From the NCBI RefSeq assembly GCF_000331995.1, contig NC_020134.1, positions 1,029,465-1,093,464 of the forward strand: 64,000 nt of DNA, given 5' to 3'. The notes under the pieces are model-generated. The model did not search any database. It saw only the letters and a program-made list of their open reading frames with translations, and was not told the DNA's origin. Every line of letters begins with the position of its first letter. The first letter of the stretch is position 1. The DNA comes from Thermoclostridium stercorarium subsp. stercorarium DSM 8532. GTDB lineage: Bacteria > Bacillota > Clostridia > DSM-8532. Below, piece after piece: positions 1 through 64,000 of this stretch. A program made the position numbers and the translations under genes.

Positions 1-391
1 AACAGAATATATTTTGTATATAAAACCCTGTATCCCGAACTGGATTCGTGGTAGATTACAGGCCGTCGGGAAGGCCTGCATTTCGGTTTTTTGCTGCACG
101 TTTGGCGGACTGTGCTTGTTATTCTGCCAATTTGTTTTTTTGAAGAACAAGAACGGGAGCAAACCGGCGGGAGAGATGCTGAAACATCAGCAAAAGCGCT
201 TATCATTGAGAATGGAAAAAGCATAAAGGACGCGCAAGGCAGTGGGGAAAAGAAAGGCACTGCGTTGGCAGGAGTGATTTTTACTGTAATACGTTTCAGC
301 AGGCTATATTCCGCTTAAAAAGCAGTTATACATAATGCCCATTTAATAATTAAATTTAACAAGTAATATGTTATTTTTAGTAAATTCATAC
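1..391. other. Left-edge stretch without a convincing gene
   Basis: Short open frames occur here on the plus strand (14-226 and 91-318), but they overlap each other, lack a good ribosome site and resemble no family I know. A GC-rich hairpin with arms CAGGCC/GGCCTG near 59-82 is followed by a T-rich stretch and may be the terminator of a gene left of the window. The part from about 340 on is AT-rich and leads into the promoter of the aldolase gene. Confidence 0.4.
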
Positions 392-419
392 TTGATTTTA
401 TTATATGGTCTGATAAAAT
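392..419 (+). promoter_or_regulatory. Candidate promoter of fba
   Basis: TTGATT (392-397), a 16-base spacer and TAAAAT (414-419) preceded by TGA, an extended -10 form. It lies about 75 bases before the aldolase start. Confidence 0.4.
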
Positions 420-495
420 TAAAATGATAATTTTGTAACAAACTTAACCAAAGGGTGTAATTTTTATATTTTGAAATAGATAGGAGTGAATAGAA

Positions 496-1437
496 TTGCC
501 GTTAGTTACAACAAAGGAAATGTTTAAAAAAGCTTATGAAGGCGGTTACGCCATCGGCGCCTTCAACGTGAACAATATGGAAATCATCCAGGGTATTACA
601 GAAGCCGCCAAAGAAGTTAACGCGCCTTTGATTCTGCAGGTGTCCGCCGGAGCACGCAAGTATGCAAAGCATACCTATCTTGTGAAGCTGGTCGAAGCCG
701 CAATTGAAGAAACAGGTCTTCCGATAGCCCTGCACCTCGACCATGGCGATTCTTTCGAGCTGTGCAAATCATGTATTGACGGCGGGTTTACATCGGTGAT
801 GATAGACGCTTCGCACCTGCCTTTTGAAGAAAACATAAGAATAACCAAGCAGGTTGTCGACTATGCCCATTCAAAAGGCGTGGTTGTGGAAGCAGAGCTG
901 GGGCGTCTGTCAGGTGTTGAGGACGATGTTAAGGTAGCCGAGCATGAGGCGATTTATACCGATCCCAATGAAGTTGAGGAATTTGTGGAACGTACAGGCG
1001 TAGACTCCCTCGCCATTGCCATAGGGACCAGCCATGGCGCCTACAAGTTCAAAGGCGAGCCGAAACTCCGTTTTGACATTCTGGAAGAAATTCAGAGAAG
1101 ACTGCCCGGATTCCCGATAGTTCTGCACGGCGCATCCTCCGTTATACCTGAATATGTGGAAATGATTAATAAATACGGCGGACAGATGCCCGGCGCAAAA
1201 GGAGTTCCTGAAGACATGCTTAGAAAAGCGGCTTCAATGGCTGTTTGCAAAATTAACATCGATTCCGACCTCCGTCTTGCAATGACAGCTACAATTCGCA
1301 AGTTCTTTGCTGAAAATCCCGGCGAATTTGACCCGAGAAAATATCTCGGTCCGGCCAGGGAAGAAATCAAGAAACTTGTCAAACATAAGCTGATTAACGT
1401 TCTCGGTTGCGCAGGAAAGGCATCTGAGATATTATAA
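496..1437 (+). CDS. fba: Class II fructose-1,6-bisphosphate aldolase
   Basis: Zinc-dependent cytosolic enzyme that reversibly splits fructose 1,6-bisphosphate into glyceraldehyde 3-phosphate and dihydroxyacetone phosphate in glycolysis and gluconeogenesis. The 313-residue product has the usual length. The HLDHGD motif carries the expected catalytic Asp82 and zinc ligand His83; Glu134, His180 (GTSHG) and His211 (HGASS) are the other expected metal or phosphate-site residues. The start is TTG at 496, chosen because AGGAGTG lies just upstream and the protein begins with the family-typical MPLVTTKEM. It stands alone, with its own promoter candidate and a terminator-like hairpin behind it. The insert between HGASSV and the C-terminal part is common in clostridial members. 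Confidence 0.96.
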   Translation: MPLVTTKEMFKKAYEGGYAIGAFNVNNMEIIQGITEAAKEVNAPLILQVSAGARKYAKHTYLVKLVEAAIEETGLPIALHLDHGDSFELCKSCIDGGFTSVMIDASHLPFEENIRITKQVVDYAHSKGVVVEAELGRLSGVEDDVKVAEHEAIYTDPNEVEEFVERTGVDSLAIAIGTSHGAYKFKGEPKLRFDILEEIQRRLPGFPIVLHGASSVIPEYVEMINKYGGQMPGAKGVPEDMLRKAASMAVCKINIDSDLRLAMTATIRKFFAENPGEFDPRKYLGPAREEIKKLVKHKLINVLGCAGKASEIL

Positions 1438-1443
1438 TAAGAT

Positions 1444-1480
1444 TAACGGCGCGGCATTCAAGGCTGCGCCGTTAAATTAT
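1444..1480 (+). terminator. Terminator-like hairpin after fba
   Basis: Inverted repeat TTAACGGCGC (1444-1453) / GCGCCGTTAA (1466-1475), six bases after the fba stop and followed by an AT-rich stretch rather than a clean T run. Confidence 0.6.
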
Positions 1481-1601
1481 TTATCCCCACTTATGAGGCT
1501 GTTTGTTTCTTGTATTCCGAAGGCGAAAAGAATGTTGCTGAAATTTTTTATCATGTCTGTTTCTCTTCTTCCTGTTACAATATTATATGGTAATATTCCA
1601 A

Positions 1602-1621
1602 AATACCTTGTGGAAGGTATT
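1602..1621. promoter_or_regulatory. Operator-like palindrome before the GH115-like gene
   Basis: Perfect 8-base inverted repeat AATACCTT-GTGG-AAGGTATT ending about 15 bases before the ribosome site. A possible -10 (TATTAT, about 1581-1586) lies just upstream, so the palindrome would sit near the transcription start. No regulator can be assigned. Confidence 0.4.
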
Positions 1622-1650
1622 GCCACAACCGGATTGAAGGGGTAATGTCT

Positions 1651-3711
1651 ATGAATTGTTTTGTGCTGGATGTAAACACTTCATTTTGTCTTCCAAAACC
1701 AATGACGAAGCCGGTGGAACATGCGGCTGAGATCCTGTTCAGGGATTTCCGGAAAGTTTTCGGGAAAAGTCCTGAGACAACCGACAGCGACGGGAATGCA
1801 TCTGTTGTGGTGCGTTATGCCGGACAGGGTGATGAAATCGCAGGCAGGCCCGAATGCTTCAGAATATCGGTTTTTAAAAATGAAAAAGATGATTCCTGTA
1901 GAATGGATATAACGGGAAGCGATGATTTGGGAATCATTTATGCACTGCTTTATGTCAGCGAAAAATATCTGGGAGTGGATCGGTTCTGGTTTTGGACGGA
2001 AAAAGAGCCTGAAAAGAGGGAAAGAATTGAAATACCTCCGGGGGTTTACATTTCCCCAAGCCCAAAAGTAAGGTACAGAGGATGGTTTGTAAACGATGAG
2101 GTATGCCTGATTGGATGGACAGATGTTTATCCGCCGCCAAAAGAGGTATGGATGCCGGTTTTTGAAACTTTGCTCAGGTGCGGTGGAAACATGGTAATTC
2201 CGGGCACCGATCTGCCAAGAACAGGAGTACATTGGGACCTTGCTTTAGAAATGGGACTTTATATAACACATCACCACGCCGAACCCCTTGGAGCCGAGAT
2301 GTTCCTCAGGGCATATCCCGATAAGTCTCCAAGTTACGACGAAAGCAAAGACCTGTATGAAGCTTTGTGGGAAGATGCGATTAAGAAGCGAAAAGATGAA
2401 AAGGTTATTTGGGTGCTTGGGTTCAGAGGCCAGGGAGACTGTCCTTTCTGGGAAAACTCTCCGGAATACGACACCCCTGAAAAACGCGGAGAGCTAATCA
2501 GCCGTGTTATTCACAGACAGTACGAGATCCTTTGCAAGTACGTAAATAATCCTCCATGTGCCGTCTATCTTTACGGAGAAATAACCGAACTGTACAGGCA
2601 GGGATTAATTAATTTTCCTGACGGGGTGATAAAGATATGGTCGGACAACGGGTACGGTGAGATGGTATCAAGAAGACAGGGAAACCATAATCCGAGAGTA
2701 CCGTCCCTTCCGACAAATAAGGATGTAGGCCCTCACGGCCTGTATTACCACATAACCTTCCATGATCTGCAGGCGTCCAATCATCTGGTAATGATGCCAA
2801 GCCAGCCTGAATTTATAAAAAATGAGCTGGTTAAGGCCTTTAACGCGGGAGCAGATTATTACCTCCTGCTTAACTGCGGAAATATAAGGATGCATGTTTA
2901 TTTTCTTGACCTGGTAAGCAAAATCTGGAGCGACGGTGACATTGACACCGGCGTTCACATGGAAAATTTCTGTAAAAAATATTTCTCAGCTGCCTGGGAA
3001 AAAGCTTTAAGCTGTTACAGGGATTATTTCAGATATGCAATACGTTATGGGGAAAATCCGTCCGATGCGGCCGGTGACGAATACTATCACCATCCCGCGC
3101 GAATGATTATAGGCCACTGGGTAAGAGGTGAAACAAAAGAAACCGCAAAGGATTTGTTGTGGGCAACAGGCGAGCTGGATTTCCCCGAGCAGGTAAGATT
3201 CTTCTATGAAAAAATGATCAATGCAGTCGAAAATTTTGAGAAACTGAAAGAGAAATGTGTGGACACCTGTAACAGTTTGCGTCGGGAAGAAGCGGTATTC
3301 TTTAAGGACAATATTCTGTTTCAGGTACGGTTCCTTCTTTCGGGGTGCAAGGGTTTCATTTCGCTGTGCAAATCCTTCTTTGAATTTGAAAAGGGCAATT
3401 ATCCGCTGGCTTTCGTATATGCTTCCCAGTCCATGTGGGAATACGGTGAAAGCCTGAATGTAATGGCTGAAAGCGAACACGGCAAATGGAAAAACTTCTA
3501 TCGGGCTGACTGGCTTACCAATGTAAAGAGCACGCTCTACAGCCTTGATACTTTAAGGAAATATTTGCGGATGCATGGCGACAGTCCCGATTTCTTTATC
3601 TGGTACAGGGAATATATCATGACCGAGAAAGTTTTTCTCGAAAATACGCACCGGAAGCCGTTATCCGACGATGAACTGGCGGTGAAACTGAAGGAAAAGC
3701 TGCTCGGATAA
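1651..3711 (+). CDS. GH115-like glycosidase (putative alpha-glucuronidase)
   Basis: About 686 residues. The N-terminal ~120 residues look like the small alpha/beta domain preceding the barrel in GH115. From about residue 130 the family pattern RGWFVNDE, then VFETLLRCGGN, then THHHAEPLG, then VLGFRGQGD matches the GH115 catalytic barrel (xylan alpha-1,2-glucuronidase). A helical C-terminal part follows; the C-terminal beta-domain of ~900-1000-residue GH115 proteins is missing. No signal peptide or lipobox is visible, so it is probably cytosolic and would act on imported oligosaccharides. ATG 1651 is preferred over ATG 1645 because GAAGGGG ends eight bases before 1651 but only two before 1645. 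Family membership is judged by motif resemblance; the substrate is inferred. Confidence 0.7.
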   Translation: MNCFVLDVNTSFCLPKPMTKPVEHAAEILFRDFRKVFGKSPETTDSDGNASVVVRYAGQGDEIAGRPECFRISVFKNEKDDSCRMDITGSDDLGIIYALLYVSEKYLGVDRFWFWTEKEPEKRERIEIPPGVYISPSPKVRYRGWFVNDEVCLIGWTDVYPPPKEVWMPVFETLLRCGGNMVIPGTDLPRTGVHWDLALEMGLYITHHHAEPLGAEMFLRAYPDKSPSYDESKDLYEALWEDAIKKRKDEKVIWVLGFRGQGDCPFWENSPEYDTPEKRGELISRVIHRQYEILCKYVNNPPCAVYLYGEITELYRQGLINFPDGVIKIWSDNGYGEMVSRRQGNHNPRVPSLPTNKDVGPHGLYYHITFHDLQASNHLVMMPSQPEFIKNELVKAFNAGADYYLLLNCGNIRMHVYFLDLVSKIWSDGDIDTGVHMENFCKKYFSAAWEKALSCYRDYFRYAIRYGENPSDAAGDEYYHHPARMIIGHWVRGETKETAKDLLWATGELDFPEQVRFFYEKMINAVENFEKLKEKCVDTCNSLRREEAVFFKDNILFQVRFLLSGCKGFISLCKSFFEFEKGNYPLAFVYASQSMWEYGESLNVMAESEHGKWKNFYRADWLTNVKSTLYSLDTLRKYLRMHGDSPDFFIWYREYIMTEKVFLENTHRKPLSDDELAVKLKEKLLG

Positions 3712-3740
3712 GTAAAATTAAAAACTTTTTATAAGTTCCG

Positions 3741-3773
3741 GGATATACGATGAAAGCCGTATATCCTTTTTTT
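3741..3773 (+). terminator. Intrinsic terminator after the GH115-like gene
   Basis: Perfect 9-base stem GGATATACG (3741-3749) / CGTATATCC (3758-3766) followed by seven T residues. Confidence 0.9.
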
Positions 3774-3992
3774 ACTGATTTTTAAGGTTTCTTAAAAAAT
3801 AATTAAGAATTTTGCCTATTTAAATTTAATAGAAAAAAGCACATAATTGATATGGATTGTTTAACACAGAAATTTCCGAATAAATTGCCATACTTACCCA
3901 TAAAAAATACGTAGTAATTTACGCAGTTTTTTATGGCATTGTTCAGACAGCGAGGAAAAACATCGGAAAGCACGTTTTGGAGGCGTTTTGGA

Positions 3993-5063
3993 ATGCAAAA
4001 TACAGGAGAGAGGCGTATTCGCCGGAGATCATCGGTGAGCTTGGCTTTTATTTTGTCAATGCTTGTTATAATGCTGCTCATACTGTTCAGGCACCACAGT
4101 ATGGATGAAATTCAGGAACTGTTAATGAGTCTGAAGGCAAAATGGCTGCTCGCGGCAGTCGGATGTGTTTTGCTATCATACCTGTGTGAAATGGCGTGTT
4201 TTTATGTGATCACGAGAAAAATACATGGAAAGGCGTCATGGCGTACATCTTTCCGTGTTACTATGGCGGGTGTATATTTCAATTCGGTTACCCCTTTTGC
4301 CTGCGGCGGGGAGCCGTTCCAGGTGAGTTATTTAATGGATGACGGTATACCAATGGGAAGCTGTGCCAATATCATAATGGTTAAGTCTACCATTTTTCAG
4401 GCATCGGTATTTCTTTTCAGCGTTTTTTCCTATGTTTTTAATGCCGATGCTTTGTACCGGCTGGTGGAAAGGTTTGACTTGTTTTTCATTGCCGGAATTT
4501 CGGTAAATATAATAGTAATATTATTTTACGGGCTGTTTCTGGTTAACAAAACAGCCGCAAAAAAAACCGTCAATCTTGTCTTTAAGCTTCTGGGGAAATG
4601 CCATATAATTAAGGAACCTGAAAAATACGGCAAAAAGAAGGAGGAAGAGATTGAGCATTTTGCCAGGGCAAGCAGAATGATTTTTAATGATGCAGGCGCC
4701 ATTACAGTAGCTTTTGTTTTCCAGTTCGTGAATTTGCTTTTGGGCTACGTGGTTCCGTATTTCCTGCTCGTTTCCCTGGAAGGGAAGTATGACGCTTTCT
4801 TTGATATGGTAACTTCGCAGGCGATACTCCGCCAGATAACCGCTTATATACCTTCTCCGGGCGGCGCGGGCGGAACCGAGGGGATAAGTTATTTCTTCTT
4901 CATGAATTTTTTTACAAAAACTCCTGTAGTATCGGTGATACTTATATGGAGACTTTTGACCTATTACTTCAACATTGTTTTCTCAGGCGTATACCTTATG
5001 GTTATAAGGGAGCGCAATTTTAAATCCGAAATAAAACAGATCAGGTCGGGGAAAGCGGCTTAG
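3993..5063 (+). CDS. Flippase-like integral membrane protein (LPG synthase TM / UPF0104 type)
   Basis: About 356 residues with roughly eight hydrophobic segments and a basic N-terminus (RRIRRRSS). The pattern GVYFNSVTPFACGGEPFQ and a later TAYIPSPGGAGGTEG is typical of the lysylphosphatidylglycerol synthase transmembrane family (the flippase half of MprF, YbhN-like proteins). There is no aminoacyl-transferase domain, so a lipid flippase or envelope role is inferred, not synthesis of a modified lipid. ATG 3993 is chosen because GGAGG lies nine bases upstream; an in-frame ATG at 3933 has no ribosome site. It is followed after 29 bases by a two-component pair, suggesting one envelope-linked operon. 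Confidence 0.75.
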   Translation: MQNTGERRIRRRSSVSLAFILSMLVIMLLILFRHHSMDEIQELLMSLKAKWLLAAVGCVLLSYLCEMACFYVITRKIHGKASWRTSFRVTMAGVYFNSVTPFACGGEPFQVSYLMDDGIPMGSCANIIMVKSTIFQASVFLFSVFSYVFNADALYRLVERFDLFFIAGISVNIIVILFYGLFLVNKTAAKKTVNLVFKLLGKCHIIKEPEKYGKKKEEEIEHFARASRMIFNDAGAITVAFVFQFVNLLLGYVVPYFLLVSLEGKYDAFFDMVTSQAILRQITAYIPSPGGAGGTEGISYFFFMNFFTKTPVVSVILIWRLLTYYFNIVFSGVYLMVIRERNFKSEIKQIRSGKAA

Positions 5064-5092
5064 ATCAGAAGTTATGCCGGAGGACGGATGAT

Positions 5093-5791
5093 ATGGCGTA
5101 CAACGTATTGATCTGCGATGACGAAAAGGACATTGTTTCGGCTTTGAAAATTTATTTGTCTTCCGAAAATTATAAAACCTTTGAAGCCTATACGGGAAAA
5201 GAAGCCTTGAGAATTATAGAGAACAATGACATTCATCTTGTGCTGCTGGACATTATGATGCCTGAAATGGACGGAATTACTACGATGCTGAAAATAAGGG
5301 AGAAATATAATATCCCTGTAATTCTGCTTACTGCAAAAAGTGAAGACACAGACAAGGTATTGGGGCTTAACCTGGGAGCCGATGACTACATAACAAAACC
5401 GTTCAATCCCGTTGAGGTGATTGCAAGGGTAAGATCGCAGCTAAGGCGTTATATGCAGCTCGGAGGTGCCAATGTCAAACCGTCAACCATAGTGATCGGG
5501 AATATTGAACTGGACGACAGGGCCAAAACGGTTACGGTTGACGGTGAACCTGTTAACCTGACGCCAAAGGAATTCGAAATTCTGAAACTTTTAATGGAGA
5601 ACCCAGGACAGGTGTTTTCGCCGAGAGAGATTTACAGGCGGGTATGGAATGACAACCCTTTTGGTTCGGAAAACACCGTGGCGGTACATATTAGGCATTT
5701 ACGCGAGAAGCTTGAAATAAACCCTGCCGAACCAAGGTATTTGAAAGTTGTATGGGGACAGGGCTATAAAATGGAGCGGAGTGGTGGATGA
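5093..5791 (+). CDS. OmpR/VanR-type response regulator
   Basis: A 232-residue DNA-binding response regulator. The receiver domain (about 4-118) has the acidic pocket Asp9/Asp10, the phospho-acceptor Asp53 (LLDIMMP), a conserved Thr80 and Lys102 (TKPF). The winged-helix output domain covers about 130-230, with the typical LTPKEFEILKLL and VWGQGYKM segments. GGAGG precedes the ATG at 5093. Its stop overlaps the start of the next gene by four bases, so it is almost certainly translated together with the kinase. Target promoters are unknown. Confidence 0.93.
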   Translation: MAYNVLICDDEKDIVSALKIYLSSENYKTFEAYTGKEALRIIENNDIHLVLLDIMMPEMDGITTMLKIREKYNIPVILLTAKSEDTDKVLGLNLGADDYITKPFNPVEVIARVRSQLRRYMQLGGANVKPSTIVIGNIELDDRAKTVTVDGEPVNLTPKEFEILKLLMENPGQVFSPREIYRRVWNDNPFGSENTVAVHIRHLREKLEINPAEPRYLKVVWGQGYKMERSGG

Positions 5792-7710
5792 TGAACAAAC
5801 TCACATACAGTCTGGCCGGCAAAGTTGTCGCCATTTTCCTTTTTGTAATGCAGGTCATGGTGTTTATCGGCGGAGTTATAGGCGTAATTGTGCTATACCA
5901 GTATGGATTTTATGAAACCAATGTGGAAAGTATAAAGGAAGAGATATTTGAAAACATTACAAGGGAATATGCCAGTTCGGTGTACTATCGTTATTTTATT
6001 CCCAATAAAGATAACCCGGAAAGGTTAAATAATCATATAAAGGACATTCCCGTACGCAGCACGAATTTTTTCTTTATACTTAAGAATTCGGACGGTGACA
6101 TTCTTCTCAGCAATTATTCCGGTCAGGAATATCAGTACGCATGGATGTTTAATTTCAGTAATATAAGGTACATAAGCGATGTATCAGGCAATTCTGATGT
6201 TGACGAAATTTATGAAAATTATGCAATGGAATGTTTTGTGAAAAATCCTCTTGATTCCGATGACTTATATTACACCGTCGATCGCCTGGTGAATTTTGCA
6301 TATAAGATAAGGTACGCATTGATTCCTGTTATCCTCTTGTCCCTTGTTTTGTCAATTATTCTGTTTATTTTTCTGATGTGCAGCGCAGGCAGAAGGAAGG
6401 GCAAAGACGGTGTTGTACCAAACGGGATTGATAAAATTCCCTTTGACTTGCTGCTGACGACTGTATTAATTGTTGTGGTTGCGGAAGCTGCTTTGTTTTT
6501 TAATTATGTGTCTTATCTGGACACCATCGGTTTTATAATATTTTTCGTACTGTTTGCCATTGTTGACGTTCTGCTGTTTTTACTTGTATGCATGAGCTTT
6601 GCCACAAGGTATAAAATGGGGAAATGGTGGAAAAACACGTTAATTTACCGAGTTATAAGCATTATTATAAGGTTTTTCAAGATGTTTTTAAATTTCATGA
6701 AATATTTCTTTCAAAATTTGCCCGTTGCCGTGAAAACCCTTTTTGTACTGTCAGGTATTGTGTTTTTGGAGTTCATCGGACTGTATATAGGAATTTACAA
6801 CACAGATTTTTTGATTATGTTCTGGATTCTGGAGAAAATCATACTTATTCCTTTGATAATTCTTGTGTCAATAAACCTTCAGAAGCTTAAGAAGGGCGGC
6901 CAGAAAATAGCTGCAGGGGATTTGAATTACCAGATAGACACGAAGTATATGTTCTGGGACTTCAAGCAACACGGCGAAAATTTGAACCGCATCGGAGAAG
7001 GCATGGCGAAAGCCGTTGAAGAAAGACTTAAAAGTGAACGTTTCAAGACCGAGCTTATAACCAATGTGTCCCATGATATAAAAACACCCCTTACCTCCAT
7101 TATTAACTATGTGGATTTAATAAAAAAGGAGAAAATTGAAAATGAAAAACTGAAAGAATATATAGATGTTTTAGATCGCCAGTCAATGAGGCTGAAAAAG
7201 CTTTCGGAGGATTTAATTGAAGCATCGAAAGCGTCAACGGGAAATTTGCCGGTAAATCTGTCCATGACCGAAATAGGGGTTCTGTTCACCCAGGCGGTGG
7301 GGGAATATGAGGAAAGAATAAAAAATGCAGGACTTGAGCTTGTTTTGAATAAGCCTGAGGAGGAAATATATATACTGGCCGACGGGAGGCATCTGTGGAG
7401 GGTTTTTGACAATCTGCTGAGCAATATATGCAAATATTCCATGTCCGGAACAAGGGTATATATCAGCCTGGAAAAAATAAACGGGCAGGCGGTGATAACC
7501 TTCAGAAACATATCAAAATATCCGCTGAATATATCCAGCGACGAGCTTTTGGAGAGGTTTGTGCAGGGCGACAGATCAAGGAATACCGAAGGCAGCGGCC
7601 TTGGGCTTTCGATAGCGAAAAGCCTTACCGAACTGCAGAAAGGAAAACTGGAATTATATATAGACGGAGACTTGTTTAAAGTAATTCTGAAATTTGACAC
7701 GGTGAGTTAA
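5788..7710 (+). CDS. Multi-pass sensor histidine kinase
   Basis: 640-residue kinase partner of the regulator just upstream (ATGA-type overlap). One N-terminal membrane helix (about 11-33) and a second at about 173-195 flank a ~140-residue extracellular segment. Further hydrophobic segments lie at about 217-268 and 312-356, giving around six membrane passes, more than a plain VanS protein. A HAMP-like linker leads to the dimerisation/phosphotransfer domain with His429 in NVSHDIKTPL. The ATPase domain shows the N box (NLLSNICKY) and G box (GSGLGLSIAKSL). The extracellular segment shows no domain I can name, so the signal is unknown; the flippase-like neighbour suggests envelope or antimicrobial stress. 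Confidence 0.9.
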   Translation: MMNKLTYSLAGKVVAIFLFVMQVMVFIGGVIGVIVLYQYGFYETNVESIKEEIFENITREYASSVYYRYFIPNKDNPERLNNHIKDIPVRSTNFFFILKNSDGDILLSNYSGQEYQYAWMFNFSNIRYISDVSGNSDVDEIYENYAMECFVKNPLDSDDLYYTVDRLVNFAYKIRYALIPVILLSLVLSIILFIFLMCSAGRRKGKDGVVPNGIDKIPFDLLLTTVLIVVVAEAALFFNYVSYLDTIGFIIFFVLFAIVDVLLFLLVCMSFATRYKMGKWWKNTLIYRVISIIIRFFKMFLNFMKYFFQNLPVAVKTLFVLSGIVFLEFIGLYIGIYNTDFLIMFWILEKIILIPLIILVSINLQKLKKGGQKIAAGDLNYQIDTKYMFWDFKQHGENLNRIGEGMAKAVEERLKSERFKTELITNVSHDIKTPLTSIINYVDLIKKEKIENEKLKEYIDVLDRQSMRLKKLSEDLIEASKASTGNLPVNLSMTEIGVLFTQAVGEYEERIKNAGLELVLNKPEEEIYILADGRHLWRVFDNLLSNICKYSMSGTRVYISLEKINGQAVITFRNISKYPLNISSDELLERFVQGDRSRNTEGSGLGLSIAKSLTELQKGKLELYIDGDLFKVILKFDTVS

Positions 7711-7809
7711 TTAATGCTTTATTTGTCATAAGATACATACTTTAAAACTTTTTGATCATAGTTCACAAAAACAGATTTGGCCGTTTTTCCTTGTTTTGAC
7801 TTTGAACTA

Positions 7810-7838
7810 TTGACAATAAATTGAATAAATAATATACT
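7810..7838 (+). promoter_or_regulatory. Promoter of the LacI-family regulator gene
   Basis: Consensus TTGACA (7810-7815), 17-base spacer, TATACT (7833-7838). The predicted start falls inside the operator-like site that follows. Confidence 0.85.
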
Positions 7839-7845
7839 TAAGTGA

Positions 7846-7857
7846 GCAAACGGTTGC
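7846..7857. promoter_or_regulatory. LacI-type operator at the regulator's own promoter
   Basis: GCAAACGGTTGC is a near-perfect even palindrome with a central CG, as typical of LacI-family operators. It starts eight bases after the -10. The same core, CAAACGATTGC, lies at the same place after the promoter of the binding-protein operon (10384-10394), so it is the likely site of the protein encoded next to it. Confidence 0.65.
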
Positions 7858-7878
7858 ATCAATGGAAGTGGGTTGTAT

Positions 7879-8901
7879 ATGAGGGTAACAATTAACGATA
7901 TTGCAAAAGCCGCGAATGTATCTCCTTCTACCGTATCCCGTGCCCTTGCGGACAGTCCGAGGATAAGCAAGGCAACAAAAAGAAAGATATTCAAAATAAT
8001 GGAGGAGATGAATTATTACCCCAATGTAATAGCCCGTTCCCTGGCCAGGAAGTCGACGAACATTATCGGTGTTCTGGTGATGGGAACAACTGAAAAAGCC
8101 TTTCAGCATCCGTTTTTTCCTGAGATATTAAGAGGGGTCGCTTCGGTGGCGTATAAAAATGAGTATAAAATACTCATTTCCAGTGTAACCGACATGGATG
8201 AACAGAGAAAAATCGTGAATGATTTGACCCAAAGCGGTATAACTGAAGGGCTTCTTATACTGTCATCGGGAGTAAATGATCCTACAATCCCTTATCTCAA
8301 GGAAATTCAGTTCCCCTTCGTTATTGTCGGAAGGCCTGATAACGAAAACGAAGTTAACTGGGTTGATAATGACAATGTTTCAATAGGGTATCAGATGACC
8401 CGGCACTTAATAGAAGTGGGGTGCACTGATATAGCTTTTCTCGGAGTGGATAAAAAATTCATGGTCACCCTCGACAGACTGAAGGGATATAAAATGGCTC
8501 TCAAGGAAAATAATATTCCGCTGAATGAAGATTTGATCGTTGAGGGAAAGTTTGTTGACGACACGGGATATGATCTGATGAAAAAACTTCTGGATCGCGG
8601 CATAGTACCTTCAGGTGTTATTGCCTGTGATGATTTGCTGGCCTTCGGCGCTATTAAATGCCTTAACGAAAAAGGGTTAAGGGTTCCGGAGGATGTGGCG
8701 GTGGCAGGTTTTAACAATGTACCGCTGTCAAGTTATTTCACACCTCCCCTGACTTCTGTTGATATCAATGCTTTCAGTCTTGGGGCGAAAGGATTTGAGC
8801 TTTTGCTGAACAGCATAAAAAGTGAGGTTAAAAGTTTTAACAGGGCAATTATTCCTTTTCAGTTGATAGTACGCGAGTCTACGATGAAAAAAGGATCGTA
8901 A
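7879..8901 (+). CDS. LacI-family transcriptional regulator (probable alpha-glucan regulator)
   Basis: 340 residues. The N-terminal helix-turn-helix (TINDIAKAANVSPSTVSRAL) and hinge helix (NVIARSLARK) are followed by a periplasmic-binding-protein-like effector domain of about 280 residues. ATG 7879 is preferred over an in-frame TTG at 7873 because GGAAGTGG lies seven bases before it. Operator-like sites at its own promoter and at the maltodextrin transporter promoter suggest autoregulation and control of sugar uptake. An IS30 element now lies between this gene and that operon. The effector is inferred (a maltodextrin or related sugar) from the neighbours only. Confidence 0.9.
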   Translation: MRVTINDIAKAANVSPSTVSRALADSPRISKATKRKIFKIMEEMNYYPNVIARSLARKSTNIIGVLVMGTTEKAFQHPFFPEILRGVASVAYKNEYKILISSVTDMDEQRKIVNDLTQSGITEGLLILSSGVNDPTIPYLKEIQFPFVIVGRPDNENEVNWVDNDNVSIGYQMTRHLIEVGCTDIAFLGVDKKFMVTLDRLKGYKMALKENNIPLNEDLIVEGKFVDDTGYDLMKKLLDRGIVPSGVIACDDLLAFGAIKCLNEKGLRVPEDVAVAGFNNVPLSSYFTPPLTSVDINAFSLGAKGFELLLNSIKSEVKSFNRAIIPFQLIVRESTMKKGS

Positions 8902-8909
8902 TTCCTTTT

Positions 8910-8924
8910 CTTTTTTCCCTTTTT
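8910..8924 (+). repeat. Left copy of 15-bp direct repeat flanking the IS30 element
   Basis: CTTTTTTCCCTTTTT; an identical copy is at 10309-10323. Candidate duplicated target, but longer than the 2-4 bp usual for IS30 and low in complexity. Confidence 0.5.
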
Positions 8925-9003
8925 GTAAATTGCAATATTAAATGCAACACCTATAGTGGAAATCATCCATAATTTTAGGTGTTAAAGTACAACATCATCT
9001 TTT

Positions 9004-9125
9004 AGCCCTTCTTAACTACTATCTTGAGCGAGTGCAGAGGGTAGTCAAGGGTTATCGATAGATAAGACAAAGTCTTTACCCTTGACTACCCTCAAATGAG
9101 CTTTAAAATATCTTGGATGAAGGGC

Positions 9126-9126
<1 letters not shown>
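9004..9126. repeat. Nested inverted repeats downstream of the transposase
   Basis: Perfect 16-base arms GAGGGTAGTCAAGGGT (9037-9052) / ACCCTTGACTACCCTC (9078-9093), enclosed by AGCCCTTC (9004-9011) / GAAGGGCT (9119-9126). The loop contains the palindrome TATCGATA (9053-9060) and a small hairpin AAGAC-AAA-GTCTT (9064-9076). No T run follows on either strand, so it is not an ordinary intrinsic terminator. Confidence 0.85.
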
Positions 9127-10265
<1,139 letters not shown>

Positions 10266-10308
10266 TTTTTTATTTCATTTTACTGTTGCATTTAATTTTA
10301 CAACGAAC

Positions 10309-10323
10309 CTTTTTTCCCTTTTT
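10309..10323 (+). repeat. Right copy of 15-bp direct repeat flanking the IS30 element
   Basis: Identical to 8910-8924. About five bases lie between it and the right tip of the element. Confidence 0.5.
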
Positions 10324-10344
10324 CCCCTTCCCAAATTTTTAATA

Positions 10345-10373
10345 TTGACACTGCATGTAATTAATGGTAATAT
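10345..10373 (+). promoter_or_regulatory. Promoter of the maltodextrin-type transporter operon
   Basis: TTGACA (10345-10350), 17-base spacer, TAATAT (10368-10373), just outside the IS30 element. Same architecture as the regulator's promoter. It leaves an untranslated leader of about 250 bases before the first gene. Confidence 0.8.
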
Positions 10374-10383
10374 TAATTTAGTA

Positions 10384-10394
10384 CAAACGATTGC
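10384..10394. promoter_or_regulatory. LacI-type operator at the transporter promoter
   Basis: CAAACGATTGC, one mismatch in eleven from the site at the regulator gene (CAAACGGTTGC). It begins ten bases after the -10, where a bound repressor would block initiation. Confidence 0.65.
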
Positions 10395-10633
10395 ACAAAT
10401 TTAAAACTGAAACTGATTTATAACATCCCGGCTTTTATGTTTATATACATGTGCCTGAAAATGATTAGGCAATGAAATTAAGCCAAACAGCCGATTGCAG
10501 GAATACATGATTCAGGGAAAAGACGGTAACGTGAGGAATTGTTGTGGCTTAATTTTGTGGGAAAGCGTATGCATAAAAGTTGTGTATAATAAGGTCACTG
10601 ACCTTTGTTAATAATTAAAAGGGGGATGTTAAA
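10395..10633 (+). other. Long leader of the binding-protein gene, with a palindrome
   Basis: About 240 bases without a gene. Near its end, TATAAT (10585-10590) is followed directly by the perfect palindrome AAGGTCA-C-TGACCTT (10591-10605), then the ribosome site AAAGGGGG. No good -35 matches this TATAAT, so a second promoter is uncertain. I recognise no riboswitch. Confidence 0.45.
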
Positions 10634-11974
10634 ATGTATGTAAAAAAGATTAGTGGGCTAAAGAGAATTTTGGTAATGATGCTTGTTTTATCTGTGGCAC
10701 TTCTCGGGACGGCATGCTCAAACACTTCAAACAAACAGGAACAGACGGCGGTTCAGGAAACAAAAAATGAGCAAAATACACCTGCGGCGACGAATGAAAG
10801 CAACAATACCGATACAGGCGAACTGGTTCCTGAACCGGGGGCGAAACTGAGGCTCTGGGATTCGGACGATGAAGGGGTTAAAGAATGGGCTTTGGAGATG
10901 ATTGAGAAATTTCAGGAAAAGTATGGAATAGAAGTTACGTTCGACACTGTTTCCCATACCGATGCTCCGGGAAAACTTCAAACCGACGGTCCTGCAAAAC
11001 TGGCGGCTGATGTATTCATACTCGCAAGTGACCATTTAGGCGAAATGTATCAGCAAGGTTTTATTTATCCCAATGATGTGTCTGACAAGTCCGAATTTTT
11101 TGAAAGCGCCGTTGAGGCATGTTCCATAGACGGGCAATTGTACGGATTCCCCGCAGCAATTGAAACACCTGCATTGATATATAACAAAAGTTTTGTAAAA
11201 GAACCCCCTAAAACCTTTGATGAACTCATTGAAATCAGCAGGCAATTCCTTGACAAGAAGAATAATAAATACGGCTTTATGATGGAAGTATGGAATTTCT
11301 ATTACGTATATGCCTTTATGAGTGGATATGGCGGTTATGTTTTCGGAAACAACGGCACCGATCCCTATGATATAGGTCTTAATTCCGAAGCGTCGATAAA
11401 GGCTCTTGAATTTTACAGAACACTTAAGGAAATAATTCCACTTCAAAGAGAGGACATTTCTTACGATATCAAGTCGGGGTTATTCATAGAAGGCAAATTG
11501 TTATTTGATTTTAACGGTCCATGGGCTATAAAGGCGTACAAGGACGCAGGAATTGATGTAGGAGTCGCACCTCTTCCGTTGCTTCCCAACGGTCAAAGAC
11601 CTATAACCTTTTCAGGAGTCAGAACATATTGCGTCAATACATATACCGATTACCCGAATGCCGCAAAACTTCTGGCACAGTTCCTTACAAGCAAGGAAGC
11701 GCTGTTAAGACGCTATGAATTGACAAACCAGCTTCCTACACGCAATGATCTGCTTTCAGAGCCCGAAATCAAGGAGAATCCGGTAAACAGCGGTTTCCTT
11801 GAACAGGCAGTCCATTCCCAGCCCATGCCCTCAATACCGCATATGCAGGCCGTATGGAGCAATATGGAGATTGCATTAACCGAAATATGGAATAACCCTG
11901 ATGCGGATATTAAAACAGAGCTGGACAGGGCTGTGAATAACATTATGGAAACTGATTTTTACAAAAATAATTAA
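10634..11974 (+). CDS. Maltodextrin-type extracellular solute-binding lipoprotein
   Basis: 446 residues. Signal peptide with a lipobox (LLGTAC) and lipidation site Cys28, then a Ser/Thr/Asn/Glu-rich linker to about residue 70, then a family-1 extracellular binding domain (MalE-like; KLRLWDSDDEG, FIEGKLLFDFNGPWA). It would capture maltodextrins or related oligosaccharides outside the cell and deliver them to the two permeases encoded next. AAAGGGGG precedes the ATG. Substrate is inferred from the LacI regulator, the MalF/MalG-like permeases and the downstream glucan enzymes. Confidence 0.9.
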   Translation: MYVKKISGLKRILVMMLVLSVALLGTACSNTSNKQEQTAVQETKNEQNTPAATNESNNTDTGELVPEPGAKLRLWDSDDEGVKEWALEMIEKFQEKYGIEVTFDTVSHTDAPGKLQTDGPAKLAADVFILASDHLGEMYQQGFIYPNDVSDKSEFFESAVEACSIDGQLYGFPAAIETPALIYNKSFVKEPPKTFDELIEISRQFLDKKNNKYGFMMEVWNFYYVYAFMSGYGGYVFGNNGTDPYDIGLNSEASIKALEFYRTLKEIIPLQREDISYDIKSGLFIEGKLLFDFNGPWAIKAYKDAGIDVGVAPLPLLPNGQRPITFSGVRTYCVNTYTDYPNAAKLLAQFLTSKEALLRRYELTNQLPTRNDLLSEPEIKENPVNSGFLEQAVHSQPMPSIPHMQAVWSNMEIALTEIWNNPDADIKTELDRAVNNIMETDFYKNN

Positions 11975-11992
11975 ATATAAAAACTATTAATG

Positions 11993-12021
11993 ACAGGTAG
12001 CAGTGTTTCACTGCTGCCTGT
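11993..12021 (+). other. Intercistronic stem-loop between binding protein and permease
   Basis: 13-base stem ACAGGTAGCAGTG (11993-12005) / CACTGCTGCCTGT (12009-12021) with one G-T pair and a TTT loop, without a following T run. Such hairpins often stabilise the upstream mRNA or reduce downstream expression, giving more binding protein than permease. Confidence 0.6.
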
Positions 12022-12075
12022 TGTGTGTTGCCACATCGGTAACCTACGAGGGTTTAATTTGAAGGGGGAGTTATG

Positions 12076-13377
12076 ATGAAATCCCATGCTTCGAGGGCAT
12101 GTCTGCTGTCCATTTTGTTCATGGGGCTTGGTCAGATTTATAACAGACAGTTTATTAAGGGAATTTTATTCGCGCTCATTGAAATTATATTTATATTCCG
12201 CCTGCTTCCGTTCATCCGTTATGGTTTATGGGGAATTTACACGCTGGGGGAAACACCTCAGGCTTTTGTTGACGGCAAGATTGTTCAGGGAGATCATTCA
12301 ATTTTCCTGATGGTTTACGGAATCATTTCCATTGTTCTGATTTTGGTTTTTGCCCTTTTATATTATCTGAACTGCCAGGATGCGTATAAGGTGGGAGAAC
12401 TGAGGGACAATCACATTCAGCCCAACAAATTCATCCAGTCGCTAAAGCTTGTAGGCGAAAAGGGTTTCCCGTACCTTATGCTTACTCCGGCAGCGTTTTT
12501 TACTCTTTTTATAACCGTTGTTCCGCTTATTTTCGGCGTTTTGGTCGCATTTACAAATTACTCCGCCCCAAATCATATACCCCCGAGAAAACTGGTGGAC
12601 TGGGTAGGCTTCCAGACATTTAAGGAACTGTTCACACTGGCGGGGTATAAGGAAACGTTTTTCGGCGTTTTCCGGTGGACTGTCGTATGGGCGATACTTT
12701 CCACTGTTACAACCTATTTCAGTGGTTTGATTTTTGCCGTTATTATAAATTCCAACGGAATAAAATTAAAGAAATTCTGGAGAACGATTTTTATTCTGCC
12801 GTGGGCAGTTCCGGGCTATATTTCAATTCTTGTATTTCGGAATATTTTTAACGCGCAGTTCGGCCCGCTGAACAAGTGGCTTGTTTCGTTGGGTTTTGAA
12901 AGAATCCAGTGGTTCGGAGATCCCACATGGGTGAAAATTGTATGTTTGGCGGTAAACCTGTGGCTTGGTTTTCCGTATTTTCTGGCGCTGATGAGCGGAG
13001 TTTTAACCGGGATTCCGAAGGATCTGTATGAGGCTGCTGAGGTCGAAGGCGCAAACACAATACAGAAATTCTTTAAAATAACACTGCCGCTGGTTCTGTT
13101 TTCCACCGCACCGATGTTGATTATGAGTTTTGCGTACAATTTCAATAATTTTAATCTGATACATTTCCTTAACAGCGGTGGTCCGGTTAATACAAGCTAT
13201 AAATACGCAGGGCACACCGATATTCTGCTGTCATGGATTTATAAACTCACGCTGGAGCAAAACCAGTTCAACAAAGCATGTGCGGTTTCAATAATCATAT
13301 TCATAATTATTGCCACCATCTCCATATTTAACTTCAGGAGAACAAGGTCTTTTAAAGAGGAGGATATGATACAGTGA
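12076..13377 (+). CDS. MalF-type sugar ABC transporter permease
   Basis: 433 residues. A hydrophobic N-terminal extension of ~115 residues with about three membrane segments (GLGQIYNRQFIKGILFALIE) precedes the usual six-segment permease core. The ATPase-contact loop EAAEVEGANTIQKFFKITLP lies near residue 320. Starts at 12073 and 12076 are both possible; 12076 has better spacing to GGGGGAG. Overlaps the next permease by four bases. No ATPase gene is nearby, so a shared MsmK/UgpC-type ATPase encoded elsewhere is expected. Confidence 0.92.
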   Translation: MKSHASRACLLSILFMGLGQIYNRQFIKGILFALIEIIFIFRLLPFIRYGLWGIYTLGETPQAFVDGKIVQGDHSIFLMVYGIISIVLILVFALLYYLNCQDAYKVGELRDNHIQPNKFIQSLKLVGEKGFPYLMLTPAAFFTLFITVVPLIFGVLVAFTNYSAPNHIPPRKLVDWVGFQTFKELFTLAGYKETFFGVFRWTVVWAILSTVTTYFSGLIFAVIINSNGIKLKKFWRTIFILPWAVPGYISILVFRNIFNAQFGPLNKWLVSLGFERIQWFGDPTWVKIVCLAVNLWLGFPYFLALMSGVLTGIPKDLYEAAEVEGANTIQKFFKITLPLVLFSTAPMLIMSFAYNFNNFNLIHFLNSGGPVNTSYKYAGHTDILLSWIYKLTLEQNQFNKACAVSIIIFIIIATISIFNFRRTRSFKEEDMIQ

Positions 13378-14216
13378 AAAGGAAGCCTACCTTAAAACAG
13401 AGAATTATTAGGGGTTTTATATATTTCATTTTAGTATGCATAACCATAACCACCATTTTGCCGTTGTATTTTGTGGTTATAGCCTCGTTTAACCCCGGAA
13501 ACTCACTGTTTTCAACCCAAATGTTTCCGGAGAAGTTAACCACGAAGCATTACCATGATTTGTTTGTCGAAAAGGATTATGCGCTGTGGTACTGGAATAC
13601 CTTGAAAATATCCTTTGCATCAATGATTTTGACTGTGGTCCTTGTGATAATCACTGCATATACATTTTCCCAGTTCCGTTTTAAGGGACGGAAAACAGGA
13701 CTAATGTTTATGCTTGTTATGACGATGTTTCCCGGCTTTATGAGCATGATCGCGATATACATACTTCTTCTTCAGGTAGGTTTGCTGGATACCCATCTGG
13801 GCTTAATTCTGGTGTATGCAGGAGGTAATATAGCAGGGTCTACATGGCTCGTCAAAGGATATTTCGACGGAATTCCGCGCTCCATTCCCGAGGCGGCCAA
13901 AATTGACGGAGCGGGGAACGCTACGGTATTTACAAAGATTATGCTGCCAATGTCTTATCCCATTATAACTTTTGTCGCAGTGTCAAGTTTTATAGGACCG
14001 TGGATGGATTATATTTTCGCCCGTCTTGTACTGCGCACGCCGAGCAAGAAAACATTGGCGATAGGGCTTTTCGAAATGGTTACAGGAAGACAGAATACCG
14101 AATTCACCATGTTTGCAGCAGGAGCGATACTTGTGGCGCTTCCGATAACAATACTTTACCTGAGCCTTCAGAAATATTTAATCCAGGGTATATCGGAAGG
14201 CGCTTCGAAAATTTGA
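13374..14216 (+). CDS. MalG-type sugar ABC transporter permease
   Basis: 280 residues, six predicted membrane segments, second half of the permease heterodimer. The EAA loop reads EAAKIDGAGNATVFTKIMLP, and the C-terminus QGISEGASKI is typical of MalG. It starts with GTG at 13374 inside the end of the preceding gene (GTGA overlap), so the two permeases are translationally coupled. Confidence 0.93.
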   Translation: MKRKPTLKQRIIRGFIYFILVCITITTILPLYFVVIASFNPGNSLFSTQMFPEKLTTKHYHDLFVEKDYALWYWNTLKISFASMILTVVLVIITAYTFSQFRFKGRKTGLMFMLVMTMFPGFMSMIAIYILLLQVGLLDTHLGLILVYAGGNIAGSTWLVKGYFDGIPRSIPEAAKIDGAGNATVFTKIMLPMSYPIITFVAVSSFIGPWMDYIFARLVLRTPSKKTLAIGLFEMVTGRQNTEFTMFAAGAILVALPITILYLSLQKYLIQGISEGASKI

Positions 14217-14379
14217 TCATTCGTTTGTGATTGGAAGTCTTTTCATGAAAGATAAATCAGAGAGGGGGGATTTGTAAGTTCATGGGGTTTATATTTCTTA
14301 AATTCTGAAAATCTTTTATCTTCCGTTGATGGCTAAACTTGAATAGAGGACAAGAATTATTGAAGTATAGGGTGGACTT
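14214..14379 (+). other. Spacer between transporter and glucan-enzyme genes
   Basis: About 165 bases without terminator or strong promoter. Near its start is CATTCGTTTGTG, whose reverse complement CACAAACGAATG resembles half of the LacI-type operator (CAAACG), but it is a poor palindrome. Read-through from the transporter operon is likely. Confidence 0.3.
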
Positions 14380-16389
14380 ATGGAGAATCTGAAATTTGTA
14401 TTGGAAATTCTTAAAAATAAAAAGGACACCTTTAAGAGGGATTACTTTATCCCAAAGGCATGGAACACGGCGGGATGCCATGAAGGAATATTATATGAAA
14501 AAGACGGTGAAATATGCATAAACCCGTATGAATACTATGCCTGCGTCATAGAAAACCATATACTGCGTTATGCCGGCCAAAACGGCTGTTATAATGAATT
14601 TTCCGGCGAAAGAGATCGGGACTTAATACAGGAACTTAAAGGAAAGATAATATACAGCATACTTGTAAGGGCGTTTACGGCATGGTATCACACCGAAGGT
14701 GTTTTATCACCGGGGACTTTCCTAAAAACCATTTGTTTGTTGCCTTATTTAAAAAATATGAATGTTGACATAATATATCTGCTGCCCGTCTTTGAATACG
14801 GCACGAAGTATAAGAAAGGCGATTTGGGAAGTCCATATGCCATAAAGAACATTTATAAGCTGGACAAAAACCTTCATGATCCCCTTTTGGGTGAATTTGC
14901 CGAGCCGCTCATTGAGACCGAGTTTAAAGCTTTCGTTGAAGCATGCCATATTCTCGGAATAAAGGTAATGGTTGATTTTGTGTTCAGAACTGTTTCAAGG
15001 GATAACGATCTGCTCGTCGAGCATCCCGACTGGTTTTACTGGATTGATTTGGAATATGCGGACTGTTTTTCGGCGCCTGTTACCGGGGAGAAAGAGCCCT
15101 TTGCTGTGGACAGGGATTCCATCGGGATTCTTTACAGGTCAGAGGGTATAAGCAAGTACATAGCTCAGTTCACTTATTCCCCCGACAAAATAGATCCCGA
15201 AAAATGGGCAAAGCTGGTGGAAAGGCATAAAAAGACGGGAGAGAATATTCTCGGTTTAATTGAGTCTGAATTTAAAATAACAACGGTACCGGGTTTTTCC
15301 GACGTGGTTAACGACAATCAGCCGCCATGGACCGATGTAACATTCCTTAAATTTTATTTTGATTTGCACGAAGAAGCGAAAAAATACGTAGGTGAAAACA
15401 CGCCGCCTTACATCATGCAGGACGGTGTACGGCTGAGTGTGTTCAGAGGCAGGCTTGAAAACAGAGAGCTCATTGATTATATCACCGGTGTTATACCGTA
15501 TTATCAAAAAACATACGGCATAGACGGCGCCAGAATTGACATGGCCCATGCCCTTTCCCCCGATCTGAACACAGAGATAATAAAAAGAGCAAAGGCAATA
15601 AATGAGAATTTCATACTCTGGTCCGAGGAATTTGATCCGGTAAAGGCTGAGAACGCAAAGAAATACGGTTATCATTTTATAACCGGTACCACATGGGAAA
15701 TATACAATGGCATTGACGAGCCCGGTTTCAACAGTGCGCTTATTACCGATAATTTGCTGAAATCCGGACTCCCCGTGATAGCGGCCCTTGAAACACCTGA
15801 TACTCCGAGGGCGGCGCTTAGGTATCAGGATAAAAGAATTTTGTCCATGCTCGTATTTCTGAATTATTTCATACCAAACGCAGTACCGTTTATAAACAAC
15901 GGCATGGAGGTAATGGAGATACAGCCGATGAATCTGGGGCTTGGCAATACCGAAGCGGGAAGGTTTGTCCTGGACAGAACCGATCCGATGTACGGAAAAC
16001 TTGCTTTTTTCGATGCTTACTGTATTCATTGGAAAAATACGGACTGCATCGGAGACATTCTTTCCCATGCCGGAAAAATCAGAAAGTCCTTTAGTGATAT
16101 ATTAACGAAAAAAGAAAATTTCATCATATTTCCTAAAATGCTGAAACACACAAAAATTACGTCTCTGTGTTATTACGACAATGACGCCGGTAGAGGGGTT
16201 ATTTTCGTCGCAAACAGAGATAAACAGGAGAAAGTTGAAATAGATATTGAAAAATTTGTTCCTGCGCATATAGGAAAAAAGAAGCTGGAGGTTGTTTATG
16301 CCGGCAACCGGTCTGCGGGAGAACCCACCTTTTTAAGCCAAAAAACATGTCTTGGACCGTGTGAGTTCTTAATAATAAGCATTCAGTGA
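14380..16389 (+). CDS. GH13 alpha-amylase-family enzyme (divergent, intracellular)
   Basis: 669 residues with no signal peptide. A ~90-residue N-terminal region precedes a GH13 (beta/alpha)8 barrel. Probable catalytic residues are the nucleophile Asp387 (GARIDMAHAL), acid/base Glu416 or Glu417 (WSEEFD) and a third Asp in ETPDTPRAAL. The region before the third Asp differs from the usual NHD. The ~150 residues around 240-330 are an unusual insertion in the barrel. The pattern is distantly like GlgE-type or maltodextrin-acting GH13 enzymes; the exact reaction (hydrolysis or glucanotransfer) cannot be read from the sequence. It overlaps the next frame and is followed by phosphorylase and neopullulanase genes. 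Confidence 0.75.
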   Translation: MENLKFVLEILKNKKDTFKRDYFIPKAWNTAGCHEGILYEKDGEICINPYEYYACVIENHILRYAGQNGCYNEFSGERDRDLIQELKGKIIYSILVRAFTAWYHTEGVLSPGTFLKTICLLPYLKNMNVDIIYLLPVFEYGTKYKKGDLGSPYAIKNIYKLDKNLHDPLLGEFAEPLIETEFKAFVEACHILGIKVMVDFVFRTVSRDNDLLVEHPDWFYWIDLEYADCFSAPVTGEKEPFAVDRDSIGILYRSEGISKYIAQFTYSPDKIDPEKWAKLVERHKKTGENILGLIESEFKITTVPGFSDVVNDNQPPWTDVTFLKFYFDLHEEAKKYVGENTPPYIMQDGVRLSVFRGRLENRELIDYITGVIPYYQKTYGIDGARIDMAHALSPDLNTEIIKRAKAINENFILWSEEFDPVKAENAKKYGYHFITGTTWEIYNGIDEPGFNSALITDNLLKSGLPVIAALETPDTPRAALRYQDKRILSMLVFLNYFIPNAVPFINNGMEVMEIQPMNLGLGNTEAGRFVLDRTDPMYGKLAFFDAYCIHWKNTDCIGDILSHAGKIRKSFSDILTKKENFIIFPKMLKHTKITSLCYYDNDAGRGVIFVANRDKQEKVEIDIEKFVPAHIGKKKLEVVYAGNRSAGEPTFLSQKTCLGPCEFLIISIQ

Positions 16390-16406
16390 GATTGGAGGGC
16401 TTGAAT

Positions 16407-18041
16407 ATGAAAAACGGTAATCTGCCGAAAGTTGCTTATTTCTGTATGGAGTTCGGGCTGAACGAGAATTTCAATATTTATTCCGGAGGGCTCGGAATAC
16501 TTGCCGGAGATATTTTAAAAGCGGCAAAGGATGAAGGATATCCGATTGTCGGTGTGGGAATTCTGTGGAGACAGGGATATACAAAACAGGTGATAGACGA
16601 AAACGGAAGGCCGTGTGACTGCTATCCCGAATACGTATATGATTTCCTTAAGGATACAAATGTAACCGTAAAGGTGAAAATAAGAGGCAGGGACGTGGCT
16701 GCAAAGGTATGGCTTTGCGACTGTTTTGAGAATAATCCTCTGTATCTTCTGGATACGAATATTCCCGGCAACCCTGACAGGCTAATCACCGGACAGCTGT
16801 ACGGCTGGTTTGACGAGGAAAGAGTGGCGCAGGAAATGATTTTGGGTATAGGTGGTGTGAGAGCTCTTAAAAAGCTGGGGATAGACGTGGATATTTACCA
16901 TTTTAACGACAGCCATCCGATACTTGCCGGAATTGAACTGATCAGGGAGAGAATGGAACAGGGTATGCCGTTTGAAAAAGCATGGGAGGAAACACGAAAG
17001 CAAATAGTATTTACCACCCATACTCCCGTGGAGGCCGGGAATGAAGTTCATTCATTCGAATTATTAGAGTATATGGGAGCTTTTAACGGCCTTACCGGGG
17101 AACAAATGGCCAGGATTGGCGGCAAACCGTTCAGCATGACTGTGGCGGGACTGAGGCTTTCAAAAAAGGCCAATGCGGTATCACAACTTCACGGACAGAC
17201 GGCAAAAAGAATGTGGAAGGGTGTGGATAACTCCTCGGAAATAATTGCAATAACAAACGGGGTTCATAACGGCACATGGCAGGACAGGAGAATTGCAGAC
17301 GGATACAACGGCAGCAATTTATGGGAATTGCACATGCAGGCAAAGCGGGAAATGATTGAAGAGATATATAAAAGAAACGGCATAAGGCTTAAGGAGGACG
17401 TTCTTACAATCGGTTTTGCCAGAAGGTTTGCCCCGTATAAAAGAAGCAATCTGATATTCACCGACAGAAAAATGATTGAACCTGTTCTTAAGGAAGGGAA
17501 ACTGCAGCTTATTTTTTCAGGCAAGGCGCACCCGAATGATCTTACCGGTAAGAAGATAGTCGAAGAACTGTACAAAATGACAAAACTTTATCCCGAAAGC
17601 GTTGTTTTCCTTCAGAACTATGACATGAAAATAGGCAAAATGCTCACAAGAGGCTGCGACGTATGGCTTAACAACCCCATAAGGCCTATGGAGGCAAGCG
17701 GTACGTCGGGTATGAAAGCCGCAATGAACGGCGTTCTGAACCTGAGCATACTTGACGGATGGTGGCCGGAGTTCTGCATCCACGGTGTGAACGGATGGCA
17801 GATAGGGGACGGCTATGAAGGGGAAGACTGCGACATAAATGATGCAAAATCGCTTTACAAAGTACTTTTTGAAGAAGTTATGCCGACATATTATGAAAAC
17901 AGAAAGAAATGGCTGGAAATGATGAGGGAAAGCATAAGAATGTCCACCGAAAATTTTTCGGCCAGAAGAATGCTGCGGGATTATTACAGTCTGATGTATG
18001 AACCTGAAGTTTCGGATTTGGCGGCGGCCGCAAAAGAATGA
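16407..18041 (+). CDS. glgP: Alpha-glucan phosphorylase (GT35)
   Basis: 544 residues; phosphorolyses alpha-1,4-glucans to glucose 1-phosphate. This is the short bacterial/archaeal-type phosphorylase (about 540-600 residues rather than ~800). Visible motifs are the glycine-rich N-terminus FCMEFGLNENFNIYSGGLGI, HFNDSH, the TTHTPVEAGNE loop, and the pyridoxal-phosphate segment EASGTSGMKAAMNG with the Schiff-base lysine. ATG 16407 is preferred because TTGGAGGG lies seven bases upstream; an in-frame GTG at 16386 overlaps the previous stop and has no ribosome site. It probably works on maltodextrins imported by the adjacent transporter. Confidence 0.93.
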   Translation: MKNGNLPKVAYFCMEFGLNENFNIYSGGLGILAGDILKAAKDEGYPIVGVGILWRQGYTKQVIDENGRPCDCYPEYVYDFLKDTNVTVKVKIRGRDVAAKVWLCDCFENNPLYLLDTNIPGNPDRLITGQLYGWFDEERVAQEMILGIGGVRALKKLGIDVDIYHFNDSHPILAGIELIRERMEQGMPFEKAWEETRKQIVFTTHTPVEAGNEVHSFELLEYMGAFNGLTGEQMARIGGKPFSMTVAGLRLSKKANAVSQLHGQTAKRMWKGVDNSSEIIAITNGVHNGTWQDRRIADGYNGSNLWELHMQAKREMIEEIYKRNGIRLKEDVLTIGFARRFAPYKRSNLIFTDRKMIEPVLKEGKLQLIFSGKAHPNDLTGKKIVEELYKMTKLYPESVVFLQNYDMKIGKMLTRGCDVWLNNPIRPMEASGTSGMKAAMNGVLNLSILDGWWPEFCIHGVNGWQIGDGYEGEDCDINDAKSLYKVLFEEVMPTYYENRKKWLEMMRESIRMSTENFSARRMLRDYYSLMYEPEVSDLAAAAKE

Positions 18042-18088
18042 AATGGGCGGGGCAACCGGGCAAAATGCGGATTACGGGGTGATTTTAA

Positions 18089-19996
18089 ATGGATATGAAG
18101 ATTCATGACTGGAAGGAGAGTATTTACTCTGACGGGTCGGAATATTTTGTCAGCAATCCCAACCCGGCGCTTGGCGAAAATGTGCTTATAAAGCTGAGAG
18201 TCTTTAAGTGGGCTCCGGTAAAGGCGGTTGTGCTAAGGTATATAAAAAACGGCGGGGATATGCATATAAAAATGGAAGAAATTGAGGAAAAGGGTATTTT
18301 TAAATATTACGGCTGTGAAATTAAGGTTTCACAGCCTGAAATCCATTACCACTTCCTGATAGGCACCGACAGCGAAACATATTACTATACACAGCTTGGC
18401 CTGACCGATTACTCCCCCGCCGAGGAGTATGATTTCAGGATTATCGCGGATTATGAATGCCCTGAATGGGTTAAAAAATCAGTATTCTATCACATTTTCC
18501 CCGATCGCTTCCATAACGGCAATCCTGAAAACGACGTTAAGGACAATGAGTATTTCTTTGACGGCCATCCGACGATTAAGAAGAAATGGAATGAAAAACC
18601 GTGCGAATATGAAGAAGGTTTTTGCCTTGACTTTTTCGGCGGCGATCTTGAAGGAATAAGGGAAAAGATACCATACCTGAAAGAACTGGGGGTTAACGCA
18701 CTGTATATAAACCCCATTTTCCGGGCTGCTACGAACCATAAATACGACTGCATTGACTATTTTAACGTGGATCCCCATTTCGGGGGAAATGAAGCTCTGG
18801 TAAGTTTGTCGGAAGAACTTCACCGTAATGGCATGAAAATCATACTTGATGTATCCATAAACCATACCGGTACAGCGCATAAGTGGTTTAACAAAGACGG
18901 AGAATTTTTCCCGAAAACGGTCGGTGCATACAATAATCCCGACAGTGAGGAGAGAGAGTTTTACTATTTTGACAATAAAAACAATTACCATGCATGGTTT
19001 GGGGTTAAAACACTTCCAACGCTGAATTACCGGTCACAGAAACTTCGTGATATAATTTACCGAGCGGAAAATTCGGTTGTCAGAAAATGGCTGAAACCGC
19101 CGTACAATATTGACGGCTGGAGGTTTGACGTCGGATTTTGCATGGCCCGGATGGATGAATATCAGATGCATCAAGAGGTATGGCGGGAGATAAGGAAAAG
19201 CATTAAGGAAGTAAATCCCCGGGCATATATCGTTGGAGAGCACATGACCGACAGTATGGAATTCTTACGCGGTGACATGTGGGATGCATGTATGAATTAT
19301 TTCGGGTTTGGTTTCCCTGTACGCTGGTTTGCCGGAGAAAACAGTCATTTTGACCAGAGGGTGAAGGCTTTCGGGCTTAAGGCTTCCAGATGCACAGCTG
19401 AAAGACTGGCAAATATGTTTATGCAGAATCTTGCAAGGCTCCCGTACCAAATGGCACTTGTGCAGTATAATATGTATGACAGCCATGATATATCACGATT
19501 ACATAATCATTCGGGCATATCTTATGAAACAAGAAGAGGCGTAATCATAATGCAGTTTACCTTCCCCGGAGCGCCGGCGATATATTATGGCGATGAGATT
19601 TCGATAAACGGTACCACTCAGTCGGTTGAAGGATGCAGATACCCGATGGTATGGGATGAAGAATTGCATGATAAAAATTGCCTTGAGTTCCATAAAGTAT
19701 TATGCCAGCTGAAGCAAAGGGAAAAGGCCCTTCAGTCAGGCGGATTTAAGATATTGTATGCGAAAGGTTATGTAATTTCATACGCCCGCTTTACCGACAC
19801 GAAGGCATATATAGTTGTTTGTTCCCAGGAGGACAAAGCTGTAAATGTGGATATTCCCGCAGTCTATATAGGAGTGACCGACAGTTCAAAAATAACCGAA
19901 GTTTTCGGACGGTTCAGGAATACTTGCGTCCAAAACGGAATTCTGAAAGTGGAACTGCAGCCTTACGAATGTTTGCTGTATGAGGTTATATTTTAA
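18089..19996 (+). CDS. GH13 neopullulanase/cyclomaltodextrinase-like enzyme
   Basis: 635 residues, no signal peptide, so cytosolic. An N-terminal CBM34-like beta domain (about 1-125) precedes the GH13 barrel and a C-terminal beta domain. Catalytic residues are Asp347 (GWRFDVG), Glu384 (VGEH) and Asp467 (YDSHD); conserved region I-like DVSINHTG is present. Substrates in this group are cyclodextrins, pullulan or maltodextrins, producing shorter maltooligosaccharides that feed the phosphorylase. GGGGTG precedes the ATG. It is the last gene of the glucan cluster and is followed by a terminator. Confidence 0.9.
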   Translation: MDMKIHDWKESIYSDGSEYFVSNPNPALGENVLIKLRVFKWAPVKAVVLRYIKNGGDMHIKMEEIEEKGIFKYYGCEIKVSQPEIHYHFLIGTDSETYYYTQLGLTDYSPAEEYDFRIIADYECPEWVKKSVFYHIFPDRFHNGNPENDVKDNEYFFDGHPTIKKKWNEKPCEYEEGFCLDFFGGDLEGIREKIPYLKELGVNALYINPIFRAATNHKYDCIDYFNVDPHFGGNEALVSLSEELHRNGMKIILDVSINHTGTAHKWFNKDGEFFPKTVGAYNNPDSEEREFYYFDNKNNYHAWFGVKTLPTLNYRSQKLRDIIYRAENSVVRKWLKPPYNIDGWRFDVGFCMARMDEYQMHQEVWREIRKSIKEVNPRAYIVGEHMTDSMEFLRGDMWDACMNYFGFGFPVRWFAGENSHFDQRVKAFGLKASRCTAERLANMFMQNLARLPYQMALVQYNMYDSHDISRLHNHSGISYETRRGVIIMQFTFPGAPAIYYGDEISINGTTQSVEGCRYPMVWDEELHDKNCLEFHKVLCQLKQREKALQSGGFKILYAKGYVISYARFTDTKAYIVVCSQEDKAVNVDIPAVYIGVTDSSKITEVFGRFRNTCVQNGILKVELQPYECLLYEVIF

Positions 19997-20069
19997 AGAA
20001 TAATATGGAAATGATTAAAAAAAAGAGGATTGAAATAAAATTTTCTTTAATACATAATATTATTAAAAA

Positions 20070-20098
20070 ACCCCACCTTTATTCAAGGTGGGTGTTTT
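20070..20098 (+). terminator. Terminator after the glucan operon
   Basis: Stem CCCACCTT (20072-20079) / AAGGTGGG (20085-20092), then TGTTTT. An A run precedes it. Confidence 0.8.
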
Positions 20099-20133
20099 GG
20101 TTATATTTAAAAACAGAATAGGGGCGATTCCTG

Positions 20134-20889
20134 TTGATACCTGAACTGGTTTACAGAAACAGTTACATTGTAGGTTACCGGGACGTGGACTTTAACAATG
20201 ATCTGAGGCTCAGTTCCCTGTTTGGTTATTTTCAGGACACTGCAATCATGAATGTCGAAAAACTGGGTATAGGTGTGAATACATTATCCGAGAAATACTC
20301 GGTTTCGTGGGTGCTTACAAAAATTCTTGTGGAAATAAACAGAATACCTAAATGGAATGAAAAAATAACGGTTGAAACCTGGCCGCACAGACCGAAAAAG
20401 TTTGAATTTGACAGGGATTTCAGGGTACGTGATGATAACGGGAATATCATTGCTGCGGCAATCTCCAACTGGGTATTGCTGGACCTGAAGACAAGGGAAA
20501 TCAGAAAAAGCGAGATTATTTCCGGTGATTATCCGCCACTGGAATTTACGGACGAACGCGCACTGGAGGGCAGACTCCGCAAGCTTAGACCCGCCGGTGA
20601 GCCCGAGGTTGTCTATAAAAGGGTCCTTGGCTACAGTGATACCGATGCCAACGGACATATAAACAATGCAAAATACATAGATTTCATTATGGACTGTTTT
20701 TCAATAGAAGAACACAAAAAACACAGCGTGAGGTCAATTCAGGTCAATTACCTAAAGGAAGTGTTTCCCGGGGACACGTTAATTCTTTACCGGGATGTAT
20801 CCGGCGCAGGTTCAAATCAGGTATATATAGAAGGCATAAACGAAGCCGATCAAAAACCCGCCTTCAGCGCAGAACTTAAGTTTGATTAG
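20134..20889 (+). CDS. Acyl-ACP thioesterase
   Basis: 251 residues with two hotdog folds. The first half has YRDVDFNNDLRLSSLFGYFQD, the second DTDANGHINNAKYIDF, whose Asn-His pair matches the catalytic site of FatA/FatB-type bacterial thioesterases. It releases fatty acids from acyl carrier protein, in the cytosol. The TTG start is supported by AGGGG ten bases upstream. It stands alone between two terminators. Confidence 0.88.
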   Translation: MIPELVYRNSYIVGYRDVDFNNDLRLSSLFGYFQDTAIMNVEKLGIGVNTLSEKYSVSWVLTKILVEINRIPKWNEKITVETWPHRPKKFEFDRDFRVRDDNGNIIAAAISNWVLLDLKTREIRKSEIISGDYPPLEFTDERALEGRLRKLRPAGEPEVVYKRVLGYSDTDANGHINNAKYIDFIMDCFSIEEHKKHSVRSIQVNYLKEVFPGDTLILYRDVSGAGSNQVYIEGINEADQKPAFSAELKFD

Positions 20890-20917
20890 CGGGGTTTTTA
20901 ACAGGCCCAGGCGGAAA

Positions 20918-20946
20918 ACGGCTGCCTTTAAAACGAGGCAGCCTTA
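20918..20946 (+). terminator. Hairpin after the thioesterase gene
   Basis: GGCTGCCT (20920-20927) / AGGCAGCC (20936-20943), followed by a T-poor stretch (TTATG); moderate terminator. Confidence 0.55.
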
Positions 20947-20966
20947 TGTATGATTACTGGTTAAGC

Positions 20967-21004
20967 AAAAAGGCTGCCCCGAATGTTTTTTATCCGGAGC
21001 AGCC
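20967..21004 (-). terminator. Terminator of the cupin gene
   Basis: Minus strand: GGCTGCTCCG / CGGGGCAGCC (one mismatch) followed by TTTTT; just after the cupin stop. Confidence 0.75.
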
Positions 21005-21027
21005 CGCTCATGAAAAATTCCGGACGG

Positions 21028-21366
21028 TTAAGGGTTAAAGACCACAACCAACAGCATTTTAAACCGTTCTCTGGCCAGCAGCGCATGGGGAATACCTGCC
21101 GGCATTACTATGGTTTCACCTTTTTTTAGGTTAAATACCTCCCCACCGATGGTTATTTCTGCTTCACCGTCAAGTATATAGACAAGGGCGTCACCTCCTG
21201 ACGAATGGGAACTGATTTCTTCGCCCTTGTCAAAGGAAAACAGTGTTAAGCTTACATTTTTGCCCTGGGCAAGGGTTCTGCTTACTACCTGTCCTTCCTG
21301 GTATGAAACCAGATTCTCCATATTTAAAACTTTTGAAAATTCAATGTTTTTAATAAGTTTGTCCAT
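21028..21366 (-). CDS. Small cupin-domain protein
   Basis: 112 residues, a single beta-barrel cupin. The pattern EISSHSSGGDALVYILDGEAEI, then G-x5-GE-x-IVMPAGIPH, is the two-motif cupin core. The second motif has the His (IPHAL), but only one His (SSHSSGG) is in motif one, so metal binding may be weak. ATG at 21366 has GGGAGGGC six bases upstream; a longer in-frame start has none. Function unknown; members often bind small metabolites or metals. It is transcribed divergently from the GH2 gene. Confidence 0.8.
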   Translation of the reverse strand: MDKLIKNIEFSKVLNMENLVSYQEGQVVSRTLAQGKNVSLTLFSFDKGEEISSHSSGGDALVYILDGEAEITIGGEVFNLKKGETIVMPAGIPHALLARERFKMLLVVVFNP

Positions 21367-21621
21367 GACACAGCCCTCCCACATATTATTGTTGCTTATA
21401 CGGATATAATATCATCTCCGCTTTCCTTTTGCCGTATCCGAGGCAACATTTTCTAAACGAAATTTAGCAAATCATTTCATTGCTGGCTTGAGGTGGCTGT
21501 TTTTTATTTTGTTTTATGGTAGAATATCTTAGAATGAATTTTTAATTTTTGCCATTTTAATAAAGATAAAACGCTATTTTACGGAAAAGTACGGCAAAAA
21601 CATTAATGGGAGATGGTGGAC

Positions 21622-24600
21622 GTGAACAGGAAAGTGTTGTTCAATGACGGGTGGGAATTTGCAAAAACCGCATTGGGTTTTGAACTTGGTAACATCGGGT
21701 CGTTGAAGTTTGAACCTGTCGATATCCCCCATGACTGGCTTATCTTTAATACTCTGGATCTCTATGAGAACAGCATAGGATGGTACCGCAAAAAATTTAC
21801 GGTTGAAAAAAAGCCCGATCAGATGCTTCTTTATTTTGACGGCGTTTACATGGATTCAACTCTTTATGTGAACGGACAGTTTGCCGGTGAATGGAAATAC
21901 GGTTATTCTTCGTTCGAGCATGATATAACTGATTTTGTGAAAGAAGGAAATAATGAAATAATTATGAAAGTCGTGCATCAAAGCCCTAACAGCAGGTGGT
22001 ATTCAGGTGCGGGGATTTACCGCAACGTATGGCTTAAAACAAGAAGCAAAAATCATATTGTTACCGACGGGATTTACATAACAACCCGGTGCAAAGGCGA
22101 AATATGGGAAGTGGAAGTTGATACAGAATATGAAATAACCGACGACGTTCAAATCTCCCATAAGATAATCCGCGGCGACAAAATAATAGCATCGTCAAAG
22201 GATTTTGTGAAGGCCGGAGGAAACAGCGGCGTAAACACTCAGAAGCTGTATGTGGAAAAACCTCTTCTGTGGAGCTGTGATGAACCCAATTTGTATAAAC
22301 TCGTTACACAGATGGAACTGGTAAAGACCGATGAAAACGGAAGGAAAACCGTTGAATGCATTGAATGTGTAACTCAGAATATCGGGTTCAGGACAATAAT
22401 TTTGGATCCAGATCAGGGTCTTATTCTGAACGGAAAAAAAATTAAACTTAACGGCGTATGCGAGCATCACGATCTTGGTGCCCTCGGTGCGGCTTTTAAT
22501 AAAGCCGCCTTGATAAGAAGGTTTAAACTGCTGAAGGAGATGGGGGTAAACGCAATAAGGACCGCTCATAACATGCCTGCGCCCGAGCTTATGGATTTGG
22601 CCGATGAAATGGGCTTCCTTGTTTTGTCCGAGGCTTTTGACATGTGGGAAAGACCAAAAACAACTTACGATTATGCACGTTTTTTCGGCGAATGGGCGTA
22701 TAGGGACGTTAAAAGCTGGGTTAAAAGGGACAGAAATCACCCCAGCCTGCTTATGTGGAGCATAGGCAACGAGATTTACGACACCCATGCCGACGAAAGA
22801 GGACAGGAAATAACCCGGATGCTTATGAATTACGTACGGGAGTTTGATCCGAAAGGCAATGCACAAATTACGATAGCTTCAAATTACATGGCCTGGGAGA
22901 ACGCCCAGAAATGCGCGGACATACTGAAAATTGCCGGTTATAATTATGCTGAACATTTATACTATAAGCATCATAAAGAGCATCCCGACTGGGTAATATT
23001 CGGCAGTGAAACATCATCGGTGGTGCAAAGCAGGGGAGTTTATCATTTCCCGTTCGAGCAGGCCATTCTTTCAGATGAAGACGAGCAGTGTTCGGCTCTT
23101 GGAAACAGTACGGTAAGCTGGGGGGCAAAATCAGTCGAAGCATGTATCATAGCCGAGCGGGATACGCCTTTTTCCCTCGGACAGTTCATCTGGACAGGGT
23201 TTGACTATATAGGCGAACCCACGCCTTACCATACAAAGAATTCATATTTCGGTCAGCTGGATACAGCAACGTTTAAGAAGGATTCTTTTTATATTTTTCA
23301 GGCTGCCTGGACCGATTACAAAACAAATCCGATGGTGCATATTTTCCCGTACTGGGATTTCAATGAAGGGCAGATTATTGATGTAAGGGTATGTTCAAAT
23401 GCTCCCCGTATAGAACTCCAGCTGAACGGAGTTACCATCGGAACCCATGATATTGACTTCAAACACGGAAAACAGCTTGTGGGCTGGTGGAAAATACCGT
23501 ACCGGGAAGGAGAACTTAAAGCAATAGCTTATGACGAAAACGGAAATGTTATTGCCACCGATGTAAAAAGATCCTTCAAGGACGCCAGAAGGATTTGTCT
23601 CAAACCTGACAGGGAAGTGCTTGTTGCCGACGGCAGGGATTTGATATTCGTGGAAATCACCGTTGTTGATGAAAACGGGATCGAGGTGGAGAATGCCAGC
23701 AATCGCGTTTTTGTTAACGTAACAGGAGCGGGAAGGCTGGTGGGGCTTGATAACGGTGACAGTACTGATTTTGACCAGTATAAGGGATTAAGCAGGAGAC
23801 TCTTTAACGGCAAATTAATGGCGATAGTTGCAGCAACCCTGGAACCGGGAAGTATTACCGTCGAGGTAACGTCGAAGGGATTGGAGGGATGCAGACTGGA
23901 GCTCCAGTCAATTCCGCCTGAAGGAGGCGTAATCGAAGGGGTTTCCGCCAATATGCGGAACAGTGAATTGCCGTGCGTTACAGGCAACTTCGACGAAATA
24001 CCCGTTCGGAAAATAGAGCTTGTTGCGCCTGCGGACAGGATGCTCAATCCTTCAAACCGGGAAATAATCATTGAAGCGAAACTATACCCCGAAAACGCTT
24101 CATACCGTGAGGTTGAGTGGAGTGCGGTTAATGATGCGGGAATAAAATCAAATATTGTCAAGGTTGAACCTATGGGGCTGAAAGCCAAAATAACCGCTCT
24201 TGGCGACGGTGAATTCAGGATTCGCTGCACCAGCAGGAACGGAACGGACAAAACCAGGCTTATTTCCCAGCTGGAATTTAAAGCCGAAGGACTTGGTGTT
24301 GTTTACAAAAACCCGTATGAATTCGTGTATGCAGGCCTTTATGATTACAGCAAAGGCGAGATTTCCAGTGGCAACGAAAAGGGTATAGCAACGGGAAGGG
24401 AAGGAGAATCCCAGGTAGGTTTTGAAAATCTTGATTTTGGACCGGATGGTTCAGATACCGTTACAATACCTATTTTTGCACTGACAAGCGAACCACACTA
24501 TTTCCAGATATGGGAAGGGGTGCCTTACAAAGAGGGAAGCACGCTGCTTGCTGATGCGGTTTATCAGAAAGAAAGCATATATAATGTGTATCAGGAAGAA

Positions 24601-25062
24601 ATATATAAGCTTTCGAAAACTCTACGCGGCATTACCTCAGTATATTTTGTCTTCAACCGAAAGGTACATATGAAAGGATTTGTATTTGAAAGAAAGAACA
24701 GGGCTTATGAAAGGAATATGGCCGCGTGGTGTGACAAAATTTACGGTGATAATTATGAAATCAGGGGTGATTTTGTTGAAAGAATAGGAAACAACGTGTC
24801 ACTAGAATTCGACAATATGGATTTCGGTGAGGAGGGTGTATCAAAAGTCATAATTTCAGGAAGGGCACCCATTGATAATACAATACATATAAGGTTTGAA
24901 AACGAACAGGGGCAAGACAGCCGGCTGGTTGAATTCAAAAAATCAGATGAATATACCGTAAAGGTATTCGAGCTGGAAAAAGTTTCGGGCAGACAAAAGG
25001 TGACTTTCCTGTTTTTACCCGGCTCCAATTTTGATTTCGGATGGTTTAAGTTTGAGAAATGA
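21622..25062 (+). CDS. GH2 glycosidase (beta-galactosidase family) with tandem C-terminal modules
   Basis: About 1146 residues. Order: sugar-binding domain (WYRKKFTV, WYSGAGIYRNVW), immunoglobulin-like domain, catalytic barrel with acid/base Glu384 (WSIGNEIYD) and nucleophile Glu463 (FGSETSS), a DUF4982-like domain, an Ig-like domain, then two related beta-sandwich modules from about 890 on. Each module contains an F-[ED]-N-[LM]-DFG signature and resembles CBM6-like carbohydrate binding. No signal peptide. GTG 21622 is preferred because GGGAG lies nine bases before it but touches the upstream in-frame ATG 21613. Substrate (beta-galactoside or other plant-derived glycoside) is uncertain. Confidence 0.88.
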   Translation: MNRKVLFNDGWEFAKTALGFELGNIGSLKFEPVDIPHDWLIFNTLDLYENSIGWYRKKFTVEKKPDQMLLYFDGVYMDSTLYVNGQFAGEWKYGYSSFEHDITDFVKEGNNEIIMKVVHQSPNSRWYSGAGIYRNVWLKTRSKNHIVTDGIYITTRCKGEIWEVEVDTEYEITDDVQISHKIIRGDKIIASSKDFVKAGGNSGVNTQKLYVEKPLLWSCDEPNLYKLVTQMELVKTDENGRKTVECIECVTQNIGFRTIILDPDQGLILNGKKIKLNGVCEHHDLGALGAAFNKAALIRRFKLLKEMGVNAIRTAHNMPAPELMDLADEMGFLVLSEAFDMWERPKTTYDYARFFGEWAYRDVKSWVKRDRNHPSLLMWSIGNEIYDTHADERGQEITRMLMNYVREFDPKGNAQITIASNYMAWENAQKCADILKIAGYNYAEHLYYKHHKEHPDWVIFGSETSSVVQSRGVYHFPFEQAILSDEDEQCSALGNSTVSWGAKSVEACIIAERDTPFSLGQFIWTGFDYIGEPTPYHTKNSYFGQLDTATFKKDSFYIFQAAWTDYKTNPMVHIFPYWDFNEGQIIDVRVCSNAPRIELQLNGVTIGTHDIDFKHGKQLVGWWKIPYREGELKAIAYDENGNVIATDVKRSFKDARRICLKPDREVLVADGRDLIFVEITVVDENGIEVENASNRVFVNVTGAGRLVGLDNGDSTDFDQYKGLSRRLFNGKLMAIVAATLEPGSITVEVTSKGLEGCRLELQSIPPEGGVIEGVSANMRNSELPCVTGNFDEIPVRKIELVAPADRMLNPSNREIIIEAKLYPENASYREVEWSAVNDAGIKSNIVKVEPMGLKAKITALGDGEFRIRCTSRNGTDKTRLISQLEFKAEGLGVVYKNPYEFVYAGLYDYSKGEISSGNEKGIATGREGESQVGFENLDFGPDGSDTVTIPIFALTSEPHYFQIWEGVPYKEGSTLLADAVYQKESIYNVYQEEIYKLSKTLRGITSVYFVFNRKVHMKGFVFERKNRAYERNMAAWCDKIYGDNYEIRGDFVERIGNNVSLEFDNMDFGEEGVSKVIISGRAPIDNTIHIRFENEQGQDSRLVEFKKSDEYTVKVFELEKVSGRQKVTFLFLPGSNFDFGWFKFEK

Positions 25063-25142
25063 AGAAGAATTGTATATGATAAAATAAAATAACAGCCCGT
25101 AGCACCGGAAAATTACGGTGTACGGATTTTCAGGAGGAATTT

Positions 25143-26240
25143 ATGAAGAGAACACCGCTATATGACAGACATTGTGAACTGGGCGCAAAAATAGTGGATT
25201 TTCACGGTTGGGCTTTACCGTTACAGTATTCCGGGATTATTGAAGAGCACAGAAAGGTGAGAAATGCCGCAGGTCTCTTTGATGTTTCCCATATGGGCGA
25301 GATAGCCGTTGAAGGTCCTGATGCCACCGAGTTTGTCCAGAGAATTATAACCAACGATATAAGCAGGACAAAGGATTTCCGCATTGTTTATTCGCCAATG
25401 TGCAATCCTGACGGAGGGGTTGTGGATGATATCCTTGTGTACAAATTTTCGTCCGATTTTTATCTTCTTGTTGTAAATGCGTCGAATACCGATAAGGATT
25501 ATCAGTGGATCATGGAAAACTTTCGGGGAAGGGTTGAGGTGAAAAATCTGTCGGAAGAATATGCCCAAATTGCCGTTCAGGGACCCGAAGCCGGGAAAAT
25601 ACTTCAGAAGCTTGTGAATATCAGGCTGGAAGAGCTGAAATTTTATAACTTCGTGCCTGAGGCCGAAATATGCGGTCGTAAGGCAATCATTTCAAGAACC
25701 GGGTATACGGGCGAAGACGGATTTGAGATATATGTAAAGAGTGAATTCGCACCGGTAATATGGGACAGTCTGCTGGACGCCGGAAAAGACTGCGGGCTTG
25801 TACCCGCGGGGCTCGGGGCAAGAGACACGCTTAGGTTTGAAGCAGCTCTCCCGTTATACGGACAGGAACTGTCAGAGGAGATTACTCCGCTTGAAGCTGG
25901 GCTTGGCCGTTTTGTCAAACTGGATAAGGATGATTTCATAGGAAAGGCCGCGCTTTTGAAACAAAAATCCACGGGAGTGAAGCGGAGAATAGCGGGTTTG
26001 GAAATGGTGGACAGAGGAATTCCGAGAACGGGCTATGATGTTACGGCCGACGGTGTTAAAATAGGATATGTCACTTCAGGGAATTTTTCGCCCACACTCG
26101 GGAAGAATCTTGGTATGGCGCTGGTTGATTCAGCTTATTCCGAAGTCGGCCAGGAAGTGAGCGTAGTTATAAGAAACAAAGAATTAAAGGCAAGGATTGT
26201 GGTGCTGCCCTTTTATTCTAAAAGATATGTAAAAGGATAA
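25143..26240 (+). CDS. gcvT: Glycine cleavage system T protein (aminomethyltransferase)
   Basis: 365 residues. Transfers the aminomethyl carbon from lipoyl-GcvH to tetrahydrofolate, giving 5,10-methylene-THF and ammonia. Typical start RTPLYDRHCELGAKIVDFHGW and the segments FDVSHMGEI, GARDTLRFEAALPLYGQEL and the C-terminal beta-barrel (GNFSPTLGKNLG) are all present. AGGAGG precedes the ATG. First of four consecutive gcv genes. There is no glycine riboswitch in the 80 bases upstream, so transcription may come from a weak local promoter or from the GH2 gene. Confidence 0.97.
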   Translation: MKRTPLYDRHCELGAKIVDFHGWALPLQYSGIIEEHRKVRNAAGLFDVSHMGEIAVEGPDATEFVQRIITNDISRTKDFRIVYSPMCNPDGGVVDDILVYKFSSDFYLLVVNASNTDKDYQWIMENFRGRVEVKNLSEEYAQIAVQGPEAGKILQKLVNIRLEELKFYNFVPEAEICGRKAIISRTGYTGEDGFEIYVKSEFAPVIWDSLLDAGKDCGLVPAGLGARDTLRFEAALPLYGQELSEEITPLEAGLGRFVKLDKDDFIGKAALLKQKSTGVKRRIAGLEMVDRGIPRTGYDVTADGVKIGYVTSGNFSPTLGKNLGMALVDSAYSEVGQEVSVVIRNKELKARIVVLPFYSKRYVKG

Positions 26241-26294
26241 GCTTCGATATAATATTTATTATTAAATACTGAAAAGTACTGGAGGTTATCACAA

Positions 26295-26678
26295 ATGAAA
26301 GTAATGCAGGGATTAAAATATTCAAAGGATCATGAATGGGTTAAAATTGAAGGAAACAAAGCTTATATCGGGATTACCGATTATGCTCAGCATTCACTGG
26401 GAGACATAGTTTTTGTGGAAATTCCCGAGGTGGGAAAACAGCTTAACAGCGGAGACGTATTAAGCGTTGTGGAGTCGGTAAAGGCTGCATCGGACGTGTA
26501 TACTCCCGTGTCGGGGAAAATAGTGGAAGTAAACCAATCCCTTGGCGACAGCCCGGAAAAAATAAACGAAGACCCTTATGGTTGCTGGATTGCGGCTATT
26601 GAAATAAGCAATCCGTCCGAAATAGATACTCTTATGGAACCGGACGATTATGAACGGTTCTGCAAAGAGGAGGAATAG
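26295..26678 (+). CDS. gcvH: Glycine cleavage system H protein
   Basis: 127-residue lipoyl carrier. The lipoylation site is Lys63 in VVESVKAAS, with typical HEWVKIEG and [12 protein letters not shown] segments. It shuttles the aminomethyl group between GcvP and GcvT and is reoxidised by dihydrolipoamide dehydrogenase, whose gene is not in this window. Good ribosome site (CTGGAGG). One base separates its stop from the next start. Confidence 0.97.
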
Positions 26679-26679
26679 T

Positions 26680-28020
26680 ATGTCATATATTCCGACTACG
26701 GATGAACAACAGCAGAAAATGCTTGAGGAAATAGGAGTAAAAAGCATTGATGAGTTGTTCTCCGATATACCTGAAAGCGTTAAATTAAAAAACAGGCTTA
26801 ACATTCCCGAAGCCATGTCTGAGCTTGAGCTGGAAGCCCATATGCGGAAGCTGGCCGGGATGAATATAAACGTCGATGAATATACGTGTTTTCTTGGCGC
26901 GGGAGCTTATGATCACTACATTCCGAGTGTTGTTACAAACCTTTTGTCGAGACAGGAATTTTATACCGCTTATACTCCGTATCAGCCCGAGATAAGCCAG
27001 GGAACGCTGCAGGCGATATTTGAATACCAGACAATGATATGCAGTCTTACAGGGATGGACGTTTCAAACGCATCCCTGTATGACGGCGCAACTGCTCTCG
27101 CAGAAGCTGCTTCAATGGCCTGCGATATAACCAGGAGAAACGAGATAATAATAACAAGGAGCGTACATCCTGAAAGCAGGGAGGTCTTGGACACATACAC
27201 AAAATTTAAAGGGATGGCTCTAACCGAATGTGGGATAAAGGACGGGACGACCGATTTACGGCAACTGGAGGAGCTGCTTAATGAAAATACCGCTGCGGTG
27301 CTGGTCCAAAGCCCTAATTTTTTTGGAGTTATAGAGAATATAAAAGAAATTGCAGAAATGACACACGCCAATAAATCCCTGCTTGTGGTGAGCTGTGATC
27401 CGATATCCCTTGCGCTTCTGAAGGCTCCCGGGGATTTGGGAGCTGATATTGTTGTAGGTGAAGGACAGGCGCTGGGAAACCAGCTTGCTTTCGGAGGACC
27501 GTATTTGGGTTTCATTGCCGCCAGAAGGGAATTCACAAGGAGAATGCCCGGCAGAATTGTCGGGGAGACGGTTGACAGGATTGGCAGAAGAGGTTACGTT
27601 TTAACGCTGCAGACCCGAGAACAGCATATACGAAGGGAAAAGGCAACGTCAAATATCTGTTCCAATCAGGCTCTTAATGCCCTTGCCGCGACAATATACC
27701 TTTCGGTTATGGGAAAAAAGGGCCTCAGAAAAGTGGCGGAACTTTGCCTTCAGAAGGCCCATTATGCGTACAGGAAACTGATTGAGACAGGTCTCTTTGC
27801 ACCTGCATTCAACGGGCCTTTCTTTAAGGAATTTATGCTCATTTACAGCGGGGATGTGGAAAGATTGAATAATTGTCTGCTTGAAAAAAGGATAATAGGC
27901 GGATTTGCCGTGGAAAGATTTTACCCCGAGTTTAAAGGCGGATATCTTGTTGCAGTTACCGAAAAAAGAACAAAGGACGACATTGACAGGTTTGTATCGG
28001 AGGTGGTTTCGGCATGCTGA
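26680..28020 (+). CDS. gcvPA: Glycine decarboxylase subunit 1 (alpha, no PLP lysine)
   Basis: 446 residues; one of the two chains that replace single-chain GcvP in many Firmicutes and thermophiles. [12 protein letters not shown] start, [26 protein letters not shown] and the C-terminal region are family-typical. It forms the decarboxylase with the subunit encoded next. ATG 26680 with AGGAGG nine bases upstream is chosen; a longer frame from 26650 overlaps gcvH. Overlaps gcvPB by seven bases. Confidence 0.96.
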
Positions 28021-29480
28021 AAAAGGAGGAAAAACTAATATTTGAACTTAGCGTGCCGGGAAAAGGCACAAACCTGTTGCCCGAATGTGACGTAGAGAAA
28101 GTTGAGATCAAAAATCTTATCCCCGAGGAATATTTACGTAATGAAGAGATTGATCTCCCTGAAGTGAATGAAGTGGACGTGGTAAGGCATTTTACCCACC
28201 TGTCACAGAAAAATTACGGCGTGGACTCGGGATTCTATCCTTTGGGTTCATGTACGATGAAGTATAACCCGAAAATAAACGAAGAAGTTTCGAAACTCCC
28301 GGGGTTTATGAAAGTTCACCCTTATCAGCCTGAGGAAACGGTGCAGGGGTGTCTGCAACTTTTATATCAGACCGAGCGTTTTCTTTCCGAAATTACGGGT
28401 ATGGACAGGTTTTCTCTGCAACCGGCTGCAGGAGCCCACGGCGAGATGACCGGGCTTATGATAATCAAAGCTTTTCATCAAAAAAACGGCGATTATAAAC
28501 GCACAAAGATTATAGTTCCTGATTCGGCCCATGGTACCAATCCTGCTTCGGCAGCAGCCGTGGGTTTTGACGTTGTTGAAGTAAAATCCAACGACCGGGG
28601 CGGAATTGACATTGATGCCTTGAGAGAACTGATGAGTGATGAAGTTGCGGGGCTCATGCTTACCAACCCGAACACCCTCGGGCTTTTTGATGAAAATATT
28701 GATTTGATTGCCGAAATTGTCCATAACGCAGGAGGATTATTGTATTACGACGGCGCAAATGCAAATGCGATTATTGGTGTTTCAAGGCCCGGGGATATGG
28801 GGTTTGACGTTGTACACCTGAACCTGCATAAAACCTTTGGTACGCCGCATGGCGGAGGCGGCCCCGGTTCAGGCCCTGTAGGTGTAAAAAAGGAACTGGC
28901 GCCTTTCCTTCCAAAGCCAGTGGTGGAATACAGTGGCGGAAAATATCATCTGGACTATGACCGGCCGCTTTCCATAGGCAAAATTAAGTCTTTTTACGGG
29001 AATTTCCTTGTGGTCGTTAAGGCTTACGCCTATATCCGGGCCCTTGGCGCTGAGGGCCTGCGGAAAGTATCCGAAGCCGCTGTACTGAATGCAAATTATA
29101 TAAAGGAAAAACTTAAAAAGTATTACCATCTGCCATATGACCGCACCTGCATGCACGAAGTGGTTTTCTCAGGGCAGTGGCAGAAGCAGTACGGTGTTTC
29201 GACGCTTGATATTGCCAAGAGACTTCTGGATTACGGGTATCATCCACCGACCATTTATTTTCCCCTTATTGTAAGGGAGGCTTTAATGATCGAACCTACC
29301 GAGACAGAAAGCAAGGAAACCCTTGACGAGTTTATAAATGCGATGATTGAAATAGCCAATGAAGCAAAGGACGAACCCGAAAAGTTAAGAAATGCGCCGG
29401 TGAATACCCCCGTTCAGAGGCTTGACGAGGCGACGGCGGCACGTAAACCGGTTTTGAAGTATGAAAGAAAAACAGAATGA
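28014..29480 (+). CDS. gcvPB: Glycine decarboxylase subunit 2 (beta, PLP-bearing)
   Basis: 488 residues. Carries pyridoxal phosphate on Lys273 ([14 protein letters not shown]). [24 protein letters not shown] and [12 protein letters not shown] are conserved. Decarboxylates glycine and loads the remaining aminomethyl group on GcvH. The ribosome site GGAGGTGG lies inside the end of gcvPA, so translation is coupled. Only three bases separate its end from a convergent gene, and no terminator hairpin is seen between them. Confidence 0.97.
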
Positions 29481-29483
29481 CAA

Positions 29484-31604
29484 TTATTGTTTTTTAATTA
29501 TCATCGCCGGAAGCACACCGATGTTTTCAGTGTCGGCTTTTTTGTGGTAAACATAGCCGTCTTCGCCTACAATTCTTACCGTTGTGCCTATTGTATAAGG
29601 TGTTCTGAGCCAGTACGGAACACCTTTAATTTTTTTAAAATCATGGTTTTCCCATTCCTTTATGCTTAGCAGGAAAACTTTTTCGGTATTTTCAACCTGG
29701 TATGCGCTGTCATAATTCTGCGACGCGTAACCGGGAATACAAAACCAGTAGAGGGGACGGGAACCATATTCCTTTCTGTCAGCGAAAGCAGGCGGGATTA
29801 CCGTTCTTCTTTTCATCGGCAGAATTCTGTTTTTTTCATTCTCGGAAAATTCGTACAGAAAACCTTTTTCGGAATCGTCGTTAAGCCACGCTTTAATGTC
29901 CGATTCCGGCCAATAATTGGTATTGCCGGAAAACGGCCGAAATTCCACGATGTTTTTCGCCACGACGAAATAATACCCGTCGGTTTCTTCCAGTACTTCC
30001 CATTCAAGGGGCTGTCCCTTGTATCTTCCGAATAACAGTACTTTGTTTCCCGATATTCTGCCGTCTGCGGATATCAGAACAAAGAAAACCACGAAAAAAG
30101 CCAGGAAAGACAAGACAATCTGCCTGTTCAGCATATTTTCCGTCATAAGTTTGAGAATATCGCCTACAAGCAGGACAATCATTGTGTCCAAAAGCAGGTT
30201 GAATAAAAACATGTGCTTGATAAGGTCGGCTTCCCCGTTACCTATAACCGGAAATATCCACTGGCTTCCCGCGAAAATCATAAGCGTGAATTTCATCAGA
30301 ATAAAACCGGCAGACCTGTTAACTTTTTTCTTTTTTAACAAATAAAACTGGTAAAGCGTAACCGAAAAATACAGTAAAAATACTGAGGTCACAGCGCCAA
30401 AGGCATATCCGTTGAACTGCTTACGTATCCACTCCCATATGGAATTGCGTTTTACAAACTTTACAATCTCGGTATCGTCTTCAATGCTGTAATTTCCAAG
30501 GTACGGGGGCCGGATAAAAACGCTTGATTCAGCGCTCAGTTTAAGCTTTTCAAACATTCTTCCGGGATTTCTCAGATAATACAGCGAAACCTCCAGTGGC
30601 CCGACTTTGTCATGGACCTCCTTCTGAAACTCTTCGCCGAAGACGTCAAAGCCGTCAAGATCGTCATAAACAGTCGTGTTGGCGAGAACAGCGTATTTTG
30701 TATCTATTCCAAGCTTTTGCAGCTCTTCTTCCGGGGTGTCTGAACCTTTCAGAATTCCGTAAAATATCGAATGGTAATTGTTTGGCTTTGCCATCCATTC
30801 GGGGATTTCCCGGTAAAAGCTGGCCGAGGCTGAAACGGTAAGGCAAATGCCCAGAAGAACAAAGATTCTCTTTCCGGGAGTTTTTGCAATGAAAAGGAAA
30901 TATATTGAGAAAACGGCGATAAGAAAGCCTAACGGAATATTGGCCACTTTCGCACCAGCAAAAATTATGCCGCTTGTAAAATACAGAATAAGAGCCGGGT
31001 ACTTTACTTCATTATTGTGAACCATATTAAGCAAAACCGAAAACCACATCAGAAAGCCTGCTAAAGTCGCCGATTCCCCGAAAAGAGAATTGTAATAAAG
31101 GATATAGCCCATGTTATAAAAAACTGTCAGCAGAAAAAGCAAAATAAACAGATCATATGCTGTTTTACCGGTCTTAAGCGCTTTATAAATAAGAGTGACC
31201 GAAACGGCGTGCAGCAAAAGAAATACCGTCGAAAGGGCCGCAATATCGAAATGCTCTATTTTCCCATATCTCAAATACGACACGGTACCGTCCGCCAGTT
31301 GGGCAGCTTTCACGAACAAAAACATGGTCGATTTTAATCCGATTTCATCTTTAGTTTCGGGATTCAATACAAACCCTGCAAAATCATACAGGTTGTCAAA
31401 GGACTTGATATATTCAAATCTGCGCTGGAAATAAAAAAACTTAAGATTATTGTCCAGAAGAAATCCGGACGGACGGCTTATTCTTATAAAGTCGGTATTG
31501 TCTGCAATCCCCACGACGTTAGGAACGTATAATAATATTACGCCAGCAAAAAAGAGAATAACAGCCAGTATAATATATCTGTGCCGCGGACTCAAGTTTA
31601 TCAT
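29484..31604 (-). CDS. Polytopic membrane protein with C-terminal DUF6273-like domain
   Basis: About 706 residues. The N-terminal two thirds has roughly ten to twelve hydrophobic segments and a large extracytoplasmic loop, an arrangement seen in clostridial glycan-related (WsfD-like) transferases; that likeness is weak. The C-terminal ~195 residues are soluble: VLLFGRYKGQPLEWEVLEET, then W-L-N-D, then YWLRTPYTIGTTVRIVGEDG and the end GVLPAMIIKK. This is the pattern of DUF6273, a domain of surface proteins. ATG 31604 is preferred because the longer frame to 31694 crosses a 13-bp hairpin. CCGGGG touches this ATG closely, so TTG 31595 is also possible. Function unknown; the topology places the C-domain outside if the last helix exits. 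Confidence 0.6.
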   Translation of the reverse strand: MINLSPRHRYIILAVILFFAGVILLYVPNVVGIADNTDFIRISRPSGFLLDNNLKFFYFQRRFEYIKSFDNLYDFAGFVLNPETKDEIGLKSTMFLFVKAAQLADGTVSYLRYGKIEHFDIAALSTVFLLLHAVSVTLIYKALKTGKTAYDLFILLFLLTVFYNMGYILYYNSLFGESATLAGFLMWFSVLLNMVHNNEVKYPALILYFTSGIIFAGAKVANIPLGFLIAVFSIYFLFIAKTPGKRIFVLLGICLTVSASASFYREIPEWMAKPNNYHSIFYGILKGSDTPEEELQKLGIDTKYAVLANTTVYDDLDGFDVFGEEFQKEVHDKVGPLEVSLYYLRNPGRMFEKLKLSAESSVFIRPPYLGNYSIEDDTEIVKFVKRNSIWEWIRKQFNGYAFGAVTSVFLLYFSVTLYQFYLLKKKKVNRSAGFILMKFTLMIFAGSQWIFPVIGNGEADLIKHMFLFNLLLDTMIVLLVGDILKLMTENMLNRQIVLSFLAFFVVFFVLISADGRISGNKVLLFGRYKGQPLEWEVLEETDGYYFVVAKNIVEFRPFSGNTNYWPESDIKAWLNDDSEKGFLYEFSENEKNRILPMKRRTVIPPAFADRKEYGSRPLYWFCIPGYASQNYDSAYQVENTEKVFLLSIKEWENHDFKKIKGVPYWLRTPYTIGTTVRIVGEDGYVYHKKADTENIGVLPAMIIKKQ

Positions 31605-31640
31605 CCCCGGAAAAAAATTCCGCCTTTTATTTTTCGGTAC

Positions 31641-31674
31641 AAAATTACCCCGGCAAAGTCTCCGGGGTAATTTT
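31641..31674 (-). terminator. Terminator-like hairpin after the encapsulin gene
   Basis: Perfect 13-base stem AAAATTACCCCGG (31641-31653) / CCGGGGTAATTTT (31662-31674), loop of eight. It lies 46 bases after the encapsulin stop and before the membrane-protein gene on the same strand. The T run is part of the stem, so termination may be partial. Confidence 0.65.
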
Positions 31675-31720
31675 ACCCTTTTAATAACTGTCATAGAAAA
31701 TTATAACATAAAGTCAATTA

Positions 31721-32533
31721 TTATTCAAATATAATAATTGCTTCCTTGTTCTTAATGCGAAGTGCAACTGTTTCAACTATTCTGAATACATGATTGAGAT
31801 CCTTCGACTCCAGATACGCAGTTTCTATATCCTTGCCCACGGCGAGATCCATGTATTGGGGTTCGGCACATACCAATACCGCTTTATTGCTGCCAAGGAC
31901 AGGTGCGTTGTAGAGATGACCGTTCAGCATTTTGCTGATTCTTTCCTCTTCCATGATACCCATACCGGGATTCAAACGCTGCAGCTGTACATACAGGTCA
32001 GGGCTTAATACGAGAGCGTACCGGCCAATCAGGAATTTGCTGCGGAACTGTGCCAAGCCCGCTGCCACATCCCTGAAGGCATTATCGCCGACAGTCCAAT
32101 CGCTCTTTTGTATTTTAGCAGCGCCTTCTGCCGTCAATAATCCCTCCATTCCCAGAAATTCATTTCCGAAGAAAATAAGGGAATCTTCCTTCAGGGCAAT
32201 GTTCTGAGCGGCCTGCCTTACCTTTGACAAATCCAGAGGAATGCCTGTGGAATCACTGTGTTCGATATCTCTCCAGTTAAGGGTAAAGTCTTCATAAATT
32301 TGGGGAAGTTCAACAAATTTTCTTCCCGTCGTTTTTACAAAGCCATTTTCGGCTTCTTCAGCAGTATTTACGCTGTCTATGTTTATGCTTCTGACTCCGG
32401 CTCCAAGAGGGCCGTATAAGGATAAGAAGCGGCGCCCGATTATATGGGTTCTTACGGTATTTACCACCGTATTATCTATATTAGCCCAGAAATCATCCGA
32501 AAAGGATACGGTATCGCGTGCGAGAAAATTCAT
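31721..32533 (-). CDS. Encapsulin shell protein
   Basis: 270 residues, the usual length of family 1 encapsulins, which have the HK97 phage-capsid fold and self-assemble into hollow protein compartments. Family pattern: LARDTVSFSDDFWANIDNTV at the start, the E-loop region near 50-85, VELPQIYEDFTLNWRDIE, then GMEGLLT, IGRYALVLSPDLY and the C-terminal VETVALRIKNKEAIIIFE. AAAGGAGGG precedes the ATG. It follows a ferritin-like cargo gene by 54 bases, so the compartment most likely stores iron. No other cargo gene is adjacent. Confidence 0.95.
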   Translation of the reverse strand: MNFLARDTVSFSDDFWANIDNTVVNTVRTHIIGRRFLSLYGPLGAGVRSINIDSVNTAEEAENGFVKTTGRKFVELPQIYEDFTLNWRDIEHSDSTGIPLDLSKVRQAAQNIALKEDSLIFFGNEFLGMEGLLTAEGAAKIQKSDWTVGDNAFRDVAAGLAQFRSKFLIGRYALVLSPDLYVQLQRLNPGMGIMEEERISKMLNGHLYNAPVLGSNKAVLVCAEPQYMDLAVGKDIETAYLESKDLNHVFRIVETVALRIKNKEAIIIFE

Positions 32534-32587
32534 GCTTTTCCCTCCTTTGTATTGACCTTTTCAGGTGTTTGCACAAGAGGTCTTGAA

Positions 32588-32938
32588 TTATTTCAGCAGG
32601 CTGCCCACCGTTGACTGAGAGTTTGCTGAGTTGCTTTTAATGCCTGCTTCTTCCATCATTTCCTTGACTTCCTGTACGCCTTCTTCGAAATGTGCTGCTT
32701 CCGTCGGATCCAGGTGCCTTAGAAGAGTCATAAGTTCACCGACATGCGCTCTTTCTTCGTCTCTGATATCTGCGAGGACTTTTTTTGTAAATTCGTCATC
32801 GGTTGCCTGAATGTGGGCATCATAGAGATAAATTGCTTCCAGCTCCCCTGCAATGTCAAGACGTATTGCCTGAATAAGTTCCTCTTTTGTTAATTTGCGT
32901 TCAACATTTGCAGTAAACGGATTCCCAAAAACAGCCAT
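32588..32938 (-). CDS. Encapsulated ferritin-like cargo protein (EncFtn)
   Basis: 116 residues, two long helices. Glu32, Glu62 and His65 fall at the positions of the ferroxidase residues of the Rhodospirillum rubrum EncFtn; Tyr39 is kept, but position 38 is Leu rather than Trp. The C-terminal tail QSTVGSLLK after a flexible Asn/Ser stretch matches the short cargo-loading peptide that docks inside the shell. ATG 32938 has AAGGGAG at good distance; a longer TTG start is less likely. It would oxidise Fe(II) and pass mineral into the encapsulin lumen. Confidence 0.93.
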   Translation of the reverse strand: MAVFGNPFTANVERKLTKEELIQAIRLDIAGELEAIYLYDAHIQATDDEFTKKVLADIRDEERAHVGELMTLLRHLDPTEAAHFEEGVQEVKEMMEEAGIKSNSANSQSTVGSLLK

Positions 32939-32991
32939 GATACACAACTCCCTTCATTCGGTTATTTATTGTTCATGAAATCAAACATATC

Positions 32992-33025
32992 AGGGTAAAA
33001 TAATTAACTGAATAAATTTTACCCT
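32992..33025. promoter_or_regulatory. Inverted repeat downstream of the encapsulin promoter
   Basis: Perfect 10-base arms AGGGTAAAAT (32992-33001) / ATTTTACCCT (33016-33025), 14 bases apart. On the minus strand it begins 15 bases after the -10, so it overlaps or follows the transcription start. Operator or leader hairpin. Confidence 0.6.
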
Positions 33026-33040
33026 CTAATGTACTCTGTA

Positions 33041-33068
33041 ATCATATTTTATCATATTTTTGCGCCAA
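33041..33068 (-). promoter_or_regulatory. Candidate promoter of the EncFtn-encapsulin operon
   Basis: Minus strand TTGGCG (33068-33063), 16-base spacer, TATGAT (33046-33041). Confidence 0.5.
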
Positions 33069-33208
33069 AGAGTATTTAATGTTCCATATGTTGGTGAAAA
33101 ATAAAATTTTACTGTTTGGATTGACATTTTAAACAACTGTGGTAAATTAAAATTGGAAAAATTGTAGAATTTAATTAAATTTTTCGTCATTTCCGAGGAA
33201 TGAACTAT

Positions 33209-33589
33209 ATGTACAGCAATGAACCAATTAAGTACATACCGGAACGCCGAAAAAAGCCTGATATAATATGCCGTTTCCTTGATGCCGCTGTGGCTGTCGT
33301 ATGGCTTTTGATATTATCGGTTCTTGCACTGGTGCATTTTGCCCGGCCAAGGGAGGAGAACTTTTTTGATCGGTTATTTGGAGTGGAAGTCAGAAAAACG
33401 ATGGACTATTCATTGTTAAATATCGCATTTTGTCTCCTCGTGTTCCTTTTTGTTTTCAGCCTTATTTCCCTTATACTTAACACAAGGAGACTGAAAAGAA
33501 GAACCGATTACATTCGCAAATCTTTTATAATCTCGCTTATAGCTTCTTTTGCCGGAATTGTTATATACGCCGTTCATTACGCCATGTAA
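33209..33589 (+). CDS. Small membrane protein of unknown function
   Basis: 126 residues with three hydrophobic segments (about 25-45, 70-95, 105-123) separated by charged stretches; no family recognised. ATG 33209 is preferred over ATG 33200 because GAGG directly abuts the latter and lies nine bases before the former. A strong terminator follows. It is transcribed divergently from the encapsulin operon. Confidence 0.7.
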   Translation: MYSNEPIKYIPERRKKPDIICRFLDAAVAVVWLLILSVLALVHFARPREENFFDRLFGVEVRKTMDYSLLNIAFCLLVFLFVFSLISLILNTRRLKRRTDYIRKSFIISLIASFAGIVIYAVHYAM

Positions 33590-33617
33590 TTTTCAATAAG
33601 CGGTTTCTTATATGCGG

Positions 33618-33644
33618 CGGATACCAGAAAGGTATCCGTTTTTT
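33618..33644 (+). terminator. Intrinsic terminator after the small membrane protein
   Basis: CGGATACC (33618-33625) / GGTATCCG (33631-33638) followed by six T. Confidence 0.9.
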
Positions 33645-33730
33645 ATTACAATGGGTTGTTTTATACTGAAATGACATTTTCGTAAATTTAAATTTCATTT
33701 TCAACCAAAAAAACCTAAGATATTCTGTCG

Positions 33731-33760
33731 TTGACAACTAACAGAATTAATTGGTATAAT
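33731..33760 (+). promoter_or_regulatory. Promoter of gdhA
   Basis: TTGACA (33731-33736), 18-base spacer, TATAAT (33755-33760). Confidence 0.85.
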
Positions 33761-33766
33761 GGGGTA

Positions 33767-33922
33767 TATTTCAAGTAATGTCGAATTTAGCAGGACAAAG
33801 TTCTGAACCAAAAAAATAATTTTTTAAATGCAAGTTCTGATAATCTATCTTTCAGAAATGGCGGCAATCAAATAGGGGGTAAACCTGTTTGAACATATTT
33901 TGAGTTATTGGAGGTCTGGTAA
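33767..33922 (+). other. Leader region of gdhA
   Basis: About 155 transcribed bases before the start codon. No recognised riboswitch or terminator hairpin. The ribosome site TTGGAGG lies just before the ATG; an AGGGGG about 45 bases further up is not followed by an in-frame start. Confidence 0.4.
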
Positions 33923-35191
33923 ATGAGTTCTGCATCTTATAATCCTTTTGAAGTCGCACAGCAGCAGTTTGACAAAGTCGCGGATATGATTGGGCTTGAC
34001 GGTTCTACCCGCGAGCTTCTGCGTCAGCCTTTGCGGGAATACCATTTCTTAATTCCCGTTCGCATGGATGACGGCAGTGTTAAGGTTTTTAAAGGCTTCC
34101 GCGTTCAGCACAACGATGCAAGAGGGCCTGCAAAGGGCGGTATACGTTTCCATCCCGAGGAAACCATTGATACCGTCCGTGCGCTGGCAATGTGGATGAC
34201 ATGGAAGACAGCAGTTGTGGATATTCCGTTAGGCGGAGGAAAAGGCGGTGTCGTCTGTGATCCGAGAACCCTTTCGGAAGGTGAACAGGAGCGCCTGTGC
34301 CGCGGTTATGTAAGGCAGCTGGCCAAGAATGTCGGCCCGTTCACCGATGTACCGGCACCGGACGTAATGACCAATTCCAAGCATATGCTCTGGATGCTGG
34401 ATGAATATGAGACCATTGTGGGTGGAAGGTATCCCGGGTTTATTACCGGAAAACCGGTGGGAATGGGCGGTTCCCTCGGAAGAACGGAAGCAACGGGATA
34501 CGGTGTGGTTTATGTTTTGCGTGAAGCCTTGAAACGGCTTGGAATTGACATTAAAAACACCACTGCAAGTTTCCAGGGATATGGCAATGTTTCCCGCTAT
34601 GCGGTGGAATTGTATCAGAAACTGGGAGGAAAGGTAATAGCAATTTCAAGGTCAAGCTTTACGCTGCGCAAGAAGGACGGATTTGATGAAAAAACACTGG
34701 CCGCAATAGTGGATGAAAAAGGAGAGCTGGACAAGGAAAAGGCAAGGGATTACGGATGTGAAGTTCTGCCGAGGGAGGCATGGCTTGAGCAGGATGTGGA
34801 TATACTGGTGCCCGCAGCAATAGAAAATCAGATAACAGGCGAGAATGTACATAAAATCAGCAATCAGGTAAAGGTTATAGTTGAAGGCGCCAATGGCCCC
34901 ACAACTCCTGACGCCGATGCCGTTATCGAAAAGAGGGGTATTTTCATGATCCCTGATTTCCTTGCAAATGCAGGCGGTGTAACATGCAGCTACTTTGAGC
35001 AGATACAGAGCAATATGAACTATTACTGGGATAAAGACGAAGTTCTGACGAAACTTGATTATAAAATGACTTCGGCTTTTAATGCCGTGTATGAACTCTC
35101 ACAGGAAAGAAAGCTGTACATGCGAGACGCTGCATATGTTATAGCAATAAAACGGGTGGCCGATGCGGTAAAAAGACGCGGTTGGGTATAA
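33923..35191 (+). CDS. gdhA: Glutamate dehydrogenase
   Basis: 422 residues, the usual size of hexameric bacterial glutamate dehydrogenases. Interconverts glutamate and 2-oxoglutarate plus ammonia with a nicotinamide cofactor. Substrate lysines Lys71 (GPAKGGIRF) and Lys95 and catalytic Lys107 (PLGGGKGG) are present, as is the nucleotide-binding motif in QGYGNVSRYAVE, with Ser where Gly is common. Own consensus promoter and terminator; TTGGAGG precedes the ATG. Cofactor preference cannot be read safely. Confidence 0.96.
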   Translation: MSSASYNPFEVAQQQFDKVADMIGLDGSTRELLRQPLREYHFLIPVRMDDGSVKVFKGFRVQHNDARGPAKGGIRFHPEETIDTVRALAMWMTWKTAVVDIPLGGGKGGVVCDPRTLSEGEQERLCRGYVRQLAKNVGPFTDVPAPDVMTNSKHMLWMLDEYETIVGGRYPGFITGKPVGMGGSLGRTEATGYGVVYVLREALKRLGIDIKNTTASFQGYGNVSRYAVELYQKLGGKVIAISRSSFTLRKKDGFDEKTLAAIVDEKGELDKEKARDYGCEVLPREAWLEQDVDILVPAAIENQITGENVHKISNQVKVIVEGANGPTTPDADAVIEKRGIFMIPDFLANAGGVTCSYFEQIQSNMNYYWDKDEVLTKLDYKMTSAFNAVYELSQERKLYMRDAAYVIAIKRVADAVKRRGWV

Positions 35192-35203
35192 AAGTTTTGT
35201 CGG

Positions 35204-35232
35204 GGGACAGGGTATACACCTGTCCCTTTTTA
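35204..35232 (+). terminator. Intrinsic terminator after gdhA
   Basis: GGGACAGG (35204-35211) / CCTGTCCC (35219-35226) followed by TTTTTATT. Confidence 0.85.
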
Positions 35233-35324
35233 TTATGTATTTGCAGTTACCCGTTTTTGCTGTATCGTGACCGCGGTTTACCGTATTTCCTTTCTGAAAG
35301 CGGGCGTCGCAGGGAAATAAATGT

Positions 35325-35358
35325 AAAAAAGGAAGCAGGGGAGAGGTTCTCCTGCTCC
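35325..35358 (-). terminator. Terminator of the hsp20 gene
   Basis: Minus strand: GGAGCAGGAG / CTCCCCTGCTTCC, a stem with small mismatches, followed by TTTTTT. It lies about 70 bases after the hsp20 stop. Confidence 0.75.
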
Positions 35359-35428
35359 GGTATACGTATTGTCACAAACCTTTTGTTTAAACCCGTGTCT
35401 GAAGTCATTGAGGCGGGAGGCTGCCGTT

Positions 35429-35848
35429 TTACTGAATTTCTATTTTCCTGCCTCTGTTTTTTGCAGGTTCGGCTTTTGGCAGGGTTATTGAAAGGAGCCC
35501 GTCCCTGTATGACGCTTCGGCTTCATCGGATTTAACCTGTACCGGTAACGGAATGGTCCTTGAGAAACTTCCGTAATACCTTTCGGAGTGATATAAATTT
35601 TCGTCGTTAAATTCGTTTTCTCTTTTTGTCTGCCCCGAAATCCTTACGGTATTTTCATCCACATAAATATTCAGATCTTCTTTTGAAACGCCCGGAATTT
35701 CGGCTTTGACAACAATTTTGTCTTCAGTGTCGTATACATCCACCCTCGGAGATATGTTTTTCCCGAAAAAACTTAACGGCGCGTTCTCGAAAAATCTGGC
35801 CACATCACGATCAATATCCCTGAAAGGATTCCAGGAAACCAGCCTCAT
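35429..35848 (-). CDS. Small heat shock protein (Hsp20/alpha-crystallin)
   Basis: 139-residue ATP-independent chaperone that holds unfolding proteins. Short N-terminal arm (WNPFRDIDRDVARFFE), alpha-crystallin domain (about 35-125: VDVYDTEDKIVVKAEIPGVSK, GQTKRENE, YGSFSRTIPLP, DGLLSITLPK) and a C-terminal tail that has IEI rather than the exact IXI extension position. GGAGGG precedes the ATG. No CIRCE element is seen upstream. Confidence 0.95.
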   Translation of the reverse strand: MRLVSWNPFRDIDRDVARFFENAPLSFFGKNISPRVDVYDTEDKIVVKAEIPGVSKEDLNIYVDENTVRISGQTKRENEFNDENLYHSERYYGSFSRTIPLPVQVKSDEAEASYRDGLLSITLPKAEPAKNRGRKIEIQ

Positions 35849-36016
35849 TATTTACCCTCCTCGACAGCGGAATTTTTAATTTCACGATTTATATTTTCCT
35901 GTCGTTGTAAATTTATTCTTTTTTCCTGTAATTCCGTTTTTTGTACCGTGTTTTTTTTCTTCAGTCTGATAAATATAAACCCAATAAAAAAATTTTATAA
36001 AATATAAAAATTAGTT

Positions 36017-36045
36017 TTGACAATTATCGATCCTATGGTTACAAT
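36017..36045 (+). promoter_or_regulatory. Promoter of the NCS2 permease gene
   Basis: TTGACA (36017-36022), 17-base spacer, TACAAT (36040-36045). The ~60-base leader holds no riboswitch. Confidence 0.85.
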
Positions 36046-36108
36046 ATAACAGGTGTTTTTTGAGGAAGTATAATAAAATATTTAAAAACCCAAGGAGGAT
36101 GTTTTTTT

Positions 36109-37491
36109 ATGGGCATTAATTCATCAATCGGATACCTGCCGGACGAGCGACCGCCAATATGGAAACTTCTTCTCTATGCTATCCAGCAGGTAATCGTAAT
36201 GTTTCCGGCGACTGTAGCCGTCGCACTAATCACAGGGTTCCACATTTCAACTACAATTTTTGCAAGCGGGTTCGCCACTCTCTGTTTCATTCTCGTCACA
36301 AAAGGACAAATACCATTATATTATGGTTCAAGTTTTTCATACATTGCTGCAATAGGCAGTTTAATGGCTTCTGATGCACTGGCTTCGTATTCGTTGAATG
36401 AAAAAATTGCGGTTGCGCAGTTTGGAATTGTTATGTCGGGTTTTGTTTCAATCATAGCAGGATTAATTGTCAACCGGTTTGGTCAGGAGTCAATTGAAAA
36501 AGTTCTTCCAGCTTCTATTACGGGCCCGATTGCAATGGTAATCGGGCTTACTCTTGCCGGCACGGCTTTAAGTGACGCCTCTTCAATTGTGATTGACAAC
36601 TACGGCACCGTATCCGTTACACCCGACCAGGCTGAACTTGCAAAAAACATGGCATGGGTTATTTCTCTTGTGACGTTGATCTCAACCATACTGTTTTCGG
36701 TATATTTAAAAGGATTTATGGGGCAGTTGCCGTTGATTCTCGGCCCGGCGGTTGGATGTATTACGGCTTACATTATCAAGGCTGCTACTGGAATTAACCT
36801 GTTTAAGGTACTGCCCGAAACCGCAAGCGACAAATTGTTTGCGCTGCCGATTTTTACGTTACCGAAGCCCACATGGATGGCTGTCGCGGCCATAATGCCG
36901 ATAGCCATTGCAACAATTCCTGAATCGACCGCCCACGTGTATCAGCTGGACATATATGTCAATGATCTGGCGAAGAAAAAGGGAGTAGGCAAAAAATACA
37001 ATATTGCTGATAAACTCGGCCTTAATCTGATCGGAGACGGCATAGGGGATATTGTGGCAGGATTAATAGGAGGTCCTGCGGGAACGAACTACGGCGAAAA
37101 TATCAGCGCAATGGCGATTACTAAGGTTTTCTCGGTCCCGGTACTGATTGCCGCTTCGGTAATAGCCATGGTTATATCCTGCTTTACACCGCTGATTAAT
37201 CTTATATATTCCATACCGGCTGCGGTTATAGGCGGTCTGGAAATTTACCTGTTCGGTGCAATAGCGGCTCAGGGTATCGCAATTATGGTTGAAAAGAAGG
37301 TTGACCTTTTCAGTTCAAAAAACATAGCATTAATTGCGACGATTATGATAATAGGCCTCGGCGGCCAGTATGCTTACGGCGGAAATATACCGTTCTTCGG
37401 AATTGAGGTTCCCTGTGTTGCAGGTGCTGCCATATTCGGAATTTTACTGAACATTATTCTCAGCATTGGCGGCAGAAAAGAGAATAAATAA
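36109..37491 (+). CDS. Uracil/xanthine permease (NCS2 family)
   Basis: 460 residues with 12-14 hydrophobic segments. UraA-like signature segments YYGSSFSYIAAI, the conserved ATIPESTAHV (substrate-site Glu) and GGPAGTNYGENI are present. It is a proton-coupled nucleobase importer in the cell membrane; the GTNYGEN form is closer to uracil permeases than to xanthine/urate carriers. AAGGAGG precedes the ATG. Single gene with its own promoter and terminator; no PyrR leader is visible. Confidence 0.9.
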   Translation: MGINSSIGYLPDERPPIWKLLLYAIQQVIVMFPATVAVALITGFHISTTIFASGFATLCFILVTKGQIPLYYGSSFSYIAAIGSLMASDALASYSLNEKIAVAQFGIVMSGFVSIIAGLIVNRFGQESIEKVLPASITGPIAMVIGLTLAGTALSDASSIVIDNYGTVSVTPDQAELAKNMAWVISLVTLISTILFSVYLKGFMGQLPLILGPAVGCITAYIIKAATGINLFKVLPETASDKLFALPIFTLPKPTWMAVAAIMPIAIATIPESTAHVYQLDIYVNDLAKKKGVGKKYNIADKLGLNLIGDGIGDIVAGLIGGPAGTNYGENISAMAITKVFSVPVLIAASVIAMVISCFTPLINLIYSIPAAVIGGLEIYLFGAIAAQGIAIMVEKKVDLFSSKNIALIATIMIIGLGGQYAYGGNIPFFGIEVPCVAGAAIFGILLNIILSIGGRKENK

Positions 37492-37508
37492 CGCCAAATA
37501 CGCCTGTA

Positions 37509-37552
37509 ATATGGAGTGGATTTTCGTACAAATTTCACTCCATATTTTTATT
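37509..37552 (+). terminator. Terminator after the NCS2 permease gene
   Basis: AATATGGAGTG (37509-37518 region) / CACTCCATATT (37537-37547), then TTTATTT; long loop. Confidence 0.75.
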
Positions 37553-37579
37553 TACTTTAGTACGATAATGTAATAAAAT
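37551..37579 (+). promoter_or_regulatory. Candidate promoter of the amino-acid transporter genes
   Basis: TTTACT (37551-37556), 17-base spacer, TAAAAT (37574-37579), overlapping the tail of the preceding terminator. Confidence 0.4.
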
Positions 37580-37632
37580 AATAATGCGATGAATTGGTAA
37601 TTACATTTGAAAGTTCGTCAGGAGGAATTTGA

Positions 37633-38412
37633 ATGAGAAGAAAAATAGCGATACTTATGCTTGCCTGTATAACGATGCTTGCAGTAACGGCGTGCAAAGA
37701 CAGCGCCGACACCGGTAAAAGAACATTTACCGTAGGTTTTGATAAGGATTTCCCACCCTTCGGTTTTGTAGACGAAAACGGCAACTACACCGGTTTTGAC
37801 CTGGAAGTGGCCGCAGAGGTGGCAAAAAGGCTGGGTTGGGAACTGAAGCTCCAGCCGATATCCTGGGAAGCCAAAGACATGGAACTTTCGGCGGGCAATA
37901 TTGACTGTATATGGAACGGGTTTACAATAAACGGCCGTGAGGACGATTATACGTGGACCGATCCTTATATGGCCAACAGACAGGTTTTTGTCGTAAGAGC
38001 CGATTCAGGTATTAAAACCCTTGACGATTTGAAGGGGAAAACGGTGGCTGTGCAGTTGGATTCCAGTGCCGAGGCTGCGCTGAATGACAGGCCCGATCTG
38101 CTTGAAAGTTTCGGCGAATACATAAAGACCGCAGATTACAATACGGCTATGATGGATTTGGAAGCAGGAGCCGTGGATGCAGTGGCAATGGATGAAACAG
38201 TTGCTATGTATCAGATAGAAAAAAGGGGCTTGAAATTTTCCATCCTCGAAGAAACATTGGCTGAGGAAATGTACGGCGTGGGTTTCCGTCTGGGAAATGA
38301 AGAACTGAGGGATACGGTACAAAAGGTACTCGAAGAAATGGCAGCGGACGGCACATTGTCCGAAATTTCGGTTAAGTGGTTTGGAAAGGATGTTACGATA
38401 ATAGGAAAATAA
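37633..38412 (+). CDS. Polar amino-acid ABC transporter, substrate-binding lipoprotein
   Basis: 259 residues. Signal peptide with lipobox LAVTAC (Cys21), then a family-3 solute-binding domain (FTVGFDKDFPPFGFVDENG, GFDLEVAAEVAKRLGW, DCIWNGFTI). Extracellular receptor of the glutamine/cystine-type importer encoded with the two following genes. TCAGGAGG precedes the ATG. The exact amino acid is not deducible. Confidence 0.93.
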   Translation: MRRKIAILMLACITMLAVTACKDSADTGKRTFTVGFDKDFPPFGFVDENGNYTGFDLEVAAEVAKRLGWELKLQPISWEAKDMELSAGNIDCIWNGFTINGREDDYTWTDPYMANRQVFVVRADSGIKTLDDLKGKTVAVQLDSSAEAALNDRPDLLESFGEYIKTADYNTAMMDLEAGAVDAVAMDETVAMYQIEKRGLKFSILEETLAEEMYGVGFRLGNEELRDTVQKVLEEMAADGTLSEISVKWFGKDVTIIGK

Positions 38413-38593
38413 ATTTGACAATGATTTTATAGCTATTCGAGGAGAAAGAGGCAAGGGAATTTTACGGGGCGGTTTGCCGGGAACGGCGTCATACCGGGAA
38501 TTCCAAAAGCAATTTTAATAAAGGATAAAAAGTTTATCAGTATTAACCGCGTAAGTGGGCGGGTGTTTTTACCGGAATGGGGGAAGGCAGGGC

Positions 38594-39247
38594 TTGAATT
38601 TAAAAGTATTGATAATTGAATTAACCGGCGGAATGCTGACTTCTATGGCCATTTTTACTCTTACGTTGTTATTTTCCCTTCCGCTCGGGCTTTTGGTCGC
38701 TTTGGGACGGATGTCGAAGAATAAACTTGTAAGTCTGTTTTTTAAGGTTTACATATCGATATTAAGAGGAACTCCGCTTATTTTGCAATTGATGGTTGTA
38801 TATTTCGGGCCGTTTTTTATACTGGGAATTCAGATGCCGAGAAATTACAGGTTTACAGCCGTTATCATAGGGTTTGTGCTGAACTACGCGGCTTATTTCG
38901 CAGAAATTTACAGAAGCGGTATCGAATCAATCCCCATAGGGCAGTATGAAGCGGCAAAGGTATTGGGGTACAGCAAATATCAGACTTTTTTCAGAATAAT
39001 TTTGCCGCAGGTTATTAAGCGTATTCTGCCTCCTGTAACAAACGAGGCCATAACTCTTATAAAGGATACTTCGCTGGCGTTTGCCATTTCGGTTCAGGAA
39101 ATGTTTACGACGGCCAAGGCGTTTGCTTCGGCCCAGGCGTCAGTGGTACCCTTCATTGCCGCGGGAGTATTCTATTATGTATTTAACTTTCTGGTGGAAC
39201 GCATAATGGGCTGGATAGAGAAAAAATTGAGTTATTACAGGATTTAA
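38594..39247 (+). CDS. Polar amino-acid ABC transporter, permease
   Basis: About 217 residues, HisM/GlnP type with five or six membrane segments and the conserved loop EAAKVLGYSKYQTFFRIILPQ that contacts the ATPase. TTG 38594 is preferred because GGAAGG-CAGGG lies just upstream and a GTG at 38555 has no ribosome site. About 180 bases separate it from the binding-protein gene, and they hold no clear promoter or terminator. Confidence 0.93.
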   Translation: MNLKVLIIELTGGMLTSMAIFTLTLLFSLPLGLLVALGRMSKNKLVSLFFKVYISILRGTPLILQLMVVYFGPFFILGIQMPRNYRFTAVIIGFVLNYAAYFAEIYRSGIESIPIGQYEAAKVLGYSKYQTFFRIILPQVIKRILPPVTNEAITLIKDTSLAFAISVQEMFTTAKAFASAQASVVPFIAAGVFYYVFNFLVERIMGWIEKKLSYYRI

Positions 39248-39276
39248 AAGTTTAAAATTATTCCGGAGAGATGAAA

Positions 39277-40038
39277 ATGAAACTGTTTGAAATAAGAAAC
39301 CTGAAGAAATGTTTCAATAACGCTGAAGTAATAAAAAGTATTTCATTGAGTGTGGAGCAGGGACAGGTGGTTGCAATAATCGGGCCGTCGGGTTCGGGAA
39401 AATCCACGTTGCTCAGGTGTGCCACAATGCTTGAAAGGATTGACCGGGGCGATATAATCTACCTCGGAGAGTATGCTGCAAAAACCGATGAAAACGGCAG
39501 GACAGTTTATGCCCCACAAAACACCCTTAAAAGGATACAAAGCTATTTCGGTCTTGTTTTTCAGAATTTTAATCTGTTCCCGCATTTTTCGGTGATCAAA
39601 AACATAACCGATCCCCTCATTTCGGTAAAAAAAATGAGAAGGGAAGAGGCTTATGAAATCGGCCGTTCGCTGCTCCGGAAAATGGGGCTTGAAGGAAAGG
39701 AAGACGCATATCCGTATCAATTGTCCGGAGGTCAGCAGCAAAGGGTGTCAATTGCCCGCGCGCTGGCTTTAAATCCCAAAATCCTGTTTTTCGACGAACC
39801 TACATCGGCCCTTGATCCCGAGCTTACGGGAGAGATTCTGAAAGTGTTGAGGGAACTGGCCAAAGAGCATATGACAATGGTAATAGTAACTCATGAGATG
39901 AGTTTTGCAAGAGATGTGGCCGATCGTATAATTTTTATGGACGGCGGAGCAATAGCTGAGGAAGGGACTCCCGCTGAAATAATGGACAACCCGAAAAATG
40001 AACGTTTAAAACAGTTCCTTGGAAAACTCGCAGGATAA
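39277..40038 (+). CDS. Polar amino-acid ABC transporter, ATP-binding protein
   Basis: 253 residues, GlnQ type. Walker A GPSGSGKST, Q-loop FQNFNLFPH, signature LSGGQQQR, Walker B ILFFDEPTSALD and switch His (VTHEM) are all intact. ATG 39277 is better spaced than ATG 39271 from GGAGAG. Completes a binding protein-permease-ATPase set; a bidirectional terminator follows. Confidence 0.95.
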   Translation: MKLFEIRNLKKCFNNAEVIKSISLSVEQGQVVAIIGPSGSGKSTLLRCATMLERIDRGDIIYLGEYAAKTDENGRTVYAPQNTLKRIQSYFGLVFQNFNLFPHFSVIKNITDPLISVKKMRREEAYEIGRSLLRKMGLEGKEDAYPYQLSGGQQQRVSIARALALNPKILFFDEPTSALDPELTGEILKVLRELAKEHMTMVIVTHEMSFARDVADRIIFMDGGAIAEEGTPAEIMDNPKNERLKQFLGKLAG

Positions 40039-40049
40039 AACGTAACACT

Positions 40050-40078
40050 AAAAAAGACGGAGGGAAAACCTCCGTCTT
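40050..40078. terminator. Bidirectional terminator between converging operons
   Basis: AAGACGGAGG (40054-40063) / CCTCCGTCTT (40069-40078). The T run is strongest on the minus strand (serving the CBS-ACT gene), weaker on the plus strand. Confidence 0.8.
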
Positions 40079-40080
40079 AA

Positions 40081-40722
40081 TTACCTGTTCTGAAGTTTAT
40101 ATATAATTTTATAGCCATGGGATTCAATTTCCTTTTCAATTTTTTCGGTATCATAACTGCTTATGCCGATTACAATGGCGCTTTTCCCTTCAGAGCCGCG
40201 GTAAACGGCCACGTTGGTTATGTTTGCCCCATGAATGGCGAATATTCCGGCCAGATGGGACATAATTCCCGGTTCATCATTTACTTCTATTGTAAGCCTC
40301 GTGCCTTTCTCCCTGAATCCCAAAAGTTCGATAAAGGAATCAAAAATATCGCTTTCGGTGATAATTCCGACAAGCTTTCCGCTGTCAACAACGGGGAGAA
40401 AGCTGACACCGTTGTCGCGCATTAAAATCGCGGCTTCTTCCAGCAAAGCGTTAGGCGAAATGGTAATGGGGTTTTTCGTCATAACTTTGCTGATTTTTGT
40501 TTTCGCAAGAATATAGGTAAGTTCATTTATGCTAAGGCTTGTTGCCGGTGACGGTGTTGCGCGGGTTATGTCAAGGTTTGAAACAACGCCCACCAGTTTC
40601 CCGTCCTTTACCACGGGAAGCCTACGGATATTATTTTTGGTCATGATTTCATGGGCGTCGGGAATGGTTGCATCGGGGGAAATAGTGATAATGTTGGTTG
40701 TCATTTTGTCTTTAACAAACAT
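40081..40722 (-). CDS. CBS-CBS-ACT domain protein (AcuB-like)
   Basis: 213 residues: two CBS motifs (about 1-60 and 75-135, each with RRLPVV or VSFLPVV cores) and a C-terminal ACT domain (about 140-210: RLTIEVNDEPGIMSHLAGIFA). CBS pairs bind adenine nucleotides; ACT domains often bind amino acids. The start is only five bases after the livF stop and its ribosome site GGGAGG overlaps the livF end, so it is translated with the branched-chain amino-acid transporter. A role in sensing amino acid or energy state is inferred; the AcuB name comes from domain order alone. Confidence 0.85.
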   Translation of the reverse strand: MFVKDKMTTNIITISPDATIPDAHEIMTKNNIRRLPVVKDGKLVGVVSNLDITRATPSPATSLSINELTYILAKTKISKVMTKNPITISPNALLEEAAILMRDNGVSFLPVVDSGKLVGIITESDIFDSFIELLGFREKGTRLTIEVNDEPGIMSHLAGIFAIHGANITNVAVYRGSEGKSAIVIGISSYDTEKIEKEIESHGYKIIYKLQNR

Positions 40723-40727
40723 AAAAT

Positions 40728-41432
40728 TTAACCTCCCAGATATGCTTTTTTGACTTCGTCGCTCTGCAATAATTCCTTACCGGTCCCTGAAAGGGTTATT
40801 TTGCCTGTTTCCATGACGTAAGCCCGGTGAGCTATCTGAAGAGCCATATTAGCGTTTTGTTCCACAAGAAGCACCGTTGTGCCTTTTTCGTTTATATCTT
40901 TTATTATATCAAAAATCTCCTGAACAAGTAAGGGAGCAAGCCCCATTGACGGTTCGTCAAGGCACAGAAGTTTGGGACGGCTCATAAGAGCTCTGCCCAT
41001 TGCGAGCATCTGCTGTTCTCCGCCCGATAACGTACCGGCAGCCTGTTTTTTTCTCTTCGCAAGAATGGGAAAGCGTTCAAATACCATTTCCAAATCCCGG
41101 GCTATTCCATCCTTGTCTTTTCTGAGATATGCCCCCAGCTCAAGGTTTTCAAGAACTGTCATTGAGCTGAAAACCCTTCGGCCTTCCGGAACATGGGAAA
41201 TGCCTAATGCCACCCTTTCCTGAGCGGTTAGGTTTGTAATGTCTTTTCCGTCAAAAATAATAGCACCTTCGGTGGGTTTTTTCAGCCCCGATATTGTCCT
41301 GAGAGTGGTGGTTTTTCCGGCGCCGTTGGCTCCTATAAGTGTAACTATTTCACCGTCATTAACGGTAAGGGATATTCCTTTTATCGCATGGATAACGCCA
41401 AAATGTACATGCAGATTCTTAATTTCAAGCAT
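40728..41432 (-). CDS. livF: Branched-chain amino-acid ABC transporter ATPase LivF
   Basis: 234 residues. Walker A GANGAGKTTT, the LivF-type GISHVPEGRRVF, signature LSGGEQQML, Walker B LLCLDEPSMGLAP, and VEQNA as switch region. ATG 41432 overlaps the livG end by eight bases (ATGCTTGA) and has GGAGG upstream within livG; a longer start lacks spacing support. Confidence 0.96.
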   Translation of the reverse strand: MLEIKNLHVHFGVIHAIKGISLTVNDGEIVTLIGANGAGKTTTLRTISGLKKPTEGAIIFDGKDITNLTAQERVALGISHVPEGRRVFSSMTVLENLELGAYLRKDKDGIARDLEMVFERFPILAKRKKQAAGTLSGGEQQMLAMGRALMSRPKLLCLDEPSMGLAPLLVQEIFDIIKDINEKGTTVLLVEQNANMALQIAHRAYVMETGKITLSGTGKELLQSDEVKKAYLGG

Positions 41433-42210
41433 TTCCCATTTCCTCCCCCAAATATGCTTCAATTACACGTTGATTTGATTTTATTTCATCAGGGGTGCCT
41501 TCTGCAATAATCATCCCGTAATCCAAAACGTATATTCTTTCACAAATCTTCATTACGAGGGACATATCATGCTCTATAAGCAATATGGTAAGGTTGAAGT
41601 TTTCTCGTATCCATCCGATCATTTCGGTCAGCTGCGCGGTTTCTGCTGGATTCATGCCTGCCGCCGGTTCGTCAAGGAGAAGAATGCACGGATCGGTTGC
41701 AAGAGCCCTTACTATTTCCAGTTGCCGCTGCTCACCATATGGGAGGTTTTTGGCAAGTTCGTCCTTTTTATGATCAAGTTTCAGAATTCTCAAAAGCTCA
41801 ATACTTTTTTCAAGAACTTCCTTTTCGCTACTGAAATAAGATTTCGTATGAAAAAATCCCGAAAAAAGCCCGTAATTTATATCCTTGCGCATGGCAATAC
41901 GGACATTGTCCAGAACGGTTAAATCCTTAAAAAGCCTGATGTTTTGAAATGTTCTGGCAATGCCTTTTTTGCAGATAACATATGGTTTAAAACCCTGTAT
42001 CTGTTCTTTTTTGTTATTACGGTAAAGGGTGATTGTACCGGATGTAGGAGCATATATACCGGTTAACAGGTTAAATACCGTTGTTTTCCCTGCACCGTTA
42101 GGTCCAATCAGGCCTACGAGTTCGCCTTGTTCAAGTTCCATGCTTACGTTTGTAACGGCCATAAGACCGCCGAACGACTTTGTAAGCTTGTTTACTGTCA
42201 GTATGGGCAT
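41425..42210 (-). CDS. livG: Branched-chain amino-acid ABC transporter ATPase LivG
   Basis: 261 residues. Walker A GPNGAGKTTVF, the LivG-type GIARTFQNIRLF, QLEIVRALATDP and Walker B LLLDEPAAGMNP. In this group the signature differs from LSGGQ (here LPYGEQRQ), as is usual. ATG 42210 shares one base with the livM stop (TAATG), and GGGGG lies upstream. Confidence 0.96.
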   Translation of the reverse strand: MPILTVNKLTKSFGGLMAVTNVSMELEQGELVGLIGPNGAGKTTVFNLLTGIYAPTSGTITLYRNNKKEQIQGFKPYVICKKGIARTFQNIRLFKDLTVLDNVRIAMRKDINYGLFSGFFHTKSYFSSEKEVLEKSIELLRILKLDHKKDELAKNLPYGEQRQLEIVRALATDPCILLLDEPAAGMNPAETAQLTEMIGWIRENFNLTILLIEHDMSLVMKICERIYVLDYGMIIAEGTPDEIKSNQRVIEAYLGEEMGNA

Positions 42211-43211
42211 TATGCTATACCCCCATTCTTTTGCCTGAGTCCCTGAGCCCATTTTTTTACAACTGAAAAGGACAGTTCCTTCGACCCCATGATTCCCTGT
42301 GGTCTGAACAGCATTATTACAATCAGCAGCACTCCGTATATTACCATTCTGACTTCGGAAAATGACTGAAGCAATGTCGATATCAGAGCCAGAACTATCG
42401 ATGCGATTACCGAACCCGATATGCTTCCCATACCGCCTAAAACGACTACTACAAGGATATCAATGGATTTCTGGAAGTCAAACATATCAGGGCTTATGAA
42501 ATAAAAATACGAAGAGTAAATTGCCCCGGCAATACCTGCGAAAAATGCACCTGTAACAAATGCGATTACTTTATACTTCGTGGAATTTATCCCCATCGCC
42601 TCTGCGGCGATTTCATCCTCCCGGACCGAAATGCAGGCTCTTCCGTGGGAAGAATTGATAAAATTGCTGATTAATGCCACAGTACCCGCCGTAAACACAA
42701 AAAGCCATGTCCAGTTCACGAACTGCGGAATTCCGCTTAAGCCCGCGGCTCCGTTTGTAAGATCTTCCAGCACGTTCCTGAAAAATATTTTTATTATTTC
42801 CGCCATGCCAAGGGTGGCGATTGCAAGATAGTCGCCTTTAAGCCTCAGAGTTGGCAATCCGACGAAAATTCCCACAATTGCGGCCAAAACCGCGCCTAAA
42901 AGGAGGCCTCCGAGAAAACCCCAGACAGTGGGGTATCTTAATGTAATTAATGCGCACGTATATGCGCCTATTGACATAAACCCCGCATGCCCAAGCGAAA
43001 ACTGCCCGGTAAATCCGGTTATCAGATTAAGGCTCACGGCAAGAATGACATTTATACAGACGGTGACGAGGGTTGAAAAAATATAGTCGTTTATGACATT
43101 GGTCATGATCAGAATCTGAACTATAGCATAAAACAGAACCAGTATTATCCATTTCCTGACCGTTATTATCCACTTATTGTTTTTTGATGCATCTTGAGAC
43201 AGCTTCTTCAT
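42210..43211 (-). CDS. livM: Branched-chain amino-acid ABC transporter permease LivM
   Basis: 333 residues, about nine to ten membrane segments. Conserved SLNLITGFTGQFSLGHAGFM, LRLKGDYLAIATLGMAEI and AAEAMGINSTKYKV. Second permease of the importer; starts three bases after the livH stop. Confidence 0.95.
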   Translation of the reverse strand: MKKLSQDASKNNKWIITVRKWIILVLFYAIVQILIMTNVINDYIFSTLVTVCINVILAVSLNLITGFTGQFSLGHAGFMSIGAYTCALITLRYPTVWGFLGGLLLGAVLAAIVGIFVGLPTLRLKGDYLAIATLGMAEIIKIFFRNVLEDLTNGAAGLSGIPQFVNWTWLFVFTAGTVALISNFINSSHGRACISVREDEIAAEAMGINSTKYKVIAFVTGAFFAGIAGAIYSSYFYFISPDMFDFQKSIDILVVVVLGGMGSISGSVIASIVLALISTLLQSFSEVRMVIYGVLLIVIMLFRPQGIMGSKELSFSVVKKWAQGLRQKNGGIA

Positions 43212-43214
43212 CGG

Positions 43215-44099
43215 CTACACCTTCTCTCTCATCTCTTTGCCCAGTAAACCCGATGGCTTGACGATCAGAATTATAATCAATATCGCGAAAACCACGGCAT
43301 CTCTGTACATTGAATCCAGGTACCCCGATACCATTACCTCGACGAGCCCGATAAAATAGCCGCCGATCATTGCACCCGGTATGGTTCCAATCCCTCCGAA
43401 AACGGCAGCTACAAATGCTTTTAAACCGGGCATAACGCCCATAAGAGGGTTTATTGAATTGTAGTATATACCTACCAGGATTCCTGCAGCTCCGGCAAGG
43501 GCTGAACCTATAAGAAAAGTGAAGGATATTGTTCTGTCCACACTGATTCCCATTAACTGCGCTGCATCCCTGTCAAGAGAAACAGCCCTCATTGCTTTTC
43601 CAATACGGGTCTTTTTTACTATGAACTGCAAAAGTGCCATTAAAACAACCGTAATGCATATAATCAGAATCTGTTTGGCCGAGAAAAACAGATTGCCTAT
43701 GTAATAGTTTTTGGTCAGAAAGCCTGTCAAAGGCGGATATGACCGGGAATCAGGCTTAACAAAAAACATTGTTGCATATTCAATAAACAGTGAAACTCCT
43801 ATCGCAGTAATTAATACTGCAATTCTTGTGGCATCACGCAATGGCTTATAGGCTATTTTCTCAATGGTTACACCCAGTACGGCACAGACAAGCATTGAAA
43901 TTAACAGGGAAGGGAAGAAGCCAAGTTTAAGGGTGGTCATACAGAAATAACCCACATAGGCTCCTATCATATACACATCGCCATGGGCGAAATTAATAAG
44001 ATTGATGATGCCGTATACCATGGTATAACCGAGGGCAATAAGTGCGTAGATGCTGCCTAACGATATACCGTTTATTAACTGCTGTAAAAACCGTTCCAA
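43215..44099 (-). CDS. livH: Branched-chain amino-acid ABC transporter permease LivH
   Basis: About 294 residues, eight membrane segments. LivH-typical GSIYALIALGYTMVYGI, NFAHGDVYMIGAY and the GAMIGGYFIGLVE segment. TTG 44099 is preferred because GAGGGGG lies six bases upstream inside the longer frame that starts at 44117. Confidence 0.94.
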   Translation of the reverse strand: MERFLQQLINGISLGSIYALIALGYTMVYGIINLINFAHGDVYMIGAYVGYFCMTTLKLGFFPSLLISMLVCAVLGVTIEKIAYKPLRDATRIAVLITAIGVSLFIEYATMFFVKPDSRSYPPLTGFLTKNYYIGNLFFSAKQILIICITVVLMALLQFIVKKTRIGKAMRAVSLDRDAAQLMGISVDRTISFTFLIGSALAGAAGILVGIYYNSINPLMGVMPGLKAFVAAVFGGIGTIPGAMIGGYFIGLVEVMVSGYLDSMYRDAVVFAILIIILIVKPSGLLGKEMREKV

Positions 44100-44171
44100 T
44101 TTGTCCCCCTCTTTCATATTGCAGTGTGTTATTTCTACATTTTGTTAAAACCCCAATTGATATATAGAAAT

Positions 44172-44180
44172 ATTATATCA
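44172..44180 (-). promoter_or_regulatory. Extended -10 promoter before livH
   Basis: Minus strand TGATATAAT (44180-44172), an extended -10 without a good -35, between the livJ terminator and livH. It may supply extra transcription of the permease/ATPase genes. Confidence 0.4.
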
Positions 44181-44192
44181 TAAAAACAGCAT

Positions 44193-44226
44193 ATCGCAGC
44201 CTAAGTGAAACAAAACGTGCTGCGAT
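44193..44226. repeat. Inverted repeat at the livH promoter
   Basis: ATCGCAGC (44193-44200) / GCTGCGAT (44219-44226), 18 bases apart, just upstream of the extended -10 and overlapping its -35 region. Operator or attenuator-like stem. Confidence 0.5.
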
Positions 44227-44273
44227 TTTTACAAAAACGTTAATATTATTTTATCTTCGCCATGGCAGTACCT

Positions 44274-44306
44274 AAAAAACATGAGGGCAGTTTTTCGCCC
44301 TCATGT
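44274..44306 (-). terminator. Terminator between livJ and livH
   Basis: Perfect stem ACATGAGGGC (44279-44288) / GCCCTCATGT (44297-44306); on the minus strand followed by TTTTTT. It lies 12 bases after the livJ stop and before four genes of the same system, so probably partial; the binding protein would be made in excess. Confidence 0.85.
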
Positions 44307-44318
44307 CGGAATGTCATA

Positions 44319-45473
44319 TTACGGGTTGACTTTTACACTGGAATGCTGTACCCCGTCTTTTAATTCGATGACGAATATGGATTTTACAGGGTTGTGTTTT
44401 TCGTCAACGCTTAATGTACCGGTTACACCTGCAAAGTTTTCGGTGTCTGCAAGGGCATTCTTTATAGCTTCACCGCTGAGATTTTCGGCACGGCTGATTG
44501 CGTCTGCAACAAATTTCGCCAGGTCATAGCCAAGAGCGTTGAAAGCGTTGGGTTTTTTACCGTATCTTGCCTCAAAATCGGATATGAACTTCAAAACGGT
44601 AGGATCTTCGTCAATTTCAGAATAATGGTTTGTGAAATATACGTTATTCAGCGCTTCGGCTCCTGCAAGTTCAAGCAGAACGGGGGAGTCAAAACCATCT
44701 CCGCCGAGGATTGGCTTGTCAATTCCCTGAGTGCGTGCCTGTTTTATAATAAGGCCTGCTTCATTATAGTAACCGGGTAAGTAAATGATGTCAAAGTCCA
44801 ACCCTTTTATCTTTGTTATAATGGCGTTAAAGTCGGTATCGCCTTCAACATAAGCTTCCTCAGCAACAATTGTACCGCCTGCCGCAGTAAAGGTATCCTT
44901 GAAGTTGTTTGCAAGTCCCTTGCTGTAATCACTGGAGCTGTCCATGATTATAACGGCTTTTTTCGCAGAAAGATTATTGACTGCAAAATTTGCCATTACT
45001 CTTCCCTGGAAAGAGTCGTTGAAGCAGATTCGGAACACATATTCATGTACCGAGCCGTCGGCAGCCAGTGTTAAATTGTCGCCGGTAGCAGAACCTGTAA
45101 TGATGGGGACTTTGTTTTTGTTTGCCACAGGTATTTGGGACGTGAAGCAACCTGTTGTGGCAGGACCCAATATAGCCACAACCTTGTCCTGGGAAACCAG
45201 CTTATTGGCAAGTGTTGCAGCTTCGGATTCCTTGGATTCGTTATCATACTTCACTGTTACTATTTTTTTGCCGTTTATTCCGCCGGCCTGATTAATCTCG
45301 TCGATGGCCATTTCAATTCCTTCTACCGAAGACTGGCCGTATGTAGCACTACCGCCGGACAATTCATAATTTATTCCTATCTTGATTACGTCCGATGATG
45401 AACCGGCGGAGCAGGCGGTAAACAGCGTTAATGCCATAACACATACAAGTAAGCATACCAATACTTTTTTCAT
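44319..45473 (-). CDS. livJ: Branched-chain amino-acid binding lipoprotein (LivJ/LivK type)
   Basis: 384 residues. Lipobox LFTAC with Cys21, Ser/Gly linker, then a type-I periplasmic-binding fold (IKIGINYELSGGSATYGQS, VVAILGPATTGC, YNEAGLIIKQA, FNALGYD). Extracellular receptor for leucine/isoleucine/valine or related amino acids. AGGAGGGA precedes the ATG. Strong own promoter. Confidence 0.94.
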   Translation of the reverse strand: MKKVLVCLLVCVMALTLFTACSAGSSSDVIKIGINYELSGGSATYGQSSVEGIEMAIDEINQAGGINGKKIVTVKYDNESKESEAATLANKLVSQDKVVAILGPATTGCFTSQIPVANKNKVPIITGSATGDNLTLAADGSVHEYVFRICFNDSFQGRVMANFAVNNLSAKKAVIIMDSSSDYSKGLANNFKDTFTAAGGTIVAEEAYVEGDTDFNAIITKIKGLDFDIIYLPGYYNEAGLIIKQARTQGIDKPILGGDGFDSPVLLELAGAEALNNVYFTNHYSEIDEDPTVLKFISDFEARYGKKPNAFNALGYDLAKFVADAISRAENLSGEAIKNALADTENFAGVTGTLSVDEKHNPVKSIFVIELKDGVQHSSVKVNP

Positions 45474-45519
45474 TATTTATCCCTCCTTGTTTATTCCATG
45501 CATAAATATAATTTAGGTT

Positions 45520-45548
45520 ATTGTATTATTTTTATATAATCATGTCAA
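45520..45548 (-). promoter_or_regulatory. Promoter of livJ
   Basis: Minus strand TTGACA (45548-45543), 17-base spacer, TACAAT (45525-45520). Confidence 0.85.
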
Positions 45549-45560
45549 GTGCTTATTATA

Positions 45561-45572
45561 GCTAAGTTTAGC
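45561..45572. promoter_or_regulatory. Palindrome upstream of the livJ promoter
   Basis: GCTAAGTTTAGC (five-base arms around GT), ending 12 bases upstream of the -35. Possible operator or activator site. Confidence 0.4.
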
Positions 45573-45631
45573 GGCGATTTTACATTTTGTTAAAATGTAT
45601 AAAAATATTTTTTATTAAAAAAGGTTTTATG

Positions 45632-45672
45632 AAAAAACGGTCCGGAAATTTATGTAAAAATCTCCGGACCGT
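45632..45672 (-). terminator. Terminator of hppA
   Basis: ACGGTCCGGA (45637-45646) / TCCGGACCGT (45663-45672), perfect 10-base arms; T run on the minus strand. Confidence 0.85.
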
Positions 45673-45696
45673 TGTCGTTTATTACTGTTTTGCGTA

Positions 45697-47763
45697 TCAG
45701 AAAATGGAAATGGTGAGGAACAAAGCAGACATAAGGGAGGCAACCAGTGATACGACGGTAATCTGTGTATTAATCGAAGGACCTGCCGTATCCTTGAACG
45801 GGTCACCTACGGTGTCGCCTACTACTGCGGCTTTGTGGGCGTCAGAACCTTTTCCTCCCTCATTTCCGGCTTCAACGTATTTCTTTGCATTATCCCACAG
45901 GCCGCCTGAATTGGACATGAACAATGCGAAAATAAGTCCGCTGATGATATTTCCGCCGAGGAAACCGCCGATTGCCTTAACTCCGCCGATAATTCCGACG
46001 GCTATCGTTGCCAGTATGGCCATCAGACCTGCAGGGATAAGCTCTCTGATAGCGCCTGTCGTAGCTATTTCTATACATTTGTCATATTCGGGTTTAACGC
46101 CGGGTTTTCCTTCCTTTAACCCTTCAATCTCATTAAACTGCCTGTGGATCTCGGCTACCATCCTCTGAGCGTTCCTGTCCACGCCCAGCATAAGCATTGC
46201 CGAGAAAATGGCAGGAATTGCAGCACCAATTATCAGACCAAAGAATACAAGAGGATTGATTATATCGAAACCTTCAATACCGGTTTTTCCGAGTTCGGCT
46301 GCAGCGGAATTGACTTCACTCATGAATGCTCCCAGCAATGCTATTACGGTAAGACCTGCAGCGGCTATTGAGAATCCTTTTGTAATTGCTTTTACGGTGT
46401 TTCCTGCGCTGTCAAGATCGTCCGTTATGGAAAGAACGTCGTCGCCCAGTTCTCCCATTTCGGCAAGACCCCTTGCATTGTCAACGATGGGGCCGTATGC
46501 GTCATTTGAAATAATCATTCCCACTATTGAAAGCATTCCGACTGCGGACATTGAAATGCCGAACATTGCATAACCGGGACCCAAAGGTTCGGAAATCTTA
46601 TATGCCAAAAGCGATGCAACCGCGATACCCACCATCGCAGGAAAAATACTTAACATACCATAGGACATGCCTGACAGAATTGTAAAAGCCGGGCCCGATT
46701 TCGAAGCCTTAGCAACAAAACGAACCGGATTCTTCGTGTCATTGGTGAAATAGTCAGTAGCGATACCTATAATAACTCCGACAAGGAGTCCAACTATGCA
46801 TGCGAACCAAATTCTCCACACAAAGTTGAATACCGCCGTTGCAATTGCGGTAAGGATTATATATACAAAAGTGGTGGTGTAAGTACTGTTATTCAAAGCT
46901 CCGGACGGATCTCCGTTTTTACCCATTCTGGCCATTGCCACACCTATAATTGACGCCAAAAGTCCTAACGCAGCATAACACAGAACCATGTTTACGTTCG
47001 ATCCGCCGAGAGAGGCTGCCATAACAAGTGCTGCGGCCAATGAAGCAACATGGGAGTCAAAAAGGTCAGCGCCCATTCCTGCTACGTCACCGACATTATC
47101 GCCCACATTGTCTGCAATAACGGCAGGGTTTCTCGGGTCGTCTTCGGGAATTCCAAGTTCAACCTTGCCAACCAGATCGGCGCTTATATCTGCGGTTTTG
47201 GTAAATATTCCGCCACCGGCTTTGGCAAACAGGGCCAACGAGCTTGCGCCAAAGCTGAAGCCTAAAACCGCCGATGCATTGCCCGTTATAAGCATTACCA
47301 GTGAAACGCCTAAAAGGCTGGCACCTACAACTGCCATACCCATAACCGCGCCTCCGCGGAAACCGGTCAGGAATGCAGGTTTTATGCCTTTTTTGGCAGC
47401 TTCGGCAGATTTAACATTGGCTATTGTGGCAACTTCTATGCCGATTTTTCCTGCAAGAGCCGAAAGTGCCGTACCTGCAAGATATGCAACCGCCATTGTT
47501 ATGTTTTCAGCGGCATTGCCCTGCCAGATTGGGTGTGGAAGGAACAGAAGGATTAGAATTGCAACAACACAGGCGAAACGAGCAAGAACGGTATATTCCT
47601 TTTTCAGGAATGTTGCAGCTCCGCTGCGGATTAAGCCGCCAACCTCTGCAATCTTCTTGTTTGAAGACGGCTGTTTCTTTACCCATTGATACAGCCATGC
47701 CGCAAATGCAAAGGCTGCGACCGCGATGACGACCGAAAAGAGCTCAAAAGTCGTCTGATTCAT
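45697..47763 (-). CDS. hppA: Membrane-bound pyrophosphatase (H+/Na+-pumping)
   Basis: 688 residues with about 16 membrane helices. It couples pyrophosphate hydrolysis to ion pumping. Conserved acidic motifs ADLVGKVE, PRNPAVIADNVGDNVGDVAGMGADLFDSH and the C-terminal DTVGDPFKDTAGPS are intact. The DSAGNTVKAITKG segment has Lys and Thr where K+-dependent enzymes have Ala and Gly/Ala, the signature of the K+-independent, proton-type subfamily. AGAGGTG precedes the ATG. A cre-like palindrome lies upstream of its promoter. Fits organisms that use PPi as an energy carrier. Confidence 0.96.
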   Translation of the reverse strand: MNQTTFELFSVVIAVAAFAFAAWLYQWVKKQPSSNKKIAEVGGLIRSGAATFLKKEYTVLARFACVVAILILLFLPHPIWQGNAAENITMAVAYLAGTALSALAGKIGIEVATIANVKSAEAAKKGIKPAFLTGFRGGAVMGMAVVGASLLGVSLVMLITGNASAVLGFSFGASSLALFAKAGGGIFTKTADISADLVGKVELGIPEDDPRNPAVIADNVGDNVGDVAGMGADLFDSHVASLAAALVMAASLGGSNVNMVLCYAALGLLASIIGVAMARMGKNGDPSGALNNSTYTTTFVYIILTAIATAVFNFVWRIWFACIVGLLVGVIIGIATDYFTNDTKNPVRFVAKASKSGPAFTILSGMSYGMLSIFPAMVGIAVASLLAYKISEPLGPGYAMFGISMSAVGMLSIVGMIISNDAYGPIVDNARGLAEMGELGDDVLSITDDLDSAGNTVKAITKGFSIAAAGLTVIALLGAFMSEVNSAAAELGKTGIEGFDIINPLVFFGLIIGAAIPAIFSAMLMLGVDRNAQRMVAEIHRQFNEIEGLKEGKPGVKPEYDKCIEIATTGAIRELIPAGLMAILATIAVGIIGGVKAIGGFLGGNIISGLIFALFMSNSGGLWDNAKKYVEAGNEGGKGSDAHKAAVVGDTVGDPFKDTAGPSINTQITVVSLVASLMSALFLTISIF

Positions 47764-47805
47764 AAAAACACCTCTTCTCCTACAAAAAATTAGGCGAACA
47801 AATCA

Positions 47806-47834
47806 ATAATATCATGTTATAATATTGAATTCAA
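47806..47834 (-). promoter_or_regulatory. Promoter of hppA
   Basis: Minus strand TTGAAT (47834-47829), 17-base spacer, TATTAT (47811-47806) preceded by TGA (extended -10). Confidence 0.65.
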
Positions 47835-47836
47835 TA

Positions 47837-47850
47837 TGTAAGCGCTTACT
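47837..47850. promoter_or_regulatory. cre-like (CcpA) site at hppA
   Basis: TGTAAGCGCTTACT, containing the perfect 12-base palindrome GTAAGCGCTTAC; fits the catabolite-responsive element consensus WTGNAANCGNWNNCW. It ends next to the -35 of hppA, an upstream position where CcpA usually activates. Confidence 0.7.
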
Positions 47851-47919
47851 TATCGGAAATATGGCTTGTTTCGGTTTTCAGCCGGCTGATAAAACTTTCA
47901 GCGAATTTCCAGCCTGAGA

Positions 47920-47948
47920 TTGATATGGAAAAAAATACTTGATATAAT
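47920..47948 (+). promoter_or_regulatory. Promoter of the AIM24-like gene
   Basis: TTGATA (47920-47925), 17-base spacer, TATAAT (47943-47948) with TGA before it. Confidence 0.8.
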
Positions 47949-47970
47949 TCAAAAAAAGGAGGGAAGTTGT

Positions 47971-48783
47971 ATGATATGCCAAAATTGCAATGCGGAAATA
48001 AATGAAGGAAGCAATTTCTGCAGATACTGCGGAAGCCCGGTTGGCGCGAATGTAAACACAGGCGGCCGGGATTTTTCGCAAAGCACGTCGGCCAATCCGG
48101 GAAAGCTTAACTACAAAATCTTTGGCGGCAGTTTTCCTGCAGTTTCCATCCGGTTAAATACCAATGAGAGTATTTATACCCAGGCCGGCGGAATGACGTG
48201 GATGGATGCAGGCATAACAATGGAAACGAATATGCAGGGCGGGTTAATGAAAGGTTTTGGGCGTATGCTGTCGGGCGAGTCGCTGTTTATGGTGACGTAC
48301 ACATCCCATGCTCCAAATCAGGAGATTGTTATAGCAAGCAGTTTCCCGGGGTGTATTCTGGATATCGATGTGGGACGCTGTCCGATTATAGCCCAGAAAA
48401 GCGCTTTCTTATGCGCACAGACCACCGTCAATCTGAGCATTTACGTGGCAAGAGGGCTAAAAGCGGGTCTTTTCGGCGGTGAGGGCTTTGTCCTGCAGCG
48501 ACTGTCGGGCAGCGGGATTGCTTTTATTGAAATAGACGGAAGCCTTGTTGAACGTACCCTCGCACCGGGAGAAACCATTAAGGTGGATACCGGGAACGTC
48601 GCCGCTTTTGAGGAAACGGTGCAGTACCAGGCCGAAATGGTTAAAGGTTTTAAAAACATACTGTTCGGGGGAGAGGGCCTGTTCCTGACAACGTTAACGG
48701 GACCCGGAAAGGTATGGCTTCAGACAATGAGCATGCCCGAGTTTGCAAAAAGCATTATTCCGTATCTGCCCACATCCCGGTGA
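47971..48783 (+). CDS. AIM24/TIGR00266-family protein with N-terminal zinc ribbon
   Basis: 270 residues. The first ~25 residues form a zinc ribbon (CQNCNAEINEGSNFCRYCG, four Cys in two CxxC pairs). The rest is the beta-helical AIM24-like fold (AGGMTWMDAGITMET, LIFG/LFGGEGLFLTTLTGPG). Cellular role unknown in bacteria. ATG 47971 with AAAGGAGGG eight bases upstream is chosen; a longer frame would start within the promoter. Converges with the next gene, seven bases apart. Confidence 0.85.
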   Translation: MICQNCNAEINEGSNFCRYCGSPVGANVNTGGRDFSQSTSANPGKLNYKIFGGSFPAVSIRLNTNESIYTQAGGMTWMDAGITMETNMQGGLMKGFGRMLSGESLFMVTYTSHAPNQEIVIASSFPGCILDIDVGRCPIIAQKSAFLCAQTTVNLSIYVARGLKAGLFGGEGFVLQRLSGSGIAFIEIDGSLVERTLAPGETIKVDTGNVAAFEETVQYQAEMVKGFKNILFGGEGLFLTTLTGPGKVWLQTMSMPEFAKSIIPYLPTSR

Positions 48784-48790
48784 CGATTTT

Positions 48791-50356
48791 TCAAAATTCA
48801 TCTTTTATGATTTTTTCAATGGTATTGACGTCATTTTCCGGGGATAACGGCATTACGGCGGGACCGTCAATTATGTCGCCGGTATAACTGAATCTTGATC
48901 CATGGCAGGGGCAGTCCCACGATTTTTCAGCTGAATTCCAGTTCAGTTCGCATCCCATATGAGTGCATGTGGTATTGACGACGAAAAGCTTTCCGTTCTC
49001 ATCGCGGTATGCGCCAACCCTCTCACCGTTATGTTCAAAAACCTTTGCCTCACCGCGTTTGATTTCCACGTTTTCGGGGACGGGGGAGATTTTGCCGGAT
49101 ATCAGGTGTTTGGCCACGTCCAGGTTTTCAACCACGAAGGTTTTTGCCGAACCCAGTATGTTTTTGCGCAGCGGGCTGTATACATCCTGCCATGGGCTTG
49201 AACCTTTCACAATCAAATCCCTGAGAATATTCGCAGCAGCCATGCCGTTGGTCATGCCCCATTTCTGAAAACCCGTGGCTACAAGGATATTCCGGGAATC
49301 CTGCTTGTAATATCCCACATAGGGAATACCGTCCAGTGTCATGCAGTCCTGGGTTGACCAGCGATATGGGATGTCTTCGACGGTAAACAGTTTTGCTGCG
49401 AAATCTGCGAGCTTGTAATAATGTCTGGCCATATCGGTACCCTGACCGGTTTTGTGGTTTTCACCTGCTACAAGGATTAAATTTCCTTCCCCGGTATCAA
49501 GCCCTCTTAATGATCTTGAGGGCTCTTCAGCGTTTATATACATCCCGCCTGGATATTTTTCCTTTGCACGGACGGCAATGATATAAGCCCTTTCGGTATA
49601 AAGCCGTGAAAAATACATGCCGGGCTTATTGTAGAAAGGATAATGGGAGGCTATTATAACCTTTTCGGCGGTTATTTTTTGTCCCTGCAAGGTTGTAAGG
49701 GTTATCCTTTTACCTTCTTCCAAATCCACTATTCTGGTATTTTCGTAAATCTTTACACCCGCATTGCTTATAATCTCTGCAACAGGCAAAAGAAACCTGC
49801 GTGGATGAAACTGTGCCTGACCGTCAAACTTTATGCCGGCTTTTATTTTCAGCGGAAACGGGATTTCTTCGGTGTATGATGCCTTGATGCCAAGCCCGGA
49901 TGCGGTTCTAAGTTCGTCTTCGATTTTTTGAACTGTTTCTTCGTTTTCGGTATAAATATACGCCGGTTGAGGGGAATAATCGCAATCGATTTTATGAAGG
50001 TCTATTATATCCTTTATCTGTTTTATCGCTTCTTCGTTTGCGTCGGCATATTGTTTCGCCAGTTCGGCCCCCATCTGATTTTTCAGCTTGTCATATATAA
50101 GCCCGTGCTGGGATGTTATTTTTGCCGTAGTATGACCGGTTGTGCCGTTTAAAATTTTTCCGGCGTCAATTACGGCTATGCTCAAGTTTTCTTTATGAAG
50201 AAGGTAGGCACACAGTATTCCCGTTATACCCGCACCTACTATCGCAATATCCACCGATACATTCCCGTCAAGCGAGGGATAGCCGGTAGAAGTTGTAGAA
50301 GCGAGCCAGTATGACTGGGGCGGTTTCTCAAAAGTTTTATATAATACGTTATTCAT
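48791..50356 (-). CDS. FAD-dependent oxidoreductase with C-terminal Rieske [2Fe-2S] domain
   Basis: 521 residues. An FAD-binding glycine-rich motif near the start (VDIAIVGAGITGILCAYLL), a DAO/glycine oxidase-like body, and a C-terminal Rieske domain with cluster ligands C-x-H (CTHMGC) and C-x2-H (CPCHGS) 16 residues apart. The FAD dehydrogenase-Rieske fusion is known in many bacteria, but its substrate is usually not established. ATG 50356 has GGAGGAG five bases upstream. No partner gene is adjacent. Confidence 0.9.
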   Translation of the reverse strand: MNNVLYKTFEKPPQSYWLASTTSTGYPSLDGNVSVDIAIVGAGITGILCAYLLHKENLSIAVIDAGKILNGTTGHTTAKITSQHGLIYDKLKNQMGAELAKQYADANEEAIKQIKDIIDLHKIDCDYSPQPAYIYTENEETVQKIEDELRTASGLGIKASYTEEIPFPLKIKAGIKFDGQAQFHPRRFLLPVAEIISNAGVKIYENTRIVDLEEGKRITLTTLQGQKITAEKVIIASHYPFYNKPGMYFSRLYTERAYIIAVRAKEKYPGGMYINAEEPSRSLRGLDTGEGNLILVAGENHKTGQGTDMARHYYKLADFAAKLFTVEDIPYRWSTQDCMTLDGIPYVGYYKQDSRNILVATGFQKWGMTNGMAAANILRDLIVKGSSPWQDVYSPLRKNILGSAKTFVVENLDVAKHLISGKISPVPENVEIKRGEAKVFEHNGERVGAYRDENGKLFVVNTTCTHMGCELNWNSAEKSWDCPCHGSRFSYTGDIIDGPAVMPLSPENDVNTIEKIIKDEF

Positions 50357-50507
50357 TTGCACTCCTCCAGCATAATGTTACCGCAGAATGAAAATTATAA
50401 TTGATTTCCGGACATTAATTAATTTCTGCAAAAATCGGCCAAAATATCCGGAAAATCATTAGCTGTTACATAAAAATCCGGATTTAACAATGTATTAACG
50501 AAAACAA

Positions 50508-50546
50508 AAACCGGAAGCGGAGGTTTTCGCCCTCTGCTTCCGGTTT
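50508..50546 (-). terminator. Terminator of the CofE-like gene
   Basis: AAACCGGAAGC-GGAGG (50508-50523) / CCTC-T-GCTTCCGGTTT (50531-50546); T-rich on the minus-strand side (GTTTTTGTTTT). Confidence 0.8.
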
Positions 50547-50569
50547 CTTCTACACTGAAAGAGAATAAC

Positions 50570-51760
50570 TTATTCGGCATAACTGTTGAAATAATTCTGA
50601 ATATAAATAATAGGCGTTCCCTTATCACCGCTTCCAGATGTCAGATCACAGAGCGATCCAATCAAATCGGTAAGCCGTCTTGGCGTTGTGCCCTGGGAAA
50701 CCATATCGTCAGCGGGTTTTGAGTGCTTGTTCCTGATATAATCGGTTATTGCCTTTTTCAGTTCATCACCTTTTAAACCGGAAAATTCATTATCCGCCAG
50801 GTATTTTAATTTGACTTCATGGGGAGTGCCTTCGAGCCCTTTTGTATAACCCGGTGATACAACAGGATCAGCCAGTTCCCATATTTTTCCCACCGGATCC
50901 TTGAATGCTCCGTCACCATAGACCATCACTTCAACGGTTTTGCCCGTTTTTTCCTTCAGTTCCTTCTGTATGCTTTCAACAAGTTCCTGACAGTTTCTGG
51001 GAAAGAGTTTCACGACGGTTTCGGAGGCCTTGTTCGAACCCAAAAGACCGTATTTTTCATTATAGCCACTACCGTTCACAGGCGAAGTGAGAATGTCATC
51101 AAGGCCGAAAACCTTTTTTGCTCCGTTTTCCTTGAGGATTCTCTTTGTCCTGTTCCGGGTATGAATGTCACATGCGAGCACGTTTTCAGTATAACGGAGG
51201 ATGGTTTTGGGATTGTTGGAAAAGATAATTTCACACGGTATTCCGGCTTCATTGACGATTGACTTGTAATATTCGATATAATCAACACCGGTAAAAGTGT
51301 GTTTGTGATAACCAAAACAGTTTCTGAACTGTTCTTCGGTAAGGACGTCGGTATAGGGGTTTATGCCCTTCTCATCGAGCAGGTCAATATCTATCAGATG
51401 GTTTCCGACCTCGTCGGAAGGGTAGTTAAGCATTAGAACGATTTTGTCGGCACCTCTGGCAATTCCCTTCAGACAGATTGCAAAACGGTTCCTGCTTAAT
51501 ATCGGAAATATTACTCCTATTGTGCCGCCTCCGAACTTGTTTCTGACATCCTCGGCAATGGCATTGATATCGGCGTAATTCCCCTGGGCGCGGGCGACAA
51601 CCGATTCGGTTATTCCGATTATATCCCTGTCCTGAATTTTAAAACCTTCAGCCTGGGAGGCTTTCAGAACAGTTTCTATCACTATGTCCCTGATGTTGTC
51701 GCCTTCCTTGATGATTGGCGCCCTCAAGCCTCTTGCTATAACTCCCACAATCTTTTCCAT
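50570..51760 (-). CDS. CofE-like (F420-0:gamma-glutamyl ligase family) protein
   Basis: 396 residues, longer than the ~250-residue archaeal CofE that adds glutamates to coenzyme F420. The N-terminal half (PIIKEGDNIRDIVIETVLKA, DRDIIGITESVVARAQGNY, LSRNRFA, PSDEVGN) carries the family pattern; the C-terminal ~150 residues (VEVMVYGDGAFKDPVGKIWE and beyond) are an extension. Clostridia of this kind are not known to make F420, so another glutamyl-type ligation or unrelated reaction is likely. AGAGGAG precedes the ATG. Divergent from a LysR regulator whose box overlaps both promoters. Confidence 0.8.
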   Translation of the reverse strand: MEKIVGVIARGLRAPIIKEGDNIRDIVIETVLKASQAEGFKIQDRDIIGITESVVARAQGNYADINAIAEDVRNKFGGGTIGVIFPILSRNRFAICLKGIARGADKIVLMLNYPSDEVGNHLIDIDLLDEKGINPYTDVLTEEQFRNCFGYHKHTFTGVDYIEYYKSIVNEAGIPCEIIFSNNPKTILRYTENVLACDIHTRNRTKRILKENGAKKVFGLDDILTSPVNGSGYNEKYGLLGSNKASETVVKLFPRNCQELVESIQKELKEKTGKTVEVMVYGDGAFKDPVGKIWELADPVVSPGYTKGLEGTPHEVKLKYLADNEFSGLKGDELKKAITDYIRNKHSKPADDMVSQGTTPRRLTDLIGSLCDLTSGSGDKGTPIIYIQNYFNSYAE

Positions 51761-51832
51761 AATTTATCTCCTCTTAATGAAATTTTGAATAGCACATAAT
51801 TATTCCCTTTAAACGCGTTTTTTATTTTACGG

Positions 51833-51861
51833 TTGTATTATACAGTATAAAATGATATAAG
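51833..51861 (+). promoter_or_regulatory. Promoter of the LysR-type regulator gene
   Basis: TTGTAT (51833-51838), 17-base spacer, TATAAG (51856-51861) preceded by TGA. On the minus strand TTTACT and TATAAT (51842-51837) with a 17-base spacer may serve the CofE-like gene. Confidence 0.55.
51838..51850. promoter_or_regulatory. LysR-box palindrome in the divergent promoter region
   Basis: TTATAC-A-GTATAA, perfect dyad that also fits the T-N11-A LysR box, placed between and over the two divergent promoter cores. Confidence 0.6.
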
Positions 51862-51900
51862 TAAAATAAATACATTAAATAATAGATATAAGGTGAAATT

Positions 51901-52785
51901 ATGACATCCAAACTTGACGCTTACCGCGTATTTAATGAGGTGGCAAAACAGAAAAGCTTTTCAAGGGCCGCAAAGGCTTTGTATATGACTCAGCCCGCAG
52001 TAAGCCAGACAATAATGAATCTGGAGGAGGAACTGGGGACAAGGCTTTTTACAAGAACTTCAAAAGGCGTAGTGCTGACAAATGACGGACAGCTTCTTTA
52101 CGAGTACATAAGCTCCGCGTTGAACCTGATTGAAATGGGCGAAAGAAAAATTTCGGAATCCAAAAATCTGATGGTCGGAGAAATGAAACTGGGAGTGGGG
52201 GACACTATTTCAAAATATTATCTGCTGCCTTATCTTGAGAAATTCCACAGTGATTTTCCAAATGTCAAGTTAAAGATTATAAACCGTACCACACTGGAAC
52301 TGTGCGCAATGCTCAAGTCAGGGGAAATAGATATAGCGGTGTGCAATCTCCCTGTAAAGGATCCGGCAATTGAGGTGCTTAAATGCATTGATATTCACGA
52401 TGTATTCGTATGCGGGGAAAAATACAGGTACCTGGCCATAAAACCCAGAAGCATTGAAGAGATTCTGCAGTTTCCGGTTATATTCCTTGAAAGCAAATCT
52501 AATTCAAGACAGTACGTGGAGAAATATTTTCTTGCAAAGGGAATAAAAATTCAGCCTGAAATTGAACTTGGGTCCCATGATCTTCTCCTGGAGTTTGCGA
52601 AATTTAATTTCGGAATTTCCTGCGTTATTGAAGAGTTTGCACAGGAATACCTAAGCAACAGGTCGGTATATAAAATAAGGCTGCTTGAAGAAATACCGGC
52701 ACGGGCCATCGGGTTTTGCTTTTTAAAGAGCGTGTCGCTGTCCGCCGCTGCGCGTAAATTTGTCAGTATAACGCTGGAAAGATAG
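51901..52785 (+). CDS. LysR-family transcriptional regulator
   Basis: 294 residues. N-terminal winged helix (about 1-65: AYRVFNEVAKQKSFSRAAKAL, QPAVSQTIMNLEEELGTRLF) and a two-lobed effector domain. Probably controls the divergent CofE-like gene and itself. GTGAAATT before the ATG is a weak ribosome site. Effector unknown. Confidence 0.92.
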   Translation: MTSKLDAYRVFNEVAKQKSFSRAAKALYMTQPAVSQTIMNLEEELGTRLFTRTSKGVVLTNDGQLLYEYISSALNLIEMGERKISESKNLMVGEMKLGVGDTISKYYLLPYLEKFHSDFPNVKLKIINRTTLELCAMLKSGEIDIAVCNLPVKDPAIEVLKCIDIHDVFVCGEKYRYLAIKPRSIEEILQFPVIFLESKSNSRQYVEKYFLAKGIKIQPEIELGSHDLLLEFAKFNFGISCVIEEFAQEYLSNRSVYKIRLLEEIPARAIGFCFLKSVSLSAAARKFVSITLER

Positions 52786-52908
52786 AAATATAATTTATGC
52801 AGGATTTAGAATATGAAACTTCATTTATTTTATTGAATAAAAGATACCTTTGTGTTAAGATAAAAGTGAAAAAATTAACAAAAAAATATTCAGTCGCTTA
52901 TTTTTGTT

Positions 52909-52938
52909 TTGACTTGAGGCTTTTTGTTAATATATACT
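52909..52938 (+). promoter_or_regulatory. Promoter of pckG
   Basis: TTGACT (52909-52914), 18-base spacer, TATACT (52933-52938). Confidence 0.75.
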
Positions 52939-52981
52939 TTAAGCAAGTATTGACAATAAATTAGTGGGAGGAGATTATGGC

Positions 52982-54793
52982 ATGAATTATAACCTGAATT
53001 TAAAACACAAAAAATTGCAGGCATGGATTGAAGAAGTTGCCAAGATGTGCCAGCCGGATGACATCTATATATGCGACGGCTCTGAGGAAGAGAATCAGCG
53101 CTTGTTGAATGAGCTGGTAGAATCCGGTCTTGGAATCAAGCTAAATCAGGAAAAACTCCCCGGATGCTATCTTTTCCGCAGTGATCCGTCCGACGTGGCC
53201 CGCGTTGAGGATCGTACTTTTATCGCGTCCAAGAAACAGGAAGATGCAGGTCCTACAAACAACTGGATTGACCCCGTTGAACTGAAGAAGACAATGACCG
53301 AGTTATACACAGGGTGCATGAAGGGCAGAACAATGTATGTCATACCCTTTTCAATGGGGCCGATAGGTTCGCCGATTTCCAAGATTGGCGTTGAAATAAC
53401 GGACAGCGCATATGTTGTTGTAAACATGAGAATTATGACAAGAATGGGCAAGGAAGTTCTTGAAGCCCTCGGCGAAGACGGAGAGTTCATACCATGTCTG
53501 CATTCTGTAGGCAAGCCGCTTAAGGAAGGCGAAAAAGACACATCATGGCCGTGTGCCCCGATGGAGAAAAAGTATATAAGCCATTTCCCTGAAGAAAGAG
53601 CCATATGGTCATATGGTTCGGGTTACGGCGGAAATGCTCTGTTGGGTAAGAAATGCCTGTCCCTGCGTATCGCTTCGGTTATGGCAAGGGATGAAGGCTG
53701 GATGGCCGAGCACATGTTAATCCTGAAGATCACAAATCCTGAAGGCAAATCCATTTATATTACAGGTGCTTTCCCAAGCGCTTGCGGAAAAACAAATCTT
53801 GCTATGCTTGTTCCCACAATTCCCGGATGGAAGGTTGAAACAATCGGCGACGATATTGCATGGATGAAATTCGGAAAGGACGGACGCCTCTACGCTATTA
53901 ATCCTGAAGCCGGTTTCTTTGGCGTTGCTCCGGGTACGTCAATGCAGTCCAACCCGAATGCGATGAAAACCATCAGTAAAAATACCATTTTTACCAACGT
54001 TGCATTAACCGATGACGGAGACGTATGGTGGGAAGGAATTGGCAAGGAAACCCCCAATCATTTAATTGACTGGAGAGGTCAGGACTGGACACCCGATTCA
54101 AATACACCTGCCGCACATCCTAATGCACGCTTTACAGCCCCGGCAAGACAATGCCCGTCTATCGCGCCTGAATGGGAGGATCCAAACGGAGTGCCCATTT
54201 CGGCAATACTTGTCGGCGGACGTCGTCCTACTACGGTACCTCTTGTTCATGAAAGTTTTGACTGGAACCATGGTGTATTCCTTGGTTCTATAATGGGATC
54301 GGAAATTACCGCCGCAGCAATTTCAGACAAGATTGGTCAGGTACGCCGTGACCCGTTCGCTATGCTGCCCTTTATGGGATACCATGTCGGCGATTATCTG
54401 CAGCACTGGCTTGATATAGGAAAAATGACCGATCCTGACAAACTGCCGAAGATTTTCTATGTTAACTGGTTCCGTAAGGATAAGGACGGAAAGTTCCTGT
54501 GGCCCGGATTTGGCGAAAACAGCCGCGTGCTGAAATGGATTTTCGAAAGAGTCACAGGTACGGGTAAAGCTGTGAAGACACCAATCGGCTATATGCCCAC
54601 TGTGGATGCAATAGATACAGAAGGGCTGAATATCAGTGAAGATGCTATGAAGGAATTGCTGAAAGTTGATAAGGAAGAATGGCTGAAGGAAGTTGAATCA
54701 ATTAAAGAGCATTATAAGAAATACGAACCCAAGCTTCCGCAGGAACTGAAAAATCAGTTGCAGGCCCTTGAAGAACGTTTAAGGAATTATTAA
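52982..54793 (+). CDS. pckG: Phosphoenolpyruvate carboxykinase (GTP)
   Basis: 603 residues, the length of GTP-type enzymes (ATP-type are ~540). Interconverts oxaloacetate + GTP with PEP + GDP + CO2. P-loop [11 protein letters not shown] with Lys270, [18 protein letters not shown] and the GTP-type [14 protein letters not shown] region are visible. ATG 52982 is nine bases after GGGAGGAG; the in-frame GTG further up overlaps that site. In cellulolytic clostridia this enzyme works toward oxaloacetate in the malate shunt; direction here is inferred. Confidence 0.97.
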
Positions 54794-54808
54794 TTCAGTG
54801 ACAAATAA

Positions 54809-54848
54809 AAACCGGTTACAATTATTCAGATTGTAACCGGTTTTTTTC
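54809..54848 (+). terminator. Strong terminator after pckG
   Basis: AAACCGGTTACAAT (54809-54822) / ATTGTAACCGGTTT (54830-54843), perfect 14-base arms, followed by further T. Confidence 0.95.
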
Positions 54849-55191
54849 ATAAACCAGAAACCGGATAAAACAGATTAAAAATTGATTATTTTTACTTCAA
54901 ATGCAGTAATAGAAGGCATTTCGGGATATTATATTCTGAATATTTCCAAAAAACTGTTTTCAAAACAAAGAAAAATACCTGTCCGCGATTGTTAATTCCG
55001 GATAATTTATGTGTTAAATGCCCGGGATAAATAAGGTTACCGGGCGTTTAAATTATGAAATATTTACACTGCGGACAGCGGGGCATAAAATAGAATTGCC
55101 GTACGACCGATGGTACTGGCGGTTAAATTATCGTAATTATTGTTTACCCATCAAATCTGAAATTTTTAACATCGATTAGGGGGGAACCTTT
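54849..55191 (+). other. Gene-free stretch before the lpl-type operon, with hairpin
   Basis: No gene or recognised riboswitch. A stem TTAAATGCCCGG (55014-55025) / CCGGGCGTTTAA (55040-55051) with one G-T pair and no following T run lies in the probable leader. The end carries the ribosome site AGGGGGG. A clear consensus promoter is not seen. Confidence 0.4.
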
Positions 55192-56172
55192 TTGCAGTCA
55201 AAAGAATCCGTTGTCGCAGCAAATACGAATATTGAAAAATCAAAAACGCAGCCCACTTTTCTTCAGAGACTCAGACGCAGGCTTGTTACCAGAGGCGAGT
55301 GGCAGTTGTATCTGCTGATTTTACCTACGGTGATATATTTTATTATATTCCATTACATACCTATGTACGGAATACAGATTGCTTTCCGTAATTACAGCAT
55401 TACAAAGCCCCTTTCGGCGGCAAAGTGGGTTGGTTTTCAGTATTTCGAGCGATTTTTGAATTCTCCGATGTTTCCGCAGTTGTTTAGAAATACTCTTATA
55501 TTAAGTTTTTATGATTTGTTTATCGGTTTTCCTTTCCCGGTGATATTTGCAGTTGTCCTTAACCAGACACAGAGCAAAAAGCTTGTAAAATTTACGCAGA
55601 CAGTAACTTTTGCTCCGTATTTTATATCGATGGTTGTTTTGGTCGGAATGCTGAATCTTTTTCTTTCACCAACCACCGGACTGGTAAATAAAATGCTTGG
55701 AGCATTTGGCATAGAACCAGTATATTTTATGGCAGAGCCTCAGTGGTTCAGGCATGTTTACGTGTTCTCAAATGTATGGCAGAGAACCGGATATCAGGCT
55801 ATTATATATTTTGCTGCATTAACTTCTGTTGATCCCGAATTATATGAAGCTGCTACAATTGACGGTGCCACGAGATTACAGAAAATCTGGTATATTGACT
55901 TGCCGTCAATTACTCCGACTGTTGTTACAATGCTGCTTCTGGCTGTCGGGAAAATACTGAATGTCGATACTCAGAGAACGCTGCTTATGCAAGCGCCTAC
56001 AAATCTGGTAACATCGGAAATTTTCGGTACTTACGTATACAAGGTGGGGTTAATTAACACTCAGTTCAGTTATTCGACGGCGATAGATCTGTTTAAAACG
56101 CTTATAAACCTTACCTTGCTGATTGTTACGAACCAGATAAGCAGGAAACTTACCGACGAAAGCTTGTGGTAA
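55192..56172 (+). CDS. LplB-type sugar ABC transporter permease
   Basis: 326 residues; a charged N-terminal stretch of ~35 residues, then six membrane segments and the EAA loop EAATIDGATRLQKIWYIDLP. Permease of the polysaccharide/oligosaccharide uptake type (LplB, CUT1). TTG 55192 is preceded by AGGGGGG. First of three transport genes; no ATPase gene is present in the cluster. Confidence 0.92.
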   Translation: MQSKESVVAANTNIEKSKTQPTFLQRLRRRLVTRGEWQLYLLILPTVIYFIIFHYIPMYGIQIAFRNYSITKPLSAAKWVGFQYFERFLNSPMFPQLFRNTLILSFYDLFIGFPFPVIFAVVLNQTQSKKLVKFTQTVTFAPYFISMVVLVGMLNLFLSPTTGLVNKMLGAFGIEPVYFMAEPQWFRHVYVFSNVWQRTGYQAIIYFAALTSVDPELYEAATIDGATRLQKIWYIDLPSITPTVVTMLLLAVGKILNVDTQRTLLMQAPTNLVTSEIFGTYVYKVGLINTQFSYSTAIDLFKTLINLTLLIVTNQISRKLTDESLW

Positions 56173-56186
56173 AGGGTGGGATTATT

Positions 56187-57110
56187 ATGAAGTCGGCCAT
56201 TCAGAATCAAAGCAGAAAAATAAAAAATTCCAGGGAAGACGTGATTTTTGAAATAGTGACAAGGATAGTACTGGTACTGGCGTGCCTGATAGTACTGTAT
56301 CCGCTTTACTTTATAGTTATTGCATCTATAAGCAATCCTGATTATGTGCTGGCGGGGAAACTGTGGCTTTTCCCGAGGGATGTTACTTTTTCGGGATACA
56401 GAAAAATTATCAAGTTTGAAAATCTCATCAATGGATATAAGAATTCATTTTTCTATGCTATAGTGGGCGGGACGCTAAGCGCGACATTAACCCTGTTTGC
56501 CGCTTATCCGCTGTCAAAAGATGATTTTTCGGGGCGTAAACCGTTTACGATATTTCTGCTGATCACAATGTTTTTCCAGGGCGGAATGATACCTCTCTAC
56601 ATTGTGGTTAACAAACTTGGGCTCCGCAATACACCCTATGTGCTGCTTATAGTTAACGGAATTCAGGTGTGGAACTTGCTGGTTACCAGCTCATATTTCA
56701 GAACAAACCGTATTGATAGCCTGAGTGAGGCGGCGGAAATAGACGGTTGTTCCCACTTCGGATATTTTTTCAAAATACTTTTGCCGATTTCAAAACCGAT
56801 AGTCATAACAATGCTTTTGTTCTATGGAGTATGGCAGTGGAATGATTTCTTCAGGGCGATGATCTATCTTGACAAACCCGATTATCAGCCATTGCAGATT
56901 GTTTTAAAGGACCTGCTGGCATCATCCCAGGTTTCATCAGCGATATATGATTTAATGGAAAACCAGGAAGCTCTGAACGAGATGCTGAGGGCTTCTGAAC
57001 AGATTAAATACGGGGTTATTGTTATTGCCACTCTCCCGATGATGATTATATATCTTATAATGCAGAATTATTTCGTACAGGGTATTACAATGGGTTCAGT
57101 AAAAGGCTGA
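56187..57110 (+). CDS. YtcP-type sugar ABC transporter permease
   Basis: 307 residues with six membrane segments; EAA loop EAAEIDGCSHFGYFFKILLP; ends QGITMGSVKG as usual for YtcP/LplC. ATG 56187 with GGGTGGG six bases upstream is chosen over a GTG that overlaps the previous gene. Forms the permease pair with the upstream gene. Confidence 0.92.
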   Translation: MKSAIQNQSRKIKNSREDVIFEIVTRIVLVLACLIVLYPLYFIVIASISNPDYVLAGKLWLFPRDVTFSGYRKIIKFENLINGYKNSFFYAIVGGTLSATLTLFAAYPLSKDDFSGRKPFTIFLLITMFFQGGMIPLYIVVNKLGLRNTPYVLLIVNGIQVWNLLVTSSYFRTNRIDSLSEAAEIDGCSHFGYFFKILLPISKPIVITMLLFYGVWQWNDFFRAMIYLDKPDYQPLQIVLKDLLASSQVSSAIYDLMENQEALNEMLRASEQIKYGVIVIATLPMMIIYLIMQNYFVQGITMGSVKG

Positions 57111-57188
57111 TAAAGATTTTGAGAAAATAATAACAGTCTGTTATCCCCCTTATAAGGGTCAGGATAAATAATTAAAGGAGGTATTTCA

Positions 57189-58931
57189 ATGCAGGGAAAA
57201 GGAAGGACTGCAAAATTTGTTTCAATACTGCTTTGCTGCGTGCTTGTTCTGGCGCTTGCCGGGTGTGGAAAGACAGCTGATTCCGGAAACAAACCGGCAA
57301 ACACGCCTGCAACGTCGGCAGACAATGGACAGGGCGCCGGCGCGGAAACGACGACGGATGAAAGCGGGCGTGAAATGATCGGTAACATGTATGTAACCGG
57401 TCTACCTATTGTAAAAGAGCCGGTTCAGTATTATGCCATGGGTCTGCAGATGAACAATACCAGACCCGGTAACCTGGATGAGACCGAATTGTTCAAGAAG
57501 ATTATGGAAGAAACCAACGTGTATATTGAATGGGATTTAATTCCGCAAGCATCGTGGACAGAAACAAAGAACCTGAAAATAGCCAGCGGTGAGTATCCCG
57601 ATTTCTTCTACGGTCCCAAGAGCCTGTCCCAAGACGAAGTGCAGAAATTGGGAGCGGACGGTATTCTGATTGATCTTGAACCGCTGCTTGACAAGTATGC
57701 TCCGAATATTAAAAAGATAAGAGAGGAATATCCTCTGTATGACGGCTTCATAAGAAGCATGGACGGAAAGATTTATCAGCTGGCAAGTTTTACTGACGAA
57801 GGATTTGACAGCCATATTTCCTCAATAATCAACAAGGAATGGCTTGATAACCTTGGACTTGAAATTCCTACTACCACCGATGAATTATACACCGTACTTA
57901 AAGCTTTTAAGGAGAAGGACCCGAACCGTAACGGTAAGCAGGATGAAATCCCAATGAGCTTCCTTTATCAGGAAGGTAATGATCTTAACAGGGAAGTTAA
58001 GCGTGATTTCAGGCCCATTTATTATGCGTTCGGTGTTGTAGACACTCCTTTCTATATCTGGATTAACGATAACGATGAGGTTGTATTCACTGCCACCACC
58101 GAAGAGTGGAAGCAGGCTACCGCTTACATGGCAAAACTTTATCAGGAAGGATTAATTGACCCTGAAGTGTTCACAATGGACAGAACATTACTAACAAATA
58201 AGTTAAGAAGTCAGAAAAACGTCGGGGTTTATTTTGATTACAGGAAAGACCTGTCAATGTTACTTGAAGAGGATCAGGGCAAATATACTTTCATGCCTGC
58301 ACTTAAATCCCCCTCTGGCAAACAGATTTGGGCAAGAGCTCAGTCTTTCTCTGAAGGTGCGTTCGGTATAACGAAAAACGCGAAAAACCCTGAAGTACTT
58401 ATCAGGTTTATAGATTACTGCAACAGTGAGGAAAACTCCGTACAGATGGCATTCGGAATGTTTAAGCCTGAAGGATGGAATCAGTCCGAAGCGCTTGTTC
58501 CTTCCTCGGCAGAGCCCGGTAAGTATGAAGTTAACAGCGATTTACGCCCGGCAGATGTGGATCCGACAGAATGGCCAATGTCTGCTCCGATAGCACAGGG
58601 ATGTACATTACTTACGAGAGAAACAATGGAAAAATATGTTGCGGAGAAAGCTTCCAGCGTTGCAAAATCCGAGGCTTGCGCCGTTTACAGACCGTATCTT
58701 TCAAAATGGCCGTATAACTACGCGTTCAAGTTCAGCCCAGAAGAACTTGAAGAGCTGACGCTGCTGCAGACCGACATAGTTCAGTATGTAATTCAGACAC
58801 ACAGCAGATGGATAACCCAGGGCGGTATTGAAAATGAATGGGATGCGTATGTCGCTCATCTGAAAAATCTGGGACTTGACAGATATGTGGAACTGTACAG
58901 GGCCGCCTTTGAAAGAGTTGAAAAAAAATAA
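57189..58931 (+). CDS. LplA-type extracellular solute-binding lipoprotein
   Basis: 580 residues. Lipobox LALAGC with Cys26, Asn/Ala/Thr-rich linker, then a large family-1 binding domain (WDLIPQASWTETKNLKIASG, DPNRNGKQDEIPMSF) typical of LplA/YtcQ. Captures an oligosaccharide, identity unknown. AAAGGAGG precedes the ATG. A strong terminator follows. Confidence 0.92.
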   Translation: MQGKGRTAKFVSILLCCVLVLALAGCGKTADSGNKPANTPATSADNGQGAGAETTTDESGREMIGNMYVTGLPIVKEPVQYYAMGLQMNNTRPGNLDETELFKKIMEETNVYIEWDLIPQASWTETKNLKIASGEYPDFFYGPKSLSQDEVQKLGADGILIDLEPLLDKYAPNIKKIREEYPLYDGFIRSMDGKIYQLASFTDEGFDSHISSIINKEWLDNLGLEIPTTTDELYTVLKAFKEKDPNRNGKQDEIPMSFLYQEGNDLNREVKRDFRPIYYAFGVVDTPFYIWINDNDEVVFTATTEEWKQATAYMAKLYQEGLIDPEVFTMDRTLLTNKLRSQKNVGVYFDYRKDLSMLLEEDQGKYTFMPALKSPSGKQIWARAQSFSEGAFGITKNAKNPEVLIRFIDYCNSEENSVQMAFGMFKPEGWNQSEALVPSSAEPGKYEVNSDLRPADVDPTEWPMSAPIAQGCTLLTRETMEKYVAEKASSVAKSEACAVYRPYLSKWPYNYAFKFSPEELEELTLLQTDIVQYVIQTHSRWITQGGIENEWDAYVAHLKNLGLDRYVELYRAAFERVEKK

Positions 58932-58941
58932 GCCGAAATCA

Positions 58942-58971
58942 GAAAGCCGTCCCGCAAAAGGGACGGCTTTT
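58942..58971 (+). terminator. Terminator after the lpl-type operon
   Basis: AAAGCCGTCCC (58942-58952) / GGGACGGCTTT (58959-58969), then TT. Confidence 0.9.
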
Positions 58972-58978
58972 TAATGTT

Positions 58979-61246
58979 TTAGCATGAGTGTATTTTCTTG
59001 AACTGGCCGGGTGTAACCTTTTCCTTTTCACGAAATTTTCTTATAAAGCTGGGTACGCTGTAATACCCGACTTCATAGGCAATTTCATTGACGCCCATAT
59101 CGGTAGTTAATAACAATTCCTTTGCCTTTTCCATTCTCAGTCTGGTTACATATTCCGAAATGGTTTGTTCAGTGTTCTTTTTAAAATACTGGCTTAAATA
59201 CGCAGGGGACATCTGCAGTGAGTCTGCAATGCTTTGCAGGCTGAAATCAGGATCCTGGTAATTTTCGCGTATGTAACGGATTATTTTCTGCAACAGTCTC
59301 AGTTCATATGATTCCCTGTCAACACTTAAGTAATTGGTAACATCTTCGGATATTTCTTTCATAATACTGACTATGTCTTCAAAGGTATTAATATCCGATC
59401 CGTAAATTTTTTCCATGTATGGTTTGTTAAGTAACGGGAAATGTTTGAATTTTCTCAGTAATTCCTTTGATATTGTGTTTACGGTGTCATAGCAAATATT
59501 TTTAATCCAGAAAAGGCTTAGGTTTTCGGTTTTCATATGATCAACCAGTTGATCTATGGTATCACGGATACCGAATATGTCACCGCTTCGAACCGATTCT
59601 TCCAGCTTTTCCAGCAAAGAAAACGGATAGTTCACGGTCTGATCGCTTTTCTGCATAATTTCATTAAAGGATATTATGTTTGATTTTGAGAAGAGGCTGT
59701 TGTATTCCAGTGCTCTTAGAGCTTCTTCATATGATGTGTTTATGCTGAATATACTGTCATAGAAATTACCTATTCCGATTCTTATATCGCCGTTGTATTT
59801 TTCATTGAGGTGTTTCTGTATTTCCCGGGCTATTATCAGGCTGCGCTGTTCGTTATTTGCGGGGCTGCCGTAAATAACAACCACGTTATTTAAATGTATG
59901 TCGCGATGAATAATTATCTGGTAATTTATACCAGTATTGGTCAAAGAAAATATTTCGGTTATGTCTGTATCGGGAATGTTTTGAATATTGTTTCCTTTAA
60001 TTAAAATTACGCAGTAATATTTCATGCGGAATTCCAATTCAACGCTTCTGCAGGTTTTAAGAATGTTATCAATTTCTTTTGCCTGGCCGGCGAGAAAGCA
60101 GTCAATTAAATAGTTTCTGATAACATTTTTGTTTGCAGCGGCAAACTCCTTCAGATTTATGTTTTCCCTGTTGAACTGCATAAGGGCGTATTCAAGCAGT
60201 TCCAGTTCATTAAGTTTATCATTCGGCGTACTGCGGGAAATAACGCTTTCTTCAATCAGTTTGTTGAGTTTCTTTATGGGGTGATAGTTAATTCGCATCA
60301 AAACGGCAATCAGGAAACCGCCGATGACGAAAATAACTGCCATGCTTATAAGGTAAATAATTCTTATGTCATTTATCCTTGACGACAGCAAATTATTGGG
60401 CATAAGCTGAACAAAAAGGAAAGGACCGAAGGCTTCTTTAACATAGGCTGAAAACCTTTCGTTTCTTACTTTAATCTCTTTTATTTCTTCAACGGAGGCA
60501 TGTTTTTTTATTTCTTTTCTGAAAAATTCGGTAAGTTCATCATCGGGTTTTTCGGAAAAGGCGAACAATATTTCCCTTGTTTCAGGATCCACAATAAATA
60601 TATAGTTGTTTTCGCTTAATGCCGGAGCCAGAATATTTCTCAACGAATCTTCCGGTATCATAAACATTATTATCCCGCATTTTTTTTTGCTGTTTATCGG
60701 GATTTTGTTTAAATACATAAGATGTTTCTGGTTATTTGCAGAAAAAACCGAGTTGGCAGGGAAGAAATACATATCCGACTGTTTGTCGGATTCCTTAAAG
60801 GCAATCAGGTCAAAATCGGTCAAATTCCTGTCAAGTACGAAATTATTAAATGTTTCGACAGAACACAGAAAATTAAATGAAGATACGTAATCGTCACTGT
60901 AATTGTAAAAGAAAATATCATCAACAAAAGAATTTGTACTGTACTTAATAAGTTCGTTTTTTACTTTCATTGCCTCATAAGGCATTTTTTGAATATTGAC
61001 GTTTCTAATAATATCGTTAAGCTCAAGCTGGAGAGTTGTCCTTGTAAGCTGGTTAATCTGGGCTTCAAAATTATCAACGCTTTTTATGAAAGGAGTTCTT
61101 AAATTAATCTCCACTTCTTCCTTAAGTACGTTTACAAAATGAAAAAGCACTATGAATGACATAATAAACATGGGAAGCATCAGTATGACGATATAGGAGA
61201 CTATGAAATTTTTAAAAACCTCAGACCCCTTCCGTTTTTTCAGCAT
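58979..61246 (-). CDS. Membrane-anchored AraC-family regulator (YesN-like)
   Basis: 755 residues. Membrane helices at about 15-37 and 293-315 enclose an extracytoplasmic sensor region; a HAMP-like/helical part and a degenerate middle domain precede the C-terminal AraC DNA-binding domain (about 655-755) with two helix-turn-helices (FSLQSIADSLQMSPAYLSQYF, MGVNEIAYEVGYYSVPSFIRKF). One-component sensors of this kind often control adjacent LplB/YtcP-type uptake genes, so this is its likely target. Convergent with them. Confidence 0.9.
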   Translation of the reverse strand: MLKKRKGSEVFKNFIVSYIVILMLPMFIMSFIVLFHFVNVLKEEVEINLRTPFIKSVDNFEAQINQLTRTTLQLELNDIIRNVNIQKMPYEAMKVKNELIKYSTNSFVDDIFFYNYSDDYVSSFNFLCSVETFNNFVLDRNLTDFDLIAFKESDKQSDMYFFPANSVFSANNQKHLMYLNKIPINSKKKCGIIMFMIPEDSLRNILAPALSENNYIFIVDPETREILFAFSEKPDDELTEFFRKEIKKHASVEEIKEIKVRNERFSAYVKEAFGPFLFVQLMPNNLLSSRINDIRIIYLISMAVIFVIGGFLIAVLMRINYHPIKKLNKLIEESVISRSTPNDKLNELELLEYALMQFNRENINLKEFAAANKNVIRNYLIDCFLAGQAKEIDNILKTCRSVELEFRMKYYCVILIKGNNIQNIPDTDITEIFSLTNTGINYQIIIHRDIHLNNVVVIYGSPANNEQRSLIIAREIQKHLNEKYNGDIRIGIGNFYDSIFSINTSYEEALRALEYNSLFSKSNIISFNEIMQKSDQTVNYPFSLLEKLEESVRSGDIFGIRDTIDQLVDHMKTENLSLFWIKNICYDTVNTISKELLRKFKHFPLLNKPYMEKIYGSDINTFEDIVSIMKEISEDVTNYLSVDRESYELRLLQKIIRYIRENYQDPDFSLQSIADSLQMSPAYLSQYFKKNTEQTISEYVTRLRMEKAKELLLTTDMGVNEIAYEVGYYSVPSFIRKFREKEKVTPGQFKKIHSC

Positions 61247-61337
61247 TTAATATAATCCCCCAAACAAAAAAAATAAATAGCCGGTCTACCGTTACTGAAG
61301 GTAATCCGGATAATATTGATGCGCTTGCTGTAATATT

Positions 61338-61366
61338 AGTTTAGCGGGTTTAATGTTTTTTTTCAA
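61338..61366 (-). promoter_or_regulatory. Promoter of the AraC-family gene
   Basis: Minus strand TTGAAA (61366-61361), 17-base spacer, TAAACT (61343-61338). Confidence 0.5.
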
Positions 61367-61435
61367 TATTGAAATAAGTCGGTAAATTTCCCCAAAAGGC
61401 TTGCCACAACGGTAAATATTATGGTTCGCCGTTGG

Positions 61436-61465
61436 TTGTTAGCACAATTAACAGTGTGGTAAAAT
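61436..61465 (+). promoter_or_regulatory. Candidate promoter of the ZIP transporter gene
   Basis: TTGTTA (61436-61441), 18-base spacer, TAAAAT (61460-61465). Confidence 0.35.
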
Positions 61466-61504
61466 TAATTATTGACAAATATATTTAAATTCTTGGAGGT
61501 ACAT

Positions 61505-62314
61505 ATGCGAACCGACCAGGTTTTAACCGCCCTTCTCTTAACACTCATTGCCGGGTTGTCCACGGGCATCGGCAGCTTAATTGCGTTTTTCGCCAAAAAG
61601 ACAAATACACGTTTTCTTTCGGTAGCGCTGGGATTTTCCGCAGGTGTGATGATTTACGTATCAATGGTTGATATATTTGCAACGGCACAGGAAACCCTGG
61701 CATCTGCTCTGGGGGAAAGAAACGGCGCGTGGGTTACCGTTGCGTCGTTTTTTGGCGGAATGCTGATAATTGCCCTGATTGACAAGGTTATTCCTTCAGG
61801 TGAAAACCCCCATGACTTTAAAAAGGTTGAAAGTGTTGGCGAAGAAAAATCAAATATTTCGACAAATTTAATGAGAATGGGCCTTTTAACTGCGCTTGCA
61901 ATTACAATTCATAATTTCCCGGAGGGTATAGCCACCTTTACTGCGGCTTTAAAGGATCCAAACCTTGGTATCGCCATTACGGTGGCAATTGCAATACACA
62001 ACATTCCCGAAGGAATAGCGGTCTCAATACCCGTTTACTATGCCACCGGAAGTAAAAGAAGGGCCTTCAGGCTGTCCTTCCTGTCGGGTTTATCCGAACC
62101 CCTCGGTGCGGTTATCGGTTATTTAATTCTTCTGCCGTTCATGAATGACATTGTTTTTGGTATTCTTTTTGCCGCCGTGGCGGGAATAATGATGTTTATA
62201 TCACTGGATGAGCTTTTGCCGTCGGCAAGGGAATATGGCGAGGCCCATTTGTCAATTTACGGTCTTATCTCCGGTATGATGGTTATGGCAATAAGTCTGC
62301 TCCTGTTTATTTAG
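61505..62314 (+). CDS. zupT: ZIP-family metal transporter (ZupT-like)
   Basis: 269 residues, eight membrane segments. The paired metal-site motifs [10 protein letters not shown] and [12 protein letters not shown] are those of ZupT-type zinc/divalent-metal importers. A moderately charged cytoplasmic loop lies between helices 3 and 4. ATG 61505 follows TTGGAGG by seven bases; a longer TTG start at 61472 has no ribosome site. Zinc is the probable substrate, iron or manganese possible. Confidence 0.92.
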
Positions 62315-62345
62315 CGTTTGGTTTTGAAATGAAATAATCTGGCCC

Positions 62346-62380
62346 AAAGCCGGGTAGCAGCGTCTGCTATCCGGCTTTTT
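62346..62380 (+). terminator. Terminator after the ZIP transporter gene
   Basis: AAAGCCGGGTAGCAG (62346-62360) / CTGCTATCCGGCTTT (62364-62378) with one G-T pair and tail TT. Confidence 0.9.
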
Positions 62381-62407
62381 ATGATTTCCAATGTCAGTAA
62401 TATTATT

Positions 62408-63550
62408 TCATACATTAACAAGGAGCTGGTGGGCTTCCTTAAGTTTCTGAATAACCGGAATACTCTGCGGGCATGCTGATTCGCACTGACCGCATTCAAT
62501 GCACTGAGTGGCATCGTTTTTCTTTTCGATTAACTCCCTGTAGCCGCCGCGGCCTTCGTTCCATTCATTATACATTGCGGCGTTGTTAACGATATTAAAA
62601 ATGCGCGGGATTGATACCCCTTGAGGACAGGGCATGCAGTATTTGCAGTTGGTGCATGGCACTTTTGTTTTACTGAGATAAAGGTTTCTGACCTCTTCCA
62701 CAAGTGCCAGTTCTTCTTCAGTCATGCTGTTTGCTTTTGCGTCGGAAAAGATGCGCAGATTATCCTTCAACTGTTCCATGTTGCTGACACCGCTTAAGAT
62801 TACGGCTATTTCGGGGAAATTATAAAGCCAGCGGAACGCCCATTCCACCGGTGTCCTTTTAACCGTTGACTTGTTCCATACTGCTTCGATATCCGGAGTG
62901 ACACTGGAAGCAAGCTTGCCGCCTTTAAGCGGTTCCATGATAACTACGGGTATACCTTTAGAACCTGCATATTTCAAGCCTTCGACAGTGGCCTGTTCAT
63001 GCATGTCCATGATATTAAGCTGAATTTGGCACATATCCCAGTCATAGGCGTCAATTATTTTACGGAAGGTATTGTAGTCGTCATGGAATGAAAAGCATAT
63101 ATACCTGATTTTGCCCGAAGCCCGTGCTTTTTCAAGAAAATCAAACACGTTAAGCTTATTAACCGTTTCCCATCTGTCCTTGTTCAATGCATGCAGTAGA
63201 TAAAAATCCACATGGTCTGTATTCAATTTCTTGAGCTGTTCGTTTAACAGTCGTTCAAAATCGCTATATTCCTTAGCAAGCCAGACAGGCAGTTTGGTAG
63301 CAAGATAAACCTTTTCCCTGTAGCCATCCGCCAGGGCTTTACCCACCACAATTTCACTCTGACCGTCATGATACCCGTAGGCCGTGTCAATATAGTTTAC
63401 GCCCTGGTCTATACCGTATCTGATCATTCTGATGGCTTCATCTTCATCGATAACGGTTTTGTTTTCCTTAGTGACCGTTGGTAACCTCATGCATCCGATT
63501 CCGAAAAGAGACACAGGTTTTTCAAACTTACTGAATTTACGGTATTCCAT
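62408..63550 (-). CDS. Aldo/keto reductase with C-terminal 4Fe-4S domain
   Basis: 380 residues. AKR barrel (about 1-285) with the catalytic tetrad visible as Asp and Tyr (YIDTAYGYHDG), Lys (ATKLPVW) and His (YLLHALNKD). The C-terminal ~95 residues carry two cysteine groups, CTNCKYCMPCPQG and CIECGQCESACPQ, a ferredoxin-like 4Fe-4S module. Such fusions are common in clostridia; substrate unknown. AGGAGG precedes the ATG. Confidence 0.93.
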   Translation of the reverse strand: MEYRKFSKFEKPVSLFGIGCMRLPTVTKENKTVIDEDEAIRMIRYGIDQGVNYIDTAYGYHDGQSEIVVGKALADGYREKVYLATKLPVWLAKEYSDFERLLNEQLKKLNTDHVDFYLLHALNKDRWETVNKLNVFDFLEKARASGKIRYICFSFHDDYNTFRKIIDAYDWDMCQIQLNIMDMHEQATVEGLKYAGSKGIPVVIMEPLKGGKLASSVTPDIEAVWNKSTVKRTPVEWAFRWLYNFPEIAVILSGVSNMEQLKDNLRIFSDAKANSMTEEELALVEEVRNLYLSKTKVPCTNCKYCMPCPQGVSIPRIFNIVNNAAMYNEWNEGRGGYRELIEKKNDATQCIECGQCESACPQSIPVIQKLKEAHQLLVNV

Positions 63551-63691
63551 TTTTACCTCCTGAGGTTCAAATATTTATTTATATATATTCAAGTATATCA
63601 TGATTTTGGATTAATAGGAATGGTACGCCGTGGCATTAGTGTAATTTTCATTTTAAATTCAGAGAAAAAATTTTTATAATCAGTTTTTATA

Positions 63692-63720
63692 TTGATAATT
63701 TTTTAAAATTACAATATAAT
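63692..63720 (+). promoter_or_regulatory. Promoter at the right edge
   Basis: TTGATA (63692-63697), 17-base spacer, TATAAT (63715-63720). Drives a transcript that runs toward the window end. Confidence 0.7.
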
Positions 63721-63760
63721 GGAAGTGGCGTACTGAAAAAACAGGAAAGGGGTGTAAATA

Positions 63761-63820
63761 ATGATTAAAATTAGATTTAGAGCAATAAACATTATTATTT
63801 CCGAGGTGATTAAGGTATAA
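63761..63820 (+). CDS. Possible 19-residue small peptide
   Basis: ATG with AAAGGGGTG at good distance behind a consensus promoter; product is basic then hydrophobic (MIKIRFRAINIIISEVIKV). Beyond it a second open stretch (about 63821-63969) would encode ~50 residues with a CxxC and further cysteines but has no canonical start. Could be a leader peptide, a small gene, or chance. Not recognised. Confidence 0.35.
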   Translation: MIKIRFRAINIIISEVIKV

Positions 63821-64000
63821 AACTTAATATATGCAGAAGGTGTGACGGCCTTCTGGTTTTGGAAAATAACCCTTACACCTGCACTGAACGGACGGTGGCG
63901 AGTCTGTGTCTTTTGCCGTATTTGCTGAATGAACACAGTCGGTCCGGGAACGGAATAGTTGAATTGTAAAATCAGGCGCGGTAAATGGTTATCGTGCTTT

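Follow-up and report, generated by a model that had tools for sequence, protein, structure and literature searches.

A minimal two-gene encapsulin operon with an EncFtn-family cargo, the probable main iron store of Thermoclostridium stercorarium

Encapsulin iron stores are common in strict anaerobes, and the solved structures considered here come from other branches. By sequence, the nearest solved shell and cargo to the locus presented here are those of M. xanthus EncA/EncC (MXAN_4464). EncA makes T=3 shells, and smaller ones are possible too. The EncFtn of R. rubrum oxidizes iron and does not mineralize it alone, the housing provided by the shell being needed for storage (PMC5012862). A literature search for encapsulin in Thermoclostridium or Clostridium stercorarium found nothing.

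The DNA analyzed here (the window, 64,000 nucleotides) carries an ordinary two-gene bacterial nanocompartment of a type known from many anaerobes. Its genes lie on the minus strand, cargo first and then shell, with a gap of 54 nt. The shell gene (31721..32533, minus strand) encodes a family 1 encapsulin of 270 aa, as the preliminary description had it, and scores far above the cut-offs of both curated models for the HK97-fold shell family of classical encapsulins: 279.6 bits with NCBIfam encap_f1 NF041155 (cut-off 100) and 238.5 bits with Pfam Linocin_M18 PF04454 (cut-off 24.3). A Shine-Dalgarno-like AAGGAGGG can be read 5′ of its ATG (32540..32547, minus strand). The cargo ends in STVGSLLK (32591..32614, minus strand), a targeting peptide that was likewise described correctly, so the locus has the family 1 arrangement of a cargo with a C-terminal targeting peptide beside the shell and on the same strand. 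The “fused cargo-less neighbourhood” of that description corresponds to nothing at the locus, where the cargo is present and unfused.

The cargo gene (32588..32938, minus strand) encodes a ferritin-like protein of the EncFtn/EncB family, 116 aa long when its start is taken as the ATG at 32938; the ORF list runs on to a TTG at 32947, and a Shine-Dalgarno-like AAGGGAG occurs 5′ of the ATG at 32948..32954 (minus strand). The family assignment is carried by curated scores of 162.9 bits with NCBIfam EncB_fam NF058679 (cut-off 90) and 30.6 bits with EncFtn-like PF22277 (cut-off 27); with the subfamily model TIGR04535, the cargo is under the cut-off (107.2 versus 125). Chance does not account for family scores such as those of the shell and cargo. 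Among its residues are Glu32, Glu34, Tyr39, Asp57, Glu61, Glu62, Ala64, His65, and Glu68. The EncFtn ferroxidase set of Glu32, Glu62-x-x-His65, and Tyr39 is thus complete, in keeping with the Glu32/Glu62/His65 reported at the outset, and is invariant in a 16-sequence alignment (A1). Sequence relatives in the PDB include EncC (7s8t, 75 bits) and the P. furiosus EncFtn (5n5e, 74 bits). The AlphaFold model (mean pLDDT 77.7, with low confidence in the tail) shows three helices, two of them long (residues 18–45 and 49–76); its best matches are 5n5e and then 7s8t, and the antiparallel helices are those of the EncFtn fold, with 50 of 50 among the top PDB matches listed being EncFtns.

The preliminary description remarked on Leu at position 38 in place of a “usual” Trp, and suggested that ferroxidase entry or gating might differ as a result. 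The Leu is indeed there; the usual Trp is not. A genome scan gave 168 relatives, of which 80, from named genomes, were kept; they span Clostridia, Brachyspira, Treponema, Christensenella, Actinomycetota, and others. At position 38, 60 of the 80 carry Leu, 10 Ile, and 10 Val, and none carries Trp. The count describes this clade, its members being ~60% identical or more, while the solved structures reach beyond it. There too, Leu aligns at 38 in M. xanthus EncC, P. furiosus EncFtn, and N. europaea EncFtn (NE0167), and of the solved relatives in these alignments, R. rubrum EncFtn alone has Trp38. That single Trp is what favors a functionally distinct EncFtn with altered entry or gating, a reading that we consider highly improbable given the aliphatic residue in 80 of 80 relatives, the solved EncFtns with Leu, and the ferroxidase and C-site residues named in the available parts of the literature, which do not include residue 38. 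Since aliphatic residues are usual at 38 in the group, any novelty of Leu38 is unsupported, and a Trp38-to-Leu change can be discarded as a special feature.

A better-founded difference lies in the putative outer iron site, where the cargo reads Asp57-x-x-x-Glu61-Glu62-x-Ala64-His65-x-x-Glu68. A 2024 review (PMC11202242) assigns HxxxEExEH to the bacterial EncFtns that it covers, and DxxxEExA(T)H with Glu68 to archaeal fusions. The cargo has DxxxEExAH rather than the bacterial motif of that review; HxxxEExEH describes solved members and marks a sub-type without defining EncFtn. Asp57 and Glu68 are invariant among the 80 relatives, and Ala occupies position 64 in 71 of them. The pattern that the review gives for archaeal fusions is found here in a free bacterial cargo. 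Gly31 stands where the proposed C site of R. rubrum has Glu31, a residue that is not conserved according to the same review (PMC11202242). A deep cargo tree had few columns and very long outgroup branches.

The shell was expected to be ~24 nm across, a size that the sequence does not imply. Its closest solved relative in a sequence search is EncA (187 bits), followed by the T=4 shell of Quasibacillus (175 bits); the T=1 shell of T. maritima scores 72 bits. Because the shell is nearest to EncA, 24 nm is unsafe, and on these scores a larger shell would be at least as likely. Shell residue Trp87, found in 19 of 28 aligned shells, may sit near the position of the flavin-binding Trp90 of T. maritima.

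The membrane gene after the shell, flagged earlier for comparison, encodes a WsfD-like hexose transferase (29484-31694, 380 bits) that carries a DUF6273 domain at its C-terminus, and is probably outside the encapsulin system. A terminator-like hairpin (31641..31674, minus strand; −23.4 kcal/mol for a 48-nt piece, z −4.83) lies 3′ of the shell gene and within the 5′ end of the wsfD ORF, an end that is probably over-long, the listed start being probably too early. At the corresponding place in a same-genus locus (L029), there is a stem with a T run behind it (z −4.71), and in the same-genus genome G001, a hairpin occupies the same place behind the shell stop. The post-shell hairpin of the window, whose T run is short, was missed by a simple terminator scan. 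Gene order is kept in G001 (gcvPB-wsfD-shell-cargo-membrane129-gdh-hsp20), where the WsfD-like gene reads as two overlapping ORFs. In G002, by comparison, all of the neighbors occur in order without cargo and shell, and in G003, they are kept except for hsp20 in the stretch read, again with cargo and shell absent; membrane129 and wsfD are ~250 nt apart in both. Considering the post-shell hairpin and the constant place of wsfD in two genomes without encapsulin genes, wsfD is probably a separate unit, and an operon with it is unlikely. The same two genomes indicate that the cassette is present or absent as a unit, since they keep the neighbors and lack both genes. Upstream of the cargo gene, a 9-bp inverted repeat (GGGTAAAAT/ATTTTACCC; 32993..33024, z −3.33) can be read that the matching stretch of L029 did not show; it might be an operator or a leader hairpin.

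Cargo and shell are missing from two of the four same-genus genomes examined, and the function is therefore dispensable. Such patchiness within the genus could be taken to mean that the operon is a decayed or unexpressed remnant. This is very hard to credit for a locus in which both frames, the ribosome sites, the catalytic residues, and the targeting peptide are intact, and whose two proteins are 82–88% identical to those of a same-genus genome with the same gene order.

In the genome (2.97 Mb, a single contig), a profile search found the shell gene as the sole PF04454 match, and hence no second encapsulin shell. PF00210 matched two loci, both of them rubrerythrins with rubredoxin-like domains, and no other ferritin-type store was found with this model. 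A second cargo was sought with two DNA patterns for stop-terminated tails of the TVG[ST]L and [ST]IG[ST]L types; the matches were few and as numerous in order of magnitude as those of the reversed-pattern control (8 versus 14 and 14 versus 7, respectively), and of these C-terminal patterns only the known cargo's tail ended a credible gene. Because neither a second encapsulin nor a ferritin-type store was found, the encapsulin is probably the genome's main iron store.

Elsewhere in the clade, cargo and compartment are closely coupled. A tail matching [VI]-G-[SGND]-[LM] occurs in 75 of the 80 relatives, all 75 with an adjacent shell downstream of the cargo (median gap 20 nt), while the remaining five lack both (Fisher p 4e-8, with kinship among loci ignored). 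The L101 shell is split over several frames. PF04454 gave no match in the five shell-less genomes, some of which are metagenome bins of uncertain completeness (L102 and L107 carry no such label), and matched in five of five positive control genomes. On a tree, the tail/shell trait needs four changes, two of them forced by well-supported branches. One locus is instructive about how the two might go together: in L063 (6001-6421; Clostridiaceae MAG contig JAAXZX010000030.1), the cargo ends before its tail and is followed directly by ~33 degenerate codons resembling a shell C-terminus (55–61% identity, best E ~4e-7), with the same VFE-stop end, and then by superoxide reductase and rubrerythrin genes. 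Most simply, this is probably the trace of a deletion that took the cargo tail along with most of the shell. In the remaining shell-less loci (L094, L102, L107, and L122), no convincing shell remnant was seen. Near these four are, variously, FeoB (L107), a DUF438/hemerythrin/PAS protein (L094, with a similar-looking one in L102), and a gene of the prismane family (L122).

Another recurrent arrangement is a desulfoferrodoxin-type superoxide reductase gene 13–259 nt 3′ of the shell, on the same strand, in 13 relatives (L051, L059, L064, L069, L071, L077, L081, L082, L089, L090, L092, L098, and L106), accompanied by rubrerythrin in L071, L081, L090, and L092. These neighbors point to oxidative-stress defense. 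Literature on encapsulin with superoxide reductase amounted to a passing co-mention that leaves the linkage untreated, an absence that is weak evidence. It is conceivable that oxidant scavenging is the primary role, the cargo spending Fe(II) to remove H2O2 or O2 with storage secondary, and the persistence of the cargo alone in 5 of 80 loci would suit this reading as well as the downstream genes do. We nevertheless think it rather unlikely here. Neither superoxide reductase nor rubrerythrin stands beside the window's cassette, the genome has no other ferritin-type store that we could find, and the R. rubrum and T. maritima systems mineralize iron (PMC5012862, PMC8610991). Moreover, the genome has no match to superoxide reductase PF01880, so that, together with the lack of such neighbors, a stress role would have to be carried over from relatives.

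The analysis established the protein identities, catalytic residues, targeting peptide, gene coupling, and the finding of no other ferritin-type store. We conclude that the locus is very probably a family 1 encapsulin operon in its minimal, two-gene form, whose shell encloses the cargo ferroxidase ring and which acts as the main ferritin-like iron store. The initial naming of an encapsulin with an EncFtn cargo thus stands, on curated models and solved relatives, and iron oxidation and storage are its best-supported role. Homologues supply the model for ring assembly, loading, ferroxidase activity, storage, and oxidant. The cargo would assemble as an EncFtn ring, with Glu32/Glu62/His65 of paired subunits forming a di-iron ferroxidase centre. 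The STVGSLLK peptide would bind the inner face of the shell, and the ring would therefore be enclosed during shell assembly. Fe(II) could then enter via the shell pores and be oxidized by the cargo; the oxidant in an anaerobe would most plausibly be H2O2, or trace O2 during oxygen exposure. The oxidized iron would be mineralized in the lumen, giving the cell its main ferritin-like iron store and limiting Fenton chemistry.

The extra interest of the locus is modest, and comes from the pattern of shell loss and from the motif at the outer site. We suggest, tentatively and short of even confidence, that EncFtn can outlive its compartment in this clade, tail and shell having been lost jointly and repeatedly to leave intact free ferroxidases, and that an archaeal-type outer iron site occurs in a free bacterial cargo. 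If the shell-less EncFtns are under selection, oxidation or detoxification rather than storage would be the selected part. Natural shell-less cargos would offer a direct route to asking what EncFtn does without a compartment. The branch, which extends over Clostridia, Brachyspira, Treponema, and others, also provides a two-gene system of minimal form, in a genome where no other ferritin-type store was found.

Set against the known systems, the cargo has features of several. It shares the Glu32/Glu62/His65/Tyr39 ferroxidase centre of R. rubrum EncFtn (Rru_A0973), although the two score only ~28 bits and the Glu31 (C site), Trp38, His57, and Glu64 of that protein are replaced here by Gly31, Leu38, Asp57, and Ala64. 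The anaerobe T. maritima likewise has a ferritin-like cargo with a C-terminal targeting peptide, whereas its shell is far more distant than EncA. The IMEF encapsulin of Quasibacillus approaches EncA in shell score and belongs to a Firmicute group mostly without ferritin or bacterioferritin, but its cargo is of another family, without the EXXH motif. M. xanthus EncC shares Leu38 and the C-terminal targeting peptide and differs in having His57/Glu64 for Asp57/Ala64; M. xanthus also has several cargos, whereas a single one directly precedes the shell here. Finally, the P. furiosus EncFtn-encapsulin (5n5e, 2e0z), whose cargo domain is the top structural match, has Leu38 and the Asp57...Ala64-His65...Glu68 pattern in a ferritin domain fused to the shell, while in T. 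stercorarium, the same pattern occurs in a separate protein with its own targeting peptide.
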